This document shows positions 1-64,000 of a DNA stretch of 64,000 bases, piece by piece. Made by a program: the position numbers and the translations under genes. How positions within the stretch are numbered: the stretch's first letter is position 1; every line of letters starts with the position of its first letter. Location: positions 930,001 to 994,000 of the forward strand of contig NZ_JANRMI010000002.1 of assembly GCF_029531655.1 (NCBI RefSeq), read 5' to 3'. The DNA comes from Bdellovibrio svalbardensis. Lineage in GTDB: Bacteria > Bdellovibrionota > Bdellovibrionia > Bdellovibrionales > Bdellovibrionaceae. The notes under the pieces are model-generated. The model saw only the letters and a program-made list of their open reading frames with translations. It was not told where the DNA came from and did not search any database.

Positions 1-590
1 GTCGCAGTCACCAGCTCCATCAAAGTCACTTTCTTACCAATGATCAAACGATCTTTGATATCCAAAATACGACTTGAGATGGACTGCGCTTTCGCCGCCA
101 CCTGGTGGACCTTCTTTTTAACAGCGCGAAGCGCTTTTCTATAAGATGAGATCAAAGAGAACAAAGCGTTCTCCTCTAAAACAATTTCATCTTCCTTTGG
201 AGTCAAAGACTCGCGAGTTCCACGCAACCACACGTCACGACCAACCAAAGGGCGATCATAAAGCAATTTTGAAGCTTCTTGGTATTTTTGATATTCCAGA
301 AGTTTTTGAACCAACTCTTTACGTGGATCTTCTTGTTCAACAACTTCACCGTTCTCGTCATACTGAGGAAGAAGCATACGAGACTTGATTTGAATCAAAG
401 TGGCTGCCATAGCGACAAACTCGCCAGCAACTTCCAGATCCAACTCTTTCATCAATTTGATGTATTCGAAGTATTGTTTGGTGATCTCATGGACTTTGAT
501 ATCCATGATGTCCATCTCTTCCTTACGGATGAGATACAAAAGAAGTCCCAAAGGTCCTTCGAATTTTGGTAGCTGTACATTAATACTCAT
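1..590 (-). CDS. scpA: Segregation and condensation protein A (partial, C-terminus off the window)
   Basis: Reading the minus strand from the ATG at 590 gives a protein beginning MSINVQLPKFEGPLGLLLYL, the typical ScpA kleisin N-terminus, followed by the 'EMDIMDIKVHEITKQYFEYI' helix that contacts the SMC neck and by 'AATLIQIKSRMLLP'. About 196 residues are visible; the C-terminal winged helix that binds the SMC head lies beyond base 1. ScpA bridges SMC and ScpB in the bacterial condensin that compacts and segregates chromosomes. It starts 16 bases after the end of trpS and is the third gene of an M50 protease-trpS-scpA run, an order common in deltaproteobacteria. Identification is firm; only the length is unknown. 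Confidence 0.95.
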   Translation of the reverse strand, partial: MSINVQLPKFEGPLGLLLYLIRKEEMDIMDIKVHEITKQYFEYIKLMKELDLEVAGEFVAMAATLIQIKSRMLLPQYDENGEVVEQEDPRKELVQKLLEYQKYQEASKLLYDRPLVGRDVWLRGTRESLTPKEDEIVLEENALFSLISSYRKALRAVKKKVHQVAAKAQSISSRILDIKDRLIIGKKVTLMELVTA

Positions 591-606
591 GAATAGGTCC
601 CTCTGG

Positions 607-1647
607 TCACTTTTCTGGCCACTTCATACTCGACCGCACTATATCCAAAGTCTTTTGTGCTTCCTTGCGTGCCTTGGCGCATCCAGCGGCGATGATTGAA
701 TCAAGCTGAGTTGGATTATTCAACAACTCTTTTTTCTTTTCTCGTGGCCCTGCTGAGATTTTCTCAAGGTTTTGCGATAAGCGTGCTTTGCAGTCCCCGC
801 AACCAATTCCTGCGGAGCGGCATCCCGCTTCAACCCACTGCAAATCCTCTGCTGTGGAGTAAAGTTTATGATAACCATACACTGAACATTTCGACGGTTC
901 CCCGACATCTTCCCTGCGCACACGCGCGGGATCGGTGACCATCAAGTTGACCTTTTTCTTCAGGTCTTTTTCCGAATCTTCCGTCAAATACAAAGTATTT
1001 CCGTAAGACTTCGACATCTTTCTTCCATCCAAACCAGTGACCAACGGGATTTCCGTCAGCATCGGATTCATTTCAGGAAGTTTTGCTTTATAGAGATGAT
1101 TAAAACGACGAACGATTTCACGAGAAATTTCCAAGTGCGAAACCTGATCGGCTCCGACCGGAACTTTTTGCGCGCGATAGATCGCAATATCCGCAGCTTG
1201 CAAAACCGGATAAGCAAAACGCCCGAGATTGTGGGTGTCGGTTGCTTTCATTTCCTCAACAGCATCTTTCCAGGTGTTCACACGTTCCAACCACCCCATC
1301 GGAGTGATGTTCGCGAAAATCATAAAAAGCTCTATGTGTTCTGGAATCTGGCTTTGCACAAAGAGAGTGCATTTCTCAGGATCCACGCCCCAGGCAATGA
1401 ACTCAGCAATCATCTCACGAGTCCAGGGTGCAATTTCCTTCGGTGATTTATAGGCAGTGGTCATCCCATGCCAGTCCATCGCACCAAAGAAACACTCGTA
1501 CTCATCCTGCAGCTGCACCCAATTTTGAAGCGCACCAAAGTAATGACCAATATGAAGACGGCCGGTGACACGCATGCCCGACATGACTCTTGGTTTTCTC
1601 ACTGGTTGTGTTGGGGCTTGAGGAGCTGCCTGAGTTACATCACTCAT
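607..1647 (-). CDS. trpS: Tryptophan--tRNA ligase
   Basis: This 346-residue class I aminoacyl-tRNA synthetase charges tRNA-Trp in the cytoplasm. The ATP-binding signatures are both visible: a HIGH motif ('GRLHIGHYFGALQNW', about residue 30) and a KMSKS loop ('KMSKSYGNTLYL', about residue 210). 'MDWHGMTTAYKSP' near residue 57 and 'PVGADQVSHLEISREI' near 160 are TrpS-type substrate-binding regions. The length matches bacterial TrpS. A short Pro/Gln-rich leader (residues 6-18) precedes the catalytic fold and is not part of the usual family N-terminus. Its ATG overlaps the TGA of the upstream M50 protease by four bases, so the two are probably translationally coupled. Confidence 0.97.
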   Translation of the reverse strand: MSDVTQAAPQAPTQPVRKPRVMSGMRVTGRLHIGHYFGALQNWVQLQDEYECFFGAMDWHGMTTAYKSPKEIAPWTREMIAEFIAWGVDPEKCTLFVQSQIPEHIELFMIFANITPMGWLERVNTWKDAVEEMKATDTHNLGRFAYPVLQAADIAIYRAQKVPVGADQVSHLEISREIVRRFNHLYKAKLPEMNPMLTEIPLVTGLDGRKMSKSYGNTLYLTEDSEKDLKKKVNLMVTDPARVRREDVGEPSKCSVYGYHKLYSTAEDLQWVEAGCRSAGIGCGDCKARLSQNLEKISAGPREKKKELLNNPTQLDSIIAAGCAKARKEAQKTLDIVRSSMKWPEK

Positions 1648-2312
1648 ACGCCAAAGCCGCCCAGCGCGAAAGTCACGAGATGGTTATAGCTCCAGAATAC
1701 TGGGATTGCGAGAATGCGCAAAGTTCCAGTCAAAACCAAAGCCATCAAAATCATGCTTGTGATATGTTCATTCTGTTCAAGCTTGTAATTCATTTGCGCA
1801 GGCAAGAAGCGCGCAAGAACTTTTCCGCCGTCCAATGGATGAAGCGGAATCATATTAAAGACAGCCAAGAACAAATTCGTAACAATGAAAGCCTTTAGAA
1901 TCTCAATCAGACCGCTCGCATAAGTGGCAGTTAGGAAATACTTCGCCACCACTGCAATCAATACAGATCCTACGATCGCCAAGAAAATATTAGAAAGAGG
2001 GCCGGCTAAGGCGATCCAGAACATATCTACTTTGGGATTTTTCAAATTGCGTGAATTCACCGGAACTGGTTTTGCCCAACCGAAGAAGATCGGTGTCGCC
2101 AAAACAATCGACATGATTGGAAGAATCAAAGTTCCAAGCATATCCATGTGCGCCAGAGGGTTCATCGTTAGACGTCCCATCATTTCCGCAGTATTATCGC
2201 CACGCAAACGCGCCACCCATCCGTGCGCGAACTCGTGAAAGCACAGCGCAAAAAGGAAGGGGATAAAATAAATGCCAATCTTGGCGCCGATTTCGATAAA
2301 ATCCATATTCAT
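1644..2312 (-). CDS. Site-2 protease family (M50) integral membrane protein
   Basis: A hydrophobic protein with the zinc-metalloprotease motif HEFAH in its first membrane segment and the second M50 signature 'FNMIPLHPLDGGKVL' near the C-terminus, whose Asp is the third zinc ligand. These are the hallmarks of short site-2 proteases of the FtsH-independent, RseP-less type (about 220 residues). They cleave within membranes, but the substrate cannot be read from sequence. I place the start at the ATG at 2312, giving 222 residues, because GAGAG lies just upstream and the reading frame before it (to 2444) is polar and unlike the family. Promoter-proximal gene of the M50-trpS-scpA run. Confidence 0.88.
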   Translation of the reverse strand: MNMDFIEIGAKIGIYFIPFLFALCFHEFAHGWVARLRGDNTAEMMGRLTMNPLAHMDMLGTLILPIMSIVLATPIFFGWAKPVPVNSRNLKNPKVDMFWIALAGPLSNIFLAIVGSVLIAVVAKYFLTATYASGLIEILKAFIVTNLFLAVFNMIPLHPLDGGKVLARFLPAQMNYKLEQNEHITSMILMALVLTGTLRILAIPVFWSYNHLVTFALGGFGV

Positions 2313-2516
2313 ATCACTCTCATTCTTTAGAAGCTTAAAATCATACCTAGACTCTTGTCTAGCATGACGAATCACTTGCACATTTAAAGTGCAGCCAGTG
2401 TAACACAGCTTGTTAAGAGAAAGTCTCTTGTCCTTCTCTGCCACAACCAGCTCTTGAAATAAGGGAATGATGTGAGTATGGTCTTCGCACTGAATACTAT
2501 GACTTAAGGAGAGACC

Positions 2517-3683
2517 ATGTCTGACGTAACAAACGCACGTCCTGCACTCACAATGCTATCAGAGGACGAAGTTGCATTCCGCGATGCTGTTCGCGCCTTC
2601 GCTGAATCTGAAATCAAACCTCATGTGACACATATGGACGAAAAGGCAGAAATGAGCCCTGAGATCCTTAAAAAGCTCTTTGAAATGGGCTTGATGGGTA
2701 TCGAAACGCCAGAAAAATTTGGCGGCGCAGGTTCAACTTTCACAATGGCTTGCTTGGCTGTTGAAGAAATTGGTCGCGTAGACGGTTCTGTTTCAGTACT
2801 TGTCGACGTTCAAAACACTTTGACGACAAATGCTTTCCTAAAATGGGGAACTGAAGCTCAACAATCTAAATACTTGAGCAAAATGGCCACTGAATGGGTT
2901 GGCGCTTATGCCTTGTCTGAATCTTCTTCTGGTTCTGATGCTTTCGCATTGAAATTGAAAGCTGAAGATAAAGGTGACAAATGGGTTTTGAACGGTTCAA
3001 AACTTTGGATCACTAACGGTAAAGAAGCTAACGTGTTTATCGTGTTCGCAAATATCGATCACGCTAAAGGCTACAAAGGCATCACTGCTTTCATCGTAGA
3101 AAAAGGCTTCCCAGGATTTAAAGTAGGTAAAAAAGAAGACAAACTTGGTATCCGCGCGTCTTCAACAACTGAATTGTTGTTCGAAAACTGCGAAGTTCCA
3201 AAAGAAAATGTTCTTGGCGAAGTTGGCAAAGGCTACAAGATCGCTATCGAAACTTTAAATGAAGGTCGTATCGGTATCGGTGCGCAAATGGTTGGTATCG
3301 CACAAGGCGCTTACGAAGCAGCTTTGGGTTATGTTAAAGGCCGTGAGCAATTCGGCAAACCAATCGCCCACTACCAAGGCGTTCAATTCCAGTTGGCAGA
3401 AATGCGCACTGAACTTGAAGCCGCTCGTTTGATGGTTTACAACGCCGCTCGCTTGAAAGATGCCGGCCAGGATTTCATCGAATCAGCAGCTATGGCAAAA
3501 CTTTATGCTTCTCGCGCGGCAGAGAAAATCACTTCTAAAGCAATTGATTTGTTCGGCGGCAACGGATTCACAAAAGAATATCCAGTTGAAAAGTTCTGGA
3601 GAGATGCAAAAATTGGTCAGATCTACGAAGGTACGACAAATATGCAACTTCAAACTATCGCAAAAATGGAACTAGACAAGTAG
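2517..3683 (+). CDS. Acyl-CoA dehydrogenase (short-chain type)
   Basis: A 388-residue FAD-dependent acyl-CoA dehydrogenase that introduces the alpha-beta double bond in a CoA thioester, passing electrons to ETF. Visible signatures are 'YALSESSSGSDAFALKL' (flavin/substrate loop), 'REQFGKPIAHYQGVQFQLAEM' region and the C-terminal 'GGNGFTKEYPVEKFWRDAK' followed by 'IGQIYEGTTNMQLQTIAK', whose Glu in YEG sits where the catalytic base lies in short-chain and short-branched-chain enzymes. A strong ribosome-binding site (AAGGAGAG) precedes the ATG. It is divergent from the M50 operon and followed at 43 bases by a peptide-binding protein. Substrate could be butyryl-CoA or a branched-chain acyl-CoA; sequence alone does not decide. 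Confidence 0.93.
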   Translation: MSDVTNARPALTMLSEDEVAFRDAVRAFAESEIKPHVTHMDEKAEMSPEILKKLFEMGLMGIETPEKFGGAGSTFTMACLAVEEIGRVDGSVSVLVDVQNTLTTNAFLKWGTEAQQSKYLSKMATEWVGAYALSESSSGSDAFALKLKAEDKGDKWVLNGSKLWITNGKEANVFIVFANIDHAKGYKGITAFIVEKGFPGFKVGKKEDKLGIRASSTTELLFENCEVPKENVLGEVGKGYKIAIETLNEGRIGIGAQMVGIAQGAYEAALGYVKGREQFGKPIAHYQGVQFQLAEMRTELEAARLMVYNAARLKDAGQDFIESAAMAKLYASRAAEKITSKAIDLFGGNGFTKEYPVEKFWRDAKIGQIYEGTTNMQLQTIAKMELDK

Positions 3684-3702
3684 TCCCCTACTGGACTTCG
3701 GC

Positions 3703-3736
3703 GGAATCTCATATCACTATGTTGGTATGAGATTCC
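3703..3736 (+). promoter_or_regulatory. Perfect inverted repeat enclosing the start codon of the next gene
   Basis: Arms GGAATCTCATA (3703-3713) and TATGAGATTCC (3726-3736) are an exact 11-bp inverted repeat with a 12-base loop. The ATG of the binding-protein gene (3727-3729) lies inside the right arm and the presumed SD region lies in the loop. No T-run follows, so it does not look like an intrinsic terminator. It could limit translation initiation or mark the acyl-CoA dehydrogenase mRNA end. Confidence 0.6.
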
Positions 3737-5286
3737 TTCCGGCATTACTAGTTAGTTTTATTTTCTCGTATGCACACGGCATTGATGCATCAATGCCCAA
3801 ATCGGTAAGCATTGATACTTCAATGCCGGTTAGTTCACCTTCTGTCTTCAGACTTCATCTTTCAAACGAGCCCTCAAGCTTAGACCCGAATAAACAGAAG
3901 ACCTCCGCCTCCAGCTACCTTCTTGGCAATCTCTTTCGTAATTTCTTTACCTTTGACGATCAAAAAGGTCTGCTTCCAGATCTTGGAGAAAGTTGTACGC
4001 GCGCGAAGGATAAATCCCTCACTTGCAAAATAAAAAAAGATCAACAATGGAGCGATGGCAGCCCCATTACCTCCGAAGACTTTATTCGCACTTACAAAAA
4101 GATTCTAAATCCCAAAACAGCGGCTCCCCGCGCGGACTTTCTTTTTAAGATCAAAAATGCGCTTGAAATCTATAAAGGCGAAAAAGATCCCGGCACCTTG
4201 GGGATTTCAGCTCCAGATCGTTGGACTTTGAAATTTGAATTCTCGGAACCAGATCCTGATTTTGAATACAACCTCGCAAGTTTTATTTTGGCTCCTACGA
4301 AGGACAATCTCGAAGTTGCCTCTGGTTCAGTTTCTGGTTCAGTTTTTGGCCTCATTGTGTCTGGCCCCTACAAACTGAAAGAATGGAAAAAGGGTCAACG
4401 CCTGATCCTGGAACCAAATTTGAAATATCAAATGGGACATCCCAAGCGCCCTCAAGTTGAGTTTCTATTTATCGAAGAAGACACCGTGGCATTGCAGCTC
4501 TATGAAAAAAACGAGCTGCAATTCCTACGCAGACTGCCGACTCTGTTTATTCCCAACTACAAAGACCGCAAAGATTTCTACTGGATTCCGGTCACGCGAT
4601 TTGACTATATTGGTTTCGGCCCAGAGCTCGCAGATCAAGAAGATCTCCGCAAAGCCTTCATTTATTCTCTGAATTATGAGGAGCTTCAAAAGATTTTTTC
4701 ATCCAAAGGACGCCCTGGCTGTGCGGGTCTTCCTGACTCTTGGTTCCCAAGCAAAGCTCCGTGCTTTAACTATGATCTAAAAAAAGTCCCTGCCGTTAAA
4801 AGCTCGAAAACTTATACATTAATGTTTTCAGCCCTTGGCGGAGAAGATCACAAGCGTGCGACCGAATGGATGCAAGATCAATGGTCTAAGAATGCTCACC
4901 TAAAAACCAATCTTCAGGTCAAAGAGAACAAAATCTATTTGGCTGAGTTGCAAAATAAAACTCCAGCCCTCTTTCGCAAAGGGGTCGCTCCTGATCGTCC
5001 CACTTGTTTGGCGGCCCTGGAAACCTTCGGCCCTTTAAGCGCAGAAAACTACCTTCGCTTAAATTCACCGGAGTACAAAAAAATCCTAGACTCATTAGGG
5101 AAGTCCAGTAAACCCGTGGAACAGAAAAAACTCTGCCTCGAGGGCGTTGAATACCTTATGAACCATCACCTTCTCATCCCTATGGGGGCGATTCATTTCT
5201 CGATTTTGGCCAAAAAGGAATTTACTGGTTGGAAGCTGAATCAAATGAATCAGCTGGACTTGTCTCAACTCCATTCAGGCCCTTAA
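3727..5286 (+). CDS. Periplasmic peptide/solute-binding protein (SBP_bac_5, OppA-like)
   Basis: A 519-residue exported protein with a Sec signal peptide (residues 1-18, cleavage about YAHG). The mature part opens with the family pattern 'FRLHLSNEPSSLDPNKQK', then 'NLFRNFFTFDDQKGLLPDLGESCT' region and 'QQWSDGSPITSEDF', all typical of extracellular family 5 solute receptors for oligopeptides. No permease or ATPase gene is adjacent, so it may work with distant ABC subunits or act alone. Two small in-frame duplications are visible: IDASMP/IDTSMP near residues 19-34 and SGSV/SGSV near residue 200. The start codon lies in a strong hairpin. The EAL gene follows after 11 bases, suggesting co-transcription. 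Confidence 0.85.
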   Translation: MRFLPALLVSFIFSYAHGIDASMPKSVSIDTSMPVSSPSVFRLHLSNEPSSLDPNKQKTSASSYLLGNLFRNFFTFDDQKGLLPDLGESCTRAKDKSLTCKIKKDQQWSDGSPITSEDFIRTYKKILNPKTAAPRADFLFKIKNALEIYKGEKDPGTLGISAPDRWTLKFEFSEPDPDFEYNLASFILAPTKDNLEVASGSVSGSVFGLIVSGPYKLKEWKKGQRLILEPNLKYQMGHPKRPQVEFLFIEEDTVALQLYEKNELQFLRRLPTLFIPNYKDRKDFYWIPVTRFDYIGFGPELADQEDLRKAFIYSLNYEELQKIFSSKGRPGCAGLPDSWFPSKAPCFNYDLKKVPAVKSSKTYTLMFSALGGEDHKRATEWMQDQWSKNAHLKTNLQVKENKIYLAELQNKTPALFRKGVAPDRPTCLAALETFGPLSAENYLRLNSPEYKKILDSLGKSSKPVEQKKLCLEGVEYLMNHHLLIPMGAIHFSILAKKEFTGWKLNQMNQLDLSQLHSGP

Positions 5287-5297
5287 ACTAGAAACCT

Positions 5298-6500
5298 ATG
5301 ACACTACCATCTCAGTCCGTCGATATTCACAAAGACCAACTTATTTTCAGTGAGGGGGATGCAGGCGATTGCGCTTACATCATCGAAAAAGGTCGAGTGT
5401 TGGTTTTCATCACAAAAGACAAAGAAGAAATTCCTCTTTCTATTTTGGGCGAAGGTGAGTTTTTTGGCGAGATGTCGTTGATTGATAATCAGAATCGCTC
5501 TGCCTCTGTCAGAGCCCTGGAAGATGTCACTTTAGGCATCGTCACAAAACAACAACTCTTAGAGCGCATTTCAACTGCCGATACCGTTGTTCAACTTTTG
5601 ATGCGGGTTCTTTTGAAGCGTCTTCGTCGCAATAATATGCACAGTCGCGGCATCAGCCGCATTGGCGAGTTGCAACTGGAAAACACCGGGATTGGTGACG
5701 ACAAAACTCAATCAGCTCTGGATCAGATCAAACTTGAAAATCAAATTTTCCTGGCATTTCAGAACAAAGAATTCGAACTTTTCTATCAGCCCATTATTGA
5801 ACTAAAATCTCGCAAGATCGTCGGTGCCGAAGCTTTGCTTCGCTGGAAAAGCCCCACGCAAGGGTTGATCTCTCCCAATGTCTTTATCGACGTCATTGAG
5901 AACTCTTCAATGGTCATTCCGATTGGCCACTGGATTATCAACCAGGCTTTAAAAGATCTAAAGACCATTCGCGATCATTTGATTGCTAACAAAAAAGACA
6001 AAGTCGCTGATGAATTCATGATGAGCATCAACATCTCAGGTCGTCAATTCACTCACACTGACTTCGTCAACAACCTGGAAGATCTTCGCGAAAAGCATGA
6101 TCTGCCCACCAAGAATATCAAACTTGAAATGACTGAGCGAATTATGATGGATGGAGCGATCGCCCTTGATGCTCTTCATCAATGCCGCGCACAAGGCTAC
6201 GCTATCTCTATTGATGACTTCGGAACTGGTTTTTCGAGCTTGCAGTACTTAACACAGATGCCGATCAGCTTCTTAAAAGTAGATCGTTCATTCGTGATGA
6301 AAGTATTAAGCGATCCCAAATCACGTGCCGTCGTGAGCTCTATCATCCATTTGGCCCACGCCATGGACATTGAGATTATCGCCGAAGGAATTGAGACCAA
6401 CGAGGAATCTATCGTTCTAGAGACTCTGGGCGCACGTTATGGCCAGGGCTATCTCTTCTCAAAACCAGTCGAATTTTCAAGCTTTATGAAAATGCTTTAA
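5298..6500 (+). CDS. Cyclic-nucleotide-binding / EAL c-di-GMP phosphodiesterase
   Basis: A 400-residue cytoplasmic signalling protein. Residues 8-110 form a CRP-like cyclic-nucleotide-binding domain with the phosphate-binding cassette pattern 'GEFFGEMSLIDNQNRSASV'. Residues 145-400 form an EAL domain with all expected catalytic residues: E178-A-L, N245, E280, D306-D307 in 'IDDFGTGFSSL', K327, E363 and Q383 in 'YGQGYLF'. It should therefore hydrolyse c-di-GMP, with activity gated by the N-terminal domain. No GGDEF domain and no membrane segment is present. Its ligand could be cAMP, cGMP or c-di-GMP itself. It follows the binding-protein gene by 11 bases and is terminated near a GGTGCC palindrome. 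Confidence 0.92.
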   Translation: MTLPSQSVDIHKDQLIFSEGDAGDCAYIIEKGRVLVFITKDKEEIPLSILGEGEFFGEMSLIDNQNRSASVRALEDVTLGIVTKQQLLERISTADTVVQLLMRVLLKRLRRNNMHSRGISRIGELQLENTGIGDDKTQSALDQIKLENQIFLAFQNKEFELFYQPIIELKSRKIVGAEALLRWKSPTQGLISPNVFIDVIENSSMVIPIGHWIINQALKDLKTIRDHLIANKKDKVADEFMMSINISGRQFTHTDFVNNLEDLREKHDLPTKNIKLEMTERIMMDGAIALDALHQCRAQGYAISIDDFGTGFSSLQYLTQMPISFLKVDRSFVMKVLSDPKSRAVVSSIIHLAHAMDIEIIAEGIETNEESIVLETLGARYGQGYLFSKPVEFSSFMKML

Positions 6501-6509
6501 GCAAAAACA

Positions 6510-6534
6510 GCAAAAGGTGCCTGGCACCTTTTGC
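6510..6534. repeat. Dispersed palindrome family A, copy 1 (possible terminator)
   Basis: Arms GCAAAAGGTGCC and GGCACCTTTTGC flank a single T. A second copy lies at 45872-45896. The two share this palindrome plus the adjoining GCGAGTGAA, about 34 bp identical in inverted orientation. It sits between the convergent EAL and IucA/IucC-like genes, where it could also end transcription. Confidence 0.8.
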
Positions 6535-6553
6535 TTCACTCGCGGCGTCACGA

Positions 6554-7720
6554 TCATAGGAATATGCGCTGACAACTTAAGGTGTTCGTTTTTTTGAATT
6601 CTCTCTTGATGACCTGCTCAAAAGATGGATGGAAATTAAGACTCTTTAACTTCTTTTTTAGAATATCAAAAGACGATCCCACCAGATAAGTTTGAAACGC
6701 TGTCTCCATAACCGGAGACCACTCCTGAGGACGGCTCCCTGGAACTTTCTTGGATCTCATTTTTTGAAGATTTTCTAAATCAAAAATCCACGCGGCGTCT
6801 TTCTGCGACAATAAAGTCTCATCCTTAAATCCCAGCTTCTTACGGAGTTCAAAATCCACGCGTGCTCCATCTAAATCGCGATAGAAGATCCTTCCCGTAA
6901 ATTTTCCACTTTGATCTATTTCCAACAGAGTATTTTGCTGATGCATTTCAAGAGCAACACCATGCTGAGCCCCTTTAATAAAGGCCTCCAGCAAAGAAGG
7001 AAGTATTTCCTGCAGCACCAGATGTTCAGCACTCACCCCACGAAGAGCGGCCTCCTTCTCCAAAAGCGATCCATCCGAATGCTTGGCCACATAAGACAAA
7101 AGAGGCACCAGAGTGTTTGAGCCCTTCACCAAAGTTGCGGGAATTTCACGCACGATGAAGCCAAAGGGGCTATTAGGGGTTTTGTCATAAAACGCCAGCG
7201 GCTCAGGCAGAAAATGAAATCCTGAAGCCTGCGACAGAAGATCGTTGATGGCGGTCGCCCGGGACATTTGCAGGGGATAAACCGTGCGAATCGCCCCGTT
7301 AATTTTTTGTGGCAATGAGACTTTCACCATCAAATCATCGACAAAAAAAGTTCTGGGCGAAGTTGTTGGTCGTGCTGAAACTTCCTTAAGAGTCCCTTGC
7401 GAAATCAACTCTTTGAATAGTTCTGTGGCCTTGGGGTGAATGTAGAATTTTATCTTTCCATCAGCCGTCTTCAATTTTTCAAAAATTTCAGGCTTTAAAG
7501 ATTTCGCAGAAATAAAGTCCACTTTTCCCGGGTCGATCTCCAAAACATAAAGCGTCTCAGTTTGATACGAACTCAATTCAGCCTTCGAAGGAAGCTGATG
7601 ATAGATACTGGAATTCAACTGTAAATCATTGCGCTCAACTTCCCATTTTTGCCAACGCTCCAGGTCCGCATAAGCCTGAGAAAGAAATAGGAATGAGATG
7701 AGCCCGAAAAATAACTTCAT
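6554..7720 (-). CDS. Exported IucA/IucC-like (NIS siderophore synthetase-related) protein
   Basis: A 388-residue protein with a clear Sec signal peptide (residues 1-18, SQAYA). The rest carries, in the right order, motifs of the NRPS-independent siderophore synthetase fold: 'FYIHP' (94-96), 'TTSPRTFF' (S121, R123, T124), 'MVKVSLP' (K133), 'INGAIRT' (R145), 'LPEP' then 'IVREIP' (R191), and 'HGVALEMHQQN' (H260, N263) followed by 'FYRDLDG' (R281, D282). In known enzymes these residues bind ATP and citrate. The usual N-terminal ATP-lid region of about 150 residues is missing and the protein is far shorter than the 550-600 typical. Export is unexpected because ATP is cytoplasmic, so it may be a repurposed or inactive family member. 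Motif-based inference. Confidence 0.6.
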   Translation of the reverse strand: MKLFFGLISFLFLSQAYADLERWQKWEVERNDLQLNSSIYHQLPSKAELSSYQTETLYVLEIDPGKVDFISAKSLKPEIFEKLKTADGKIKFYIHPKATELFKELISQGTLKEVSARPTTSPRTFFVDDLMVKVSLPQKINGAIRTVYPLQMSRATAINDLLSQASGFHFLPEPLAFYDKTPNSPFGFIVREIPATLVKGSNTLVPLLSYVAKHSDGSLLEKEAALRGVSAEHLVLQEILPSLLEAFIKGAQHGVALEMHQQNTLLEIDQSGKFTGRIFYRDLDGARVDFELRKKLGFKDETLLSQKDAAWIFDLENLQKMRSKKVPGSRPQEWSPVMETAFQTYLVGSSFDILKKKLKSLNFHPSFEQVIKREFKKTNTLSCQRIFL

Positions 7721-7753
7721 ACGCTTGATCTAGCAAATTGTTCGCCGTCAGAA

Positions 7754-7774
7754 AGGCGGCAAAAATAGCCGCCT
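7754..7774. other. GC-rich hairpin in a divergent intergenic region
   Basis: Arms AGGCGGC (7754-7760) and GCCGCCT (7768-7774) with a 7-base A/T loop, followed on plus by CATTTTG. It lies between the divergent IucA/IucC-like gene and the 73-residue protein gene, so it is not an obvious terminator for either; it could be a leader element or end a short transcript. Confidence 0.45.
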
Positions 7775-7900
7775 CATTTTGAGATTCATCAAAGGAACAC
7801 GAATTTTAATTCAGTCAACTAAAGTCCATAAGACCATCGCCGATAAGTTCTTTGTCTTAAGACTATTAACCAGCTTAAGAGTCAACTTGGGGGTTCCTAT

Positions 7901-8122
7901 ATGGCTGACAAAAAGTTTGAAAAACAGATTCCAAATAATGTTGTTTCTCTAGAGTCTTCAAAATGCTGCGGCGAAGGCTGCAAAAAGAAATCAGAAAAAG
8001 CCGGCTTTTGCGCCGAGCATTTCGACTGGTTTAAAGCGGGCTTGATTACAAAAGAAGGTATGAAAGCACCTGATTTTGATAAGAAGCATTATTACTATGT
8101 TGCCTCTAAAAAGGCTGCTTAA
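7901..8122 (+). CDS. Small cysteine-containing hypothetical protein
   Basis: I do not recognise this 73-residue protein. It has no signal peptide. A short N-terminal half leads into 'SSKCCGEGCKKKSEKAGFC' and 'AEHFDWFKAGLI', placing C23, C24, C28, C37 and a His within about 18 residues; this could bind a metal ion such as zinc. The C-terminus is basic and aromatic ('KKHYYYVASKKAA'). The TTGGGGGTTCC sequence before the ATG gives a ribosome-binding site. A strong intrinsic terminator follows at once, so it is probably expressed alone. Codon use and spacing support a real gene. Confidence 0.7.
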   Translation: MADKKFEKQIPNNVVSLESSKCCGEGCKKKSEKAGFCAEHFDWFKAGLITKEGMKAPDFDKKHYYYVASKKAA

Positions 8123-8174
8123 TCGTTCCTATTTATCGATTTCTACCGTTAAGCTTTAATCTCCGTTAAAGCTA

Positions 8175-8203
8175 AAAAAGCCAGGTTTCCCACCTGGCTT
8201 TTT
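8175..8203. terminator. Bidirectional rho-independent terminator
   Basis: Arms AAAAAGCCAGGT and ACCTGGCTTTTT around a TTCCC loop form a 12-bp stem flanked by A and T tracts. It separates the 73-residue gene (plus) from the 29-residue ORF (minus), which converge on it. Confidence 0.92.
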
Positions 8204-8227
8204 ACTTTTTTAGAGGCCTATCTCCAC

Positions 8228-8317
8228 CTAGAAAACATGTCCATAGAAGGCCACAAATATCGCCACTCCAAAAATGAAGTACTTAACCCCGACCGTTAAA
8301 GCCTCACGCATCGCCAT
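8228..8317 (-). CDS. Short ORF, 29-residue single-span membrane peptide
   Basis: Minus-strand ATG at 8317 opens a 29-codon frame, peptide start MAMREALTVGVKYFIFG and end FYGHVF, ended by TAG at 8228. An ideal ribosome-binding site (AGAGGAGG, 5 bases before the ATG) decides the start. Residues 8-25 are a continuous hydrophobic stretch (VGVKYFIFGVAIFVAFY) that would span the inner membrane once. The size and layout resemble small accessory subunits such as CydX or CcoQ, but I see no oxidase gene nearby and do not assign a function. The bidirectional terminator at 8175-8203 would end its transcript. Confidence 0.65.
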   Translation of the reverse strand: MAMREALTVGVKYFIFGVAIFVAFYGHVF

Positions 8318-8409
8318 AGAAGCCTCCTCTTAACTTCTCTTCGGGCCAGACCTCTGCTAACATAAGTCCAATTCGAATCACCTCAATCTAAGTCCTAGGA
8401 GATTTCAGC

Positions 8410-9156
8410 GTGAAAAAAGCCGCTCTCATTACAGGAGCCAGCAGCGGAATCGGAGCTGCCACTGCCATTGAATTCGCAAAGAATGGTTATTTCGTTTACT
8501 TGATGGGAAGAAATAAAGAACGCCTTCAAGAAGTGGCTCTTAAATGCCGCAGCGGCGCCTCTATCATGTCTTGCGACATGACTGACACTAACGCCTTGGA
8601 TAAGCGTCTGAACGAAATGCTCACCACAAAAATCCATCGTATCGAAGTTGTTGTTAACAATGCGGGTATCTTTGATCGACATAGCACCGAAGAAGGCACC
8701 GACGACATCTGGCAAAAAGAGTTCGAAGTGAACTTACTGGGACCGGTTCGTATCACTCGCGCCTTCTTTCCCTACTTCAAATCTCAGGGTGGCGGACAGA
8801 TCGTCAATGTTTCTTCAACCTTAGGCCTGAGACCTCAAGGGCCGACCTCGGCTTATTCCGCGGTGAAGGCCGCCATGGTGAACTGGACTGCCAGTCTTGC
8901 TATGGAAGGTGGGCCTTTTAAAATTCGCGCAAATTGTGTCTGCCCTGGAATCGTCGACACCCCGATTCATGGATTTCATTCATTAGATACCGAGAAAAAA
9001 AACGAAGCCCTGGAGGGAATGAAGAACCTTCAACCCCTGGGACGAATTGGAACTCCTGATGATATCGCCAAAGCGATCTACTTCTTGGGTTCAGACAATT
9101 CCAGCTGGATCACCGGCGCCATTCTGCCGGTTGATGGTGGAATCAATCTGTTATGA
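8410..9156 (+). CDS. SDR-family NAD(P)-dependent oxidoreductase
   Basis: A 248-residue classical short-chain dehydrogenase/reductase. The cofactor motif TGASSGIG is at residues 8-15, NNAG at about 80, the active-site Ser in 'NVSSTLGL' near 137, and the Y-x3-K dyad in 'AYSAVKAA' near 150. The C-terminal 'GSDNSSWITGAILPVDGG' is the family's usual substrate-binding end. The start is a GTG with TAGGAG upstream. Its stop overlaps the ATG of queD by four bases, and queD overlaps the pseudouridine synthase in the same way, giving a three-gene coupled operon. The substrate is unknown; FabG-like or pteridine-reductase-like roles are both possible next to a QueD homologue. Confidence 0.9.
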   Translation: MKKAALITGASSGIGAATAIEFAKNGYFVYLMGRNKERLQEVALKCRSGASIMSCDMTDTNALDKRLNEMLTTKIHRIEVVVNNAGIFDRHSTEEGTDDIWQKEFEVNLLGPVRITRAFFPYFKSQGGGQIVNVSSTLGLRPQGPTSAYSAVKAAMVNWTASLAMEGGPFKIRANCVCPGIVDTPIHGFHSLDTEKKNEALEGMKNLQPLGRIGTPDDIAKAIYFLGSDNSSWITGAILPVDGGINLL

Positions 9157-9542
9157 TCCTCACCTTAAAGCAAAGCTTTAGCAGCGCTCATCTCTACAAT
9201 CAGCTTCTTTGGACACCAGAGGAAAACCTCAAGCATTTTGGTAGATGTTACACGGAGCATGGGCACGGCCATAACTATACACTTGAAGTAGGCTTTAAAA
9301 CCTCCACAACAGATCTTCAAGTAAAGCATGAAGAATATCAGACTCTACTGAAGAACTTATGTAACAGACTTGATCATGAACACTTGAATTTTGTAATCCC
9401 AGAGTTTAAAACTCAAATCCCCACAACTGAAAATATCGCTCTTTATTTCCTCAATAAACTTAAAGAGACACTTTCAGAAAAAGACCTGAGTCATATCCGA
9501 CTTTATGAGATGGATGACCTTTGGACGGAGATCCGCCTATGA
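9153..9542 (+). CDS. queD: 6-carboxy-tetrahydropterin synthase / 6-pyruvoyl-tetrahydropterin synthase family
   Basis: A 129-residue protein of the PTPS/QueD family, which converts dihydroneopterin triphosphate to a 6-substituted tetrahydropterin, usually the first dedicated step toward queuosine. 'SFSSAHLY' and '[12 protein letters not shown]' supply the three zinc-binding His residues, the Cys in '[10 protein letters not shown]' is the catalytic thiol, '[13 protein letters not shown]' and 'PTTENIA' are family hallmarks, and '[15 protein letters not shown]' is the C-terminal pterin-binding strand. Length is normal. ATGA overlaps join it to the SDR gene before and the pseudouridine synthase after. 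Because no other queuosine genes are visible here, a biopterin-type role with the SDR is an alternative. Confidence 0.85.
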
Positions 9543-10273
9543 GCGAAGAAAAAGTACGACTTTCAAAATTGATGGCCGAAAGAGGCATTTGCTCTCGTCG
9601 CGAAGCTGACGACTATATTTCTCGCGGATTGGTCCTGGTCAATGGAGAAAAAATCAACCAGCTCGGAACCAAAGTCAGCCCCGATGTAAAGATCACTTTG
9701 GAAGCCCAGGCTTTGAAGCAGCAAAAGCGCCTGGCAACAATCATCCTCAATAAACCAGTGGGTTATGTTTCTGCACAACCAGAACCACAATACACTCCGG
9801 CAATTCGCCTTATCACACCGGAGAACCAATTTGGGGAATCAAAAACTCGCCTCACCCCTGATCTTCTCCGCGGGATCGCCGTGGCTGGACGACTGGATAT
9901 CGACTCTCAGGGCCTTTTGCTATTCACTCAAGATGGCCGTATCGCTAAAAAAATCATCGGCGAAGAGACCAAACTTGAGAAAGAATATCTGGTCCGCGTG
10001 GAAGGGCGCCTTCCTCAGGATAAACTTGAACTTTTACGCCATGGCCTCTCTTTAGACGGAAAACCATTGAAGACAGCTCAAGTTGACTGGCTCAATGAAG
10101 ACCAGCTTCGTTTCATCCTCAAAGAGGGAAAGAAACGTCAAATCCGTCGTATGTGTGAGGCTGTAGGCCTAAGAGTTACAGGACTTAAACGCGTGCGCAT
10201 CGGCAACCTTAGATTAGGCAAACTTCCGGAAGGCAAATGGCGCTTCCTCGAAGACGATGAGAGCCTTGACTAG
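9539..10273 (+). CDS. Pseudouridine synthase of the RsuA/RluB/RluE/RluF family
   Basis: A 244-residue enzyme that isomerises uridine to pseudouridine in rRNA. Residues 5-50 are an S4 RNA-binding domain ('[18 protein letters not shown]', 'LVLVNG'). The catalytic Asp is in '[17 protein letters not shown]' and the family C-terminal motif '[15 protein letters not shown]' is intact. The start chosen is the ATG at 9539, which overlaps the queD TGA in an ATGA junction; a longer frame from 9521 would add six residues without benefit. Which rRNA position it modifies cannot be read from the sequence. Followed by an 11-bp hairpin at 10287-10317. Confidence 0.92.
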
Positions 10274-10286
10274 AATAAAACTGACC

Positions 10287-10317
10287 AAACTTAATACACC
10301 CATCCTGTATTAAGTTT
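10287..10317. terminator. Stem-loop after the pseudouridine synthase gene
   Basis: Arms AAACTTAATAC and GTATTAAGTTT form a perfect 11-bp stem around a 9-base loop. No long T-run follows, so it may be a weak terminator or mRNA-stabilising hairpin. Confidence 0.6.
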
Positions 10318-10370
10318 CCGTCGTGTCAGGGAAGCTTGTGTTTCTATTGAGTGATCGTTAAAAGATACAC

Positions 10371-10829
10371 ATGCGCTTCCTCTGGATTTTCTTATTTTTC
10401 ACCCTCACCTTTAATATTGCTCAGGCAAAATGTGTTGCAAGCGCAAATTCCTGCGAGTTTTACCGTTGCATGGAACAAGAAAAATCCTGCGGTTCCAAGG
10501 GCTACTGGAAAGAATTCGGGTATCCTTACTGCACCAAATTTCTTATCAACCAAAACAAGTTTTCTCCACGACTGCAGCGCTGGCTCACCGATGTTCGAGA
10601 GTGTCTGCAAGTTCGAGTGAGCGAGTCCACTCAACAGGCAAGCTGCTCCCAGACCTATCGAGCGGCGATGGACAGCCATGTCTCTTGCTATGTTGATACT
10701 GGATTTTGCGAACTAAATATGGCTGAGCGTTTTAAGATTTACTGGAGTCTTAAAGGCGCTCTTCGCCATCAAATCACCTGGAAAGAAGCGCGCTTGCTTA
10801 GACATGCTTGCAACGAAAAGCTCGATTAA
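10371..10829 (+). CDS. Secreted cysteine-rich hypothetical protein
   Basis: A 152-residue protein with a Sec signal peptide (MRFLWIFLFFTLTFNIAQAK, cleavage after AQA). The mature 133 residues contain ten or more cysteines (for example 'KCVASANSCEFYRCMEQEKS', 'YPYCTK', 'RECLQV', 'SCSQTY', 'SCYVDTGFC', 'RHACNEK'), enough for several disulfides in the periplasm or outside. I know no family for it. Its TAA is directly followed by the stop codon of the convergent L,D-transpeptidase gene, so their 3' ends abut with no space for a terminator. Confidence 0.75.
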   Translation: MRFLWIFLFFTLTFNIAQAKCVASANSCEFYRCMEQEKSCGSKGYWKEFGYPYCTKFLINQNKFSPRLQRWLTDVRECLQVRVSESTQQASCSQTYRAAMDSHVSCYVDTGFCELNMAERFKIYWSLKGALRHQITWKEARLLRHACNEKLD

Positions 10830-11603
10830 CTACGGAATAGCCACCACCTCTTGACCGGTCATCGCCTCGTCCATCAACGAACTGTAGTAATGCATAATCA
10901 AGCTTCCATAACCTAAAGTTGTAATAAGCTTTTGTATCAAAGAGGACGAAACTGCCGGACAACCCCAACTCAAGCCAAGACGTCCATATTTTTGCCCCGT
11001 CAGGGGGTCTATGGAGTTGATAAACTCATCGCCGACATACCACGCACCGTGCAGAACAATATCCCGGTTATAAGCTTGATCATTGGAGCCTTGAAGACCA
11101 TACATTCTTAAAGTCCTGCCATAGCGCCCTGAATAGGTCTCACCCGTGAGATAGATCCCCAAAGAAGTCTGCTTTGAATCTTTCAGATTACTGAATTTCG
11201 AAGCAAAATTGCTCTTACCGCTCCCCACTCCATGTGAAGAATAAAATCGCGTCACAGCCCCTGTTGTGAGATTGATTAAAAAAAATCGAAATACCGTCGA
11301 AGGCTCCCCATAGTCAATAATCACAACCTGCTGAGGTTCGTTCAAGGTCACCAATTTACTTGAGCGAATTCGTTTGGACTCCTCACACGGAGTCACACTC
11401 GCCGGATCCGCCCCCACGCAAGTATAAATATCCTGGATAAAGCTGCGCCCTTTGAAGTCATCCATGAATTTTAATAGTCGGCTCAGGGCATCTTCTGGAA
11501 CGCCTTGTGAAATGATTTTCTGGATAATGACAGGCGAAGGAGATGCCGAAGCATTCAAAGAAATCAGACTAAGAAGAGCCATAGATAAAAATTTGCTTAA
11601 CAC
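10830..11603 (-). CDS. Secreted murein L,D-transpeptidase catalytic domain protein (YkuD_2 type)
   Basis: A 257-residue protein with a signal peptide (residues 1-21, NASAS). The region 95-240 matches the murein L,D-transpeptidase catalytic family: 'VFRFFLINLTTGAVTRF', 'SSHGVGSG', 'IVLHGAWYVGD' (H185) and 'RLGLSWGCPAVS' with the nucleophile C215 next to the family's GCPA. Such enzymes form or cleave 3-3 cross-links or attach proteins to peptidoglycan in the periplasm; Bdellovibrio relatives use many of them on their own and prey walls. It stands alone on the minus strand, divergent from the large caspase-like gene. Confidence 0.85.
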   Translation of the reverse strand: MLSKFLSMALLSLISLNASASPSPVIIQKIISQGVPEDALSRLLKFMDDFKGRSFIQDIYTCVGADPASVTPCEESKRIRSSKLVTLNEPQQVVIIDYGEPSTVFRFFLINLTTGAVTRFYSSHGVGSGKSNFASKFSNLKDSKQTSLGIYLTGETYSGRYGRTLRMYGLQGSNDQAYNRDIVLHGAWYVGDEFINSIDPLTGQKYGRLGLSWGCPAVSSSLIQKLITTLGYGSLIMHYYSSLMDEAMTGQEVVAIP

Positions 11604-11876
11604 AGGACCTCCAAATCCATCGGGGCCATCATAATTTTTGTATAGAGGTTTTCATTCCGAATGTGAATACTACCCACAGAAAACCCACAAAAAACACCTC
11701 TTAGACGGCAAGAGTGTGAAGTCACAAGTCAGCACTTTACATGCAATCTACAGTGCCAAAGTTTTAGTCAGTGACGACCTTAAAAAGCTTTTTATCAAAC
11801 TGACCGCGCCATAATCAAAATGGCTTCGCAACAAGGACGCATTTTTCGGGTCCGCACCTTGCAGTCTTTTAAAAGA

Positions 11877-13601
11877 ATGGGAACTCTCTTAAAACGTCTC
11901 TCGCAAATTTTAATCCTGACTGGCTTCTTCATAAGCTCGTTTGCGAGCGCCAAAACGTTTTGCAGCATGACCCTCAATTCATCCGATGAAATTGAAACCT
12001 TTCGAAAAAGCCTGAACGGCCAGGGATTCGACTTCGTGGAACTTGTTCCACAATCCAAAGATCCTTTGTGGTTTAAGAAAGCCTGCGACAGTGGAATTCA
12101 ATGTGATGTGCTTTTGATCTCAGGTCATTTCGGAGGTCTCTTCTTTGGCGAAGGCACATCGACAACAATAGGCATTGCTGAAATGGAACAGGCTAGTTGC
12201 CGCAATACCTGCGCTGGCATTCTGAAAAACCCCAAAGAAGTCTTTCTGATGGGTTGCAATACTTTGGCTACCCAAAGCAAAGATCACCGCACTATTGATC
12301 AGTACTTGAATGTCTTAATTAACGACGGAATACCGTTGGACTTTGCTGAACAAGTGGCAGCTTCCCGCTACAGCCAGCAGGGCTTTAGCTTAGAAAAGCG
12401 TTTTTCTGCCATCTTCAACAACTCTAACAAACTCTATGGCTTCCACAGCACAGGCCCCCTGGGCGCGTCTGCTGCTCCTCGACTGCGTCAGTACTTAAAG
12501 CAAGCGGGCTCGTATGGGGCTCACCTTGACAGCTTATCGACAGCTCCTAACAGCATTCTGAGCACACAATTTAAGGACACAAACTTTCGTGAAACGATCC
12601 CAACTAAAACCCTGGATACAAATTCACGTGAACTCTTCTGCGCATTAAGAAGCGAAGATTCAAGTCTGCAGTCAAAAGCCCTTCGTCAGATTGTTGAAGA
12701 GAAAAAAGTCATTTCGTTTTTTGACTCCATCGCAAATCAAGTCTCTGAACTTCAAGAAAACATCTATAATCTTTTAGACGCTCCCACAAAAGAGTCACTC
12801 AAACTAACACTGGCAAAGATAGCGAATAGCAATAAAGATCTGGTAACAATACAGCACGAGGTTCTTAAGGTTTCGAATTCAGTGGGCTTACTCGATAGTC
12901 CCACCAAACTAAAAAAAGTGGCCGCTCTTTTAGAACAGGCCTACAGCCAAAATCTCACTTATGCCAAAGTCAGTCAGATCTGCGGCATCCTCAAGCAAGA
13001 ACCTGATTTGCAAAACTTGAGCGTTGAAAAAATTCGAAACCTATCAAAGGTTTCACCCTACTTTATACTGACCTTAGCCTGTTATCCGAAATTGGAGAAC
13101 TCTACAAAGTACTTCTTGTTCGAAAAGATTTACTACCCCGATCAACTGTTCGAAAGAACTTTGGCCTTACAAATTCTTAAGCCGCACTGGACTCAAGATG
13201 ATATCTCGTGGATATCATCAGCCTTGAGCTCCAACGATCACTCTCTGCGCACACGCATTTACTTGAGTGCAAGAAAGCTTCTCTTCCCTTACCGCACAAG
13301 CATTCTTAGCGCTCCAGGTCTAGCTTCTTGTATCCTGCAAAGTGAGAATCAAGGCGGCACTCAAGAAGGTACCAACTGGGGTTGTTTAACCGATAACAAC
13401 AGCGAATTAACAGTCGATGTCTGTGACCATTTCGCCAGCCTCAACCCGGATCCCGAAAATGCGGATGATATGCGCTGGTATTGCTGGAGCAAAACCAAAG
13501 AACGCCTGCTGAATCAAAGACCCGAATGTTACGCCTTAGCCAATACGATGGGCATATTGGGGAACCAAATGAAGCAAATCTGGAACTGTGGCCATCGCTA
13601 A
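11877..13601 (+). CDS. Large secreted protein with a caspase/CHAT-like His-Cys pair
   Basis: About 574 residues when started at the ATG at 11877, which places a good signal peptide (MGTLLKRLSQILILTG to FASA) at the N-terminus; the frame stays open upstream to 11820 with basic residues. Residues 28-190 resemble a clan CD (caspase/CHAT) fold: a buried strand ends in 'LLISGHFGG' (codon at 12126) and a second in 'EVFLMGCNTLATQS' (codon at 12255), giving the His...Cys pair in the expected order with a 42-residue spacing, followed by 'RTIDQYLNVLINDGIPLDFA'. 'LYGFHSTGPLGASAAP' follows. The C-terminal 370 residues are helical and may form repeats. No known family is recognised with confidence; catalytic activity is inference. 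A hairpin terminator follows at 13685. Confidence 0.55.
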   Translation: MGTLLKRLSQILILTGFFISSFASAKTFCSMTLNSSDEIETFRKSLNGQGFDFVELVPQSKDPLWFKKACDSGIQCDVLLISGHFGGLFFGEGTSTTIGIAEMEQASCRNTCAGILKNPKEVFLMGCNTLATQSKDHRTIDQYLNVLINDGIPLDFAEQVAASRYSQQGFSLEKRFSAIFNNSNKLYGFHSTGPLGASAAPRLRQYLKQAGSYGAHLDSLSTAPNSILSTQFKDTNFRETIPTKTLDTNSRELFCALRSEDSSLQSKALRQIVEEKKVISFFDSIANQVSELQENIYNLLDAPTKESLKLTLAKIANSNKDLVTIQHEVLKVSNSVGLLDSPTKLKKVAALLEQAYSQNLTYAKVSQICGILKQEPDLQNLSVEKIRNLSKVSPYFILTLACYPKLENSTKYFLFEKIYYPDQLFERTLALQILKPHWTQDDISWISSALSSNDHSLRTRIYLSARKLLFPYRTSILSAPGLASCILQSENQGGTQEGTNWGCLTDNNSELTVDVCDHFASLNPDPENADDMRWYCWSKTKERLLNQRPECYALANTMGILGNQMKQIWNCGHR

Positions 13602-13684
13602 GGCGCGATAACAAAGCATGGCTCACCTCTTGCTCTACTCTATCGCATGAGCCTCAAACAAAGTTTATTGAACTTTAGAGCCCT

Positions 13685-13712
13685 GAAGAGACACTCCACG
13701 TCTCTTCTTGTC
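13685..13712 (+). terminator. Probable rho-independent terminator
   Basis: Arms GAAGAGAC and GTCTCTTC with a 7-base loop, followed by TTGTCTATT. It lies between the caspase-like gene and the first DUF2183 gene. Confidence 0.65.
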
Positions 13713-13735
13713 TATTCTCTAGTCAGGAGCCGCCG

Positions 13736-14521
13736 ATGAAAAAGTATATAGCGTTACTTGCCGGTTTAATGATTTCAATGACCTTGGAAGCCAAGGTTTT
13801 GGTGATTTCTGATATCGATGACACCTTAAAAGTATCCCATGTTCTCTCAAAGAAAGGGGCGGCATCCTCCTTTGTGGATGAATCCAGTCGCTTCGTAGGA
13901 ATGTCTGAAATATTTCAAATGTTAGACCTTCAACATGAAGACATTGAGTTTCACTATGTCAGCCTGGCCCCTAAGTTCCTCATGGAAGGACAGCATTTAG
14001 ACTTCCTGGAAGAAAATGGCTTCCCAATCACAGAGCTTCACATGAACCCTGGAATGAAGCAGGATCCAGATTTAAAACAAAAGGCCATACGCAAAGTCTT
14101 GAGAGAGAAAAATCCAGAACTGGTCATCTACTTTGGTGACAACGGACAATTCGACACTGTTGTCTACGATCAGATGAGCAAAGAGTTTCCACAAATTCCA
14201 GCCATCAGCTATATCCGCGAAGCTTATTCGAAGTTGAACCTTTCCAAACATCCGACAAAGCCAGGGCAGATCGGTTTTGTGACAAGCGTTGAGGTCGTGA
14301 TTGATTTAATTTCTAAAGGTCTGCTTCCGCAGAAAGCTTACGGCCCTATTGAAAATATCGTCTACAAACGCATGAAGCGCGATGACCGCCATGAAATGCT
14401 GGGCGCCATGGTATTCCCGTGGTGGCAAGATTGCCGTGATTTCAAATGGGTCTGGAATATCGCGAATCCATCGGCAAAATTGCAGGCTATTGAGGCTACG
14501 ATTGCCGAGAAGTGCCGATAG
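13736..14521 (+). CDS. Secreted DUF2183 (App1-like) HAD phosphatase, copy 1
   Basis: A 261-residue protein with a signal peptide (residues 1-19, TLEAK). 'VLVISDIDDTLKVSHVL' (from residue 21) holds the DxDxT phosphatase motif of the HAD superfamily; 'FHYVSLAPKFLMEGQ' supplies motif II Ser and 'ELVIYFGDNGQFDTVVY' the acidic motif IV. This pattern matches DUF2183, the catalytic domain of yeast App1, a phosphatidate phosphatase. An exported version could dephosphorylate lipids. A paralogue lies at 17868-18665 with the same layout, including a C-terminal 'GFVTSVEVVIDL' and a final Cys. An SD (AGGAG) precedes the ATG. Confidence 0.85.
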   Translation: MKKYIALLAGLMISMTLEAKVLVISDIDDTLKVSHVLSKKGAASSFVDESSRFVGMSEIFQMLDLQHEDIEFHYVSLAPKFLMEGQHLDFLEENGFPITELHMNPGMKQDPDLKQKAIRKVLREKNPELVIYFGDNGQFDTVVYDQMSKEFPQIPAISYIREAYSKLNLSKHPTKPGQIGFVTSVEVVIDLISKGLLPQKAYGPIENIVYKRMKRDDRHEMLGAMVFPWWQDCRDFKWVWNIANPSAKLQAIEATIAEKCR

Positions 14522-14551
14522 AATATGACAACCTCAGTCCACTCAACGAAA

Positions 14552-15361
14552 CTACGACTGGGGCTGAGGTTGTTTAAAACTCGGATAGGGATTTAAGAAA
14601 TCCAAGCGAAGATCTTCGTAGTACTTGATCTCTTCCTCAGTAAAACCAGCCTTGGAACGCAGAACCCGATTGATCGGCTCAATACGCTTTGGCAAACGAA
14701 TACGAAGCGCATCCATTCGAGCTGGAAAGTCTTCGCTCGAATCAATCTTTTGAATCTTACAAATTTCCCGGTACCAACGCGAACCAAAGTCCACATGACC
14801 AATCTCTTCAAAATTGATTTGCTTCACGATCTTTTGGATAGTCTCTTTGCCTGAGGTGGCTTCCAGACGGCGAATCAAGGTGTCGCCGGCATCTAGACCA
14901 CTGCCCTCCAAATAACGATGCACGATCAGGATACGATCCAACAGAGTATCCTCGGGGGCTACCGCCCTCCACAAAGCGGAATGAACAGGCCAGTCGCCCC
15001 ATTTGAAACCCAAAGCATGGATAGCCTCAAGACACATGCGTAAATGTTGGGCCTCCGAGATGGTCACCGCCGCGAGTTCCTCTTTAAACCCCTGAGGGGC
15101 CTCTGGATACTCAACCAGTGTTCGCACCCCTAGCTCCATGGCCTGAAGTTCAATGCTAGCCAAATCGTGGAGCATGCGGGCCTGGCCTTCGGGGGTGGAG
15201 AAACCCTTCTTGGGCGGATGAAGCTTTGGATGCAATAAGTCAATATCCCGGGCTGGGTCCAGAGGGGCCGCATAGGCAGACTTCAGCTTGAAGGCTTCCT
15301 CACAGGACTCCTCAATGCGTTCAATTTTTTCCCAGACGTCGGTAATTTCAAAAGCAAACAT
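14552..15361 (-). CDS. DUF455 ferritin-like domain protein
   Basis: A 269-residue cytoplasmic protein. 'RMLHDLASIELQAMELG' and 'TISEAQHLRMCLEAI' are the first two helices of a ferritin-like four-helix bundle with di-iron ligands of the E..H and E-x2-H type, and 'INFEEIGHVDFGSRWY' supplies the second E-x2-H ligand set. This is the DUF455 family, distantly related to the tRNA hydroxylase MiaE. The family has no settled function. The gene is alone on the minus strand between two plus-strand genes, convergent with the DUF2183 gene and divergent from yebC. Confidence 0.85.
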   Translation of the reverse strand: MFAFEITDVWEKIERIEESCEEAFKLKSAYAAPLDPARDIDLLHPKLHPPKKGFSTPEGQARMLHDLASIELQAMELGVRTLVEYPEAPQGFKEELAAVTISEAQHLRMCLEAIHALGFKWGDWPVHSALWRAVAPEDTLLDRILIVHRYLEGSGLDAGDTLIRRLEATSGKETIQKIVKQINFEEIGHVDFGSRWYREICKIQKIDSSEDFPARMDALRIRLPKRIEPINRVLRSKAGFTEEEIKYYEDLRLDFLNPYPSFKQPQPQS

Positions 15362-15425
15362 GGCCTGTTTTTACATGCAGCTCCCGCGCTTGCCAAATAT
15401 TAACTGATTTGATTGTATAGAGAGC

Positions 15426-16127
15426 ATGGGAAAATCATGGAAAACAGCAGGTAAAGTAGAGAAAGCCCAACAAAAGGGTCAAATATTCACAAAACTCGCG
15501 CGTGAGATTCAAGTTGCCGCGAAAGCTGGAGGCCCTGACCCCGCTGCCAACGCCCGTCTAAGATTGGCCATTGATGCGGCTAAAAAAGTCTCTTGCCCGA
15601 ATGACACCATTGATCGCGCCATCAAAAAAGGTGCGGGCCTTTTGGACGACGGGAAAATCATCGAAGAGTTGATGTATGAAGGTTACGGACCTCATGGCGT
15701 CGGCGTTATCGTTGAGTGCCAAACAGACAATAAACACAGAACAGCTCCAGAAATGCGCCACGCTTTCAAATCTCATGAAGGCAATATGGGTGAATCTGGT
15801 TCGGTTGCATGGATGTTTGAACGCGTAGGTCTTTTGGAAGGTACGAAGCCAGGAACTTTCGATCCAGACGAAGAGGCGATTGAAGCTGGCGCCAACGAAG
15901 TCTCAAAAGGCGAAGACAACACTTATGAGTTCTTCACTGGTGCGGAAGATTTGGATGCCGTTCGCGATGCTTTGGTAAAACGCGGCTGGAAAATTGAAAC
16001 ATCTGAATTGTCTTATAAGGCAAAAAACATCACCGAGCTTTCTGATGAACAGAAGAAAGATGTCGAAGAGTTTTTGAACTATCTGGACGATATGGACGAC
16101 ACTCACAGAGTGCACGCGACTATCTAG
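15426..16127 (+). CDS. yebC: YebC/PmpR (TACO1-like) family protein
   Basis: A 233-residue protein matching the YebC/TACO1 family end to end: 'MGKSWKTAGKVEKAQQKGQI' opening, 'TKLAREIQVAAKAGGPDP', 'RLRLAIDAAKKVSCPNDTID', 'GYGPHGVGVIVECQTDN', and 'HAFKSHEGNMGESGSVAWMF'. Family members were annotated as transcription regulators, and more recent work shows that some help ribosomes translate proline-rich stretches. Its TAG stop lies inside a 25-bp tandem duplication (16120-16161). A bidirectional terminator follows. Confidence 0.93.
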   Translation: MGKSWKTAGKVEKAQQKGQIFTKLAREIQVAAKAGGPDPAANARLRLAIDAAKKVSCPNDTIDRAIKKGAGLLDDGKIIEELMYEGYGPHGVGVIVECQTDNKHRTAPEMRHAFKSHEGNMGESGSVAWMFERVGLLEGTKPGTFDPDEEAIEAGANEVSKGEDNTYEFFTGAEDLDAVRDALVKRGWKIETSELSYKAKNITELSDEQKKDVEEFLNYLDDMDDTHRVHATI

Positions 16128-16161
16128 TCAGTTTCTGCGGAAACTATCTAGTCAGTTTCTA
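16120..16161. repeat. Tandem duplication over the yebC stop codon
   Basis: The segment CTATCTAGTCAGTTTCT occurs twice, 25 bp apart, and the first copy contains the yebC stop codon. The second copy is downstream and non-coding, so the duplication does not change the protein. Confidence 0.8.
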
Positions 16162-16178
16162 AAAACATTTAACTAAAA

Positions 16179-16212
16179 CAAAAGGGCTTCTTACGAAGCC
16201 CTTTTTTATTTT
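16179..16212. terminator. Bidirectional rho-independent terminator
   Basis: A GGGCTTC/GAAGCCC stem with a TTAC loop is flanked by A-rich and T-rich tracts, between the convergent yebC and 88-residue genes. Confidence 0.9.
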
Positions 16213-16220
16213 TAAAAAAT

Positions 16221-16487
16221 CTATTTCTTTGCGTGTTCTGTGTGCTCAGCTTTTTTAGCTTTGCAGGCAGATACCACATCCGCACTTACATTCACCCCAG
16301 CTACCGACTGACCGGCCATCACTGGTTGCATACAGTCTTTATAAAGACCTTTCTTTTCTTTGTGCTCACCCTTTACAAATCCCGCTGATTCACAAGCCGA
16401 TTTGATCTCTTTGCAAGGATGCTCACCCTTTTGAGCGAAAGCATTTACAGAACCAAAAACGATCATTGCAGCAATAAGACTCTTCAT
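16221..16487 (-). CDS. Small secreted lysine/cysteine-containing protein
   Basis: An 88-residue protein with a signal peptide (residues 1-19, NAFAQ). The mature part is rich in Lys, His and Glu and has four Cys (HPCKEIKSACES, YKDCMQP, VSACKAKK), which could pair in the periplasm. The 'ACESAGFVKGEHKEKKGLY' and 'DCMQPVMAG' segments recall the short repeated Cys-x-x-AGF pattern of small exported proteins in Bdellovibrio and Legionella; I do not know a function. GGGGG before the ATG is the ribosome-binding site. It reads away from the sufE operon promoter side and is convergent with yebC. Confidence 0.72.
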   Translation of the reverse strand: MKSLIAAMIVFGSVNAFAQKGEHPCKEIKSACESAGFVKGEHKEKKGLYKDCMQPVMAGQSVAGVNVSADVVSACKAKKAEHTEHAKK

Positions 16488-16602
16488 AAAACCCCCTACA
16501 TTGTTTTGTAACTACAGGTTACCTGAGGGGGATTAAAGTCCGATGAGTTTGAAATTAATCTTTATTAATAAGAAGATTACAGCGGCCCAAAAAGAGACAA
16601 CC

Positions 16603-17046
16603 TTAGCCTTTTGATTTTAATAGGTAATCAAAAGCCATTGCGTAATTTTTGATTTGTTTCAACATAGCATGCAAGCCATTCGCCCGACTTGGCGAAAGAT
16701 TCCCCTCAAAACCCAGAGCTTTCAAAAACTCCGGAGGCGTCGCTAGAATATCAGAGGGAGACGAGCCCGAATAGACATACAACAAAAGAGCCACTAAGCC
16801 CTTCACGATCAAAGCGTCACTATCCCCCTGCAACTGGATCTGACCCTTGTCGCTCAAAGCCGCATGCAACCACACCTGGGACTGACAACCCTTAACCATG
16901 TTCTGTTCTGTTTTAAATTCTTGAGGCATATCCGCTAAAGCTTTGCCCATCTCGATGATTTTTTTATAGCGATCTTCCCACTGCGTGTAGGCTGAAAAAT
17001 CTGCGATGACTTTGTTTTGGCGTTCCTGGATGGTCAACATATTCAT
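16603..17046 (-). CDS. sufE: SufE-family sulfur acceptor protein
   Basis: A 147-residue SufE protein. The family core 'MVKGCQSQVWLHAAL' carries the Cys that accepts persulfide sulfur from a cysteine desulfurase for Fe-S assembly; 'GDSDALIVKGLVALLLYVYS' and 'LGFEGNLSPSRANGL' are the other conserved segments. The ATG abuts the TAA of the YkgJ-like gene (TAA/ATG), so it is the last gene of a DUF2183-YkgJ-sufE operon. No sufS or sufBCD is in the window; its partner could be the IscS-type enzyme at 42498-43715 or a SufS elsewhere. Confidence 0.92.
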   Translation of the reverse strand: MNMLTIQERQNKVIADFSAYTQWEDRYKKIIEMGKALADMPQEFKTEQNMVKGCQSQVWLHAALSDKGQIQLQGDSDALIVKGLVALLLYVYSGSSPSDILATPPEFLKALGFEGNLSPSRANGLHAMLKQIKNYAMAFDYLLKSKG

Positions 17047-17868
17047 TTACACTTTCAGCGCTAAAGGCAATTGCGGAATCATCTCAAACAAGTCCTCTTC
17101 CAAAGATTGACCTGTTTCACCGAGCATTTCGTGGAAGGATTTTTTATCCAAATTAGCAACAATCTCAAAGGATTTTTTATAAAAACCCTCCTGATCTTCA
17201 TAATACCCGTTCCACAGTTCTCGCGCCTTGCTTTCCGTCATAAACCAGGACTTTTTCTCAGCGGCAGTGCCTTCAAAGCGATTGTGATAATCAAGTAAAG
17301 TCATAACCTGTCGAGGAGAGAAATCCAGCATCACCAATGCTTCTTCCAGCAATGCGAGTTCTACGTACCAAAGATAATTGCTCAATTTTTCCCAAAATTG
17401 CTCACCTTTTTTACCGTATGAACTTTTACAGAAAAAAGTGGTGCAAACCACACCGCGATTTCTCCACACGTTGCAGTTTTGATTTTCTTTATTGAAGTAA
17501 GGACAGAGCCAATCTTCGCGCTGACCAAACTCATGCTCTTCCCGATTATTAAAAGGAACTTGATACGCCACAGGTGCCACCAAACCAATTGGCAGAGCGT
17601 ACTCTCTGCGTGCGATCTTGCCTCTGAATATTTCATGGGCCTTGGTGGATGACTGTTCGTTGAAAATCGCGCCCACCATAAAATTGGGAAGGAAAGGATG
17701 AAAGGTGCAGCATTTCAAATCTTCACGATAATGAATCTTGCCCGTTTCGCGAGGTCTCGCCATCGCGCAAGTATCGCAAGTGGCTTTTTTCTCTTCCGGA
17801 GAGAAATCCAAGATTTCTCTCGGCAACAGGTTTCCGTAAATATGGGGAAGTTGATATTTTAAGTTCAT
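17047..17868 (-). CDS. YkgJ-like cysteine-cluster protein
   Basis: A 273-residue cytoplasmic protein with eight cysteines in a conserved-looking arrangement: C31-x2-C34, C53-C54, then 'CPYFNKENQNCNVWRNRG' and 'VVCTTFFC' (C122, C132, C142, C147). The second half matches the pattern of YkgJ-type Fe-S/zinc-chelating domains (C, about 9 residues, C-x-V-[YW]-x2-R-x3-C-x4-C). The last 110 residues are helical and lack Cys. It shares one base with the DUF2183 stop (TAATG) and abuts sufE, so the three are translationally coupled. Co-occurrence with SufE hints at a bound Fe-S cluster; not proven. Confidence 0.65.
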   Translation of the reverse strand: MNLKYQLPHIYGNLLPREILDFSPEEKKATCDTCAMARPRETGKIHYREDLKCCTFHPFLPNFMVGAIFNEQSSTKAHEIFRGKIARREYALPIGLVAPVAYQVPFNNREEHEFGQREDWLCPYFNKENQNCNVWRNRGVVCTTFFCKSSYGKKGEQFWEKLSNYLWYVELALLEEALVMLDFSPRQVMTLLDYHNRFEGTAAEKKSWFMTESKARELWNGYYEDQEGFYKKSFEIVANLDKKSFHEMLGETGQSLEEDLFEMIPQLPLALKV

Positions 17869-18665
17869 TATTTTTGGCAGCGCTCTTCAAGTCTTTGTTT
17901 TAATTCGGGGAGGTTCGGATATACACCGACATCATCCCATTTCCAAACAAAGTCATTACAGCGCATAAACTTTGGAAAAGCCACTGTGCCAACGTCATAG
18001 TCTTTCTTCTGTTTCAGAATGGCACTCGCAATATTTTCTGCCGTCCAGACAACTGATTCTTCCGCCAGCAACCCAGCCTTCTTCAGCTCGAAAGAAACCT
18101 CAACCGGCGTTACAAACCCCACCTGATCCGCGAAAGGAATTACACCTGCGTCCTCAGAGTCTTTGCTTGAATAGACCAGACGGATGAACTGATAGAAGCG
18201 CACACCTTTCGTTTCGTATTCGCTTTTGATTTGCTCATAAACCTCGGCGTCTTTTTCGCCGTTATCACCAAAGAAAATCACCTTGTCAGGATTTTCGCTG
18301 TTCATGATGGAACGAATCGTAATGAGTTTATGAGTCTCCATACTGAGATTTGTGCGAGGAATGTAAACGCCCGCGGGAAATTTTCCATTACGCAGAAACT
18401 GTTCGTGGGTTCCCTGCATCCACCAAGACGGGGCTCTGGAAACATAGTAAACGGAAAGATCCGGATTGTCTTTTTTGATCAAAGTAAACAACTCCGCCAT
18501 CCCAAGAAAACGACTTTTATCATCAAAGGAATACGAAGCGGCACTGCTGAGGTCTAAAACATTTGCGAGCTTCAGCGTATCATCGACATCGCTCACCAAT
18601 AGAGTCTTAGCCTGTCCAACAGAAAGAAATAGAAAGACGAGCGCAAGAATGGAAATACTTCTCAT
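17868..18665 (-). CDS. Secreted DUF2183 (App1-like) HAD phosphatase, copy 2
   Basis: A 265-residue exported protein (signal peptide residues 1-19, VGQAK). 'TLLVSDVDDTLKLANVLDL' has the DxDxT motif, 'VYYVSRAPSWWMQG' motif II and 'KVIFFGDNGEKDAEVYEQ' motif IV. It is clearly a paralogue of the protein at 13736-14521: same domain order, the shared 'VGFVTPVEV' near the C-terminus, and a terminal Cys. The mature proteins differ enough (perhaps a third identical by eye) to suggest an old duplication with separate substrates. First gene of the operon with the YkgJ-like protein and sufE. CGGAGGG before the ATG is a very strong ribosome-binding site. Confidence 0.85.
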   Translation of the reverse strand: MRSISILALVFLFLSVGQAKTLLVSDVDDTLKLANVLDLSSAASYSFDDKSRFLGMAELFTLIKKDNPDLSVYYVSRAPSWWMQGTHEQFLRNGKFPAGVYIPRTNLSMETHKLITIRSIMNSENPDKVIFFGDNGEKDAEVYEQIKSEYETKGVRFYQFIRLVYSSKDSEDAGVIPFADQVGFVTPVEVSFELKKAGLLAEESVVWTAENIASAILKQKKDYDVGTVAFPKFMRCNDFVWKWDDVGVYPNLPELKQRLEERCQK

Positions 18666-18692
18666 AAAACCCTCCGAGGGAAGGTTCTATAA

Positions 18693-19163
18693 CTAGAGTC
18701 CTTGCTCGTCAAAGCGAATACTGAATTGATTTGGGGTCACTTTGACCTCCAGAGTGCCTTCTGCATTCTGGAAGACTTCGCCACTGCTCGGAAAGAACTG
18801 GGCGGCCAGCTTTTGCGCCATTTCCCCCTCAACTCTCAATGAAGCCGTTTTTAGCCCCAACTGGGCGCTCTTGGAGGGATGTATTAAAAGCATGCAAGTA
18901 TAGCCACCACTGGTGCGATTGGCGCAGATAAAGTCCAAAAACTTAAAGGGAGTTTGCAAAGTTTTTCCGGGCCCTAAAATAGAATCCTGAACCGGGACAT
19001 TCATCGCCTCAAACAACTTCTGCGGCAGCTCGTCGGTAGAGCCGTCATATCCTTGGGCTGCGATATTGATCATAAATTGCTGCCCCAGAAATCGCCCCTG
19101 AGTACGAGCCTGAGACAGACTGCCACTTGTCATAATTAGGATTGCCAGAGCTATTCTTTTCAT
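18693..19163 (-). CDS. Secreted hypothetical protein
   Basis: A 156-residue protein when started at the ATG at 19163, which gives a signal peptide (MKRIALAILIMTSGSLSQA). The frame is open for 32 more codons upstream but that part is polar and would hide the signal peptide. No family is recognised. The mature protein has two Cys ('FICANRTSGGYTCMLLIHP') likely to pair, and beta-rich alternation ('TLEVKVTPNQFSIRFD'). It ends 27 bases before the DUF2183 copy 2 start and could be co-transcribed with that operon. Confidence 0.7.
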   Translation of the reverse strand: MKRIALAILIMTSGSLSQARTQGRFLGQQFMINIAAQGYDGSTDELPQKLFEAMNVPVQDSILGPGKTLQTPFKFLDFICANRTSGGYTCMLLIHPSKSAQLGLKTASLRVEGEMAQKLAAQFFPSSGEVFQNAEGTLEVKVTPNQFSIRFDEQGL

Positions 19164-19387
19164 GGAGTTGAGCCTAACAGGGGCGTCCATTAATTCAACA
19201 GGGGCGTTACACTTTCTGTCTTCTGTCAGCCTCATAACGGGACTGTTTTTATGGCTCACTTTGAGATGGAATTGCCTAGTTATATTAGATACTTGCGACG
19301 CTAAAGGCCTGGCATGTTGCCCACAATCTGGCCCGCGCTTTGCTCTCTTGTAAAGGTAACAGACAGAAACCTTTCAAAGGGGGACCT

Positions 19388-19651
19388 ATGAAAACATTTA
19401 TCGCCATCGCAATCTTCGCTTTCTCTTGCAGCTCATTCGCTTGGACTTCACATGATCCGGCAGCTAAAGAATATTCTTTCAAGTTCCGCATGGCTGGCCA
19501 AACTTTGGAGCTCAAACAAAATGCAGGAAGTTATGAAGAAGCATATGAGAGAGCGGCTCAACAATGTTTTAACTTCTTTAAAGGTCCTGGCAAAGTTTCT
19601 GAAAACCGCGGTCTTGATATTATCGACGTCTGCGCAAATCCTCGCTCATAA
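19388..19651 (+). CDS. Small secreted hypothetical protein
   Basis: An 87-residue protein with a signal peptide (MKTFIAIAIFAFSCSSFAW). AAAGGGGGA five bases before the ATG at 19388 decides the start over the longer open frame from 19340. The mature 69 residues ('SHDPAAKEYSFKFRMAGQTL' onward) contain two Cys, at 'AAQQCFNFF' and 'DVCANPRS', and an 'SYEEAYERAAQQ' helix. No known family or function. A terminator follows at 19706. Confidence 0.75.
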   Translation: MKTFIAIAIFAFSCSSFAWTSHDPAAKEYSFKFRMAGQTLELKQNAGSYEEAYERAAQQCFNFFKGPGKVSENRGLDIIDVCANPRS

Positions 19652-19705
19652 TCTGCTGACACCCCAGCTTCGCTGGTAAAATGACTTGAAGCATAAGTTC
19701 CACTG

Positions 19706-19736
19706 AAAGCCCCTTCCCCCGAGGGGCTTTTTGTTT
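19706..19736 (+). terminator. Rho-independent terminator
   Basis: Arms AAAGCCCC and GGGGCTTT with a 9-base loop, followed by TTGTTTT. Ends the 87-residue secreted protein gene. Confidence 0.9.
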
Positions 19737-19756
19737 TAATCTAGTGCGGAAACATT

Positions 19757-19769
19757 ACTTCGACGAAGT
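19757..19769. repeat. Short palindrome of the CGACGAAGT type (family D)
   Basis: ACTTCG-A-CGAAGT is a perfect 13-base palindrome followed by CGGAGTGTG. The same words recur at 51471-51487 (CTCCAACTTCGTCGGAG). It lies just upstream of the 64-residue gene. Confidence 0.5.
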
Positions 19770-19797
19770 CGGAGTGTGTCCAGTAAAGGTGGTTTTA

Positions 19798-19992
19798 ATG
19801 GGAATTCTAAAATCCATTGGTGAGTTTTTAGTTGGTAAAGATCCAGATATCTTCGATGAAAAGGGAAATGTTTCCCACAAACTTCCAAAGAAAAAATGGG
19901 AAGCTTGGCACAATCGCACTAAGACAGATCCACAAAATAACTGGAGAAACCACACTGGAATCTCTGGTGCGAATAAAAAGAAAACCAATTAG
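19798..19992 (+). CDS. Small hypothetical protein
   Basis: A 64-residue soluble, basic protein. AAAGGTGG precedes the ATG at 19798, so I reject the longer frame from 19744, which runs through a palindrome. 'SIGEFLVGKDPDIFDEKGNV' and 'LPKKKWEAWHNRTKTDPQNN' are followed by 'WRNHTGISGANKKKTN'. The first helix may be amphipathic. No family recognised. A strong terminator follows at 20055, so it forms its own short transcript between two terminators. Confidence 0.68.
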   Translation: MGILKSIGEFLVGKDPDIFDEKGNVSHKLPKKKWEAWHNRTKTDPQNNWRNHTGISGANKKKTN

Positions 19993-20054
19993 TCCCTTGC
20001 TCTAGCACAACTAGAGCGTTCACAGATAACTCTGATCAACCTCAGAGTACGACG

Positions 20055-20084
20055 AAAAAACCCACTGCCAGCAGTGGGTTTTTT
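20055..20084 (+). terminator. Rho-independent terminator
   Basis: Arms AAAAAACCCACTGC and GCAGTGGGTTTTTT with a CA turn. It ends the 64-residue gene just before the MFS gene start, so the MFS gene needs its own promoter or read-through. Confidence 0.95.
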
Positions 20085-20106
20085 GCTTAATACGATTGAA
20101 GAATTT

Positions 20107-21306
20107 ATGTCATCCTCACTTTCTACAAATTCACCGTCTACAAACTCCAAGCAACTCTCCCCGACAACTGTTTGGATCATGGCCATTGCCACTGGGCTCA
20201 GCGTCGCGAATCTTTACTACAACCAACCTCTCCTGGCAGATCTTCAAGCCAGCTTTGGTATCACCGTTAAAGAAGTCGGTATCATTCCAACTCTGACCCA
20301 AGTGGGCTACGCCTTGGGAATGCTCTTTCTAGTTCCCTTGGGGGATATGTTTGAAAAACGCAAACTGATCGTCATCACATCCCTTTTGGTGACGATAGCC
20401 TTATTGATCGCAGCGACAGCACAAAGTCTGCTCACGATGGCCATTGCCAGCCTTCTCATTGGTCTCATGACCATGACTCCTCAGCTGATTCTTCCTTTTG
20501 CCGCCCACCTCGCAGAAGCGAAAACACGCGGTAAAGTCATTGGCATCATCATGGCGGGGCTCCTTATCGGAATCTTACTCTCCCGAACCTTGAGTGGATT
20601 TGTTGGCTCCATCTTTGGCTGGAGAGCGGTGTTCTATTTTGCCAGCGCGCTCATGATGGTTCTTGCTGCAGGTCTTTATTTCATCCTACCCTCCAGCGAG
20701 GTTTCATTCTCTGGATCTTATGGAAAACTTTTAAAATCCATTTGGACGATCGTGAAAGAGGAACCCACTCTTCGCCAATCCTCCCTTATCGGTGCGATGA
20801 TTTTTGGTATCTTTAGTTCGATCTGGGCCACTTTGATATTTGTTCTTTCCGCACCTCATTTCGGTTACGGAGCGAAGGAAGTGGGATTGTTCGGGCTTCT
20901 CGGAGCAGCCGGAGCCGCAGCCGCTCCTTTAATGGGAAGAGTCTCTGACAAAAAAGGACCGCGCTATGGTCTTGGCTTAGGATTGGTCGTAATAGCATTT
21001 TCTGTTTTGATTCTCTTTTTCTCCGGAAAAAGCATGTTGGGTTTGATTTTAGGAATCTTTATTATGGATTTCGGACTGCAAGCGGCCCACGTCTCAAACC
21101 AAACACGCATCTTTGCTTTACGCGAAGATGCACGCAGCCGCATCAACACAGTCTATATGTTCACTTACTTCATGGGCGGGGCGATGGGCTCACTCTTGGG
21201 ATCTTTCGCCTGGAATACGGGTGAATGGACGGGTGTTTCTATTTTGTGCGCAATTCTTTCAGCACTCAGTCTGTTTACTTTTTGGCTGGGAAGAAAAACA
21301 GCTTAA
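20107..21306 (+). CDS. Major facilitator superfamily transporter
   Basis: A 399-residue inner-membrane protein with 12 hydrophobic segments. The N-terminal half shows 'LSVANLYYNQPLLADLQASF' and 'VPLGDMFEKRKLIVI', the MFS loop 2-3 motif G-D-x3-R/K-[KR], and the sixth-seventh helix loop is long and charged. It resembles the drug/sugar exporter branch. The substrate cannot be read. I start it at the ATG at 20107; the frame is open back to 20074, but that codon lies inside the terminator stem. Convergent with glnD, 12 bases apart. Confidence 0.88.
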   Translation: MSSSLSTNSPSTNSKQLSPTTVWIMAIATGLSVANLYYNQPLLADLQASFGITVKEVGIIPTLTQVGYALGMLFLVPLGDMFEKRKLIVITSLLVTIALLIAATAQSLLTMAIASLLIGLMTMTPQLILPFAAHLAEAKTRGKVIGIIMAGLLIGILLSRTLSGFVGSIFGWRAVFYFASALMMVLAAGLYFILPSSEVSFSGSYGKLLKSIWTIVKEEPTLRQSSLIGAMIFGIFSSIWATLIFVLSAPHFGYGAKEVGLFGLLGAAGAAAAPLMGRVSDKKGPRYGLGLGLVVIAFSVLILFFSGKSMLGLILGIFIMDFGLQAAHVSNQTRIFALREDARSRINTVYMFTYFMGGAMGSLLGSFAWNTGEWTGVSILCAILSALSLFTFWLGRKTA

Positions 21307-21318
21307 ATCCCTGCCGAC

Positions 21319-23670
21319 TTAAGCTTCGATTTTGAAGGTGTCCCTTAGAGACTGAATCAAAAGGGACGCCTCTTCCTGTTTTCTATCCTGAGCTTTTACA
21401 AAGAAGATATCATCCACTTGGCGTCCCCAAGTATGAACTCGCGCGGACTTAATACTCACGCCAGCATCACTTAAAGACTTGGCTGCCACCGCCAGCAATC
21501 CTGATTGATCGGGACCTTTAAAGCTAATCACCCATTCTTTTTCGTCAGCGCTCACAAGCTGAATTGAATCAAACCTCACTGTTGGAAGCACAGTTGAAAC
21601 TGCCGTTGGAACTGTTTTTTGATTCTTCAGTTGGGAACTTTTTAAAATCTGCGATAGCTGTTGCAGATTTTTTTGTGTCGTTACCTGAAACCAGTCATAA
21701 ACACCCACCTTGGGAAGAGTATGAATAGAGGCATGACGAACCCCTAAGCCCAAGGAATATAATTGCGCCACATAATCTGCCAGGATGCCCTTGCGATCAT
21801 AACGATCATGGAAGCGAATCCAAATCTCCCCTTTGCGAGTTTTTAAAATCTTCGGAGCCAGGCTTTCTGAGCTTTGCTCAGCCGCCTTAAGATCTTCCAC
21901 CAAATCCTTCATCGAAAGACTTTCCACTAAAACGGCTCCCAGCTCTTCATAAATTTCTTCCGAGATCTGCAGATGCTTCTTCTTTTTCAAAGAATAGAAA
22001 TCGAAATAACCCTGGGCTTTCTTGGAGCTTAGACTTTCTACCAAGTCTTTCAAAAGCTTTGCTTTCCATTCATTCCAAGCTTCAGGATTCGTCGCACGAA
22101 TATCAATGGCTGTAAACAAAGCCAGACGATACAAACGCGCCGACTCGACACCTTTGTCTTTGAGATCCTGCCAGACTTTGGGGTCCTTCATGTTTTTTCG
22201 AAAAGCTGCTTGAGAAAGTTCCAGATGGTTCTTCACCATCCAGGAAACATCGTCAGTAAACGCTTTGGAAAAACCAAAGGCTTTGAAATCGCGCTCAACA
22301 ATCAAGGTCCCGGCCTCAGAATGCTCCGAAGCTTCCAAACCTTTTGCGAGATCATGATACAGGCAAGACCAGGAAAGGACTTTCCAATCATATGCCGTCA
22401 GATGCCCATGCAAAAATTTAAGTGGGCCCAACTCTTTTGGTTTGGAGTAAAGACGCTTGGCTTCGCGGCAAGCCTGCATAATATGGGAATCCGCCGTAAA
22501 GCGATGATATTGGTCATGCTGAACATAGCCAACCAAACGAGAAATTTCCGGGACTAATTTATCAATCAAACGGGATCGGAAAACACTCACCAGAACTTCA
22601 TCAGAAGTCTTAACTGAAAGAACGTCTTCCAATAGTTTTCCGCGACTTCGCGCGGTCTTTTTGATTTGTGCATCAGAATAGAAATCATCCAAATGTTCAC
22701 GGACTTTTTTCTGAACCAAAACACTGGAATTCTTATGTAACTCTTCGTAAAGATCTTCCGATTTTTTAAATTCAGTTCGCTCGATCTTTTTTAATTTCTC
22801 TTCAGAACTTTCCGCAACTTCAACAATCCAATCAGAAAAGAAATGCACCCGTGAAAGACCACGCTGCAGTCCACGCATGAAGTCCTTGTGAGTTTTAAAA
22901 CCCATCCATTTTGCAAGTTCAAATTGTGTGGAGCTTGAAAGAATATCACCGTGTCCCTCCAGATGAAGCTTCTGGCGAAGGCACAACAGGTAGTTGCGAT
23001 AGTAGTTCAAAACATTCAAGGCATGCCCAGGATTCACAAACTTTTCAGCGAATAGTTCATAGATCTGCAAACCTTGCTCAAGATCCCGCAAGCCCCCTGG
23101 GCCATACTTAATATTTGGTTCCAGATAGTTGGTGATAGAATCAAAACGCTTTTCGCGATTCTTGCGTTCCTCTTGAACTGCTTTCAAAAGTACTCTGCGA
23201 AAATGTTTCTTTTTCGCCCAGATTAATTTTTGCTGTTCAAAAAGTTTTTTCGCCCCCTCTGGGGTCAAGGGGCGAGCCTTTAGCAAGGCCAAGATATCAA
23301 AGGCTTCGACATTCTCAGTCCAGTCGTCAGGATTCTTTGGCATGCGATAACGCAGCTTCAGACCAGACTCTTGAACTTGATCGACAAAGATTTTTACCTT
23401 TTCTTCAGCGCCACAAAATAAAACATCGATATCTGATTTAGGACTGAGCTCTCCACGCGCCCAGGAGCCCAGCATAATGGGATGGGCTTCCCGCCATCCA
23501 GGAATAGCCTGCAGACGCTCCTCAAGCTTCACACCCAACCAATGCGAAAAGCTTTCCGACGAAAAGCAGAACACCTGACGAACATCTCCATCAGGTGTCA
23601 TCAGCGGCGGAGTTAATATCTCAGCCGCTTGAGAAAATTGTTCTGTGGTCAGAAAAGACTTATGAGCCAT
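21319..23670 (-). CDS. glnD: Bifunctional uridylyltransferase/uridylyl-removing enzyme (PII)
   Basis: A 783-residue GlnD. Nucleotidyltransferase domain: 'GSWARGELSPKSDIDVLFC' (about residues 67-85) with G-S and D-x-D metal ligands, then 'NIKYGPGGLRDLEQGLQ'. The HD domain (about 395-530) has 'YRLSH..H' style ligands: 'TADSHIMQACREAKRLY' and 'CLYHDLAKGLEASEHSEAG'. Two ACT domains end the protein ('IWIRFHDRYDRKGILADYV' and 'VISFKGPDQSGLLAVAAKSL'). It modifies PII in response to glutamine, linking nitrogen status to metabolism. GGAG precedes the ATG. No glnB or glnA is in the window. Confidence 0.93.
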   Translation of the reverse strand: MAHKSFLTTEQFSQAAEILTPPLMTPDGDVRQVFCFSSESFSHWLGVKLEERLQAIPGWREAHPIMLGSWARGELSPKSDIDVLFCGAEEKVKIFVDQVQESGLKLRYRMPKNPDDWTENVEAFDILALLKARPLTPEGAKKLFEQQKLIWAKKKHFRRVLLKAVQEERKNREKRFDSITNYLEPNIKYGPGGLRDLEQGLQIYELFAEKFVNPGHALNVLNYYRNYLLCLRQKLHLEGHGDILSSSTQFELAKWMGFKTHKDFMRGLQRGLSRVHFFSDWIVEVAESSEEKLKKIERTEFKKSEDLYEELHKNSSVLVQKKVREHLDDFYSDAQIKKTARSRGKLLEDVLSVKTSDEVLVSVFRSRLIDKLVPEISRLVGYVQHDQYHRFTADSHIMQACREAKRLYSKPKELGPLKFLHGHLTAYDWKVLSWSCLYHDLAKGLEASEHSEAGTLIVERDFKAFGFSKAFTDDVSWMVKNHLELSQAAFRKNMKDPKVWQDLKDKGVESARLYRLALFTAIDIRATNPEAWNEWKAKLLKDLVESLSSKKAQGYFDFYSLKKKKHLQISEEIYEELGAVLVESLSMKDLVEDLKAAEQSSESLAPKILKTRKGEIWIRFHDRYDRKGILADYVAQLYSLGLGVRHASIHTLPKVGVYDWFQVTTQKNLQQLSQILKSSQLKNQKTVPTAVSTVLPTVRFDSIQLVSADEKEWVISFKGPDQSGLLAVAAKSLSDAGVSIKSARVHTWGRQVDDIFFVKAQDRKQEEASLLIQSLRDTFKIEA

Positions 23671-23719
23671 CGCATCTCCGTAATATAAGGATGCTTTAAC
23701 TTAAGAACAGATTCAAGCT

Positions 23720-25225
23720 CTAGCGATGTTCGCCATGAGTGGGTGGACGACGAGGATAAATTCCATCCGGACGCAAAGCGAAGTGCAGGAAGCTGGGATT
23801 AGACTCTTTGTATTCCTTCAAGTCCAACTCGCGCAACTGATTGACAGCGGCTCTTAATTGCCCGTTCGTCATAGGTCTTTTGAATTTTGCAATATAAGCA
23901 AGATCTTGCTTATCAAGGCGCTCCAATAGAGATTGCCCTACTTGATTTAACACCAACATCACTCCCAGCGTTTTCTTTGGCAACGCAGGATCCAGATCCG
24001 GAGAGCCCGTGAGCTTTTTCACCAGCGGCCATAAACGAGTCGTTCGCGTCGGCAAGATGATATTCTTGGCAATAAATGACTTCGGAGTATCGTGAAACTT
24101 ATATCCCATTTCATCCATCCAACGAACCATCTCAGACAAAATAGCATCCTTGTGGCGAGAATCGCGAAGTAAACGATAGTCGCGCCAATCCAAAACAAGT
24201 TCAAAGCGCGGATCCACTTCCAAATCGTCAGGGGTGATCAAACTGCCATTTTTCAAATTCAATTTATCTAAAAAGTCTTTGCTGTTCATTTTCAGATTTG
24301 CCGGTTGAGCCGGAGTCAATACCGCCCCATTCGAGGCTTTGTCATAGGCCGAACGAGCCACCTCAACACAGGACATCTTCGAATAGTCTTTAAAGTTCAT
24401 AAAATAATCATAGGGAACGCGCGCTTTGGCACTTTCCATCGCAAAGCCCGCGGCCTTTTCACCTAACACCCGGTCTTTAGGGCGAAGAACCAAAAGACGT
24501 GCATTTTCATTTTTAAGGGCAAAATCCATTTGGTATTTATCAACGCCGACACCAATGTATGATTCAATGGTATTTAATTTTTTCGTCATCGGCTCTTGAC
24601 TTACAAAAACCACATGGCTGAATTGAGATTTATTGTCACTGATTTGAGAGATGATCGCACTGAAGAATGAAACTCCGCGCGCCAGCATCAAGTCCCCAGA
24701 GTAAAACTGAAACTTTTCGTCATCCACATCGGGGCGTACGCTGTAAGGCGCATAGGCTTTGCGATCATAAATAGGTATCGCCTGTTTTTGAAACTCTAAC
24801 TTGGAGGGGTCCAAGGCTTGCGCTTTATAGGCAAACTCCCCCAAATAGTCGTCTTGATCATGCATGCGGTGAAACAATTCGCGAACTTGCAACTGACATT
24901 GCGGACTGACTTCAGAAAGGCGCGCATGAAGTTGCAAGCGCATTTGCCATAAAGCTGAAATCAAATTGGCGGCCTCTTTTTGTAACTCTTCATTGCTATA
25001 CAAGTTGAAATCCAATGACTCCACTTTGCTGGCAATGGCTGAATAGACGGGACCGCAATTTGAGGGAGTGAAAGAGCTACTGCGAACAAAACCGGTATAT
25101 TCCGAAAGGGATTTTCCGAAATCAACCAGGCTTGGTACTTGAACGGAAGCCACTTCGCGTGATGTCTTACTCACGCAACTTGCAAGAATCAAAAAGATTA
25201 TGGCCGCGACTGCATTAGACTTCAT
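23720..25225 (-). CDS. YiiX-like permuted papain-fold lipoprotein
   Basis: A 501-residue lipoprotein: 'IFLILASC' is a lipobox with the acylated C17. Residues 175-300 match the YiiX/permuted NlpC-P60 amidase pattern: 'FYSGDLMLARG' (G177-D178), 'KSQFSHVVFVS' (H204), 'VPYDYFMNF' and 'KMSCVEVARSAYD' (C286). The order His before Cys is the permuted arrangement of this family, whose members cut peptide or amide bonds in cell wall or lipoprotein substrates. The helical first 150 and last 170 residues are not recognised. Its ribosome-binding site GGAGGG sits in a long hairpin (25232-25280). Separate from glnD by 49 bases. Confidence 0.78.
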   Translation of the reverse strand: MKSNAVAAIIFLILASCVSKTSREVASVQVPSLVDFGKSLSEYTGFVRSSSFTPSNCGPVYSAIASKVESLDFNLYSNEELQKEAANLISALWQMRLQLHARLSEVSPQCQLQVRELFHRMHDQDDYLGEFAYKAQALDPSKLEFQKQAIPIYDRKAYAPYSVRPDVDDEKFQFYSGDLMLARGVSFFSAIISQISDNKSQFSHVVFVSQEPMTKKLNTIESYIGVGVDKYQMDFALKNENARLLVLRPKDRVLGEKAAGFAMESAKARVPYDYFMNFKDYSKMSCVEVARSAYDKASNGAVLTPAQPANLKMNSKDFLDKLNLKNGSLITPDDLEVDPRFELVLDWRDYRLLRDSRHKDAILSEMVRWMDEMGYKFHDTPKSFIAKNIILPTRTTRLWPLVKKLTGSPDLDPALPKKTLGVMLVLNQVGQSLLERLDKQDLAYIAKFKRPMTNGQLRAAVNQLRELDLKEYKESNPSFLHFALRPDGIYPRRPPTHGEHR

Positions 25226-25290
25226 AAAAAACCCTCCGAGATAAACCGAAATACATCGAGTACTATTCGGATTCGGAGGGCTTTAAATAC
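25226..25290 (-). promoter_or_regulatory. SD-sequestering hairpin with U-tract before the YiiX-like lipoprotein
   Basis: On the minus strand, CCCTCCGA (25280-25273) can pair with TCGGAGGG (25239-25232), with an inner CCGAA/TTCGG pair around a loop. The 3' arm is the ribosome-binding site and six U residues follow before the ATG at 25225. This is both an intrinsic-terminator-like structure and a block to translation initiation, so it could act as an attenuator or RNA switch. Pairing was found by eye, not by folding. Confidence 0.6.
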
Positions 25291-25347
25291 ACTAGACCAA
25301 GAGCCTGTTGTTGAGCTCCTTAGCCCAATCAAACTCTTAAATAAATT

Positions 25348-27885
25348 TTATGATACAGAGTTTGAAACGATTTCTTTCCATTTGGCAATCTGGTTCATCG
25401 CCTCGAGTGGACTCATTTGCATCAAAGGATACTTCTGAACCTCGTCCATCAAACTCTTCAAAGTCTCTTCGCGACGAAGAGTTTCTGGATCCACAGACGG
25501 CACGGGCGCTGCCATTTCTTCGTAAACCGGGATTGATGACAATTGATCCAACAAAGACAACTGACTGCTTGCTTGAACTCTTTTGGATTCAATTTCACGC
25601 AGCAAACCTTTTGCCCGCTTCGTCACTGTCGCTGGCAAACCTGCCAATTCCGCAACCTGCACACCGTAAGACTTCAGGGCCGGTCCTTTCACCAAAGTAT
25701 GAAGGAATCGGATTTCGCCATTTCGTTCCGCCACAGTCATGTGGGCGTTGGTAATTTGCGAGAAGCTTTGATCCAAAGAAGTCAGTTCATGGTAATGAGT
25801 CGCAAAGAAGGTCAATGCTTTCACATCACTCAAAAGGTGCTCAAGAATAGATTGTGCCAGGCACATACCATCAAAAGTACTCGTGCCGCGCCCCACTTCA
25901 TCCAGAATCACCAAAGAGTCCTTCGTGGCATTCTTCAACATGGCTGATGTCTCAATCATCTCAACCATGAAAGTAGAAAGACCTTCGGACAACTGATCGC
26001 TAGCACCGATACGCGTGAAGATAGAATCAAACAATGGCAAATGCGCTTCATCACAGGGAACGAAACTGCCCATTTGTGCCATGATCGACATCAAAGCGAC
26101 TTGTCTCATCAAAGTCGACTTACCGGCCATGTTCGGCCCCGTCAGAAGCAAGCAAGAATGAGGACGCAGTTCGATATCATTTGCAACAAACTGAGATTTC
26201 ACAGTTTGTTCCACCACGGGATGACGGCTGGCCTTTAACTTCAAGGAGCCATCATTCGTAAACTGAGGACGTACATATTTTTCTTCAAGACTTAACCAGG
26301 CAAGACTTGAGATCACATCCACTTCGCTGCACTCATGCGCCAAGGTCAAAAGTGCCGGGCATTGCGCGAGGATTTCTTTTCTCAAAGCTTCAAAGAATTC
26401 AAATTCAAGATCTGCACGTTTGGTATTCGCGCTCAGTACTTTTCTTTCAAGCTCCACCAACTCATCCGTGCAGTATCTCTCTGCGTTCGTCAAAGTCTGC
26501 TTGCGCTGATAGTTCGCCGGCGCCTTGTCTTTATGAGTATTGGTGATTTCGATATAATAACCAAAAACATTGTTATACCGAATCTTCAGGCTTGAGATGC
26601 CTGTCTTTTCTTTCTCTTCAGCCTCCATGCGCGCGACCATGGCTTGAGCATTGGTTGATAACTCAATCAACTCATCCAATTCAGAAGAAACTCCGGTACG
26701 GATCAAGTAGCCTTGTTTGGTCGCAAGAGGCGGGTCTTCCACCAAGGTGCGTTCAATTTTGTAGGCCAGATTGCGAAGAGGTTCAAAGTTCGCCGTGCCT
26801 CCTGATGTATGCAAAAGCACTTCCAGCGCACTGATCCCTGCATGCACACTGCCCGCTAATGCCAACAGATCTCGCCCATTGCATTGAGGCTGAGAAATCT
26901 TACCGAGGCGGCGTTCAATATCCCCCATCTGCCCCAATATCTGACGAACCCGTTTCAACTCAAGGACGTGACTTCTCCAGAATTCGACAGATGACAGACG
27001 ATTTTCAATCGCCTTTGGATCGCGCAACGGAAAGCTCAACCATTGACGAAGCAAGCGACTGCCCGCTGAGGTCTGCGTGCGATTAATGGCATGGAACAAA
27101 CTGCCAAGTCCTTCGCCTTTATAAGTGGAAAAAATCTCAAGGTGTCGAAGAGTTGTGCTTGATACATCAAGACGATGTTCAAGATCTCTTTCAACGAAAG
27201 GTGACAATGTCGCCAAAGCCTCTTCACCAGAAAGAGCCGTCACATAACTCAAAAGCCTTGCCGCTGTCTGGGGCGCCCCATTTTTCAAAAGGTCATGGGC
27301 AGAATCCTTCAGCTCCTCATGATGGGAAACCAGAAGATTTTGCAAACCACCCAAGAGGGCTTCATCTGCTTGTGCAATGACGATCTCTGCAACCGGAAGT
27401 ATCTGAAGGAACCGCAGAAGATCTTGAGTTTTCTTAGACTTAAAGAAGAATGCTTCACCAGTGGTTGAATCCAGGAAACTGATGGATTCAGAATCAACAC
27501 TCACCAAGTAGTGGGCTTTGGTCCCATCCAGAGTATCCGAATCATAAACCATTCCCGGAGTCAGAACGCGCGTCACCCCGCGCTTCACGATTCCTTTAGC
27601 AAGTTTCGGATCTTCAAGCTGATCACAAATCGCAATCTTAAAGCCATGAGATAGCAGCTTGTTAATAGGCCCCGCAATCGAGTGATGTGGCATCCCGCAC
27701 ATCGGGGTTTCATCTTGTGATTTTTTATTTCGTTGCGTAAGAGCGATCCCTAAAACCGGGGCCGCTTTGACCGCATCATCAAAGAACATTTCAAAGAAAT
27801 CCCCCATTCTAAAAAGAAGGATTTTATCTTGATGAACGGACTTAATGTCCCAGTATTGCTTCATGAGAGGAGTGAGATTCGACAT
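25348..27885 (-). CDS. mutS: DNA mismatch repair protein MutS
   Basis: An 845-residue MutS. The mismatch-recognition Phe-x-Glu is in 'LFRMGDFFEMFFDDA' near residue 28-38. The ATPase has Walker A 'GPNMAGKSTLMRQ', the 'SSFVP'-type clamp region, Walker B 'LVILDEVGRGTSTFDGM' and the conserved 'FFATHYHELTSL'. Domains run in the usual order (I mismatch, II connector, III lever, IV clamp, V ATPase). I start at the ATG at 27885 (MSNLTPLMKQ); a TTG two codons upstream is possible. It detects mismatches and recruits MutL. It is separate from its neighbours; no mutL in the window. Confidence 0.96.
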   Translation of the reverse strand: MSNLTPLMKQYWDIKSVHQDKILLFRMGDFFEMFFDDAVKAAPVLGIALTQRNKKSQDETPMCGMPHHSIAGPINKLLSHGFKIAICDQLEDPKLAKGIVKRGVTRVLTPGMVYDSDTLDGTKAHYLVSVDSESISFLDSTTGEAFFFKSKKTQDLLRFLQILPVAEIVIAQADEALLGGLQNLLVSHHEELKDSAHDLLKNGAPQTAARLLSYVTALSGEEALATLSPFVERDLEHRLDVSSTTLRHLEIFSTYKGEGLGSLFHAINRTQTSAGSRLLRQWLSFPLRDPKAIENRLSSVEFWRSHVLELKRVRQILGQMGDIERRLGKISQPQCNGRDLLALAGSVHAGISALEVLLHTSGGTANFEPLRNLAYKIERTLVEDPPLATKQGYLIRTGVSSELDELIELSTNAQAMVARMEAEEKEKTGISSLKIRYNNVFGYYIEITNTHKDKAPANYQRKQTLTNAERYCTDELVELERKVLSANTKRADLEFEFFEALRKEILAQCPALLTLAHECSEVDVISSLAWLSLEEKYVRPQFTNDGSLKLKASRHPVVEQTVKSQFVANDIELRPHSCLLLTGPNMAGKSTLMRQVALMSIMAQMGSFVPCDEAHLPLFDSIFTRIGASDQLSEGLSTFMVEMIETSAMLKNATKDSLVILDEVGRGTSTFDGMCLAQSILEHLLSDVKALTFFATHYHELTSLDQSFSQITNAHMTVAERNGEIRFLHTLVKGPALKSYGVQVAELAGLPATVTKRAKGLLREIESKRVQASSQLSLLDQLSSIPVYEEMAAPVPSVDPETLRREETLKSLMDEVQKYPLMQMSPLEAMNQIAKWKEIVSNSVS

Positions 27886-27932
27886 AGGCAAAAAACCTAT
27901 CGAAGCCCACCCAAAGTTTCAAGACGAACAGG

Positions 27933-27947
27933 AGGTACGCCGTACCT
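27933..27947. repeat. Dispersed palindrome family B, copy 1
   Basis: Arms AGGTACG and CGTACCT around a C. A second copy lies at 46698-46714. About 27 bp are identical in inverted orientation, including the adjoining TTTTTGAGGCTCA. It lies between mutS and mpl. Confidence 0.75.
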
Positions 27948-28025
27948 TTTTGAGGCTCACCGCATTAGAGCGGGAGCCCGCTTGAGAAAATAGCCAAAAA
28001 CCAGATCAATGACGCAGTGCGCTTC

Positions 28026-29444
28026 TTACTCAAGGGCTTTCATGAGTTTTGTATAAATGCCGTCGAATCCGCCGTTGCTCATGATGAGAATGACGTCGCC
28101 TGTTTTTGCACGAGACTTAAGAGCTTCGACGATATGATCGGCAGAATCAAAGGCTCCCGCAGTGACACCGGATTTTTGCAGATCCGCGACCAGCTCTTCA
28201 CTGGAGAATCTGTCTTCGCTGTCGATCTTCGATTGATCGAAGGCTTTGGCCAAAAGAACCTCGTGAGAGCCCTTAAACGCCTCCACGTAATCTTTTTGGA
28301 AGACTTTACGGCGAGACGTCGCACTTCTTGGTTCAAACACAGAGAAGACTTTTCTGCTTGGATATTTCTTCTGAATTCCCTTAACGGTTTCACGCACAGC
28401 TGTTGGATGATGCGCGAAATCTTCAATCACCAGAATGCCATTCGGCTCGCCCAAAATTTCCTGACGTCGTTTGACGCCTTCAAAAGACTCCATCGCGATT
28501 TGAATTCTGTTTTCCGAAAATCCAAGAATTTTCGACATTGCAATCACGGCTGTCGCATTAAGAATATTATAATCCCCGGTGATTTGCATCGAGTATGGTC
28601 CTAGGATCTCACCTTTATGATGAACCTCAAAACCCACGCCTTTTTCATTCTGGAAAAGAACTTTCGCGCGGAAATCCGCCTCCGCTTTAAAGCCATAGGT
28701 GAATGAGTTTTTGCACTTAGCAAGTTTGCGCAACTCCAGGACATTCGCATCTTCCGCACAAGCCAACAAAGTTCCATTTTCAGGAATCAAAGTCATCAAA
28801 CGCGCAAAAGAATCTTTTACAGCTTGAAGGTCTTTATAAATATCTGCGTGATCGAACTCCACAGAAGTCAGAATCACATGTTTCGGCTTGTAATGAATGA
28901 ACTTCGGTACTTTATCAAAGAAAGCCGTATCGTATTCATCACCCTCAATAATAAAATAATTTCCCTCTGGATTTTTAAATGACTGAGAGAAATTCTTAGG
29001 AATACCACCGATCAAGAATCCCGGTTTCACTCCCGCATTTTCAGCAACCCAGGACATCATCGATGTCGTGGTTGTTTTTCCATGAGTTCCTGAGATCACA
29101 ACACTTTCGCGATCTGCGATAATCAACTCACCCATCGCTTTCGGCAAAGACGTATAGGGAATTCCCAACTTCATCAACTCTTGCGCCTCTTCGTTGCTCT
29201 TAGAGATGACGTTCCCTACGATAACAAAGTCCGGTTGAGGATGAAGATTTTCGGCCTTGTAGCCTTTTTGAATTGTGATTCCCAGACTTTCAAGCTGAGT
29301 CGACATCGGAGGATACGGATTCATATCACTGCCCGTGATCTTAAATCCGCGATCTTTCAATAAGCCCGCCATAGAGGCCATCGCCGTTCCGCAAATACCC
29401 ATCAAGTGAATATGACAACCAGGTTTTAAATCCATTTCAAACAC
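28026..29444 (-). CDS. mpl: UDP-N-acetylmuramate--L-alanyl-gamma-D-glutamyl-meso-DAP ligase
   Basis: A 472-residue Mur ligase of the Mpl branch. 'HLMGICGTAMASMAGLLKDR' and 'YPPMSTQLESLGI' are Mpl-type rather than MurC-type, 'ISGTHGKTTTTSMMSWV' is the ATP-binding motif, and 'IEDFAHHPTAVRETVKG' the conserved HHP region. Mpl attaches recycled tripeptide to UDP-MurNAc, so the cell reuses degraded wall peptides. The start is the GTG at 29444, with AGAAGG just upstream; an ATG at 29435 is an alternative. It overlaps the serine hydrolase stop by eight bases and is the last gene of the coupled block. Confidence 0.93.
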   Translation of the reverse strand: MFEMDLKPGCHIHLMGICGTAMASMAGLLKDRGFKITGSDMNPYPPMSTQLESLGITIQKGYKAENLHPQPDFVIVGNVISKSNEEAQELMKLGIPYTSLPKAMGELIIADRESVVISGTHGKTTTTSMMSWVAENAGVKPGFLIGGIPKNFSQSFKNPEGNYFIIEGDEYDTAFFDKVPKFIHYKPKHVILTSVEFDHADIYKDLQAVKDSFARLMTLIPENGTLLACAEDANVLELRKLAKCKNSFTYGFKAEADFRAKVLFQNEKGVGFEVHHKGEILGPYSMQITGDYNILNATAVIAMSKILGFSENRIQIAMESFEGVKRRQEILGEPNGILVIEDFAHHPTAVRETVKGIQKKYPSRKVFSVFEPRSATSRRKVFQKDYVEAFKGSHEVLLAKAFDQSKIDSEDRFSSEELVADLQKSGVTAGAFDSADHIVEALKSRAKTGDVILIMSNGGFDGIYTKLMKALE

Positions 29445-30498
29445 CAGACCTTCTGTAATTTTCTACAATCCAATTATGTATTTCAGGGCGCAGTTTTGAA
29501 AAGGCTTTATTTTCAGATCCGTACAAAACGCGATTCGAGAGAACAATAACGCTCATATCCATCTTAGGATCGTACCACATCGAGGTTCCAGTGAATCCCG
29601 TGTGTCCGATAGAATCTAAAGAGAAATAGGCTCCGCAGCTTGCGGATCCCGGCGTCGGCATCATATAACCCATCGCCCAGTCACCTTTTCCCTCTGGCAA
29701 AGCACGCTTTGCAAACAACTGAGCCGTTTTCTGACGAATGGAATAGCGAGCAATCCCCATCAATTGCGAACGCAAATGCAGTGAATACCAGCCCACGTCA
29801 TCGATACTGCCGAAAAGTCCAGCATGAGTCGAAACGCCTCCCATAGACCAGCAATTCAAGTCATGAACTTCGCCTTGTACCAATTTCTTACGAACAGGGC
29901 ACTCCTCCGTCGGAGCAAACAAAGATGATTTGATTGAAGTCTGGTTGTCCGGATGGAACTCCAGCGTGGTTCCCAGATAGAACTTGTTTTTAATGTCCGT
30001 CCAAACATCCAAGATGGGCTTATCAAAGAGTTTCTCAAGCACATAACTCAAAACAATAAATCCCACGTCAGAATAAATAGCAGTCTCTTGCTTTTCCAAT
30101 TTCAAATTCTGCAGAATCCCACGAAGCTGCTCGCGACGTTGATCGCGCGGCAATGCCATGTTGAGTTCCTGATAAAATGGCATCCACCAGGCAAGACCTG
30201 AGCTGTGAGTTAAGAGCTCTGTCAATTTTGTTTCTTTATGAGCAAACCAAGGAAGAAGATCCGAAACTTTTGTCTCAAAATTCCATTTCCCCAACTCAAA
30301 GGCATACATCATCGCCTGCTGAGTAAAAATGATCTTCGTCAAACTCGCCAAATCATAATAGGCATAGGTGTTGCCGACTGCGATATCACAGATGATTTTA
30401 CCACCTTGATAAGCACGAACCATGACTCCTGGGGTTGTATCACGAATACGATCTTCAAGCTGAGTGATGAGATTTTTCTCAAGAACTGAGTATTTCAT
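29437..30498 (-). CDS. Beta-lactamase-fold serine hydrolase
   Basis: A 353-residue serine hydrolase of the class C beta-lactamase/esterase group. 'YDLASLTKIIF' provides the SxxK nucleophile motif, 'AIYSDVGFIVLSY' the YxN-like motif (here Y-S-D), and 'IGHTGFTGTSMW' the third H-T-G motif in place of K-T-G. No signal peptide is seen, so it may act in the cytoplasm. Its ATG shares one base with the ldcA TAA (TAATG). Placement between ldcA and mpl suggests a muropeptide-trimming role, but esterase or amidase activity is equally possible. Confidence 0.82.
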   Translation of the reverse strand: MKYSVLEKNLITQLEDRIRDTTPGVMVRAYQGGKIICDIAVGNTYAYYDLASLTKIIFTQQAMMYAFELGKWNFETKVSDLLPWFAHKETKLTELLTHSSGLAWWMPFYQELNMALPRDQRREQLRGILQNLKLEKQETAIYSDVGFIVLSYVLEKLFDKPILDVWTDIKNKFYLGTTLEFHPDNQTSIKSSLFAPTEECPVRKKLVQGEVHDLNCWSMGGVSTHAGLFGSIDDVGWYSLHLRSQLMGIARYSIRQKTAQLFAKRALPEGKGDWAMGYMMPTPGSASCGAYFSLDSIGHTGFTGTSMWYDPKMDMSVIVLSNRVLYGSENKAFSKLRPEIHNWIVENYRRSGV

Positions 30499-31430
30499 TA
30501 GGCTTTTCCCCCTGTCTGTATAGTGAGGTGCGCTTTTCCGCCTTCAAGCTGAAGGACGCACGAAGTATTGAAAGGCACCGGTCTTTGCACTGAAGCATGA
30601 CCCGCTTCCAACCCTTTAAAGAGTGGAATATCCAGATCCTGAGCCCAGCGTTTAAACACTAAATCAAAATTATTTTTACCAGTTGATGGCTCTTCTCCAC
30701 CAATAAAGTCACCCAGGATAATGCCCTGGCATTTCTTTAGAACTCCCCCTTGACGGAATTGTTCCAGCATCCGATCGATGCGATACCCACGCTCACCCAA
30801 ATCTTCAATAAACAACAAAGACTTGTCAGCGTTAATCTGCCAAGGCGTTCCCATGGAAGATTGAAGAACCGTGAGGTTTCCACCGACTATTTTGGATTTT
30901 AAGCTTTTGATTTTCTTAGCCGAGTCATTCAAAGGTTTCAGTTTTTTAAACTCAACCGCCTTCTCCTGACCGAAAAGAATTCTATGCAGCTCTTTTTCAT
31001 GTTTCGGAGAAACAAGTTTTCTGCCCAAACGATCCAAAAGGGGCGCATGCAAAGTGGGCCATCCCCATTCTTGAATCAAAAAAGTATGAATAGAGGTGAT
31101 ATCGCTAATACCAATAAGCAACTTCGGCTCTTTTGGTTTCTTTAGTTTCGCCAACATTGGAAGAAGACGATTGCTGCCGTAGCCCCCACGCAAACACCAG
31201 ATCGTTCGGGAATCTTTCGATTCAATGGCGGCTTTTAAAAATGAAAAGCGCTGCTCATCTTCATTGGCATGCAAGAAGTGCGGTTTTACCAACCCCTTCG
31301 GAATACGTGGAACCAACTTCCACTTAACCAAAAAATCATGCGCACCATCGATTTCATGAGGCTGCGACGGGTAGCCAGGAGCCACCACATCAACGATGTC
31401 ATTTTCCTGCAAGAACTTCCAATGTTCCAC
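30498..31430 (-). CDS. ldcA: LD-carboxypeptidase (peptidase S66 family)
   Basis: A 310-residue member of the S66 family, which removes the terminal D-Ala from muropeptide tetrapeptides (LdcA) or cleaves related amides (MccF). 'DIVDVVAPGYPSQPHE' is the opening, 'TIWCLRGGYGSNRLLP' the family signature, and 'LLIGISDITSIHTFL' holds the catalytic Ser. The Glu and His of the triad come later ('LLFIEDLGERGYRID', 'GLEAGHASVQRPVPF'). The start is GTG, sharing one base with the purB TAG. Next to mpl this fits wall recycling: LdcA makes the tripeptide that Mpl reuses. MccF-like function is the alternative. Confidence 0.9.
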   Translation of the reverse strand: MEHWKFLQENDIVDVVAPGYPSQPHEIDGAHDFLVKWKLVPRIPKGLVKPHFLHANEDEQRFSFLKAAIESKDSRTIWCLRGGYGSNRLLPMLAKLKKPKEPKLLIGISDITSIHTFLIQEWGWPTLHAPLLDRLGRKLVSPKHEKELHRILFGQEKAVEFKKLKPLNDSAKKIKSLKSKIVGGNLTVLQSSMGTPWQINADKSLLFIEDLGERGYRIDRMLEQFRQGGVLKKCQGIILGDFIGGEEPSTGKNNFDLVFKRWAQDLDIPLFKGLEAGHASVQRPVPFNTSCVLQLEGGKAHLTIQTGGKA

Positions 31431-32716
31431 TACTTCACTCGTTTCAAAATATCTTTAATAGTTTTTTTGTGCTTTTTACCAGTGAAGATCTCTTCAATCT
31501 CTTTTGGCTTCAAAAGGGCCCGAACATCATCGTCACCCATTAACTTGTCTTTCAAGTTTTCTCCAAAACCCAAAGAATGACAAAGCCGCTGAACCAAAGA
31601 GTAAGCATCTTCACGACGCATCCCTTTTGCCACCAAGGCCAGCAAAACATGAGAACTGAACAACTGACCTTGAGAGCTATCGATATTATCCATCATGCGT
31701 TTTTTATTCACATCCAGACCATCGAGCAAAATACTCATACGGGTCACGGCATAGTCTGCAACAATAAAGGCATCCGGGAAAATCACACGCTCAACAGAAG
31801 AATGTGAAATATCCCGTTCATGCCACAAAGCCACATCTTCAAGAGCTGCCACTGCATAGCCACGAAGCAACCGCGAAAGACCGGTGATATTTTCAGCGCT
31901 GATAGGATTTTTTTTATGAGGCATTGCCGAAGAGCCTTTTTGGCCCTTGGTAAACCCTTCAGTCACTTCACCCACGTCACTTCGTTGCAGATGACGAAGC
32001 TCAATAGCTAAACGTTCCAATCCAGTTCCAAGCATAGCCAGCGCCGTCATCATTTCCGCATGACGATCCCGAGGAATCACTTGGGTCGCAATCAGTTCAG
32101 GCTTCAACTTCAATTTTTTTGCAACCATCAACTCGACTTTTGGAGATTGACTTGAGTAAGTCCCAACAGCCCCACTCAATTTACAGATGGCCATATTATC
32201 AAGAGCATCTTTCACGCGTTTTTTATTACGACGAACCTCCGTCAGGAAACCCGCCATTTTAAAACCAAATGTCGTCGGCTCTGCAAACATGCCATGAGTG
32301 CGTCCGGCACACATAGTCTCTGCATGCTTGGTCACCAAACTTTTCAAAGATCTTTCAAGATTCAAAATTGAAAGCATCAAGACTTGTCCGGCTTCACGAA
32401 CCTGCAAACTGAAGGCAGTGTCCAAAACATCCGATGAAGTCATTCCGAAGTGAACATATTTTCCATGTGGACCAATATTCTCCGCCAGGTTACTGACAAA
32501 GGCGATCACATCGTGTTTGGTTTCTTTTTCAATTTCAGAAATTCGTTTTACATTAAAGCGAGCTTTCTGCGTGATGGTTTTTGCCGCGACCTTAGGAATA
32601 AGACCCAGTTGAGCCTGCACCTGAGCGACAGTCACCTCAACTTCCATCATCTTGCCAAACTTATGATCCATATCCCAAAGAAGTCCCATCTCTGGGCGAG
32701 TGTATCTTTCGATCAC
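31430..32716 (-). CDS. purB: Adenylosuccinate lyase
   Basis: A 428-residue PurB, which splits SAICAR and adenylosuccinate in purine synthesis. I start at the GTG at 32716 (MIERYTRPEMGLLWD, the typical N-terminus); it overlaps the upstream TGA in a GTGA junction and has AAAGGA upstream. The frame open to 32791 is not used. 'GMTSSDVLDTAFSLQ', 'GRTHGMFAEPTTFGFK' and the lyase signature 'GSSAMPHKKNPISAENI' are intact. Why a purine gene heads a wall-recycling run is unclear; translational coupling to ldcA is by a one-base overlap. Confidence 0.95.
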   Translation of the reverse strand: MIERYTRPEMGLLWDMDHKFGKMMEVEVTVAQVQAQLGLIPKVAAKTITQKARFNVKRISEIEKETKHDVIAFVSNLAENIGPHGKYVHFGMTSSDVLDTAFSLQVREAGQVLMLSILNLERSLKSLVTKHAETMCAGRTHGMFAEPTTFGFKMAGFLTEVRRNKKRVKDALDNMAICKLSGAVGTYSSQSPKVELMVAKKLKLKPELIATQVIPRDRHAEMMTALAMLGTGLERLAIELRHLQRSDVGEVTEGFTKGQKGSSAMPHKKNPISAENITGLSRLLRGYAVAALEDVALWHERDISHSSVERVIFPDAFIVADYAVTRMSILLDGLDVNKKRMMDNIDSSQGQLFSSHVLLALVAKGMRREDAYSLVQRLCHSLGFGENLKDKLMGDDDVRALLKPKEIEEIFTGKKHKKTIKDILKRVK

Positions 32717-34032
32717 GGAGTTTGATCCTTTCTTTCTTTGCTTCGTTGCATACGATCTTTCTGTTCTTTCAACAGCTTCTCTTTCCACCATGCAACGATA
32801 CGTTCCTGAATACCTTCACTGCGAGCAAAGCTTGCACTCCAAGCATAATGAGACCATTCTTCCGGCCCATCGAGATGAAGGTTGCTGAAAGAAACCTTCC
32901 CACGACGCGTTTTCTGTTTCTCTGAAAAGACCGGATAGCGAGGGGCTCCGAGCTGAGCGTAAGTATAGTAATATTCCTGTGGGAAACTTAAAATCTGAAC
33001 TTCCGCCAAAGACATACGGCGAGCCAAGTGATCATTCATGCGCACACTGCGCGTAGTGAGATACTCTTTATTGAATCTTTGTACTGTAGGAATTCGCATC
33101 CACACATCAAATTGATCTTCCAAAGAAGTGCGCTGCAAGACCATCATATTCTCATGAGTCCATGGAGAATACAGATCGTCGACCACCACCGTGTGCAGTG
33201 GAAGACTGTCACGTTCAAAGCATTGCTTCAGGCCAGCACGATAACGAACCCAACACCACTCGGACTCAAGTGGTCCCTCAGAGAAGAAGTACTTTCCTAA
33301 ACGTTCATTTAAAAAATAGCTCTCTTCGCTCGAAAGCATCCACACAATTTGCTCAAGGCGAAACAAGCCCTGCTTCTCTCCCGAGATTTCCAAACCGGTC
33401 ACAGATTTACCGGCACCGAAAGATGCATCCACAATTTGTTGTGGCTCGAGAACTTCAACACCTTTTGTGCGAAGCCATTCCAACGATCTTTCAAAACCCG
33501 CACGAGTCGCCTGACGTACGAAGAACGAAGACAAGATGGGAAGACACTCCCCTTCATTCGCACCTCGTGCATTCGGCATATAAGTCGTTCCCGCCCATTG
33601 ATGTGCGAAATGCAAAAGCCAGCTTTGATCAAAATTAAAATCAGAGAGGTTTCTATAAAGCACTTTTGCATTCTTATCTAACACCGATGAGTACAAAAGA
33701 TCTTTCACTTGGGAAGCCAAAGGGAGATTGTCGATCTTAAACTTTGTCAGCGGCCCCTTAAACTCGACCGGCCCCTCAGGAAGCCACAGAGAAAATCCAT
33801 TCGGCACTTCCTCGAAAGCATCCTCAGAGTACAAGCGATCCACTTGTGATTCAGAAATTCTTTCGTTCCGAAAAAAACCAAAGGGGCCTTCGATATCCTC
33901 TTTTGGCCAAACTCCAAGTTTGGATGAAACATCCACCAAGGTGGTTTTGATACCTTCTTGTGCAAGAGCCGCGGCCAACCAGTGGCCTCTTCCAAATGCT
34001 GAAACTATGATGATGGGATTTCCCAACTCCAT
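32713..34032 (-). CDS. Putative FAD/NAD(P)-binding Rossmann-fold protein
   Basis: A 439-residue protein starting MELGNPIIIVSAFGRGHWLA, a hydrophobic strand followed by a glycine-rich turn (F-G-R-G-H) and 'KTTLVDVSSKLG', as in FAD/NAD-binding Rossmann folds. A middle 'GFERSLEWLRTKGVEVLEPQ' segment resembles the dinucleotide-binding helix of flavin monooxygenase-type oxidoreductases. The C-terminus is basic and Lys/Glu-rich. I do not recognise a named family. Its stop overlaps the purB GTG (GTGA), so it is the promoter-proximal gene of the coupled block. Confidence 0.65.
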   Translation of the reverse strand: MELGNPIIIVSAFGRGHWLAAALAQEGIKTTLVDVSSKLGVWPKEDIEGPFGFFRNERISESQVDRLYSEDAFEEVPNGFSLWLPEGPVEFKGPLTKFKIDNLPLASQVKDLLYSSVLDKNAKVLYRNLSDFNFDQSWLLHFAHQWAGTTYMPNARGANEGECLPILSSFFVRQATRAGFERSLEWLRTKGVEVLEPQQIVDASFGAGKSVTGLEISGEKQGLFRLEQIVWMLSSEESYFLNERLGKYFFSEGPLESEWCWVRYRAGLKQCFERDSLPLHTVVVDDLYSPWTHENMMVLQRTSLEDQFDVWMRIPTVQRFNKEYLTTRSVRMNDHLARRMSLAEVQILSFPQEYYYTYAQLGAPRYPVFSEKQKTRRGKVSFSNLHLDGPEEWSHYAWSASFARSEGIQERIVAWWKEKLLKEQKDRMQRSKERKDQTP

Positions 34033-34204
34033 GCTTGTTTGAACTCCTGCAAAAAGATAATGAATTTTAGACCTAAATACTCCTAATGATTAGAAAATCA
34101 GGAACCCTCAAAGTCAAAGGTGCGCACTGCAGCGAAACCCTTTGGGGGACTTTTTCTTGAGGAAAAGCGCAGATGACTCTAGACTCAGCCGCCTGGAGGC
34201 TCCT

Positions 34205-34765
34205 ATGCGTCTTTTCGTCTCTCTTTTTATGCTCCTACTGGGCCTGACGGCTTCCGCTGAAAGCACAACATCTGCTCAGAATTTTTTCGAACTTTCTGCG
34301 ACTGACATCTCTGGAAAGAAGGTCAATTTCTCAACCTACCGAGGCAAAGTGGTTTTAGTGGTCAATACCGCATCTCAATGCGGCTTCACTCCGCAACTCA
34401 AAGAACTCGAAGCAATGTACAAAAAATACGCAAATCGCGGATTCATCGTGCTGGCTTTCCCTTCAAATGATTTCAAACAGGAAAAAGGCGACAACACCGC
34501 AGTCAAAGGCTTCGCGGAAAAAGAGTACGGCGTGACTTTTCCATTTTTCGATAAAGCCCCGGTCACTGGCGCAGACAAACAACCGGTCTATCAGTTTCTG
34601 ACTGAAAAGAAACCAGGACTTCTGCTGAAAGACGTCAGCTGGAACTTCGAAAAATTTCTAGTAAATCGCAAAGGGGAAGTCATCGAAAGATGGAGTTCGA
34701 TCACCAAGCCCTCATCAGAAAAAGTCGTGGAGTCTGTCGAAAAAGCCCTCGGCGAACCTCTCTAA
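34205..34765 (+). CDS. Exported glutathione peroxidase family protein
   Basis: A 186-residue protein started at the ATG at 34205 (GGAGG five bases before). It has a signal peptide (MRLFVSLFMLLLGLTASA). 'KVVLVVNTASQCGFTPQ' carries the peroxidatic Cys in place of selenocysteine, 'SWNFEKFLVNRKG' the Trp-Asn of the catalytic tetrad, and 'LAFPSNDFKQEKGDN' the Gln region, one residue shorter than the usual F-G-x-Q-E-P. It should reduce hydroperoxides in the periplasm, probably with thioredoxin-like donors. Divergent from the block that ends in mpl. Confidence 0.92.
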   Translation: MRLFVSLFMLLLGLTASAESTTSAQNFFELSATDISGKKVNFSTYRGKVVLVVNTASQCGFTPQLKELEAMYKKYANRGFIVLAFPSNDFKQEKGDNTAVKGFAEKEYGVTFPFFDKAPVTGADKQPVYQFLTEKKPGLLLKDVSWNFEKFLVNRKGEVIERWSSITKPSSEKVVESVEKALGEPL

Positions 34766-34885
34766 GAGGACCTCAAACCGCAATCTTGTTTCAACTTGAG
34801 ACACTCCAAAAAGTCTAGCCCTATTCTGGCACTTTTCTTTGAAGTTTTCCCCTCTTTCATTCGATAATAATAAGAGGGGGAAATT

Positions 34886-35686
34886 GTGAAAACCACGGGG
34901 ATTATTCTTCATTCCGGCCTTCTGGCATTTTTGATCGGGATTAGCTTTGCTTTGCCTTCGACGGCACAGGCACAATTATTGACCCCATCTTCTTCAGACC
35001 AGAAACATTATTTAATCGCGCAATCTGAGCCCGACGAGGCTTACGATCCATTTTCTGACTACAGTGAGTTCGACGAGGATTCTGACGAAGAAGCCGACGT
35101 GAATTTCTTCCGCAATGGTCGCTTTCTAACTGTAGGCATCGCGGCGGGATATCGTGGCTTTACCGGCAACTTCGCAGATCAATATTCGGCTGCTCCTGAT
35201 TTTGGATTGTATCTGACTTACTTCTTCGATCTTCGCCTGGCAATGTCTTTGGGTTTCCAAACAGGCGATCACAACGTGAAGTTCACTGCCAACGACAAGG
35301 CTGTCACCTATTCAGGAAATGTCTCGATCACATCCATTAACTTTGACTTAAAGTACTACATGAACACTCAAAATGTGACTCGCGGCCTTGCCGATCTGAA
35401 TCCATATATCTTGGGTGGTCTTGGACAATTCTACCGAACTTATACCTTGTCAGGTCTTGATGGCTACAGCCGTGACTCTACCATGGGGTTTGATATCGGA
35501 GCCGGCCTGGAGATCCCTTTGATGCGCAAGAAAGCCTTTTTGGGCATTCAAGGCACCTATCACTATGTGAATTTCTCTGATGAAAACAAGACCCGCGTTT
35601 CAAATGGCGGTGGCACAGATGTTCTGGATAAGCCACTCTCTGGCGATATGTATGATGTGCTCTTCATCCTTGGGATGAATTTCTAA
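34886..35686 (+). CDS. Outer-membrane beta-barrel protein
   Basis: A 266-residue exported protein: signal peptide (residues 1-30, TAQA), an acidic linker ('SEPDEAYDPFSDYSEFDEDS', residues 47-68), and alternating beta strands from about residue 75 ('LTVGIAAGYRGFTGNF', 'FGLYLTYFFDLRLAMSLGF', 'MGFDIGAGLEIPLMRKKAFL') ending in 'MYDVLFILGMNF' with the C-terminal aromatic F of outer-membrane barrels. An eight-strand barrel is likely. The start is GTG with AGAGGGGGA. Function unknown; surface structure or porin-like. A palindrome and terminator follow. Confidence 0.82.
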   Translation: MKTTGIILHSGLLAFLIGISFALPSTAQAQLLTPSSSDQKHYLIAQSEPDEAYDPFSDYSEFDEDSDEEADVNFFRNGRFLTVGIAAGYRGFTGNFADQYSAAPDFGLYLTYFFDLRLAMSLGFQTGDHNVKFTANDKAVTYSGNVSITSINFDLKYYMNTQNVTRGLADLNPYILGGLGQFYRTYTLSGLDGYSRDSTMGFDIGAGLEIPLMRKKAFLGIQGTYHYVNFSDENKTRVSNGGGTDVLDKPLSGDMYDVLFILGMNF

Positions 35687-35705
35687 AAAGAATAAAATAG
35701 ACCCT

Positions 35706-35724
35706 ACTCCGGTGAAGCCGGAGT
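35706..35724. repeat. Dispersed palindrome family C, copy 1
   Basis: Arms ACTCCGG and CCGGAGT around TGAAG. Related copies with the same arms lie at 56246-56264 and 56275-56300. Located after the beta-barrel gene. Confidence 0.72.
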
Positions 35725-35741
35725 GCCAGCAAGCTAAATTT

Positions 35742-35769
35742 AAAGACCATCCGGAAGGATGGTCTTTTT
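35742..35769. terminator. Rho-independent terminator
   Basis: Arms AAAGACCATCC and GGATGGTCTTT with a GGAA loop, followed by TT. Ends the beta-barrel transcript and, from the other strand, the convergent transporter operon. Confidence 0.92.
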
Positions 35770-35773
35770 CGTT

Positions 35774-37135
35774 TTAGAATAAGCTCAAGACTTGTAGAAC
35801 AAACCCCAGTCCAATAATTGCCGGAGCAACCCACTTCAAAACAAAGATCCAATGCGGATACATGGAGTAGCTAACGAACTTATCCTTATCGATGAAACTG
35901 ACTTCTTTTTCTTTCTCGGAAGTTCCCTTATAGAAAGCCAACAAAATCGCCAACGCCACCAAAGGCAAGAACCAGTTGATTAAAAGAGAATCCAACGACT
36001 CAATCAAAGATCGCCCACCCACACGGACGGCTTTAAGAACAGAACTGGACAGCGCAGGGAGTATCGCCAACAACAGGGCCACAAGCCCCGAATACCAAGT
36101 GGCGCGCACCCGTCCGATATTTTTCTTGGTATCAACAAAATTGGAAACAACAACTTCCAGCAAACCAATACTGGCATTCAACGCCGCCATGTAAAGACAG
36201 ACAAAGAAGGCCAAACCAAATAAGGTCCCGCCGTGAATCCCTAATAAATACCGCGGCAAAACTTCAAACATCAATGCCGGGTCCGTCAGAGGCACATTGG
36301 AAGCCTGAAAGGCCACTGGAAAGATCATCATGACCGCCACCAGGGAAATCAAGCTGTCGACCAAGGCCACGCGGAAACCCGCAGTCGGAACATGGTCTTC
36401 ATCACGCATATAAGAGCCGTAAGTCACCATCGTTCCGAAACCCAAAGACAAAGTGAAGAACACATGCCCCAAAGCATGATTCAAAGAAGACATCGTCAAT
36501 TTTGAGAAATCTGGATAGAAAAGAAACCGCACCACTTCAGGAGTTGAAGGCAAAGAAAAAGACTTCACCAAAAGCACAATCACCAGAGCCGCAAACAAAG
36601 GCATCATATAACTGATCCAACGCTCGAGACCTTCCTGAACACCTTTTACAACCACCACAACGGTGATCAAGATGTGAGCGCTGGCAAGCATAAGCTGCAA
36701 CCAGCCATTACCCATCAACGCTGCCAAATTTGTTTTACTGGAAGCACTTTCGTAATCAGAAAATAAAGAGACAAAAAATTGGGTCATAAAATGCAAAACC
36801 CAACCACTAATCACGGCATAGTAAGAAAAAACAACGATGGTCAGAATTACCGCCAGACGCCCAGCCCATTTAAATCCCGTATTGGATTTCTGCGCCATCT
36901 GCTGAGTCGCCACCATCACCGACTTCCGTGTATTCTTGCCTAGCATCAACTCAGCAATCAACATCGGAGCCCCAATAGCCAATGCCATAAAAACATAGAG
37001 GAGGATAAAAGCTCCTCCTCCATTTTCACCCACGACATAAGGGAATCGCCAAAGATTTCCAAGACCACAGGCAGAGCCAATGGCCAAAAGATAAAATCCA
37101 AAGCGTGTTCGCCAAGCGCCGCGTTTTGCTGCCAC
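35774..37135 (-). CDS. Sodium-dependent transporter of the SNF (neurotransmitter:sodium symporter) family
   Basis: A 453-residue inner-membrane protein with the family opening 'FGFYLLAIGSACGLGNLWRF' (sodium-site residues in helix 1), 'YVVGENGGGAFILLYVF' and 'GAPMLIAELMLGKNTRKS'. About 12 hydrophobic segments are visible. It should couple sodium influx to uptake of an amino acid or related compound; substrate not determinable. The start is GTG, sharing one base with the der TAG, so it is the last gene of the iscS-mnmA-mtaB-rnc-era-der operon, an unusual companion for tRNA and ribosome genes. Confidence 0.9.
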   Translation of the reverse strand: MAAKRGAWRTRFGFYLLAIGSACGLGNLWRFPYVVGENGGGAFILLYVFMALAIGAPMLIAELMLGKNTRKSVMVATQQMAQKSNTGFKWAGRLAVILTIVVFSYYAVISGWVLHFMTQFFVSLFSDYESASSKTNLAALMGNGWLQLMLASAHILITVVVVVKGVQEGLERWISYMMPLFAALVIVLLVKSFSLPSTPEVVRFLFYPDFSKLTMSSLNHALGHVFFTLSLGFGTMVTYGSYMRDEDHVPTAGFRVALVDSLISLVAVMMIFPVAFQASNVPLTDPALMFEVLPRYLLGIHGGTLFGLAFFVCLYMAALNASIGLLEVVVSNFVDTKKNIGRVRATWYSGLVALLLAILPALSSSVLKAVRVGGRSLIESLDSLLINWFLPLVALAILLAFYKGTSEKEKEVSFIDKDKFVSYSMYPHWIFVLKWVAPAIIGLGFVLQVLSLF

Positions 37136-38475
37136 TACTCGCCACCCTTACGTGACTTCATACAGAAGATACGAATTGGCAGACCGTGAAGGTCCCAACG
37201 TTCCTTGATGTTTTTCACCAGGAATCTTCGGTAAGAATTCGTCACTCCATCAGGATGATTCGCAAACGCAATAAACGCAGGCGGCTTCTGATAAGTTTGA
37301 GTCACATAATAGAACTTCACATTGTTAGTTCCATAAACTGGTGCCGGAGCTTTACGAATAGTCTCAAAGAAGAAGTCATTCAACTCAGACGTTGGAACAC
37401 GGAAGTTAATCTGATCTGTCACCTTTTCGATGGTTTCAAACAAATCCTCGATACCATTTCCAGTTTTAGCACTTGTGAAAACCACATGAACGTCTTTAAA
37501 GAAATGGAATACGCGCTCTACTTGTTCACGGAAGGTCTTGCGATACTCAGGAACCTCTTTATTACCAAGGTCTGATTTATTCGCAACAACGATCACGCCT
37601 TTATGATCTTCCAGAATAGACTGCATGATACGCGCATCTTGATCTGTGGGACCGATCGTACCATCAACCATAAGCAAAACGATATCAGAACGTCGAAGGG
37701 CCTCGTGGGATTTAAACGCAGAAATGATCTCAAGATCCTCTTCACGCTTCGCAGATTTACGCAAACCTGCTGTATCCACCAAGGTGTATTTTCTGCCGTT
37801 ATAAACAAACGGGGAATCCACAGAGTCAATGGTCGTACCAGCAACATCAGAAACCAGCATGCGGTTGACACCCAAAAGCAGGTTGCAGATAGAACTCTTA
37901 CCAACGTTAGGTTTACCAACGATCGTAATGTTCATACCTTCCTTAACAGTGCCCGGATTTTCAGGAATATTTTTAGTGATCCATTCAATGATATCACCGA
38001 CGCCACGGCGTTGTTCAAATGACGCCGAAACGATATCCACACCAAACTCATAGAAGTCCGCTTTCGCGATTTCTTCCTCTTGCGCCTTATCAACTTTATT
38101 GATCACCAGCAAGAATGGTTTTCCCGCCTGTTTGGCAACACGGATGATATCGCGATCTTCTGGAACCAGTCCCACACGACCATCCATAACGGCAACGATC
38201 AAGTCCACAGAGTGCAAGAACTCAGTCACTTGCTCTTTGATAAGCTTAGAGAACAAGTCTCCAGCTTCTGTGATACCACCGGTATCAATCAGGTCAAATT
38301 GCTTGCCCCAGATATCAACAGGCTCAATGATAATATCGCGAGTCACTCCAGCCTGGTCTTTAACCACAGCTTTACGAGTCTCAGTAACAATATTAAACAG
38401 TGTCGATTTTCCTACGTTGGGACGACCGATAATCGCCACCTTCGAGGCAAAATCAGTCTTCGGATTCAACGACAT
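37135..38475 (-). CDS. der: Ribosome biogenesis GTPase Der (EngA)
   Basis: A 446-residue protein with two tandem GTPase domains, each with full G motifs: 'GRPNVGKSTLFNIV' and 'LIDTGG' in the first, 'GKPNVGKSSICNLL' and 'LVDTAGL' in the second, followed by a KH-like C-terminal domain. This is the double-GTPase Der needed for 50S maturation. Overlaps era by 23 bases upstream. Confidence 0.96.
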   Translation of the reverse strand: MSLNPKTDFASKVAIIGRPNVGKSTLFNIVTETRKAVVKDQAGVTRDIIIEPVDIWGKQFDLIDTGGITEAGDLFSKLIKEQVTEFLHSVDLIVAVMDGRVGLVPEDRDIIRVAKQAGKPFLLVINKVDKAQEEEIAKADFYEFGVDIVSASFEQRRGVGDIIEWITKNIPENPGTVKEGMNITIVGKPNVGKSSICNLLLGVNRMLVSDVAGTTIDSVDSPFVYNGRKYTLVDTAGLRKSAKREEDLEIISAFKSHEALRRSDIVLLMVDGTIGPTDQDARIMQSILEDHKGVIVVANKSDLGNKEVPEYRKTFREQVERVFHFFKDVHVVFTSAKTGNGIEDLFETIEKVTDQINFRVPTSELNDFFFETIRKAPAPVYGTNNVKFYYVTQTYQKPPAFIAFANHPDGVTNSYRRFLVKNIKERWDLHGLPIRIFCMKSRKGGE

Positions 38476-39361
38476 AACCCAACTCCTTCATCATTCTCTT
38501 ATTGCCAAACCATTCTGGTTTCGCAGTTACATTTAGATCTAAAAACACTTTTTCATCCATCAGCTTTTCAAGCTCTTTACGAGCGTCCATGCCGATTTTT
38601 TTAATTACGCTGGCACCTTTACCAATAACGATAGGCTTATGGCTTTCGCGAGAGACGATAATCTCTGCGTAGATTTTTGGTAAAGCGGCGTTTTCATCAA
38701 ATTTTATGATACGCACAGCAATGTTGTATGGAAGTTCATGATGAAGGTTTTCAAAACACTTTTCACGAATGATCTCAGCGGCCATTTCACGAACATTTTC
38801 GTTCGTGAACAGTTCCGTATCATACAAAGGTGCTGGTGAGGCTGGCATCAACTCCAGAAACTCAATCAACATGGCTTCACGCTCTTCAGCATCGCCCGCA
38901 TAAGCCGTTGCAGAAATCGACATCGACTTGCCACCACGATCTTCGATCATCTTACGAAGAATCATCACACGGTGAGCTTTTTCCTCTATGTCAGTCTTGG
39001 TGATCACACCGATCCAGGGTTTTCCGCTTTTAGACACAAGATCCAAAACCTTTTCAGCGTCCTCTGGTTTTTGTTCATCCACCGGGATGATCGCAAGCAA
39101 AGCATCTGAGCTATTGATAACGTCATGGGCTTCTTGCGCCAGGAATCCATTAAGACCTGAATCAGACTTGATCAAACCTGGGGCATCAACGAAAACCACT
39201 TGGCCCTTGTCTGTACTCCAAATACCCAAAATACGACGGCGAGTTGTCTGCGGTTTCGCAGAAACGATCGACACCTTTTCATCAACAAGAAAGTTCATCA
39301 AGGTGCTCTTCCCTGCGTTCGGTTGCCCGATCAATCCTAAAAATCCAGCTTTGTAACTCAT
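38453..39361 (-). CDS. era: GTPase Era
   Basis: A 302-residue Era with G1 'GQPNAGKSTLMNFL', G3 'FVDAPGLIK' and the G4-type 'ITKTD', followed by the KH domain 'KGASVIKKIGMDARKELEKL'. Era binds 16S rRNA and helps 30S assembly. The ATG overlaps the rnc TGA (ATGA) and its 3' end overlaps der by 23 bases. Confidence 0.96.
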   Translation of the reverse strand: MSYKAGFLGLIGQPNAGKSTLMNFLVDEKVSIVSAKPQTTRRRILGIWSTDKGQVVFVDAPGLIKSDSGLNGFLAQEAHDVINSSDALLAIIPVDEQKPEDAEKVLDLVSKSGKPWIGVITKTDIEEKAHRVMILRKMIEDRGGKSMSISATAYAGDAEEREAMLIEFLELMPASPAPLYDTELFTNENVREMAAEIIREKCFENLHHELPYNIAVRIIKFDENAALPKIYAEIIVSRESHKPIVIGKGASVIKKIGMDARKELEKLMDEKVFLDLNVTAKPEWFGNKRMMKELGYVVESED

Positions 39362-40050
39362 ATCTGTGTCTCCTTAAACTTGTTCTCGAGGGCGCATTTT
39401 GCCGCAAATTGTTCGGCGTTTTTCTTACTTCGTCCCCGCCCCTGGGCCCAGACCTCTTCTTTTACTTTTACACACACCAAAAATTCTCTGTCATGTGGAG
39501 GTCCTTCTTCCGCGAGAACTTCATACTTCGGCGTTTCTTTCATCGCCTTCTGCACCAACTCTTGCAGACGCGTTTTATAATCTCTTTCAAAATCTTCCTG
39601 ACCGCAGACTTTTTCACACAAAGGCAAAAACTCTCTGCGGATAAAATCTTTGGCCACTTCAAATCCGCCATCCAGGTAAACAGCGCCCACAATCGCTTCC
39701 AAAGAAGAAGCCAGTAGACGCGGCTTCAAGGCTCCACCCGTTTGCGCTTCACCTTTACCCAACTGCAGAAGCTTATTCAGCTCCATCTCCCGCGCCAATT
39801 CGAAAAGAACTTCTTCATTCACGATACTGGCGCGCTTTTTAGACAGACCGCCCTCAGTGTCCGCCGGGAACTTCTCGTACAAAAACTCCCCGACCACTAA
39901 ATCCAAAACCGCATCACCCAAAAACTCCAGTTTCTCGTTATGCTCGATGGAATTTTTCAACTCATTTGCATAACTCTTGTGGGTCAATGCTCTTGCCAAA
40001 ATGGCGTTGTTTTTAAATCTATATTTAAGTCTCTTCTCTAACTCTGTCAT
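39358..40050 (-). CDS. rnc: Ribonuclease III
   Basis: A 230-residue RNase III: catalytic signature 'HNEKLEFLGDAVLDLVVGEF' with the metal-binding E and D residues, second catalytic segment 'LEAIVGAVYLDGG', and a C-terminal dsRNA-binding domain from about residue 158 ('DYKTRLQELVQKAMK...KKNAEQFAAKCALE'). Processes rRNA precursors and double-stranded RNA. Joined by ATGA overlaps to mtaB (upstream) and era. Confidence 0.96.
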   Translation of the reverse strand: MTELEKRLKYRFKNNAILARALTHKSYANELKNSIEHNEKLEFLGDAVLDLVVGEFLYEKFPADTEGGLSKKRASIVNEEVLFELAREMELNKLLQLGKGEAQTGGALKPRLLASSLEAIVGAVYLDGGFEVAKDFIRREFLPLCEKVCGQEDFERDYKTRLQELVQKAMKETPKYEVLAEEGPPHDREFLVCVKVKEEVWAQGRGRSKKNAEQFAAKCALENKFKETQI

Positions 40051-41438
40051 GTGAGCACCTCATCAGCCAAAATTTCGCCAATCAGATGGCCTTCCATATG
40101 GGCCTTGTTAGAGTGATCATATCCCGTGATCTGGACATCCACTTCCTGACCTGCCCAATGATCAACGAAACTTTCCGCTCCGGCGATACTGACTGGCCAG
40201 TAGTCATGACTCAAACCCTGTCCGCCTTTGGCAGCGTTCTTCAACACCAGAACCTTTTTGATGGTCCCAATTTGAAGTTTGGCCTGTTCTTCGTAACGAG
40301 CAATGCTGAGCTCGCGAAGTTTTGCTGCACGCTCTGCTCGCACGTGAGGATAAACAGAAACTTCCATTGCTGCCGCCCGCGTGCCACTGCGCTCGCTATA
40401 AGGGAAGACATGCAGCTTCGTCCATGGAAGAGCTTTTAGAGTCTCATAAGTGTCTTGGAATTGCTCTTCAGTTTCCGTCGGGAATCCAGTGATAACATCC
40501 ATCCCGACGAAAGAATTGGGAACGCGCTCTGAAATCGCAATCAGGGACTTTTTAACGTCTTCCTGAGTGTATTTGCGCTTCATATGGAAAAGGACATCCG
40601 TATTGGCACTTTGAATGCTCATATGGAAATGCGGGCAAAGACGAGGATCCTTATAAAGATCCAAGAGTCTTTCGGAAACTTCAACTGGCTCCAAAGAAGA
40701 CAACCTAAATCGAGGCATTTTCGTGCGCGCGAGAAGATTTTCAATCAAATCTTCCATCACCATTTTCTTGCCGTTGATTTCATCTTCGTAGTCACCAATA
40801 TGAACACCCGTAAGGACGACTTCGCGAGAACCGTCGGCATAAAGATCATTAATACGCTGAACCAAGTCAGCAATTGCAATACTGCGACTCTTGCCGCGGG
40901 CATAAGGAATAATGCAGTAAGTGCAGAAGCTGTTGCAGCCGTCTTGAATTTTTAAGAAAGTGCGAGTGTGGTGTTTCTCAACTCCGCCACCCATTTCCAA
41001 ATCTTCTTTTTTGAAGATATTCGATTTAAATACTTTTTCAGTCAGCTCCCCGCGGAAATGTTTATTCAACAAATCTGGCAAAGAACCTTTATGGGAATTC
41101 GCAACAATAAGATCTGCGCCGGGAAGGTTTGAGAAAGAACCTGTATCAACTTGAGCAGCACAACCGGTCACCACGATCGTACAGAAAGGATCTTTCACTT
41201 TCAGGCGGCGGATATAGCGAACAGCTTCTTTGGTGGCTTCAGCCGTCACTGCGCAGGTATTGAGAACGTGAATGCGTGCATCCTTATCACCCCTAACAAC
41301 GGGAGCAAAACCATTCGCATTCAGATTCTTTTGGATGAGGCCGGCATCGTAAGTATTCACCTTACAACCAAAAGTATGAACCTGATATTTGGTGTTAGTT
41401 ACAGCCACACCTTTGGTGTGAGTTACAGTGTGATCCAT
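40047..41438 (-). CDS. mtaB: tRNA t6A37 methylthiotransferase MtaB
   Basis: A 463-residue radical-SAM methylthiotransferase. UPF0004 domain first ('[19 protein letters not shown]', Cys of the first Fe-S cluster), radical SAM motif C-x3-C-x2-C in '[18 protein letters not shown]', then a TRAM-like end. The 'FGCKVN' form and 'GCNSFCTYC' mark the MtaB rather than MiaB branch. It adds a methylthio group to t6A37. The N-terminus carries an eight-residue tandem repeat (VTHTKGVA / VTNTKYQV) from a 24-bp duplication. It overlaps mnmA by 16 bases. Confidence 0.92.
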
Positions 41439-42505
41439 CCGCCCCCCACAAGTTCACGTTCGCGATAGAAGACGGCTGCTTGACCAGGAGTCACCGCTCT
41501 TTGAGGCTCTGTGAATTTCAGCTTAAAGCCGGTGTCTGTTTTAAAGACCTGAGCTTGAGAGCCTTTGTGCTGATAACGAATTTTAACATTCATCACTTCG
41601 CCATCTTGAATTGCACTCAATAGTTTTGGATCCACGACATCCACTTCGCTGGCGAACAGATACTGCTCATCACCCACCCAAACGGTGTTGTCGGCCGCAT
41701 CGATTTTAATTACGAAGAGCTTTTCATGATGATCCATACCCAACCCCTTACTTTGACCGTAAGTGTAGTTATGAATACCTTCATGCTTCGCCATCACTTC
41801 GCCGGAAGGATAGCGCTTCAAAAGACCTTTCTTGGAATCCAAAACAGTCTTGGAAACCTGGCCTTTGATAAAATTTTGATAACCTTGGTTACCCACAAAG
41901 CAAATACCTTGCGAGTCTTTTTTACGAGCTGTCACCAAACCCATTTTTTCAGAGTACTCACGCACCTGGGGTTTCTTCATGTCACCAATCGGGAACAAAA
42001 GTTTAGGCACCAATTCAGGATCAATAGTAAATAAGAAATAAGTCTGATCTTTCCAGTCATCGGTCGACGTATGGATAGATGATTTACCAGCAGCATCCGT
42101 TACGATCTTCGCGTAGTGACCGGTTGCCAGGTAATCGCACTCAAGCTCTTTCATCTTTCTAACAAGATGATCAAATTTTAAATAGGTGTTGCAGTTTACA
42201 CAAGGGAGCGGAGTCTGCCCCTCAAGGTAAGCTTTCAAGAAAGGATCGATAACTGCCTGGCGGAACTTTGCCTCACAGTTCAATACGTAAAACGGAATCC
42301 CCAAACGATCCGCCACCGCCCGAGCATCATCAACGTCGATACTTGAACAGCAGGTGCCATTACCTTCCTCGATATCACAAGAGGTGTAATCCCAGACTTG
42401 CATCGTGGCACCAATAACTTCATACCCCTGTTCGACCAAGAGCGCAGCCGCGGCAGAACTGTCCACGCCTCCGCTCATAGCAACAAGGACTCTTCCTTTA
42501 GACAT
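41423..42505 (-). CDS. mnmA: tRNA-specific 2-thiouridylase MnmA
   Basis: A 360-residue MnmA. PP-loop '[16 protein letters not shown]' at the N-terminus, catalytic Cys in '[16 protein letters not shown]', second Cys in '[14 protein letters not shown]'. Uses sulfur from a cysteine desulfurase to make s2U34 in tRNA Lys, Glu and Gln. I start at the ATG at 42505, with AAGGAG upstream. It overlaps iscS by eight bases, which fits the sulfur relay: the desulfurase directly precedes the thiolase. Confidence 0.95.
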
Positions 42506-43715
42506 GCAAAGAATCTCCTTCGTCATCTTTTAATGACCGCAACCGTGCGACCACTGCTTTTAAAGTTTCAACAAAACTATCAACTTGCTCGAGTGTCGTG
42601 TCCCAGCCCAGACTTACACGCAAACTGTTTTGCGCTTCATCACGAGTCAAACCCATCGCCAACAACACCGGACTGGGCTCCGGATTTCCACTGGAGCATG
42701 CCGCCCCTGTACTGACGGCGTATCCCTTGATATCCATCGACATCAACATGGTCTCCCCGTCGACTCCCAACAAAACCAATGAACTTGTGTTTGGCAAACG
42801 AGGGCTCTCCCCCGCTGTCACAGTGACATCAGCGATTTCACTCACAAGACGCTTTTCCATATGATCGCGAAGTGCGCGAACTGTGCGCGCTTTGTCTTCA
42901 ATCATCGAAACGCGTTTAGCAACTACGCCCAAACAACCAATACCCATGGTGTTTTCAGTTCCACCACGGCGATGGCGCTCTTGCGCTCCTCCGTGAATTA
43001 ACGGACTGAAGTTCGAGCCTTTTCGAGAATATAAAAATCCGCTGCCTTTAATCGAATAAAATTTATGACCCGAGAAAGATGCGAAATCGACACCCAACTC
43101 ATGCAGATTCACAGGGACTTTTCCGAAAGCCTGCACGGCATCTGTATGAAAGAGCGCACCTTTCGCATGTGCCATCTCTGCCATTTGTTTGATCGGAAAA
43201 AGAGTTCCAGTTTCATTATTTGCGAACATCACAGAAACCAAGGCCGTTTCTTCAGTCAGATGCTCTTCATAGAATTTTAAATCAATCTCCCCTTTGCGAT
43301 TCACAGGAATCACATCCACGCGAACACCCAAGGATTTCATATGCATCATGGTTTTGAACACGGCAGGATGTTCCACCGCCGAGCACATATAATGCGTGCG
43401 ACGACGTTGTTCTGCGGGAAGAAACTGTGCTGATTGATTGTGTTCGAAAACGCCTTTGATCACTGTGTTGTTCGCTTCACTGCCACCGACTGTGAAGATG
43501 ATTTCCAAAGAACTTGCACCCACTGCATCTGCAACAGCTTTGCGGGCATCTCTGATAATGTTTTTTGGTTGTCGGCCGGCCCAGTGAATAGAACTGGCAT
43601 TGCCCCACGCTTCCGCAAACTCAGGAAGAGCTGCGAGAACTTCTTTGCACACAGGAGTCGTGGCATTGTGGTCAAAATAGGTGTGAGTGTTTGCGTGGGC
43701 CTTGGTCTGAATCAT
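42498..43715 (-). CDS. iscS: Cysteine desulfurase (IscS/NifS type)
   Basis: A 405-residue PLP enzyme. '[15 protein letters not shown]' opening, '[18 protein letters not shown]' with the PLP Lys, and '[15 protein letters not shown]' with the catalytic Cys on a long IscS-type loop. Releases sulfur from cysteine as persulfide. The ATG at 43715 with AGGGTG upstream is preferred over a GTG at 43727. First gene of the operon that continues with mnmA, mtaB, rnc, era and der; probably serves tRNA thiolation and Fe-S supply. Could also hand sulfur to SufE at 16603. Confidence 0.93.
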
Positions 43716-43925
43716 AAGTTGGCGCACCCTAGCATATTTCTTAAATGTTTGAAACCTCTAAGAGTTTTAGGAGTTTTCAGGGTGTTCACTGCGTTAGCAA
43801 AGCTGCAAAAAATACAAGCATTATGTAACACTAATAACCCCGAATCCCCTTAAAACTCCTTCTTTTTAAGGCCTTTTCCTAGACCCAGACTCAGGTTTTC
43901 AGGGCAAAAGCCGATAGGACAAGGG

Positions 43926-45362
43926 ATGAGTCAACACGCTTGGTTTGAACATTTTAAAGAGAAACTACAAGGACTTACGGGTGCTTTTGAACAAAGCGGC
44001 ACCTTCATGAGCCTTCTTGGTTTCGCCCTTAAAGAGAAGCACCTCAGTTCTGAGGACTATCTCAAATGGGCTATGACTCATTATCGCCTTCCTTTCCTTC
44101 AGGCGAAATTTTTTACAGAAACCCCTCCTTCTCCAGAGATGTTTAACAAGTGGGCGACTCATTATCCATGGTCTGTGGAGTGTTTGCCCGTTGCTGAGTG
44201 GGATGGTTCTTTGATCGTAGCCTGCATTCAACCGCCGCAGGATTTTCCTTCTTTTCCGCAAAGCATTCTGGTTCTCGCCTCTTTGGAGTGCATGGAGCAG
44301 ACTTGGAAAAAGTATCATCCAGAGCTTGCGAAACCTGTTGTTGCTGTAGCGGCAACTCCAGCTGCTGAGGAAGTCCCTGAGGGAATCGATCTTTCTGTTG
44401 TGACTCCAGGAAAGAAATCCAGCGACTCATTCTCATTTGATGATCTCAATGTGAATGAAGAGGTTGCAGAGGTTATTGTTTCCGATGAAGAAAAAGAATC
44501 TCCACTGGAAGGTCTTTTTGAAGGCCTCACCGTTACTAAACTTGAAGCTTTGACTCCTCCAAGCACCACAGGACTTATTAAAACAGATTCTGTTGTTGTT
44601 GAAGTTGCGGCAGACACCAAAGTTCCAACTTCAACACTGACCTCCATTCCGACTGCTGGTTCACCGCTCGTGACTCTAAAATCCACCGAAGCGGCAACTA
44701 CTATTGCGCCAATGCCTGTTGCAGCAACTCCTAAACCGGACATTCCTGCTCCTCCGCAAAAAACGGAACCGGTCGTTGCGGCCTCAGCAACAACACCTCC
44801 TCCGCCTATTGAAGACAGCTTCAGCAATAAGCCTATTCCTTTGGTTCCAAGACCTGCAGGAGTTGCTAAACCCACTTTAAACCCAGTGGCCAATGGAACT
44901 TTCTCATTGGATAAACTCAAAAAGAAAAACACGACGCTTTTGACGGAACGTGTGAAAACAACTTTGAGTGAGATGAAAACGCACTTTGAAAAATCCATGA
45001 TTTTGACTCTTGATGATTTGGAAACTCAAGCCACTGCATTTGCATGGGATGAGAACTTCAAAGGAATGAAGGACACCTCTGTTCGCGTTCCATTGAAAAC
45101 TCCGAGTATCTTCAATATCGTTGCCGCGACTTCCAAACCTTTCCACGGTTATGTGTCTTTAAATGAAATCAATGAGAAATTCTTTGAAGATTGGAACCAA
45201 GGCCGCATTCCTGATCATGTCACGATCGCGCCTATTCTTATCAATGATAAGCTTGTTGGCATGCTGGTCGGCTTTGCTGAAAAAGCCGCTTACAACAGAA
45301 CCTCTTTGAATCTTGTAGAAAAGCTCTCTACAGAATTCGTCAAAGGCCTGCAGGCCGCGTAA
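43926..45362 (+). CDS. MshEN-like domain protein with a low-complexity linker
   Basis: A 478-residue cytoplasmic protein of unknown function. Residues 20-140 resemble the MshEN domain found at the N-terminus of type II secretion/pilus ATPases ('YRLPFLQAKFF', 'WSVECLPVAEWDGSLIVACI', 'PQSILVLASLECMEQTWKKY'), which in some proteins binds c-di-GMP. A long Pro/Ala/Thr/Val-rich low-complexity region follows (about 140-320), then a folded C-terminal domain ('TTLLTERVKTTLSEMKTHFE' to 'LSTEFVKGLQAA'), possibly GAF-like. No ATPase motifs. Divergent from the iscS operon. MshEN assignment is by eye. Confidence 0.6.
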   Translation: MSQHAWFEHFKEKLQGLTGAFEQSGTFMSLLGFALKEKHLSSEDYLKWAMTHYRLPFLQAKFFTETPPSPEMFNKWATHYPWSVECLPVAEWDGSLIVACIQPPQDFPSFPQSILVLASLECMEQTWKKYHPELAKPVVAVAATPAAEEVPEGIDLSVVTPGKKSSDSFSFDDLNVNEEVAEVIVSDEEKESPLEGLFEGLTVTKLEALTPPSTTGLIKTDSVVVEVAADTKVPTSTLTSIPTAGSPLVTLKSTEAATTIAPMPVAATPKPDIPAPPQKTEPVVAASATTPPPPIEDSFSNKPIPLVPRPAGVAKPTLNPVANGTFSLDKLKKKNTTLLTERVKTTLSEMKTHFEKSMILTLDDLETQATAFAWDENFKGMKDTSVRVPLKTPSIFNIVAATSKPFHGYVSLNEINEKFFEDWNQGRIPDHVTIAPILINDKLVGMLVGFAEKAAYNRTSLNLVEKLSTEFVKGLQAA

Positions 45363-45386
45363 TCAAGACTCTTTGAATTTATTTGC

Positions 45387-45836
45387 TTACAATAACTGAA
45401 CTGTGATACTTCGCTCGCCCTCTGTGGAGGTCTTTTGAAGCCTCACCTCCAGGCGCTGCCAATTCAACGGCAGGTAGTCATAATCAAGACGCTGTGCCCA
45501 CTCAATAATGACCAAACCTTGCTTCTCCGCAAACAGATCCCAAAAGCCAGAACTCTCAAGATCATCGTCATCCTTTAGCCGATAGAGGTCCAGGTGATCC
45601 ATGGATTTACCTTGAGCATTTTCATAACGAAGGTGAATCGCGAATGATGGAGATTGGACATCTTTCATTCCTAAAATCTCGGCAATCATCTGCGTGGATG
45701 TTGTTTTCCCAGCACCCACATCCCCACTCAAAAGCAAAATACAACGATCACTGATATGAGGAAGGAACTCTTGCCAAAAAGCTTTAAGTTCAGCCTCACT
45801 ATGAATGAGATGTTTTGAATTCAGAATGGTCGACAT
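45387..45836 (-). CDS. tsaE: tRNA threonylcarbamoyladenosine biosynthesis ATPase TsaE
   Basis: A 149-residue TsaE. Walker A 'LLSGDVGAGKTTSTQMIAE' and 'SPSFAIHLRYENA' match the family; 'MDHLDLYRLKDDDDLESSGF' and 'GLVIIEWAQRL' carry the conserved D and E-W motifs. It works with TsaB/TsaD to make t6A37. Start at the ATG at 45836 with GAAGG. Last gene of the tilS-to-tsaE neighbourhood, separated from pdxJ by a family A palindrome where acpS sits in many deltaproteobacteria. Confidence 0.93.
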   Translation of the reverse strand: MSTILNSKHLIHSEAELKAFWQEFLPHISDRCILLLSGDVGAGKTTSTQMIAEILGMKDVQSPSFAIHLRYENAQGKSMDHLDLYRLKDDDDLESSGFWDLFAEKQGLVIIEWAQRLDYDYLPLNWQRLEVRLQKTSTEGERSITVQLL

Positions 45837-45871
45837 CAACTACCTTCACCAAAAATTATGCGGCGAGTGAA

Positions 45872-45896
45872 GCAAAAGGTGCCAGGCACCTTTTGC
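45872..45896. repeat. Dispersed palindrome family A, copy 2
   Basis: Arms GCAAAAGGTGCC and GGCACCTTTTGC around an A; preceded by GCGAGTGAA. Inverted copy of 6510-6534 with about 34 bp identical. Lies between pdxJ and tsaE. Confidence 0.85.
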
Positions 45897-45901
45897 GGAA
45901 A

Positions 45902-46627
45902 CTATTTTAGGATTTTACGCATTTTTCTTACAGATTCTTCCATGCCGTGCTCAAGAGCGTAACAAACCAACGAGTGGCCAATATTAACTTCTTGAAGGTG
46001 TGGAAGTTTGTTAATTAATTTTGAGTGTTCGTAATCGAGGCCGTGTCCTGCGTGAACATTCAAGCCCAGATAGTGAGCCCATTCAGCAGCGTCACAAAGA
46101 CGTTTCCACTCTTTTTGTTTTGCCGCACCTTTTAGCAAAACCCATTTTCCCGTGTGAAATTCAACGGCATCCGCGCCAATCTCATAAGATGCTTCAACTT
46201 GTTCCGTGGAAGGCTCAATAAACATGGAAATTTCAATGCCGATACGTTGAAGCTTTTCAACCATCGGAAACATTTTCTTAAAGCCTTTCTTCACATCAAG
46301 GCCGCCCTCTGTTGTCAGCTCTGCTCTTTTCTCTGGAACAAAGCAAACCCAGTCCGGACGATATTTCTTTGCATAGGAAACCATTTGCGATGTCGCCGCC
46401 ATTTCAAGATTCAGCATCACCGGGCAGGACTTAGAAAGCACTTTAAGATCTTCCAACTGAATATGACGACGGTCTTCGCGAAGATGAATAGTGATTTGCT
46501 CAGCGCCGCCCTTGACAGACTTCTTCATCATATCCAACAAATTAGGATAAGCAGTTGTCCCACCACGAACCTGACGAAGCGTTGCTACGTGATCGACATT
46601 TACACCCAAACGAATTTTATGTTTCAT
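45902..46627 (-). CDS. pdxJ: Pyridoxine 5'-phosphate synthase
   Basis: A 241-residue PdxJ, the last ring-closing step of the DXP-dependent vitamin B6 pathway. 'RLGVNVDHVATLRQVRGG' is the family signature, 'AEQITIHLREDRRHIQ' and 'LNVHAGHGLDYE' the phosphate and substrate sites, and 'EVNIGHSLVCYALEHGME' the C-terminal loop. I start at the ATG at 46627 with TGGAG upstream. A palindrome of family B lies between it and glmM. Confidence 0.95.
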   Translation of the reverse strand: MKHKIRLGVNVDHVATLRQVRGGTTAYPNLLDMMKKSVKGGAEQITIHLREDRRHIQLEDLKVLSKSCPVMLNLEMAATSQMVSYAKKYRPDWVCFVPEKRAELTTEGGLDVKKGFKKMFPMVEKLQRIGIEISMFIEPSTEQVEASYEIGADAVEFHTGKWVLLKGAAKQKEWKRLCDAAEWAHYLGLNVHAGHGLDYEHSKLINKLPHLQEVNIGHSLVCYALEHGMEESVRKMRKILK

Positions 46628-46697
46628 TAATAACTCCAAAAATTAAAGCTGCTTCCGAGGAAAGCAGCTCAAAATAATCAACGCAATGAGCCTCAAA

Positions 46698-46714
46698 AAG
46701 GTACGGCGTACCTT
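46698..46714. repeat. Dispersed palindrome family B, copy 2
   Basis: Arms AAGGTACG and CGTACCTT around a G; preceded by TGAGCCTCAAA. About 27 bp match the inverted copy at 27933-27947. Between glmM and pdxJ. Confidence 0.78.
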
Positions 46715-46718
46715 CGGG

Positions 46719-48113
46719 TTAATTGAGTTCTTTTTCCAGGAAAGAGGCGATTTCTTCGGCGAAGTGGCTGATTTGTGTTTTATCAGGGCCCTCGACGAGA
46801 ACGCGGATTACGGGTTCTGTGCCAGAGAATCGTACAAAGACGCGGCCGTTGCCAGCGAGTCTTTTTTCGATGTCCTTGACTAGATTGTTGTAACCACCGA
46901 TTTCATTTAGATCCATGCGACGTTTTACCCGCAAATTGATTAGAACTTGTGGCATGTCTTCAAAGACATGATTGAGTTCGCTCATCTTCTTTTCAGTTTG
47001 TTTTACCACCGCAAGAACACTCAATGCGGCGATGATCGCATCACCAGTCGTGGTATGCTCCAAGAAGATGATATGACCTGATTGCTCACCACCGAGGTTG
47101 TAACCGTTCTTACGCATTTCTTCGACGACGTACTTGTCACCGACATCTGTTTTCACAAGCTTAATGCCAGCTTCGTTCATGCGCTTTTCAAGACCGAAAT
47201 TCGACATTTGCGTTGCCACAAGAGTGTTCTTTTTAAGAAGACCACGCTCTTTCATATGCAAAGCGCAGATGGCAAGAATACGGTCACCGTTTACGATCTC
47301 CCCTTTTTCGTCGACCATGATCACGCGATCCGCGTCACCATCAAGACTGATACCCACGTCAGCACGGTATTGAACCACTGCCTCGGCAAGTTTCTGAGGA
47401 TATAAGGCGCCGACTTTATCGTTGATATTGATCCCATTAGGTTCATCACCCAATTGAATCACTTCCGCACCAAGTTCTTCGAAGACTGACGGAGCCACTT
47501 TGTAGGCCGCGCCATTCGCTGTATCCAAAACAATTCGCATTCCATCCAGAGTGTATTCCAGAGGGAACGTGCTTTTCACATAAACGATATAACGACCCTG
47601 AGAGTCGTCGATACGCTTTGTGCGCCCGATTTCTTTGCTTGGAGGAAGAAGCGCCGTCAGGTCCTCTTCAAGAACCAAACGTTCGATTTCACTTTCCATT
47701 TCTGCAGAGATTTTAAAACCATCGGGCCCGAAAACTTTAATGCCGTTATCATGGAAAGGATTGTGAGACGCTGAGATAACGATACCCGCAGCAGAACGCA
47801 TCGTGCGAGTCAGATAACCAATACCAGGAGTTGGAAGTGGTCCCACAAGCTGCACATGAATACCCATGGAATTCAAACCGCTCGCCAAAGCCTGTTCAAT
47901 CATATATCCGGAAAGACGAGTGTCTTTTCCGATAACCACTCTCCGGGCCAAATTTGATTTATGGGATTGTTTTTGCAAAAGATAACCGATGGCTTGCCCA
48001 ACTTTAACAACCATATCCGGTGTCATAGGCCATTGATTCGCAGTTCCGCGAATACCATCCGTTCCAAACAGCTTTGTTTTCTTTTCCACTTTAATGACCT
48101 TTTTGTTCGTCAT
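46719..48113 (-). CDS. glmM: Phosphoglucosamine mutase
   Basis: A 464-residue GlmM. 'KLFGTDGIRGTANQWPM' opens the fold, 'GIVISASHNPFHDNGIKVFG' contains the phospho-Ser, 'SLDGDADRVIMVDE' the metal-binding loop, and 'FVRFSGTEPVIRVLVEG' the C-terminal phosphate site. It makes glucosamine-1-phosphate for UDP-GlcNAc and thus peptidoglycan and LPS. AAAGGA precedes the ATG; overlap with cdaR is 23 bases. In Firmicutes GlmM binds and restrains CdaA; the same gene order here suggests that link may be conserved. Confidence 0.96.
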   Translation of the reverse strand: MTNKKVIKVEKKTKLFGTDGIRGTANQWPMTPDMVVKVGQAIGYLLQKQSHKSNLARRVVIGKDTRLSGYMIEQALASGLNSMGIHVQLVGPLPTPGIGYLTRTMRSAAGIVISASHNPFHDNGIKVFGPDGFKISAEMESEIERLVLEEDLTALLPPSKEIGRTKRIDDSQGRYIVYVKSTFPLEYTLDGMRIVLDTANGAAYKVAPSVFEELGAEVIQLGDEPNGININDKVGALYPQKLAEAVVQYRADVGISLDGDADRVIMVDEKGEIVNGDRILAICALHMKERGLLKKNTLVATQMSNFGLEKRMNEAGIKLVKTDVGDKYVVEEMRKNGYNLGGEQSGHIIFLEHTTTGDAIIAALSVLAVVKQTEKKMSELNHVFEDMPQVLINLRVKRRMDLNEIGGYNNLVKDIEKRLAGNGRVFVRFSGTEPVIRVLVEGPDKTQISHFAEEIASFLEKELN

Positions 48114-48513
48114 GCTTTTGATCCTTTTTACCTACGACTTCGACTTGAATCTGATTCGGGCGAATACCTAAGATCTTCACACCCAGAGGAACCTCAATCT
48201 TATTCAAAGGAATATCGACATAAACAACGCCTTCGCCTCTTTGTGAAATATCAAGACTGATCGTCTGAGACAAAGAGCTATCCATAAATTTCTTCAAGGC
48301 CGCACGTGGACCTGAAACTTTTACCTTAATGTGGTCTGTTGTCTGCGCCACCACCTGAGAGTTTGGTGCGGTCAAAAGTTCGATATCGACATTTTTACTA
48401 AGAACGAAATCCCTACGACCCAAAATTGTGAGCCAAAGGATGAGCGATATGAATAAAGCGACAACCTTGTAACTAAAATTTTCGGTGACAGCGTCGGACC
48501 AATGGCGCTTCAT
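48091..48513 (-). CDS. cdaR: YbbR-domain protein (CdaR-like)
   Basis: A 140-residue protein: N-terminal membrane anchor ('YKVVALFISLILWLTILG', residues 15-32) and one YbbR domain outside the membrane ('VDIELLTAPNSQV', 'HIKVKVSGPRAALKKF'). CdaR of Firmicutes has three or four such domains and regulates CdaA; this has one, as in many Gram-negatives. Its ATG overlaps the cdaA TGA (ATGA). Assignment rests on domain and position. Confidence 0.85.
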   Translation of the reverse strand: MKRHWSDAVTENFSYKVVALFISLILWLTILGRRDFVLSKNVDIELLTAPNSQVVAQTTDHIKVKVSGPRAALKKFMDSSLSQTISLDISQRGEGVVYVDIPLNKIEVPLGVKILGIRPNQIQVEVVGKKDQKHDEQKGH

Positions 48514-49322
48514 GAAATCTCTCCTTGCTGAGAGAAGGCTTTATACTTAAGACCGAAGGTCTCATAAAGAGCTTTACGAATATCCCCTAGTTCAACGTTG
48601 GGACTCAAATGGCCACCTTGAACAATACCGATCGATTTGTTTTCTTCAGACACAACAAATACCAAGGCATCGGTTTCTTCCGTCAAGCCGATCGCAGCTC
48701 TGTGGCGGGTTCCCAGATTTTTATCCAAAGCCGGATTTTTACTCAATGGCAGAAAGCATCCGGCTGAATGAATTTTACCGTTGCGAATCAACACCGCTCC
48801 ATCATGCATTGGACTTTCCGGATGGAAAATCGAAGCTAATAATTCAGATGAAACTTTTGACTCCATCTCAGTGCCAAACTCGATGTGATAATCAATAACG
48901 ATTTCGCGCTCAACCACAACCAGAGCCCCAAAGCCCTTCTGTGCTGTCGCGATAATACCCTTGGCAATCTCTTCGATCACTTGGGTTTCCTGGATTGTCG
49001 AGGCGTCTGTGAAGAAAGGGTTGCTTCCAATGTGCGCAAGAGCCCTGCGGATCTCGGCCTGGAACAAGACAACGACGATAACAAATAAATTTGAGAAGAA
49101 CTTCTCAAGAATCCAATTGAAGGTGAAAAGCTCCAACCAGATACTTAAAATATAACCAATCGCCAGAACACCCAGCCCAGAGAGCATTTGGATGGTTCCA
49201 GTGCGCTTGATTAGAACCAGAATGCGATAAACCACCATCCATACCAAGAGCATGTCGATGGCGTCCTGCACGCGAAGGTGCTGCACGATAAATATCAGAT
49301 TGTCTAAAAACTGTTGCAACAT
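48510..49322 (-). CDS. cdaA: Diadenylate cyclase CdaA
   Basis: A 270-residue membrane enzyme making c-di-AMP from two ATP. Three predicted helices lie within residues 20-90 and the DAC domain follows with 'ESPMHDGAVLIRNG' (D174-G-A) and 'LGTRHRAAIGLTEETDA' (R206-H-R), the two catalytic motifs. The order cdaA-cdaR-glmM is the classical c-di-AMP cluster. In Gram-positives c-di-AMP controls potassium and wall homeostasis; roles in a Gram-negative predator are less known. No folP lies between ftsH and cdaA, although other deltaproteobacteria often have it. Confidence 0.95.
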   Translation of the reverse strand: MLQQFLDNLIFIVQHLRVQDAIDMLLVWMVVYRILVLIKRTGTIQMLSGLGVLAIGYILSIWLELFTFNWILEKFFSNLFVIVVVLFQAEIRRALAHIGSNPFFTDASTIQETQVIEEIAKGIIATAQKGFGALVVVEREIVIDYHIEFGTEMESKVSSELLASIFHPESPMHDGAVLIRNGKIHSAGCFLPLSKNPALDKNLGTRHRAAIGLTEETDALVFVVSEENKSIGIVQGGHLSPNVELGDIRKALYETFGLKYKAFSQQGEIS

Positions 49323-49417
49323 CTGAGGGTGCCTTCACTGTCTTTCGCTAAAATGCCACTATCCTAAAATTTCAGGATAGTGGCCTATTATAATCAATCT
49401 ATTCAACCTACTTCGAA

Positions 49418-51358
49418 CTAAACAGTCACAGGTCCTGAGTTTCCTACAGGATCGTTACCATCTTTTTTCTCTCTTGCAGCTGCGATCGCATTGAAGCTTT
49501 CGCGTCTGTTGTTGCGATACTTTTCAATTTCTGAAACCGCAGCTCCATTGATAAGCATATCAACTTCGTGGCCGTCGATTGTTTCATACTCAAGAAGAGC
49601 AAGGGCCAAAGATTCCAAAGCTGTTTTGTGATCAGTCAAAATCTGGACAGCCTGAGCGTATCCAGTGTTGATGATTTTCGATACTTCCGCATCGATCTCT
49701 TCAGCTTTAGACTCTGAGTATTCTTTATGACCTGAATGACCATATTGCATACCCAAGAATGGCTCGCTGCCGCTTTTTTCAAAAGCCAAAGGCCCCAGCT
49801 TACTCATACCCCATTCACACACCATACGGCGCGCAATGCTGGTAGCACGTTCAATGTCATTGCCGGCACCTGTCGTGATATCTTTAAAGACCACTTCTTC
49901 AGCCGCGCGACCACCGAACAAGAATACGATCATGTTTTCCGCTGTCGTTTTAGACAATGAAACACTTTCTTTTTCAGGCAATGTTTGCGTCACACCCAGT
50001 GCCATACCTCGAGGGATAATAGTCACTTTGTGGATTGGATCCAAACCAGAAAGTTTTCTATTCACCAGGGTATGACCAGCTTCATGGTAGGCAGTCACTT
50101 TTTTATCTTCATCAGAAATAACCATCGAGCGGCGTTCAGCGCCCATAGTTACTTTGTCTTTTGCTTTTTCAAAGTCTTCTGCTTCAAGATATTTTTTATC
50201 TGTGCGAGCTGCCACTAGAGCCGCTTCATTCACAAGATTCTCAAGGTCCGCACCAGAGAAACCTGGCGTACCGCGGGCAATCTTAGAAACATCAACATCG
50301 GGTCCAAGTGGAGTCTTGCGAGTATGCACACCCAAGATTTGCTCACGGCCTTTAAGATCCGGTTTATTCACGATCACACGTCGGTCGAAACGACCTGGAC
50401 GCAACAATGCTGGATCCAAAACGTCTGGACGATTGGTTGCGGCGATCATAATCACGCCCTCAGAAGATTCAAAACCATCCATCTCCACCAACAACTGATT
50501 CAGAGTTTGCTCACGCTCATCGTGACCACCACCCATACCAGCGCCACGATGGCGACCTACAGCATCGATCTCATCGATGAAGATCAAACATGGAGCATTC
50601 TTTTTACCTTGCTCGAACAAGTCACGAACACGGCTCGCGCCCACACCCACGAACATCTCTACGAAGTCAGAGCCTGAGATTGTAAAGAACGGCACACCCG
50701 CCTCACCCGCAACTGCGCGAGCAAGCAAAGTTTTACCGGTACCAGGAGAACCCACCAAAAGAACGCCTTTTGGAATACGACCACCCAGTTTTGTATATTT
50801 TTTTGGATCTTTCAAAAAGCTGACGATCTCTTGCAAGTCTTCTTTCGCCTCATCCACACCAGCCACTTCTTTGAAAGTGACGCGGTTTTTATGCTCCGTC
50901 AAAAGACGGGCACGGGATTTACCGAAGGACATTGCTTTACCACCACCGGCTTGAATTTGGCGCATGATGAACAAGAACATCGCGACAATTAAAATTAATG
51001 GCAACCAATTCACGATCAATGATTGGAAGAAGCCACCGTTGTCAGCACGCTCATAGTTTGGCGTGATACCATGCTGTTCAAGGAATTTGAAACCCTCGTC
51101 TTGCACATTACCAATGATCGAGAAGTGAGTCCCACTGTATTTCTTATCGAATTCGGGTTTCATCTCCCCGACGATCTCACTTGAATCTTGGCGGAAAGTC
51201 ACCGTAGCCACTTCGTTGGCTTTTACAGCTTCCGTGAATTTTGAATAGTTAAAATCACCAATCATCTTGGTGTGCTTACTCTCATAGGCCTGAAACAAGA
51301 ATACAGCCATAATGACGAGGAAGAACCAAAGTGCTAGCGTTTTTTGAGTTGAGCGCAT
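49418..51358 (-). CDS. ftsH: ATP-dependent zinc metalloprotease FtsH
   Basis: A 646-residue FtsH with two membrane helices (residues 7-25, and about 105-125), AAA motor (Walker A '[15 protein letters not shown]', Walker B '[13 protein letters not shown]', SRH '[17 protein letters not shown]') and M41 protease ('[16 protein letters not shown]', HEAGH). It degrades misfolded and regulatory membrane proteins. I start at the ATG at 51358; AAAGGAA lies eight bases before. The tilS-ftsH order is widespread in bacteria. Confidence 0.96.
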
Positions 51359-51470
51359 CGCGATTCCTTTCACTTACGTAGGTCTAAGTACCCCTCAGAG
51401 GGTAGCATAATTATCGGAGTGAATGAAAGGCATTAATCCCAGAAATAGGGACAGAATTCAGAGGAACTTA

Positions 51471-51487
51471 CTCCAACTTCGTCGGAG
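51471..51487. repeat. Imperfect hairpin of family D
   Basis: CTCCAACTTCGTCGGAG can fold with one internal mismatch around a TTC loop. It shares CGACGAAGT (reverse strand) with the palindrome at 19757. Between ftsH and tilS. Confidence 0.5.
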
Positions 51488-51505
51488 CGCATACAACCTC
51501 TCAAA

Positions 51506-52498
51506 TCAGGACTGGACCTTAATTTGCTCTGCGTTAATTAACCATTCACAACCGCTGACCTTGAATGTGATCACTTTTTGCGACTTGTCCAGACGCTTCT
51601 GAATTTCTTCTAGCTGAGACTGCGAAAAATCTTTCTTCCCGAGGGAAAACAAGTACTGCGCCAACAATCTTCTTTGTTCAAAAGGACTCAAAGTTAGATA
51701 AAAGGCACGAGAAAGCCCCTGTGACTTATAAGACTCATTTTGACTCAGCAAATCACCCCAAGCCTGTATGCCCTGAAAGCTAATTTCTTCAGCAATCGTC
51801 TCGAGAGAGCGCGCCAAAGAAACCAAAGCGCCCTTCTGACGCTTCTCTAAGGATTTTAGCCACTCTTCTCGCAGCCAATTGCGAAGCGGGTCCAGAGACA
51901 CGTTTGTCGGGTCCTCAAGACTGCGAATCTTTTCCTCTCGCAGATACTTCTTCAATTCTTTTTTGTTAACTTCAAGAAAGGGCCTAAAGACCTTATCTTT
52001 ATAAGCGAGCATTGCTTGAAACCCCTGAGCCCCTGTTCCACGAATAAGACGCAGGAGTCGAGTTTCCAACAGGTCATCCCGATGGTGCCCTGTTGCCAAA
52101 ACTTGAAAGTCCTCCTCCATCATCAAGCGCTGCAATGCCTCATATCGAAGCTCACGATATTGCGCTTCTGATTTGGCAAGTTCTGAACTTTTAAGAGCGT
52201 GAAACTTAACGCCCAATTTACTACAAAGCTTTTCGCAGAAAATCTGCGCCTCTTTTCGATACTCTGTGTTTGAGTCCTCACCATGATGAAAATAACAAGC
52301 AGCTAGTAATTCTTTTTTATGAACTTTGGAAAGAACTCTTAGCAATGCCGTCGAATCAACTCCGCCGGAAAGTGCCACAAGAATCTTTTTATTCTGCAAT
52401 GAGTACTGCCGAATTTGCTTCCAAACCTGATGATCCAGATCTTGCTTCGCCTTACTTTGTCTTTCATTGGACGATTTCATTTTGTCTGAAACACTCAC
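51506..52498 (-). CDS. tilS: tRNA(Ile)-lysidine synthase
   Basis: A 330-residue TilS. PP-loop 'ILVALSGGVDSTALLRVL' (about residue 40), 'VLATGHHRDDLLETRLLRLI' and 'RGTGAQGFQAM' follow as in the family. It converts C34 of the AUA-reading tRNA-Ile to lysidine. The start is GTG, in a GTGA overlap with the aldehyde dehydrogenase TGA. A 35-residue hydrophilic N-terminal extension precedes the PP-loop; the C-terminal substrate-recognition domain is short. Confidence 0.93.
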   Translation of the reverse strand: MSVSDKMKSSNERQSKAKQDLDHQVWKQIRQYSLQNKKILVALSGGVDSTALLRVLSKVHKKELLAACYFHHGEDSNTEYRKEAQIFCEKLCSKLGVKFHALKSSELAKSEAQYRELRYEALQRLMMEEDFQVLATGHHRDDLLETRLLRLIRGTGAQGFQAMLAYKDKVFRPFLEVNKKELKKYLREEKIRSLEDPTNVSLDPLRNWLREEWLKSLEKRQKGALVSLARSLETIAEEISFQGIQAWGDLLSQNESYKSQGLSRAFYLTLSPFEQRRLLAQYLFSLGKKDFSQSQLEEIQKRLDKSQKVITFKVSGCEWLINAEQIKVQS

Positions 52499-53844
52499 TG
52501 AGGTCCTCCAACGGCCACCGTTTTAATATTCACAAATTCAGTAATGCCGAAGTGACCCAATTCCCGACCATATCCAGAATCTTTCACTCCGCCAAAGGGA
52601 ATACGCGGATCTGATTTTACAAAATCATTCACCACCACAAAACCGGCCTCGAGTTCTTTTTCAATAAGCTCTTTGCCTTTGTGAGTATTGCGAGTAAACA
52701 CTCCGCCCCCCAAACCATAAGGCGAAGAATTCGCAACCTCAACCGCCTCTTTGCTATCTTTCACCACAATGACCGAAGCCACCGGGCCAAATACTTCTTC
52801 ACGATGAAGCTCCGGATTGTTTTTCTCAAAAACCACGAGAGTGGCCGGATAATACGCGCCAACACCCTGCGGAGCAGAGCCACCCAAAACAACTTTGCCA
52901 CCCCAATTTTTCAACTTTTCAACTTGCATGATAATTTGCTCTTGAAACTTCTTGGCTGCCAACGGTGCGAGTTCAAATTGCTTCATCTCATTGCCAAGAT
53001 GACTGATAAATTCTTTGGCCACTTTTTCCACCACAATAAATCGTTTCCCCGCCACGCAACTTTGTCCGCAGTTTTGCAGTCGTGTTTTTGCACAGGCCTT
53101 CGCAGCCCATTCGACATCAGCATCCTCCAAAACCAAGTAAGCATCACTGCCACCCAACTCCAGAACAACTTTCTTCAAATTCCGGGCTGCCGCTGTCGCC
53201 ACTGATTTTCCACCCGGGGTGCTTCCAGTAAATGTCACACCTCGCACCAGGGGATGAGCAATGACTTTCTCTGCCACTTCATGATCCACCTGACAATTGC
53301 GCAGAACTTTAACATCCGGAGTCAGCTCATCAAAAATGCGCCCGATAATTTCAGCCGTTCCCGCAGTAAGATCCGCGTGCTTAAGAACGATCACATTTCC
53401 CGACATCAAGGTCGGCGCCGCAAAACGAATCGCCTGCCACAGAGGGAAATTCCACGGCATAATACTAAAAACCACACCCAGTGGTTGAAAGCTGACTTCG
53501 GCCTCTGCATAGGGTGATGCAGATTTCTGATTGGCCAACATCCCCGCCGCCTCTTTGGCATAGTAGTCACAAGTGACCGCGCATTTTTCAACTTCAGCCT
53601 TACCTTCTTCGATGAGCTTCCCCATCTCCAGATTCATCTGTTTGGCGATTTCAGTTTTATGAAGACGCAAGGAGGTTGCTAGTTGCGAAATGACTTTCGC
53701 CCGCTCTGCAAAAGAGTATTTGCGCCAAACTAAAAAATCTTTGTGCGCAGATAAAATGGCCTGTTCAGTTTTTTCCCAAGAAAGATGTTCATGGGTTTTT
53801 AATACTTCGCCCGTGGCAGGATTTACTGTGGTAAAGGAGCTCAT
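52495..53844 (-). CDS. Aldehyde dehydrogenase family protein, SSADH-like
   Basis: A 449-residue NAD(P)-dependent aldehyde dehydrogenase. 'VVLELGGSDAYLVLEDADVE' contains the Glu base, 'LQNCGQSCVAGKRFIVVE' the catalytic Cys, and 'SVIVVKDSKEAVEVANSSPYGLGG' the usual C-terminal segment. The LELGGSDAY form is common in succinate-semialdehyde dehydrogenases of the Sad type. Start at the ATG at 53844, which has an ideal AAGGAGGTGAC ribosome-binding site and removes nine extra residues. Overlaps tilS by four bases. Confidence 0.9.
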   Translation of the reverse strand: MSSFTTVNPATGEVLKTHEHLSWEKTEQAILSAHKDFLVWRKYSFAERAKVISQLATSLRLHKTEIAKQMNLEMGKLIEEGKAEVEKCAVTCDYYAKEAAGMLANQKSASPYAEAEVSFQPLGVVFSIMPWNFPLWQAIRFAAPTLMSGNVIVLKHADLTAGTAEIIGRIFDELTPDVKVLRNCQVDHEVAEKVIAHPLVRGVTFTGSTPGGKSVATAAARNLKKVVLELGGSDAYLVLEDADVEWAAKACAKTRLQNCGQSCVAGKRFIVVEKVAKEFISHLGNEMKQFELAPLAAKKFQEQIIMQVEKLKNWGGKVVLGGSAPQGVGAYYPATLVVFEKNNPELHREEVFGPVASVIVVKDSKEAVEVANSSPYGLGGGVFTRNTHKGKELIEKELEAGFVVVNDFVKSDPRIPFGGVKDSGYGRELGHFGITEFVNIKTVAVGGPQ

Positions 53845-53880
53845 CGTCACCTCCTTCACCCAGTCAAACACAGAATATTT

Positions 53881-54111
53881 TTAAAGAGAACTAAAGACTT
53901 GGTAAAACGAAACAGTGGTGCCCATAAGAAAAACCCCGGTCATGGAGCCCCATGCAAGAACTTTATAGAACTTGCCAAGCTGCATAGCGCCTCGAGCATA
54001 AGGTCGCTCCGTGGCAAAGAGTGGAATGGGTGTCACCACAGTTTTGATGAACTGACGGCAGCACAGACAAAACAACAAGATTGAGATAACACTAAGAATT
54101 GAATTTTCCAT
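53881..54111 (-). CDS. Small two-span membrane protein
   Basis: A 76-residue protein started at the ATG at 54111. Two hydrophobic segments: residues 4-22 (ILSVISILLFCLCC) and 52-70 (VLAWGSMTGVFLMGTTVSFY), joined by a basic loop. No family recognised. It sits 36 bases upstream of the aldehyde dehydrogenase. Confidence 0.65.
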   Translation of the reverse strand: MENSILSVISILLFCLCCRQFIKTVVTPIPLFATERPYARGAMQLGKFYKVLAWGSMTGVFLMGTTVSFYQVFSSL

Positions 54112-54180
54112 ACTCAACTCTTCGGCCAACTGACGTCTCAACTTGAGATAGTCAAAGGTCCAGTAAAATGAACAGGGAAA

Positions 54181-54567
54181 CTAAGCTGGATCAGAGGAGG
54201 ATTTATCCTCTGGTTTGCTTTCTGGATGTTTTTTGATGATATCAATTTCTGCAGTGATCTTAAACTTATGGGTCTCTGCAAACTTTGAAAACTCTTTCAC
54301 AAAATCAATTTTATCGATGATGCCAACAATCTCTTTACCCACACGCTGAGTGATTTCATCTTTGGATTTATTAGCACTTTGAATCAGTAAATTATAAGCC
54401 TCTTTAGGAAGCTTGAGTTCAGAAAGATAAGCGCGCAGACTTTCCTCGGTCATGAATGCCGCACTGACGCCCGCGGTGAATACCTTTTTCACCGTATCGC
54501 CTAAAAGACCCTTGATATCACCAGGGTCTTTCCCATCCTCTTTCTTTGAACCAGAATCAGACGCCAT
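54181..54567 (-). CDS. Hypothetical soluble helical protein
   Basis: A 128-residue protein rich in Lys/Asp/Glu and predicted mostly helical: a charged N-terminus ('DSGSKKEDGKDPGDIKGLL'), a middle 'AAFMTEESLRAYLSELKLPK' then 'QSANKSKDEITQRVGKEIVG', and an acidic/Ser tail ending SSSDPA. It resembles phasin-like or small coiled helical proteins seen beside SRPBCC genes in deltaproteobacteria, but I do not assign a function. Overlaps the SRPBCC gene end by 11 bases. Confidence 0.65.
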   Translation of the reverse strand: MASDSGSKKEDGKDPGDIKGLLGDTVKKVFTAGVSAAFMTEESLRAYLSELKLPKEAYNLLIQSANKSKDEITQRVGKEIVGIIDKIDFVKEFSKFAETHKFKITAEIDIIKKHPESKPEDKSSSDPA

Positions 54568-54988
54568 AAACCTGCTTCACTCTTTTGTGGTAGGCACTCA
54601 TCATATTGGGAAGATTCACACTCACCAAAGCATTTGCGATGGGACCGGGAACAAACATACTGAAGGTAGCTTCAACAGAATAAGTCGCACGTGTTTTGCC
54701 AGCCTCTGGTTCAAGCTTCCAAGAGCCGATGGAGGTCTTAAACATGTCCCCAGAGGCAAACTCCCAAGTGATTCCTGACGACGGAGTCTCTGTCATCCAC
54801 AAACTGTATTTGAACGACTTAATGACAGCCACACTGTATTCAACAAGTTTACGATGACCTTCGGTTTTTAAAACTTTGCATTGCTTAACTTCAGAAAGAA
54901 ATTCTGGATACTTTTCGTAATCCGCAATGATTTTATAGAATTGTTCAGGGGTGCAATTGAATACTTCGGTGGTAGATGCTTTTGCCAT
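54557..54988 (-). CDS. SRPBCC family (RatA/COQ10-like) protein
   Basis: A 143-residue START/Bet v1 fold protein. 'STTEVFNCTPEQFYKIIADY' and 'YPEFLSEVKQCKVLKTEG' match the polyketide cyclase/COQ10 pattern, 'SVEATFSMFVPGPIANAL' and 'NMMSAYHKRVKQ' the C-terminal helix. Relatives bind ubiquinone or act on ribosomes (RatA); lipid binding is plausible. No toxin partner is adjacent. The 128-residue gene follows with an 11-base overlap. Confidence 0.85.
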   Translation of the reverse strand: MAKASTTEVFNCTPEQFYKIIADYEKYPEFLSEVKQCKVLKTEGHRKLVEYSVAVIKSFKYSLWMTETPSSGITWEFASGDMFKTSIGSWKLEPEAGKTRATYSVEATFSMFVPGPIANALVSVNLPNMMSAYHKRVKQVYGV

Positions 54989-55168
54989 AGTGACTCAAGT
55001 TTGACCATTTGCTTGTTATGAGTCAACGAACAGCTAGACCTTACAATAATTATGTTTCAAACGCCACGTGTGGAAAAACAGCCCCTTTTGCTGACTCTAA
55101 AGACTTCACTCTAGTTATAATGGATTAGCCGGAACACCTGAACAATACCTTAACCCCTTGAAGGTCCT

Positions 55169-55939
55169 ATGATTCCTGCCAACTTTAGAAAAATACTGCT
55201 TTTTGTTCTTCTTCAATTTTTAGTCTTTTCAATCAACGCGGAAGAAAAAATAAACTTCTACACGGAAAAAGGAACCGGAGCCTATCTGGATGAAAAAAAT
55301 CATTTAACTGGCTACGCCGTTGAAGTCGTTCGCGAAATGATTCGAAGAGCTGCTACCAAGGATGAGATAGAGCTTGTCCCTTGGGCCAGGGGTTATGAGA
55401 CTGTTCTCACCAAACCCAACACAGCCATTTTCTCCATGATCCGCAATAAAGAGCGCGAACATCTTTTTAAATGGGTCGGGCCTCTGAATCCAACAAAATT
55501 TGTATTTATTGCCCGAAAAGATTCACATTATAAATTCAAATCAGTGGACGACGCGAAGACTGTTAGGAAAATTGGTTGCTATCAGGGCGATGCCAGAGAA
55601 AAGCTGCTCATTGAAAAAGGATTTTCTAATTTGGAATGTATCGCCAAGGAAGTTCCAAATCAGAACAATCTTAAAAAACTAAAATTCACTCGTATCGACT
55701 TATGGATTACCAGTCGAGATGATCTACTGGATACCTGTAAAGAATTAAAATTTGACCCGAATGAATTTGAGGAAGTTCTGCTTCTGGAAGTTGTCTACAC
55801 CAATATTGGTTTTCACATCAGCACATCAGACAGTGTCATCAAAAAATGGCAGAGTACACTCGACCAAATGAAGAGAGATGGCACCTACGTTAAGATTATG
55901 AAGCAATTTAACGTAGATAAATATATGTGGGCTCTTTAA
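55169..55939 (+). CDS. Periplasmic amino-acid-type binding protein (SBP_bac_3), copy 1
   Basis: A 256-residue exported protein: signal peptide (residues 1-24, SINA), then 'INFYTEKGTGAYLDEKNHLT' and 'GYAVEVVREMIRRAATKDE', the typical opening of family 3 solute-binding proteins, and 'FSMIRNKEREHLFKWVGPL'. The two Cys 'KIGCYQGD' and 'NLECIAKE' may pair. No ABC subunits nearby. Its stop overlaps the zinc-ribbon gene (convergent, four bases). A similar protein is at 60324-61172 on the other strand. Confidence 0.82.
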   Translation: MIPANFRKILLFVLLQFLVFSINAEEKINFYTEKGTGAYLDEKNHLTGYAVEVVREMIRRAATKDEIELVPWARGYETVLTKPNTAIFSMIRNKEREHLFKWVGPLNPTKFVFIARKDSHYKFKSVDDAKTVRKIGCYQGDAREKLLIEKGFSNLECIAKEVPNQNNLKKLKFTRIDLWITSRDDLLDTCKELKFDPNEFEEVLLLEVVYTNIGFHISTSDSVIKKWQSTLDQMKRDGTYVKIMKQFNVDKYMWAL

Positions 55940-56235
55940 GTCTTATTTCCTTTAAAAAGAGCTTCCGCGGCCGCCCGAAGGGCTGCAGCTTTATCAATGC
56001 CGCCAGATCCACCTTTACGCGGAGTAAAGAAATCGCAGAAGTTGGCGCGATCTTTTTCACGCACAACATCCGCATTCGTCTCACGACATTCATTATAAAC
56101 TTTAGGATCGTAAAACTCACAGTTCTTACAAACATGCACATCCGCGCGGCACTGCGGACATTCATCCCGTCGCCCCACAATCCCGTTCACTGGAATTTCT
56201 TTGCTGCAGTTAAAACATATGAGTTTTGATTCCAT
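55936..56235 (-). CDS. Zinc-ribbon protein
   Basis: A 99-residue protein. 'ICFNCSKEIP' (C-x2-C) and 'DECPQCRADVHVCKNCEF' (C-x2-C, C-x2-C), then 'NECRETNADV' and 'NFCDFFTPR', together eight Cys in three pairs plus two single residues, typical of zinc ribbon/zinc finger folds. The C-terminus is 'GGIDKAAALRAAAEALFKGN', an amphipathic helix. The family recalls small DNA- or RNA-binding regulators, but no function is assigned. Convergent with the binding protein, with a four-base overlap. Confidence 0.8.
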   Translation of the reverse strand: MESKLICFNCSKEIPVNGIVGRRDECPQCRADVHVCKNCEFYDPKVYNECRETNADVVREKDRANFCDFFTPRKGGSGGIDKAAALRAAAEALFKGNKT

Positions 56236-56245
56236 ATTATTCCTT

Positions 56246-56300
56246 ACTCCGGCAGAGCCGGAGTGTAGACCAGACCGGCAGAGCCGGAGTGTAAGCCAGA
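56246..56300. repeat. Family C palindromes in a 26-bp tandem pair
   Basis: First palindrome has arms ACTCCGG and CCGGAGT around CAGAG (56246-56264). The unit CCGGCAGAGCCGGAGTGTA plus seven bases recurs in tandem (56249-56274 and 56275-56300) with two mismatches. Between the zinc-ribbon gene and glpX. Related to 35706-35724. Confidence 0.78.
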
Positions 56301-57263
56301 CTACTTCTTCGGTTTACGGTGTAAATCGTGATGAGCTTCAATAGTACGAATCGTACCCGTTGCTGATCTCATTACCAAAGAATGGCTTTTCGCTTTTCCA
56401 TCAGGAAGGAAACGAATGCCTTTAAGTAAAGCACCATCTGTCACGCCAGTTGCGATAAACATCACAGAACCTGACGCCAATTCATCAATGGTAAACTTCT
56501 TATCAAGGTCACTCAAGCCCATGCGAGTTGCGCGAGATCTTTCCTCATCATTGCGGAATTTCAAACGCCCCTGGAAGTCACCACCCAAACATTGCATGGC
56601 TGCTGCAGAGATCACACCTTCTGGTGCGCCACCAATACCCATCAACAAATCCACGCCCGAATCAGGCCAAGCAGCCGCAACTGCAGCCGAAACGTCACCG
56701 TCATCAATCAAGTTGATGCGAGCGCCCGTCTTACGAGCTTCCGCGATCAAATCCGCATGACGAGGGCGATTCAAAATCACAACCGTCAGGTCTTTCACTT
56801 CTTTATCCAAAGCCGCCGCAACTGCTTTGATATTTTCTGTTGCTGATTTGTCGATATCAATTTTTCCGCGAGCACCAGGGCCGCAGGCAATTTTATCCAT
56901 GTAGGTATCAGGCGCATGCAAGAACTTGCCGTGCTCTGCAACAGCGATCACAGAAATCGCACCCACTCCACCCGTCGCACAGATTGTCGTTCCTTCAAGA
57001 GGATCCAGGGCGATATCCAAAGACGGAGCATCATCACCCTTTTGACCCACTTTTTCACCGATATACAGCATAGGAGCTTCATCACGCTCTCCCTCGCCGA
57101 TAACAACAGTGCCATCCATGCGAACGCCATCAAAAGCTCTTCTCATGGCATCCACTGCTGCAGCATCCGCTGCCTTTTCATCTCCACGACCCATCCAACG
57201 TGCTGAGGCCAAAGCCGCTGCTTCCGTTACGCGTACAAATTCTAAAGCCAGGTTTCTGTCCAT
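56301..57263 (-). CDS. glpX: Class II fructose-1,6-bisphosphatase
   Basis: A 320-residue GlpX. 'DALDPLEGT'-type metal motif is visible as 'IALDPLEGTTICATGG', with 'VVIGEGERDEAPMLYIGE' before it and 'LMGIGGAPEGVISAAAM' after. It removes the 1-phosphate from fructose-1,6-bisphosphate in gluconeogenesis. Overlaps ybgC by 22 bases. In a predator living on amino acids, gluconeogenesis makes sense. Confidence 0.95.
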   Translation of the reverse strand: MDRNLALEFVRVTEAAALASARWMGRGDEKAADAAAVDAMRRAFDGVRMDGTVVIGEGERDEAPMLYIGEKVGQKGDDAPSLDIALDPLEGTTICATGGVGAISVIAVAEHGKFLHAPDTYMDKIACGPGARGKIDIDKSATENIKAVAAALDKEVKDLTVVILNRPRHADLIAEARKTGARINLIDDGDVSAAVAAAWPDSGVDLLMGIGGAPEGVISAAAMQCLGGDFQGRLKFRNDEERSRATRMGLSDLDKKFTIDELASGSVMFIATGVTDGALLKGIRFLPDGKAKSHSLVMRSATGTIRTIEAHHDLHRKPKK

Positions 57264-57652
57264 TGTTCACTCTCCGTCGCTGTTTTGATCTCAGCAGATA
57301 GTCTTAGTAATTTTAAATCCAACCCCAGCGGAACATGCACTGTTTTGCAAACAGAACACACTTCACCGTTTCTTCCGCGCAAGCGATATTGAAAGATCAG
57401 ACGATTTCCCTCTGACCTTGCCTGCACTTCAATCTCAAGCTCATCACCAAAAAAAGTCGGTTTGATGTGTTTTACCTGAGTTTCATAAACCGCAAAATGA
57501 CTCGCCGAACCCGGCTTCTGATAGTCGATCAGCCCCTTTTGATGAGCCCAAGCCACACGCGCTTCTTCGTAAAAACGCAAATAGTTGCTGTGATGGACAA
57601 TCCCCATCAGATCGGTTTCGTAGAACTGCACTTTGTGACGATGAATAAACAT
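57242..57652 (-). CDS. Acyl-CoA thioesterase, YbgC/hot-dog type
   Basis: A 136-residue hot-dog thioesterase. 'VQFYETDLMGIVHHSNYLRF' contains the catalytic Asp-x3-I-V-H-H/Y motif of the 4-hydroxybenzoyl-CoA/YbgC subfamily, and 'YEEARVAWAHQKGL' follows. It hydrolyses short acyl-CoA esters; YbgC relatives also belong to the Tol-Pal region, but no tol gene is here. Overlaps glpX; 103 bases from the divergent pgsA. Confidence 0.9.
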   Translation of the reverse strand: MFIHRHKVQFYETDLMGIVHHSNYLRFYEEARVAWAHQKGLIDYQKPGSASHFAVYETQVKHIKPTFFGDELEIEVQARSEGNRLIFQYRLRGRNGEVCSVCKTVHVPLGLDLKLLRLSAEIKTATESEQWTETWL

Positions 57653-57755
57653 TGATTATTTCTAGACTAAATTGTTAGGGTTAGTCCAGCGCGCTGTTAA
57701 GAAAATGAAGTCAGGGCGTTTAATTCTGCAGTACTTTTGGAGCATAGTGACCAAC

Positions 57756-58322
57756 ATGGCGACGATCACAGAGTGGCAAAGAAATCTTCCGACGAGAATC
57801 ACCATGAGTCGCATCTTTATGGTGCCTCTAATTGTAGCAGCTATGTGGCCCAACACCTTAACTTGGAATATTGTCGCGGCAGTTTTGTTTATGGCCGCCT
57901 CCAGCACCGACTATTTTGATGGGTACTACGCTCGCAAATACAAAGCGGTCAGTAATTTCGGTAAATTCATGGATCCCATTGCTGATAAAATTCTCGTCAC
58001 CAGCGTCCTGGCAATGCTTTTGGCCTTGGGGAAGATCGACGCTTGGATGGTTATTATTATTTTGGCGCGCGACAATTTCATTGGCGGCATCCGCTCCGTT
58101 GCCGCGGCAGATCAAATTATCATTGATGCCAAACCAGCAGGAAAATGGAAGACCGCCATGCAAATGATTGCGATCCCCATTGTAATAATTGGAAATATGG
58201 AGCCTTACTTGCCGTATTTGGACAAAATTGGATACGGAGTCTTGTGGGTGAGCGTCATTTTGAGTATAACCAGCGGTATTGAATACTACTTAGGTTTCTT
58301 AAAGAACCGCAAATCTGCGTAA
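57756..58322 (+). CDS. pgsA: CDP-diacylglycerol--glycerol-3-phosphate phosphatidyltransferase
   Basis: A 188-residue membrane enzyme. The CDP-alcohol phosphotransferase motif D-x2-D-G-x2-A-R-x8-G-x3-D-x3-D is exact in 'DYFDGYYARKYKAVSNFG' followed by 'KFMDPIADK'. It makes phosphatidylglycerol-phosphate. Started at the ATG at 57756, which matches the family's short cytoplasmic N-terminus ('LPTRITMSRIFMVPLIV' follows); the frame is open back to 57672. A 52-residue ORF follows after seven bases. Confidence 0.93.
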   Translation: MATITEWQRNLPTRITMSRIFMVPLIVAAMWPNTLTWNIVAAVLFMAASSTDYFDGYYARKYKAVSNFGKFMDPIADKILVTSVLAMLLALGKIDAWMVIIILARDNFIGGIRSVAAADQIIIDAKPAGKWKTAMQMIAIPIVIIGNMEPYLPYLDKIGYGVLWVSVILSITSGIEYYLGFLKNRKSA

Positions 58323-58329
58323 GGTTGAT

Positions 58330-58488
58330 ATGCTTTTGCACCTTTCTCCTAGTAATTGGTTTTTCATCTTCTTGGCGTTGCTCCTTAGCAGCTATTTGAA
58401 GATCGCGTCTGCAAAGACGCAAAAGCCCGTATTCTTTGCGACAGCTTCACACGGAGTTGTCTCTCGCCTTCTTTCTTCTTCACGCTAA
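58330..58488 (+). CDS. Short ORF downstream of pgsA
   Basis: A 52-residue ORF (MLLHLSPSNWFFIFLALLLS, stop at 58488). AAGG lies five bases before the ATG and overlaps the pgsA stop. A hydrophobic helix (residues 8-24) is followed by a polar, basic tail ending SSR. It may be a small membrane protein co-translated with pgsA. No homologue recognised; the uniform codon use and SD are the only support. Confidence 0.5.
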   Translation: MLLHLSPSNWFFIFLALLLSSYLKIASAKTQKPVFFATASHGVVSRLLSSSR

Positions 58489-58605
58489 AACAAAGCTCCT
58501 CACTATTAACCTGTGATCTTCAACAGGCAGCATGAATTTTCGTCCGCGACTCCAAATCCTTGTGCCATTCTTTTCTATGCACAAAAACCGAGCACGGAGA
58601 TTTTT

Positions 58606-59097
58606 ATGTCCCTCAAATCAGCATTTGCTGCACTTCTAATATTCTCAACAACACACGCCCTCGCCTACCCATCTGTGGGCGATAAAGTCACCTGGTCCGG
58701 AGAGGTTCAACGTGTCGATGGCACCTCGTACAGCATCCAAATCACCAAGGAAGTGATCGAGCACGACAAGAAGGACAACAAATGGAAAGTCAAAGTCGAC
58801 GCTATCATGGGGGCCGAGAAAACCTCTGACATTTTTGAGAGCAACGAGCTGTACTCCCCCTCTCAATACAAAAATCTGCTCGCCGGCTGCACTTCCAAGG
58901 GGGGAACGATCGAAGATCTCAAACTCAGCATTGGAACCTATAAGACCTGCAAACTTACAACGACCTCAGAAGACGGGACTTTGGTGGAAAAATGGTGGGG
59001 CGACATTCCATTTGGGGTCATAAGCAAGACTACGAAAGACTCAGGACAAGTTGCCAAGCAAAATCCAGCCCTTAAATCGATCCTTGTTGGCCTATAA
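58606..59097 (+). CDS. Secreted hypothetical protein
   Basis: A 163-residue protein from the ATG at 58606, with CGGAG seven bases upstream. Signal peptide (MSLKSAFAALLIFSTTHALA). The mature part is beta-rich and charged ('KVTWSGEVQRVDGTSYSIQI', 'KDNKWKVKVDAIMG') and has two Cys ('LAGCTSKGG', 'TYKTCKLTT') likely paired. No family recognised. The frame is open upstream to 58513 but that part is not needed. Confidence 0.72.
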   Translation: MSLKSAFAALLIFSTTHALAYPSVGDKVTWSGEVQRVDGTSYSIQITKEVIEHDKKDNKWKVKVDAIMGAEKTSDIFESNELYSPSQYKNLLAGCTSKGGTIEDLKLSIGTYKTCKLTTTSEDGTLVEKWWGDIPFGVISKTTKDSGQVAKQNPALKSILVGL

Positions 59098-59284
59098 ACA
59101 AACCTATTAGATCTGACGTCCATTGGCTTTCATTTAAAGTATTTAATTCAGTGCTCATATTTTTTTCCTTTCCTCCAGTGAGGCAATTAGGCTACAACTG
59201 AGGTTCCAAAATCAGTCTGCATAGAGATTTCGAGCATAGTGCTCATTTCCTCTTCAGCGGCTCCCTGTGCCTTAGGAGGTTATA

Positions 59285-59644
59285 ATGGGTAAGAAAATCT
59301 ACGTTGGAAATCTTTCATACAATGTTGGCGATCAAGAGCTTGGCGAAGTATTCGCTCAGTTCGGAAACGTTGAATCAGCACGTATCGTTATCGATCGTGA
59401 TTCAGGTAGAAGCAAAGGCTTCGCGTTCGTAGAAATGGCTACTGACGATGAAGCTAAAGTAGCTATCGAAAAATTGAATGGTACTGACCTTGCTGGTCGT
59501 AACATGAACGTTTCTGAAGCAAAACCAATGGCTCCACGTGAAGGTGGCGGTCGTGGTGGCTTCGGTGGCGGTGGAAATCGTGGCGGCGGCTTCGGCGGTG
59601 GAAATCGCGGTGGCGGTTCTGGCGGCGGACGTCCTCGTTACTAG
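59285..59644 (+). CDS. RRM-type RNA-binding protein with glycine-rich tail
   Basis: A 119-residue protein. Residues 1-80 are an RNA recognition motif: RNP2 'KIYVGNLSYNV', RNP1 'SKGFAFVEMATDDE'. The tail (about residues 88-119) is Gly/Arg-rich ('GGGRGGFGGGGNRGGG'). This is the layout of bacterial cold-shock-type RNA-binding proteins of cyanobacteria, deltaproteobacteria and others. It binds single-stranded RNA and may act as a chaperone. AGGAGG before the ATG suggests high expression. A 187-base leader (59098-59284) could hold regulatory structure; I see no clear element. Two tandem terminators follow. Confidence 0.94.
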   Translation: MGKKIYVGNLSYNVGDQELGEVFAQFGNVESARIVIDRDSGRSKGFAFVEMATDDEAKVAIEKLNGTDLAGRNMNVSEAKPMAPREGGGRGGFGGGGNRGGGFGGGNRGGGSGGGRPRY

Positions 59645-59672
59645 TTTCTGTCTTTCATAGATATGAAATTCC

Positions 59673-59706
59673 AAAAGGGATCTGAGAAATCAGATCCCTT
59701 TTTTTT
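59673..59706 (+). terminator. Rho-independent terminator after the RRM gene
   Basis: Arms AAAAGGGATCTGA and TCAGATCCCTTTT with a GAAA loop and a T-run. Strong. Confidence 0.95.
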
Positions 59707-59708
59707 AG

Positions 59709-59729
59709 GGAATCTGAGAATCAGATTCC
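59709..59729 (+). terminator. Second stem-loop in tandem
   Basis: Arms GGAATCTGA and TCAGATTCC with a GAA loop, followed by TTTCTTTTT. Sequence resembles the first terminator, as if duplicated. Confidence 0.8.
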
Positions 59730-59790
59730 TTTCTTTTTGCCTCTCATCCATCCTTGAGTTGAAATATCCCCAACAGGGAGATGTCATCTG

Positions 59791-60276
59791 ATGGAAGCAA
59801 CCGAAGCGAACGTTTGGAAGAAGTGTACTATCTGTAAAAAACCGATCAATTTCGGTTCTCGCTATTATGTCTGTAGCGTTTCCACCTGCAATGGCGATCG
59901 CACGGGCTATGTCTTCTGCAGCGTCTCTTGTTTCGATGCTCACCTTCCAGGGGCTCGCCATCGTGATGCGGGGGCAATCGAGAAGATGGCACCCAAAAGC
60001 GCTGAAGCTCCTTCGCGCATTTTAGTGAAACCAACCCCTAGCGCAACAACCACTTCAAAGCCGATGGCACCGCAGGCTCCACAGGAAGTGCTAATCATCG
60101 CTTCCCGACTTAAAGAATTCATTCAGGCGCGTTCTGAGTTCAATACATCCGCTTCCGTGATGGACGTACTTTCTGATCATATCCGAATTGTTTGCGACCG
60201 AGCTATTGACAACGCTCGCGCAGATGGCCGAAAGACTGTCTTGGACCGCGATTTTGATTTTCTAAAAAAAGGATAG
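59791..60276 (+). CDS. Zinc-finger protein with a C-terminal histone fold
   Basis: A 161-residue protein in two parts. Residues 10-60 hold eight potential zinc ligands: C12-x2-C15, C28-x4-C33, C43-x3-C47, H51 and H57, enough for one or two zinc ions. A Pro/Ala/Thr linker (66-98) leads to a histone-fold candidate (99-161): 'VLIIASRLKEFIQARSEF' as helix 1, 'SASVMDVLSDHIRIVCDRAI' with 'DNARADG' as long helix 2, then 'GRKTVLDRDFDFL' (G146, R147, K148, T149, V150, D154), which closely matches the loop-2/helix-3 signature of archaeal histones (A-x-x-A-x-x-x-G-R-K-T-[VI]-x-x-x-D). It may bind DNA, alone or as a dimer. Sits 147 bases after an RRM protein. Histone assignment is by motif. Confidence 0.75.
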   Translation: MEATEANVWKKCTICKKPINFGSRYYVCSVSTCNGDRTGYVFCSVSCFDAHLPGARHRDAGAIEKMAPKSAEAPSRILVKPTPSATTTSKPMAPQAPQEVLIIASRLKEFIQARSEFNTSASVMDVLSDHIRIVCDRAIDNARADGRKTVLDRDFDFLKKG

Positions 60277-60286
60277 AACTTCAAAC

Positions 60287-60317
60287 TGCTCCCGCTGATC
60301 CAGTTTTAGAGGGAGCA
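60287..60317. terminator. Hairpin between convergent genes
   Basis: Arms TGCTCCC and GGGAGCA with a 17-base loop and a modest downstream T content (CTATTTT). It probably ends the histone-fold gene transcript. Confidence 0.55.
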
Positions 60318-60323
60318 AGGCAG

Positions 60324-61172
60324 CTATTTTACCACCTGCCAGTCTTTAACTTTCTCATTGAAGAATCCGCTTTCGCGATAAGCTTTTCGAATCGTTCCTT
60401 TAGCGATCAAGATCTTCACTCCTCTATCGAAGGCCTTGATAACCTTCTCCGACGCAGGGAGCTTCTTACTAAAGGCCCACACCCGGCCGCCTTGAAGATT
60501 GATCTTATAACCTGGAATTGGGATGAGTTCGAATCCTTCGTCTTTAAAACTCAAATCCACGCTCGGTCGAAACGCAGACAGCACAACATCAGCCCGACCA
60601 AACCCCACCATACGAATCATTAATTCCCACTGCATGGAATCCAAGATATTTACAAATCCCGCAGCGCGCAGAGCTTCGTGATCACTTTTCCAAATCTTGC
60701 TGGTCACAACCTTGAGATTCTTAATCTCGTTGATCTTCATTTTTTTAAAACTCTCGACATTTTTCCTGGTCCCGTAAAGTCCTGCAACAAAATCACCAGG
60801 CTGCACCGTCGACGGAGACAACCACAAATCCTTATCATCACGAACATCATAGTCCCAAACCGTGCTTCCCGTAGCCATTGCAGATCCATGCTTGATCTCA
60901 ATAAAACTGCGCGAATAGCTAGGTGACCCGGTAAACTCAACATGGCCCTCGAAGCCCCCCGCCGCGAGCGCTTGTTGAAACAAAATCATTTCAACAACAT
61001 CTCGACGCGAGCCTTCTCCGCCAAAGGACTCAGTCTTTAAAGGATCTTTGTTTCCGATATACTGTTTATAACTGGCCAATACATCTTGCGAAACGACGAC
61101 TTTAATCATCGCGGCTTGTGTTGCCTCTGAAAACACACAAAGAAATATAAAAGCAAAATACAGGAATTTCAT
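60324..61172 (-). CDS. Periplasmic amino-acid-type binding protein (SBP_bac_3), copy 2
   Basis: A 282-residue exported protein (signal peptide residues 1-20, ATQA). 'FQQALAAGGFEGHVEFTGSP' and 'NLKVVTSKIWKSDHEALRAA' resemble the bilobed solute-binding fold; 'FGRADVVLSAFRPSVDLSF' and the C-terminal 'VWAFSKKLPASEKVIKAF' fit too. Ligand and partner permease unknown. Not similar enough to the protein at 55169 to be a recent duplicate. Divergent from the AraC regulator by 206 bases. Confidence 0.75.
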   Translation of the reverse strand: MKFLYFAFIFLCVFSEATQAAMIKVVVSQDVLASYKQYIGNKDPLKTESFGGEGSRRDVVEMILFQQALAAGGFEGHVEFTGSPSYSRSFIEIKHGSAMATGSTVWDYDVRDDKDLWLSPSTVQPGDFVAGLYGTRKNVESFKKMKINEIKNLKVVTSKIWKSDHEALRAAGFVNILDSMQWELMIRMVGFGRADVVLSAFRPSVDLSFKDEGFELIPIPGYKINLQGGRVWAFSKKLPASEKVIKAFDRGVKILIAKGTIRKAYRESGFFNEKVKDWQVVK

Positions 61173-61378
61173 GAATCTTTACTTTCGAACAAGCCCTATG
61201 GAAATTCAATGATCATTCAAGTAAGACTTCAGAAACCGAGTACATAACTTTAACTTTACTTGCCAACACCCCGCTTTCTCAGAAGCGCTCTCTTTGATCA
61301 CTCTCCTTGGGGCAGAAGTCGATTAAAAGCGCAATATTGGACAAGCCAAACTTGCGTTTTTAAGTCATACTTCCAGCT

Positions 61379-62272
61379 ATGGCAAAGAATCAGAAAATAA
61401 TCCTCAGTCACTTTCATCGCTCGCAAATTGGGCGCGCGCAAAGATTTATGCGTTTGCATTTTTCCGACGACCTCGCTCTAAAGAAAATCGCCAAAGAGGC
61501 TGGCTCATCCTCTTTTCATTTCGGTCGTTTATTTCAAGCTTACACGGGGGAAACAACTTTTGCCTTTCTTCGTCGAGTCAGACTTTCTCTGGCACTCCGT
61601 ATGCTTCAAGAAGATGCCTTGGTCACTGTGACTGAGGTGGCTTTAAGCGTGGGTTATGAGACGCCTTCGGCCTTTAACAAGGTCTTTAAAAAATGTCTCC
61701 AAATGAGTCCGGGTGAATTTCGCAATCTTGGAAAAGCGAAGCAGGATGAGGTTCTTTACAATCTCAACAACACTCACTCATCAAAGGAGATTGCAATGAA
61801 CTTGAATCTTAAACCAGACTTTCTCACTCGCCCCGCCTGCCACTTTATTTCCGTCAGACACTCCGGCCCCTTTGTCGAAGTGGCGATGCCTGCCTGGAAT
61901 GAGCTGTTTCCACTGCTGGGCGATAAATTCGTCAGACCCCAAGTTCAAGAGTATTTGGGCTTGAGCATTATGGACCCAACCTCTAAAGATGAATCCTCCA
62001 TGACCTATGACGCTGGGGTTGTTCTTGATAAGGAACCACAAACTTTACCCAATAGCCTTCACTACCAAAAAATCCCATCGGGCCGCTATGCCCGCTTTAT
62101 CCTGACGGGCCCCTATCACCATGTATGGCCAGCCTTTGAAAAGATTTTTCAAACCCTCGGTGAAAGTAAAATTAAACTGCGTGCGGGCGCCTGTATTGAA
62201 AACTACGTGAACGATCCCAACGTAACACCCGAACAGGATTTAATTACTGAGCTATTGATTCCTGTTGAATAG
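61379..62272 (+). CDS. AraC-family regulator with GyrI-like effector domain
   Basis: A 297-residue protein of the Rob/SoxS-plus-effector layout. Residues 8-112: two HTH units ('SDDLALKKIAKEAGSSSFHF' and 'VTEVALSVGYETPSAFNKVF', then 'MSPGEFRNLG'). Residues 140-297: GyrI-like small-molecule-binding domain ('FLTRPACHFISVRHSGPF', 'HVWPAFEKIFQTLGE'). Likely responds to an amphipathic or lipophilic ligand and controls efflux or stress genes. Divergent from the binding-protein gene at 60324. A terminator follows. Confidence 0.93.
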   Translation: MAKNQKIILSHFHRSQIGRAQRFMRLHFSDDLALKKIAKEAGSSSFHFGRLFQAYTGETTFAFLRRVRLSLALRMLQEDALVTVTEVALSVGYETPSAFNKVFKKCLQMSPGEFRNLGKAKQDEVLYNLNNTHSSKEIAMNLNLKPDFLTRPACHFISVRHSGPFVEVAMPAWNELFPLLGDKFVRPQVQEYLGLSIMDPTSKDESSMTYDAGVVLDKEPQTLPNSLHYQKIPSGRYARFILTGPYHHVWPAFEKIFQTLGESKIKLRAGACIENYVNDPNVTPEQDLITELLIPVE

Positions 62273-62278
62273 AATTTA

Positions 62279-62316
62279 GCGCCTTCTTGAGTTGTTCATT
62301 GAGAAGGCGCCTTTTA
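62279..62316 (+). terminator. Rho-independent terminator after the AraC gene
   Basis: Arms GCGCCTTCT and AGAAGGCGC with a 14-base loop, then CTTTTATA. Separates it from the membrane protein gene. Confidence 0.82.
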
Positions 62317-62390
62317 TAGAGTCCAGTCTCTTGATCACCCAGTCTATAATGCTTTTTATTTTTTCTGCCTCCGCATAAACTGTCCTTCGT

Positions 62391-63107
62391 ATGCACTTCA
62401 ACAAGTCTCTTTTCAAATTCGCATTCGAATCCGTTTTACTGCTGTTGGTATTTTCTGCGATTCTTTTTATTATTGGTTTTATATTGAATTTACTTTCTCG
62501 CAAAAGTCGCGAAGTGGTCACATCGGCCACAAACCCCAAGACATTTTTGTATCTGTTTTTCCCAGGCATTATGATTCACGAGCTGAGCCATATGGTGGCG
62601 GCCCTGGTTTTCCTGCATAAGATCGAAAGATTTAAACTGATCGATTTCGCCGCAAAGAATGGATCGCACGGGCACGTGATCACCAGTCGCAGGAATGTCT
62701 GGAATTTGCTCTATGTGCCGCAGCTTTGGCAGTCCATGGGCAGCCTCTTTATTGGCATTGCTCCGCTGGTTGTTGGCCCCTTGGCGATGCTTATTTGGTT
62801 TAAATACTTCGTCCCCGGGGGACGAAGCTTTTTACTTCACCCCAGCCTCCAGAGCTTGCCAATGATGTCCCTGCATCTGGGTATTTGGCTCTATGTGGCC
62901 TTCGCGACACTTTCGAATATTGAGTTGAGCGACGCCGACCTGAGTGAAGCTTGGAAGGGGTTTGGATTCGTATTGCTGTTTGTCTTCGTTCTTGCCCTGG
63001 CTTCTGGACAATTTCACCCCACCCTCATCACCAGCGGCTTACTTCATAAATATTGGTCGATGATGGGGGTTGGAGCTTTGCGACTAAAAATTTTAAGCCA
63101 TTTATGA
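62391..63107 (+). CDS. Membrane protein with an intramembrane HExxH motif (M50-like)
   Basis: A 238-residue polytopic protein with five or six hydrophobic segments. The first is followed by a polar patch, then 'FFPGIMIHELSHMVAALVF' with HELSH inside a hydrophobic helix, as in intramembrane zinc proteases. The later membrane segment 'LFIGIAPLVVGPLAMLIW' and 'SLHLGIWLYVAFATLSNIEL' recall the second M50 region, but the LDGG-type third ligand is not clear. It could be a diverged site-2 protease or an unrelated membrane protein; the zinc site is inference. Confidence 0.6.
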   Translation: MHFNKSLFKFAFESVLLLLVFSAILFIIGFILNLLSRKSREVVTSATNPKTFLYLFFPGIMIHELSHMVAALVFLHKIERFKLIDFAAKNGSHGHVITSRRNVWNLLYVPQLWQSMGSLFIGIAPLVVGPLAMLIWFKYFVPGGRSFLLHPSLQSLPMMSLHLGIWLYVAFATLSNIELSDADLSEAWKGFGFVLLFVFVLALASGQFHPTLITSGLLHKYWSMMGVGALRLKILSHL

Positions 63108-63128
63108 ATATTGAGGATGGCCATTTGC

Positions 63129-63278
63129 CTATTGCTTAGGCGAAACAATCTCAGGATTCGACGCTTTGGGGGATTGTTGAGTCTTCTGCCCCCAAATATA
63201 GCCTACAAAGTAAGCAAGACAGCCTATAAGAGCGAAAATCATCCATTTTTTAATGCGTCCTACCACTAAAGCTTTCAT
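63129..63278 (-). CDS. Short ORF, 49-residue membrane peptide
   Basis: Minus-strand ORF MKALVVGRIKKWMIFALIGC to PEIVSPKQ with a hydrophobic helix at residues 12-27 (MIFALIGCLAYFVGYIWG) and a polar tail. No clear SD precedes the ATG at 63278, which lowers confidence; an internal ATG at residue 13 is possible. No family recognised. Confidence 0.45.
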   Translation of the reverse strand: MKALVVGRIKKWMIFALIGCLAYFVGYIWGQKTQQSPKASNPEIVSPKQ

Positions 63279-63340
63279 TTTTTTAGTTTTAACCGTTGAC
63301 AAGAATGGCTGGCAACATTAATTTGGGTCTCTCTCGTGAT

Positions 63341-63416
63341 GCGGGAGTAGCTCAGTTGATAGAGCGATGCCTTGCCAAGGCATAGGTCGCGGGTTTGAGC
63401 CCCGTCTCCCGCTCCA
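63341..63416 (+). tRNA. tRNA-Gly (GCC anticodon)
   Basis: A 76-base tRNA with encoded CCA: acceptor arms GCGGGAG and CTCCCGC, discriminator T, D-arm with 'AGCTCAGTTGATAGAGC', anticodon arm ATGCC/GGCAT with GCC at 63374-63376, and T-arm 'GCGGGTTTGAGCCCCGT'. It reads GGC and GGU codons. Confidence 0.97.
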
Positions 63417-63568
63417 AATTTCTTTTTGGAGTTTCGCATCAGAATAATCGATAAAAATAAAATATAAAGCACCTAACAGCGACTGCTGCTTTTGCTAATT
63501 CTATTTTACCCTCACTGCGAATGAAATCCGTACCGAAAACATCGGCCTCCTGAGACAATCATTACACT

Positions 63569-64000
63569 ATGAAAAAGGCGCTGAATCTGATTTCTAATAT
63601 TCTTCTGGCGGCGATGGTGATTTTCCTTATCACAACCCGCCTGCCTGGAATGATCGAACACTATCGTCAAGAAGGAGCGACCGCTCCTGATTTTACGATA
63701 TCCTTGCTGCAAGGTAAGTCCTTTACTCTGAATGAGAACAAAGAACCTTTAGTGATCGTCTTTTGGGCCACTTGGTGCGGGCCCTGCGAAGTTGAACTCT
63801 CTCGCCTTAACAACCTTATTATAGAAAAGAAAATCAAAGCAGAGTCGGTCCTCACCATCTCTAGCCTTGAGGATCCCACGCTTGTGCAAAAAACAGTATC
63901 CCATCGCCAATATCAATTCGCGGTGGGCTTGGATCCATCTGGAAAAGTGGCTAAGGATTACAAAGTTGCCGGCACTCCAACCCTGGTTTTTGTCGACCGA
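63569..64000 (+). CDS. TlpA/ResA-like thioredoxin-fold protein (partial, 3' end off the window)
   Basis: The ATG at 63569 starts a frame that stays open to 64000 (144 codons). A membrane anchor or uncleaved signal (residues 1-24, 'NLISNILLAAMVIFLITTR') is followed by 'APDFTISLLQGKSFTL', 'VIVFWATWCGPCEVELSRLN' with WCGPC, and 'VAGTPTLVFVDR' with the cis-Pro. This is a periplasmic disulfide reductase of the TlpA/ResA type, often used for cytochrome c maturation. The upstream SD is weak. The C-terminal part is off the window. Confidence 0.88.
   Translation, partial: MKKALNLISNILLAAMVIFLITTRLPGMIEHYRQEGATAPDFTISLLQGKSFTLNENKEPLVIVFWATWCGPCEVELSRLNNLIIEKKIKAESVLTISSLEDPTLVQKTVSHRQYQFAVGLDPSGKVAKDYKVAGTPTLVFVDR

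Follow-up and report, generated by a model that had tools for sequence, protein, structure and literature searches.

A family of putatively exported relatives of NIS siderophore synthetases in Bdellovibrionota

The 64,000-nucleotide stretch of the Bdellovibrio svalbardensis genome analyzed here (the window) encodes, in an open reading frame that begins with ATG, a putatively exported protein related to the NRPS-independent siderophore (NIS) synthetases, which are regarded as cytoplasmic siderophore enzymes. This protein belongs to a large, separate family that extends across the phylum Bdellovibrionota and is not a stray truncation. Structure models indicate that the exported proteins keep the NIS core and are without roughly the first 120 to 155 residues of AcsD. 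As for function, we tentatively favor an extracytoplasmic, Mg-nucleotide-dependent enzyme that would form adenylates or transfer AMP. The features of the gene and its product are listed in Table 1.

Table 1. Positions within the window of the gene for the exported NIS synthetase-like protein and of its features
Feature	Position	Strand	Basis or remark
Coding sequence, exported NIS-synthetase-like protein	6554..7720	-	388 aa, single cysteine C383; orthologues in 4 congeners, 55-63% identity
Sec signal peptide, aa 1-18 (MKLFFGLISFLFLSQAYA)	7667..7720	-	Sequence; conserved in L002-L005; home-made rule on family
IucA_IucC core (PF04183), aa 100-209	7094..7423	-	Profile positions 108-236 of 239
S121-P-R123-T124, equivalent to S279, R281, T282 of AcsD	7349..7360	-	AcsD alignment; family conservation
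K133, equivalent to K293 of AcsD	7322..7324	-	Alignment; in 92/95 sequences, remaining 3 are gaps
R145, equivalent to R305 of AcsD	7286..7288	-	Alignment; R/K in 51/54 ungapped type-a sequences, relaxed in type b
E173, near-invariant acidic core residue	7202..7204	-	Family conservation
FhuF-like C-terminal region (PF06276), aa 239-316	6773..7006	-	Pfam
E258-M-H260-Q-Q262-N263, equivalent to E442-x-H444-x-x-N447 of AcsD	6932..6949	-	Alignment; conservation
R281-D282-L-D-G; D282 is equivalent to the second acidic site (D464) of AcsD	6866..6880	-	Alignment; conservation
C-terminal CQRIFL (family consensus C-x-x-[VLI]-[FL])	6557..6574	-	Sequence and family count
Terminator-like hairpin, 12 pairs then GTTTTT, just 3' of the stop	6509..6535	-	Consensus match only

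Domain searches, alignments, and predicted folds all connect the window protein with the NIS synthetases. It matches both the IucA_IucC family (PF04183; E 2.9e-8, 34.0 bits, cut-off 25) and the FhuF-like family (PF06276; E 3.3e-7, 31.4 bits, cut-off 25.2) in Pfam, and in NCBIfam it matches only FslA, below threshold. The motifs follow one another as H95-P96, S121-x-R123-T124, K133, R145-T146, E258-x-H260-x-Q262-N263, and R281-D282. In both pairwise and profile alignments, the SxRT, K, R, ExHxxN, and RD elements fall opposite their counterparts in the solved AcsD, AsbB, and IucA. An AF2 model of the window protein, built from seven sequences, is of moderate confidence (pTM 0.64, mean pLDDT 59.6). 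When it was compared with the PDB using Foldseek, the 50 matches listed with E<=0.001 were all NIS synthetases, and VIA placed it closest to AcsD (Z 19.8, 331 residues, rmsd 5.6), followed by protein kinases at Z 9.8. A relative from a Bdellovibrionaceae MAG (L019) yielded a better model (pTM 0.67, pLDDT 68.4), which matched residues 157-538 of AcsD with Z 22.4, followed by SelO/YdiU and WaaP near Z 9.6. The structural match to AcsD starts at about residue 121 for the window protein (best row) and at 157 for L019. These results bear out the initial annotation, which had described an IucA/IucC-like protein with the late NIS motifs in order. With two Pfam families over threshold, listed PDB matches that are all NIS synthetases, and a near-invariant site in 95 divergent sequences, this kinship goes well beyond chance. 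The window family shares with AcsD, AsbB, IucA/IucC, DesD, AlcC, and SbnC the combined PF04183 and PF06276 core, the fold, the matched ATP/Mg-site residues, and the ExHxxN and RD elements. Unlike them, it is exported, is without the N-terminal portion and the GHPxHPxxK motif, forms a separate clade, and has no siderophore gene context.

The putative active site is strongly conserved. Across 95 sequences, comprising 58 of type a (window-like) and 37 of type b (a second paralogue group), S121, R123, K133, E173, R191, H260, Q262, N263, and D282 are nearly invariant; in type b, D replaces E258 and R145 is relaxed. All of the ATP/Mg-site residues S279, R281, T282, K293, H444, N447, and D464 (AcsD numbering) are matched in the window protein, where S279, R281, T282, K293, N447, and D464 are the residues that we take to form this site in AcsD. 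E442, H444, and R305 of AcsD correspond to E258, H260, and R145 of the window protein. The substitutions E442D and R501A abolish AcsD activity, and H444 and R305 have been mutated in earlier work (PMC3323832). For the AcsD acceptor-site residues R501 and K563, inspection of the alignment by eye found no invariant counterpart in the family. The closest ortholog pair (L003/L004) has a dN of 0.049 and a dS of 0.508, a ratio of about 0.1 that indicates purifying selection. The family proteins likely bind nucleotides, and catalysis by adenylate formation is plausible.

The N-terminus of the window protein, MKLFFGLISFLFLSQAYA-D, has the classic make-up of a Sec signal peptide and is kept in the four congener orthologues. 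To place it in context, 94 family ORFs (including some overlapping fragments of one gene) and 14 canonical NIS ORFs were collected from genomes of the phylum and two actinobacteria. A simple home-made rule predicts a signal peptide in 77 of the 94 family ORFs, 11 of which have a lipobox, and most of the 17 rule-negative ORFs either are cut at contig or locus ends or have a visible signal that the rule missed. The same rule selects only 2 of the 14 canonical ORFs, both of them spurious-looking internal starts in actinobacteria. A pattern search finds the GHPxHPxxK-type motif in 10 of the canonical ORFs versus none of the 94 family ORFs. The Sec signal that the initial annotation had reported is thus predicted again here and is shared by orthologues. 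Its accompanying statement, that the protein lacks the N-terminal ATP-lid region, is right insofar as the N-terminal portion and the GHPxHPxxK motif are absent but does not extend to the ATP site, as the residues matched to that of AcsD are all present.

At 388 amino acids, compared with about 590-620 for canonical NIS synthetases, the window protein could be viewed as the product of a decayed, once ordinary NIS gene or as a cytoplasmic protein with a misplaced start. This explanation is barely credible given that signal peptides, some with a lipobox, recur in the family and in the orthologues, that only three in-frame codons separate the ATG from an upstream stop, and that dN/dS is about 0.1 for L003/L004. 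The family also forms a separate clade, and congeners lacking the gene carry no remnant of it where the locus is complete. In view of the orthologous signal peptides, the low dN/dS, and clean presence or absence at one site, we reject a mis-called start or a pseudogene.

Orthologues of the window gene with 55-63% identity occur in 4 of 23 congeners, so that the window type is patchy within the genus (5/24 genomes). In the other 19 congeners, the interval from the conserved EAL gene to the downstream genes contains no match to the window gene; complete loci show a clean site that bears no remnant, and a few loci are cut too short for a judgment. A profile of eleven members has matches in 57 of the 143 genomes of the class and in 110 of the 368 genomes of the phylum, distributed over 60 of 181 genera, with 110 being an upper figure for the exported family since a few of the matches are canonical NIS synthetases. 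Named records with the family come from Bdellovibrionota, namely, from Bdellovibrionaceae, Bacteriovoracaceae, and Oligoflexia MAGs. A contig scan with the single window protein gave no match, and a scan with an alignment, which used one short pattern and says nothing on absence elsewhere, returned six Bdellovibrionota loci and two actinobacterial loci that are ordinary NIS synthetases. Viral contigs contained no match to the family. In a tree of 84 rows, a single branch with an SH-aLRT of 99 parts 59 exported from 25 canonical sequences; the tree comes from a quick search, is unrooted, and has long branches. The window genome itself has a second exported paralogue, of type b, at G000:C2:197199-197903(-) (L057:5819-7105), with 428 aa, a signal peptide, and a C-terminal cysteine.

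Because the window gene and an EAL gene converge and a terminator-like hairpin lies behind the window gene, little about its function can be read from gene order. From its sequence surroundings, the gene appears monocistronic, and we rejected operon partners, with the neighbors conserved among congeners being ordinary and unrelated. The neighbors scanned with Pfam include an M50 peptidase, an acyl-CoA dehydrogenase, SBP_bac_5, cNMP plus EAL, SDR, PTPS, and a pseudouridine synthase. No transporter partner is encoded adjoining the gene. Elsewhere in the window, two proteins with signal peptides (13736-14521(+) and 17868-18665(-)) have APP1-like phosphatidate phosphatase catalytic domains and a cysteine two or three residues before the C-terminus; in L081, the gene immediately upstream of the NIS-like one encodes a protein similar to them by eye.

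Given its fold kinship with siderophore synthetases, the window protein might carry out an extracytoplasmic step in siderophore maturation or uptake. We consider this very unlikely. A Pfam scan found no siderophore gene among ten neighbors (1.6-18.7 kb), in agreement with the initial annotation, which had seen no siderophore export or uptake genes nearby. A PF04183 search over the class separates canonical pairs of about 590-620 aa, which score ~190-240 bits and are found in many congeners, from the exported type at ~23-46 bits. By the same search, the window genome has the exported type only and no canonical NIS synthetase, which argues against a siderophore role there. In congeners, canonical NIS pairs occur both with and without the window type. 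A separate exported clade and a genome without a canonical NIS synthetase make a role other than cytoplasmic siderophore synthesis likely. The new role that had been suggested for a secreted member therefore holds up in this respect, with the proposed ligase-like or binding function staying conjectural, though what was taken for one odd protein belongs to a family found across the phylum and has a paralogue in its own genome. Tandem canonical NIS synthetase pairs of congeners and relatives are found at L167, L168, L169, L170, and L172. A window-type relative from a family outside the window's order (L089:4234-5529(-)) adjoins genes that by eye resemble CbiM/CbiQ/CbiO-type metal transporter genes.

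The reading that we tentatively favor is that of an extracytoplasmic adenylate-forming or AMP-transferring enzyme. Exported through Sec, the window protein would be a periplasmic or secreted enzyme with an NIS catalytic core. It would bind Mg-ATP or another adenine nucleotide via S121/R123/K133/H260/N263/D282 and would pass AMP on to a carboxylate or a macromolecule, most probably so as to form an extracytoplasmic ester or amide bond. Lysed prey or the surroundings might supply the nucleotide, which is a guess on our part. The signal peptide, fold, conserved site, separate clade, and purifying selection are computed for the window protein or its family; beyond these, we infer activity, adenylation, substrate, and nucleotide source. 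Several points count against this proposal. Periplasmic ATP is not known to be plentiful. All 94 family ORFs lack the N-terminal part and the GHPxHPxxK motif that canonical NIS synthetases retain; inspection by eye showed no invariant counterpart of the acceptor-site residues R501 and K563; E258 and R145 are altered in type b; and the window genome has no exported NadD-like partner.

Given the likeness of the NIS core to the kinase fold, both substrate and chemistry may have shifted. The window protein could therefore be an exported AMP-transferase or phosphotransferase that acts on proteins or envelope glycans in the manner of SelO or a kinase, and not a ligase of small molecules. The next structural matches after the NIS synthetases are indeed protein kinases for the window protein and SelO/YdiU and WaaP for L019, and the near-invariant K133, E173, N263, and D282 recall the kinase Lys, Glu, Asn, and DFG-Asp if these positions are equivalent. 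Lipoproteins occur among the family members, as do fusions to other domains that may act on the envelope. With the SelO/YdiU protein AMPylators, the family would share a kinase-like fold and AMP-transfer chemistry, and with protein kinases and kinase-like enzymes (PRPK, WaaP) a kinase-like arrangement (Z 9.8 or less). However, Z values to kinases and SelO stay below 10 compared to about 20 for NIS synthetases, the next-nearest match of L019, to SelO/YdiU (Z 9.6), is weak, and the window protein has no Pfam kinase or SelO match. Its H-x-Q-N loop, presumably equivalent to the kinase catalytic loop, is without the catalytic Asp, and the ExH glutamate that AcsD needs is kept in type a. On balance, we regard such an enzyme as unlikely, yet as deserving appreciable weight. 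Canonical SelO is not known to be exported in bacteria.

Loss of the N-terminal region with the nucleotide site kept, along with the patchy presence of the window type (5/24 genomes), would also fit an extracytoplasmic protein that binds nucleotides without catalysis, for example in adenine-nucleotide scavenging or sensing. We find this doubtful. A pure binder would be expected to relax the residues corresponding to the AcsD catalysis residues E442, H444, and R305, but type a keeps them as strictly as the phosphate ligands, and the gene has no adjoining transporter partner.

An extracytoplasmic chemistry of adenylates, as we propose, can also be considered alongside the NadD-like nucleotidyltransferases that accompany some relatives. 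One case is G054 (L069), in which a NadD-like nucleotidyltransferase that has an intact HxGH (PF01467 E 1.8e-17) forms the C-terminal part of a fusion with the NIS-like domain. The NIS-like domain of G355 (L088) is preceded by an N-terminal stretch that resembles the NadD-like domain by a weak pairwise match (E 1e-4), with no HxGH and no Pfam match. The NIS-like gene of G363 (L087) is overlapped by the gene directly downstream of it, which encodes an exported NadD-like protein (PF01467 E 2.1e-11). As three separate associations, in distant lineages, of two AMP-transferring folds in signal-peptide proteins, these arrangements suggest a shared extracytoplasmic nucleotide chemistry. A more elaborate scheme, which we consider speculative and improbable, is that exported NIS-like and NadD-like proteins of Bdellovibrionota would jointly modify envelope or prey molecules by AMP transfer outside the cytoplasm, with ATP made from prey NAD+ and pyrophosphate via the reverse NadD reaction. 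The window genome encodes no exported NadD-like partner; its own NadD is ordinary and has no signal peptide.

Signal-peptide proteins with a NadD-like domain, stand-alone or in other fusions, occur in Bdellovibrionota at L087:5548-6291(+), L209:240-980, L210, L211, L203, L212-L215, and L207. Some of them have a fused N-terminal domain with a 'VDLWNAHHR' motif that is ParB-like by eye. The N-terminal part of L203 had seemed SelO-like by eye, for which Pfam and PDB sequence searches gave no support. Other architectures include a 2118-aa exported protein (L078:1916-8272(-)) with a type-b NIS-like domain and weak amidoligase-like and HEAT-like stretches; the amidoligase match is below the cut-off (E 0.026), and we do not count it as a domain. 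Two NIS-like proteins (L081:3883-6162(+) and L010:1246-3303(-)) have an N-terminal HExxH-bearing region, which in L081 is Peptidase_M91-like, just below the cut-off. In L021-L024, variants of the exported NIS-like gene encoding 618-720 aa are adjoined by genes for an exported family that has an ESCAxxCxS/T motif and no Pfam match (L021:6071-7075(+), L022:9350-10327(+), L023:9431-10528(+) and 10525-11514(+), and L024:9561-10544(+)).

The exported family is apparently undescribed. The papers available for searching yielded nothing on IucA/IucC proteins that are exported, nor, for Bdellovibrio, on these genes. The fold as such is known, but these papers describe neither the compartment nor the loss of the N-terminal part and motif, and neither the separate clade nor the link to NadD. 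An exported clade that has kept the nucleotide site and lost the N-terminus would mean that ATP-dependent chemistry takes place in the periplasm or beyond the cell, or else that the fold has been put to a new use in nucleotide binding. ATP-type chemistry may thus take place outside the cytoplasm in Bdellovibrionota. This phylum includes predatory bacteria, and predators that live within the envelope of their prey could plausibly draw nucleotides from that prey. With plain Pfam or automatic annotation, these genes would be mislabeled as siderophore biosynthesis.

A final feature of the family is a cysteine close to the C-terminus. C383 is the sole cysteine of the mature window protein and lies six residues from its end. 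A cysteine within the last 14 residues, with the consensus C-x-x-[VLI]-[FL], is present in 71 of the 94 family ORFs, and in 42 of the 77 signal-peptide-bearing members the C-terminal cysteine is the only one of the mature protein. A disulfide or another covalent link through this residue is one possibility. The motif is unsupported as a general export tag: within 400 kb of the genome plus the window, its strict form stands at the C-terminus of 2 of 131 soluble exported proteins, one of which is the window protein. Some exported NadD-like proteins (L203, L209, L210, and L211) have a C-x-x-hydrophobic-[FL]-like C-terminal motif in common with the exported NIS-like proteins.

What the first reader, a model, noticed from the sequence alone, without database searches (positions are those of the whole stretch)
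59791..60276. Zinc-finger protein fused to a histone fold
Residues 99-161 match the archaeal/bacterial histone pattern, above all 'GRKTVLDRDF' after a long Ala-rich helix, while residues 10-60 hold eight Cys/His that look like a ZZ or MYND-type zinc finger. Histones in Bdellovibrio are an established discovery (a small single-fold histone is known); a version tethered to a zinc finger is a different architecture that could target the histone to particular partners or DNA. Seen: motifs. Known: histone signature and bacterial histones. Inferred: function and dimerisation.
Basis: partly seen in the sequence, partly recalled or inferred. Interest (0 to 1): 0.85.

Follow-up and report, generated by a model that had tools for sequence, protein, structure and literature searches.

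The report
ZZ histone: zinc finger plus histone
This Bdellovibrio gene makes a small DNA-packing histone with a zinc finger attached by a flexible tether, a protein family already named "ZZ histones" in 2024 whose purpose is still unknown; here we add that the two halves are also found as separate genes in related bacteria.

Summary
ORF 59791-60276 (+, 161 aa) has an N-terminal eight-ligand zinc finger (C12 C15 C28 C33 C43 C47 H51 H57), a disordered linker, and a C-terminal histone fold (residues 98-161) closest to the solved Bdellovibrio histone HBb (46% identity, rmsd 1.1-1.5 A in an AlphaFold model). All eight ligands are invariant in 30 full-length and 68 finger sequences, and 8 of 10 HBb DNA contacts are kept. 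The architecture is not new: Schwab et al. 2024 named it "ZZ histones", and the B. bacteriovorus HD100 copy is almost certainly Bd3044 (Hocher et al. 2023). By fold the finger is ZZ-like, but weakly so, and Pfam's ZZ model was not listed for it.

Apparently new here: the halves are modular. Related families carry finger-only proteins and stand-alone ZZ-class histones at separate loci, and the histone tree needs at least four fusion/split changes. The linker holds a conserved short motif (RRII/RIIV; 53 of 77 linkers, about 2 in shuffles), with a like motif ending the tailed finger-only proteins.

Most likely mechanism: a homodimeric, HBb-like DNA binder whose two fingers recruit a protein partner to DNA. 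DNA binding is well supported by sequence; the partner is inference.

The parts
59791..60276 (+). ZZ-histone gene, 161 aa
   Evidence: ORF; full-length homologues at 46-81% identity; linker dN 0.44-0.56 against finger 0.09-0.19 and histone 0.05-0.17, with dS saturated or above 1.3
59775..59780 (+). AGGGAG, likely ribosome-binding site 10 nt before the ATG
   Evidence: sequence
59815..59988 (+). ZZ-like two-zinc finger, residues 9-66; ligands C12 C15 C28 C33 C43 C47 H51 H57
   Evidence: invariant in 68/68; AlphaFold of the finger alone pLDDT 94; best fold matches are ZZ domains
59989..60081 (+). disordered linker, residues 67-97
   Evidence: residues 78-93 have pLDDT below 50; fast-evolving; length 22-82 aa across the family
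60016..60033 (+). conserved short linker motif R76-I-L-V-K-P81 (family form RRII/RIIV)
   Evidence: 53 of 77 distinct linkers against mean 2.3, max 9 in shuffles; R76 29/30
60082..60273 (+). alpha3-type histone fold, residues 98-161
   Evidence: helices 104-114, 121-144, 152-155; HBb rmsd 1.1-1.5 A
60229..60252 (+). RKTVLDRD: loop 2 DNA-binding KT and the R147-D154 clamp
   Evidence: R147, T149, D154 invariant; K148 28/30
59673..59731 (+). two tandem intrinsic-terminator hairpins between the upstream RRM gene and this gene, so it is probably transcribed on its own
   Evidence: fold -33.1 kcal/mol, z -4.84; terminator scan

Best explanation
This is a ZZ histone. Two copies pair through the C-terminal histone fold into an HBb-like dimer that grips the DNA backbone without sequence preference and bends it. 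Each copy carries, on a 30-residue flexible tether with a conserved RIIV-type motif, a ZZ-like two-zinc finger that binds a protein partner and so brings it to DNA. Shown here at sequence or model level: both domains, conservation of the ligands and of most DNA-contact residues, disorder of the linker. Inferred: dimerisation, DNA bending, zinc occupancy, and protein binding by the finger.
For: Histone half: HBb is the top match by sequence (E 7.5e-12; profile 1.4e-18) and by fold (TM 0.83-0.89 on the target, rmsd 1.1-1.5 A). Of the ten DNA-contact residues of HBb (PMC11317129), eight are kept: S9, K10 (as R/K), K12, N22, S24, K52, T53, R57 map to S105, R106, K108, N118, S120, K148, T149, R153, nearly invariant across the family. 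The RD clamp R147-D154 is invariant. Finger half: eight ligands invariant, confident stand-alone model (pLDDT 94), best fold matches are peptide-binding ZZ domains (p62, KCMF1, BIG, ZZZ3, HERC2). Finger and histone evolve under similar constraint while the linker drifts. The finger also exists as a free protein, in genus g125 without any detectable histone, so it has a job of its own.
Against: No biochemistry of a ZZ histone was found in the papers searched. T8 and K16 of HBb, both DNA contacts, are not kept here (A104, Q112). The histone half is less basic than HBb (net 0 against +2). Published data give the HD100 copy low expression, so it is unlikely to be a bulk chromatin protein. The finger-to-ZZ fold matches are weak (Foldseek E 0.13 or worse; VIA Z 5 or less). 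The partner is unknown.
Confidence: 0.62

Rival explanations
1. The finger binds nucleic acid, not protein, and adds affinity or structure preference to the histone dimer.
For: The finger is basic (net +3 here, family median +4). Some structural neighbours are ribosomal zinc proteins.
Against: The best fold matches are peptide-binding ZZ domains. Free fingers of 69-78 aa exist without a histone, which does not discriminate.
Confidence: 0.2
2. It works mainly by pairing with HBb: a mixed dimer that plants a finger on ordinary HBb chromatin.
For: HBb is present in the same genome (G000:C1:151975-152148) and in most genomes of the family that carry this gene; the two histone halves are 42% identical.
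Against: Alpha2 positions separate the classes sharply: E to R132, mixed to D136, G to A138, as expected if the two types avoid mixing. Schwab et al. state that only 50% of proteomes with a ZZ histone have a second histone.
Confidence: 0.13
3. The histone fold no longer serves DNA but is a dimerisation module, as in TAF-type proteins, for a regulator that acts through its finger.
For: Low expression of the HD100 copy; loss of two HBb DNA contacts; near-neutral histone half.
Against: Eight of ten HBb DNA contacts, including K148-T149 and N118, are nearly invariant; a mere dimeriser would not need them.
Confidence: 0.1
4. The finger reads tails of other histones, as eukaryotic ZZ domains read histone H3.
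For: Fold similarity to ZZZ3 and HERC2 ZZ domains bound to H3.
Against: Schwab et al. report that the pocket residues are not conserved and judge tail reading unlikely; the own HBb has almost no N-terminal tail; g125 genomes have the finger and no detectable histone.
Confidence: 0.04

Closest known systems
ZZ histones (Schwab et al. 2024, PMC11390915; type case D0LYE7 of Haliangium ochraceum)
   Same: N-terminal two-zinc ZZ-like finger (C4 and C2H2), flexible linker, C-terminal bacterial-dimer-like alpha3 histone; found in Bdellovibrionota and Myxococcota
   Different: Nothing that separates it. The printed ligand numbers put the sixth Cys 2 residues after the fifth; in all 68 rows here it is 4 after (C43, C47), which I could not check on D0LYE7 itself
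Bd3044 of Bdellovibrio bacteriovorus HD100 (Hocher et al. 2023, PMC10627809)
   Same: second, longer, patchily distributed histone of the genus; presumably the orthologue
   Different: its sequence was not in hand, so orthology is inferred from the papers
HBb / Bd0055 (bacterial dimer histone; PDB 8cmp, 8fvx, 9ezz, 9f0e)
   Same: histone fold, RKTxxxxD loop, most DNA contacts
   Different: HBb has no finger; class residues differ at 104, 109, 123, 130, 132, 136, 138, 155; HBb is abundant and present in all 24 genomes of the genus, this gene in 7 of 24
Eukaryotic ZZ zinc fingers (p62/SQSTM1, KCMF1, ZZZ3, HERC2)
   Same: their two-zinc fold is the nearest solved fold
   Different: ligand spacing here CX2C-X12-CX4C-X9-CX3C-X3-H-X5-H; the second half resembles HIT/MYND fingers (from memory); no significant sequence match

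Membership tests
ZZ histone (Schwab 2024) | C-terminal alpha3 histone fold with truncated third helix and RKTxxxxD-type motif | tested here: met
   helix 3 is residues 152-155 in the model; HBb-like fold; motif invariant
ZZ histone (Schwab 2024) | N-terminal finger with two zinc sites, C4 and C2H2 | tested here: met
   six Cys and two His in the published order, invariant in 68 sequences; zinc itself not testable
ZZ histone (Schwab 2024) | finger structurally similar to eukaryotic ZZ domains | tested here: met
   ZZ domains lead the Foldseek list and are frequent near the top of the VIA list, but weakly: E 0.13 or worse, Z at most 5
ZZ zinc finger, Pfam PF00569 | match to the Pfam sequence model | tested here: inconclusive
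   not listed for this protein at E up to 10 nor among the 25 of 29 families shown for 68 members; weak matches go to FCS/MYM, HIT, VATC and DUF7576 models
MYND / HIT / FCS zinc fingers | match to the Pfam models or fold | tested here: inconclusive
   weak hits only: HIT 0.044, FCS 0.043, MYND 0.15; ZMYND8/11 and Bcd1 lower in the fold lists
Bacterial dimer histone (HBb) | single-domain histone of HBb class | tested here: not met
   carries a finger; ZZ-class residues at eight positions; HBb rows form one clade apart (99/99)
Bacterial dimer histone (HBb) | DNA-contact residues | tested here: met
   8 of 10 kept
Bacterial dimer histone (HBb) | dimerisation and DNA bending | not testable with these tools
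   no multimer prediction or assay available
Face-to-face histone | tetramer through R48/N52 | not tested
   no multimer tool; alignment to FtF numbering not made

The most novel reading that the evidence does not exclude
Finger and histone are a two-part system that works either fused, as here, or in trans: in several related families a free finger protein with a C-terminal VILRR motif and a separately encoded free ZZ-class histone are both kept, and the shared short motif is the contact that joins the finger to its partner.
Probability: 0.2. Interest if true: 0.6.

Novelty: already known. Interest (0 to 1): 0.38.

Why it matters
Bacterial histones have been established for only a few years and HBb is the best-studied one of the dimer type. 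The ZZ histone is the second histone of the same genus, with a built-in adaptor domain. If it recruits a partner, it would be a simple bacterial example of a chromatin protein that does more than pack DNA. The modular relatives (free finger, free ZZ-class histone) give a natural test of what each half does.

Tried and rejected
Operon context: no neighbour is shared beyond close relatives, and even inside the genus the gene sits at different places, so context gives no function. Downstream binding-protein gene as a syntenic partner: no, relatives in 6 of 24 genomes, at other loci. Pfam PF00808 to count histones in whole genomes: useless here, it misses both histones of the window's own genome, so a histone alignment was used instead. 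Viral library for the finger: no match better than E 0.08. Co-occurrence of free finger and free histone as proof of partnership: not strong, since genus g125 has the finger without a detectable histone and several genomes have a ZZ-class histone without a finger. A tree of 57 columns leaves most forks open, so the direction of fusion or fission is not claimed. A review states that deletion of Bd3044 is lethal (PMC11318664); the passages of the primary paper read here report only failed deletions of bd0055, so I do not rely on it.

Full report
What is there. The ORF 59791-60276 (+) encodes 161 aa with a plausible ribosome-binding site. It is separated from the upstream RRM-protein gene by two strong tandem terminator hairpins, and the next gene is on the other strand, so it is probably a single-gene transcript.

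Histone half. phmmer against solved structures finds HBb of Bdellovibrio bacteriovorus at E 7.5e-12 over residues 99-155; a profile of 26 homologues finds HBb at 1.4e-18, archaeal HTkC at 1.6e-8 and HMfB at 3.4e-3. AlphaFold gives three helices, 104-114, 121-144 and a short 152-155, which overlay HBb at 1.1-1.5 A. By the HBb-DNA work (PMC11317129) the main contacts are T8, S9, K10, K12, K16, N22, S24, K52, T53, R57. With an offset of 96 these are A104, S105, R106, K108, Q112, N118, S120, K148, T149, R153 here: eight of ten kept, and nearly invariant in the family. DNA binding is therefore very likely, though untested.

Finger half. C12, C15, C28, C33, C43, C47, H51 and H57 are invariant in every sequence examined. 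Modelled alone with 68 sequences it reaches pLDDT 94. Foldseek and VIA-align put ZZ domains (p62, KCMF1, BIG, ZZZ3, HERC2, RSC and SAGA subunits) at or near the top, with LIM, MYND, ribosomal and HIT fingers mixed in below. All these matches are weak. By sequence no Pfam zinc-finger model matches convincingly. So 'ZZ-like' is fair at the level of fold; sequence membership of the ZZ family is not shown.

Known or not. Schwab et al. 2024 (PMC11390915) define exactly this architecture as ZZ histones, note a copy in B. bacteriovorus HD100 with low expression, and point out that the eukaryotic histone-tail pocket is not conserved. Hocher et al. 2023 (PMC10627809) list Bd3044 as the second, longer histone of HD100, present in 37% of Bdellovibrionota genomes. 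The finding is therefore a member of a published family, in the genus where it was already noted.

Distribution. In the window's genus 7 of 24 species have the gene, while HBb is in all 24. In the phylum sample the finger is in 174 of 369 genomes. It also occurs in Myxococcota and in contigs labelled Pseudomonadota, including the named strain Enhygromyxa salina SWB007. Chromosomal context is not conserved.

Modularity, apparently unreported (not found in the papers searched). Several families of the phylum have the finger without the histone. One form is 69-78 aa, little more than the finger (genera g124, g125). Another has a tail of about 50 aa that ends in P-x-V-I-L-R-R or close to it. In genomes with the tailed form a histone is encoded elsewhere in the genome, and most of these histones carry the residues that mark the ZZ class rather than HBb: A104, V123, R132, D136, A138, F155. 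Other genomes keep the ZZ-class histone with no finger, even in genus g140 whose other species are fused. On a tree of 133 histone domains HBb is one clade (99/99) while 'fused' needs at least four changes on well-supported branches. With only 57 columns most forks are unresolved, so I claim repeated change but not its direction.

Linker motif. The linker drifts fast yet 53 of 77 distinct linkers hold [RK][RKITLV][IVLT][IV], usually RRII or RIIV, against a mean of 2.3 and a maximum of 9 in 500 shuffles. The sequences are related, so this is not a probability, and the motif was written after looking at the alignment. Here it is R76-I-L-V-K-P81. The tailed finger-only proteins end in a similar string, and one family member (L097) has it after the histone, which ties it to the finger proteins more than to a position in the chain.

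How it most likely works. A homodimer binds and bends DNA as HBb does; two tethered fingers bind a protein partner. The histone step rests on conservation and model, the recruiting step on analogy with ZZ domains and on the free-finger relatives. The partner is unknown.

Noticed in passing
L141-L144, L146, L147, L160-L174, L176, L177: Finger-only relatives without histone: a minimal 69-78 aa form and a tailed form ending in P-x-V-I-L-R-R; six g125 genomes with the finger show no histone hit.
   Followed up: partly
L211-L219, L221, L230-L247, L260-L268: Stand-alone ZZ-class histones (R132, D136, A138, F155 signature in most), some in genomes with a separate finger protein, some without any finger.
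   Followed up: partly
window 60016-60033 and homologous linkers: Conserved RRII/RIIV motif in an otherwise fast-drifting linker; function unknown.
   Followed up: partly
window 59673-59731: Two near-identical tandem terminator hairpins after the RRM RNA-binding-protein gene (59285-59644).
   Followed up: yes
window 55936-56235 (-): A second small Cys-rich, zinc-ribbon-like protein (99 aa, MESKLICFNCSKEI...) about 3.6 kb upstream; unrelated to this finger by eye.
   Followed up: no
   Followed up: no
G000:C2 about 995956-998000 (just beyond the window): Adjacent ORFs resembling Ku and LigD, a bacterial end-joining pair; assigned by eye only.
   Followed up: no
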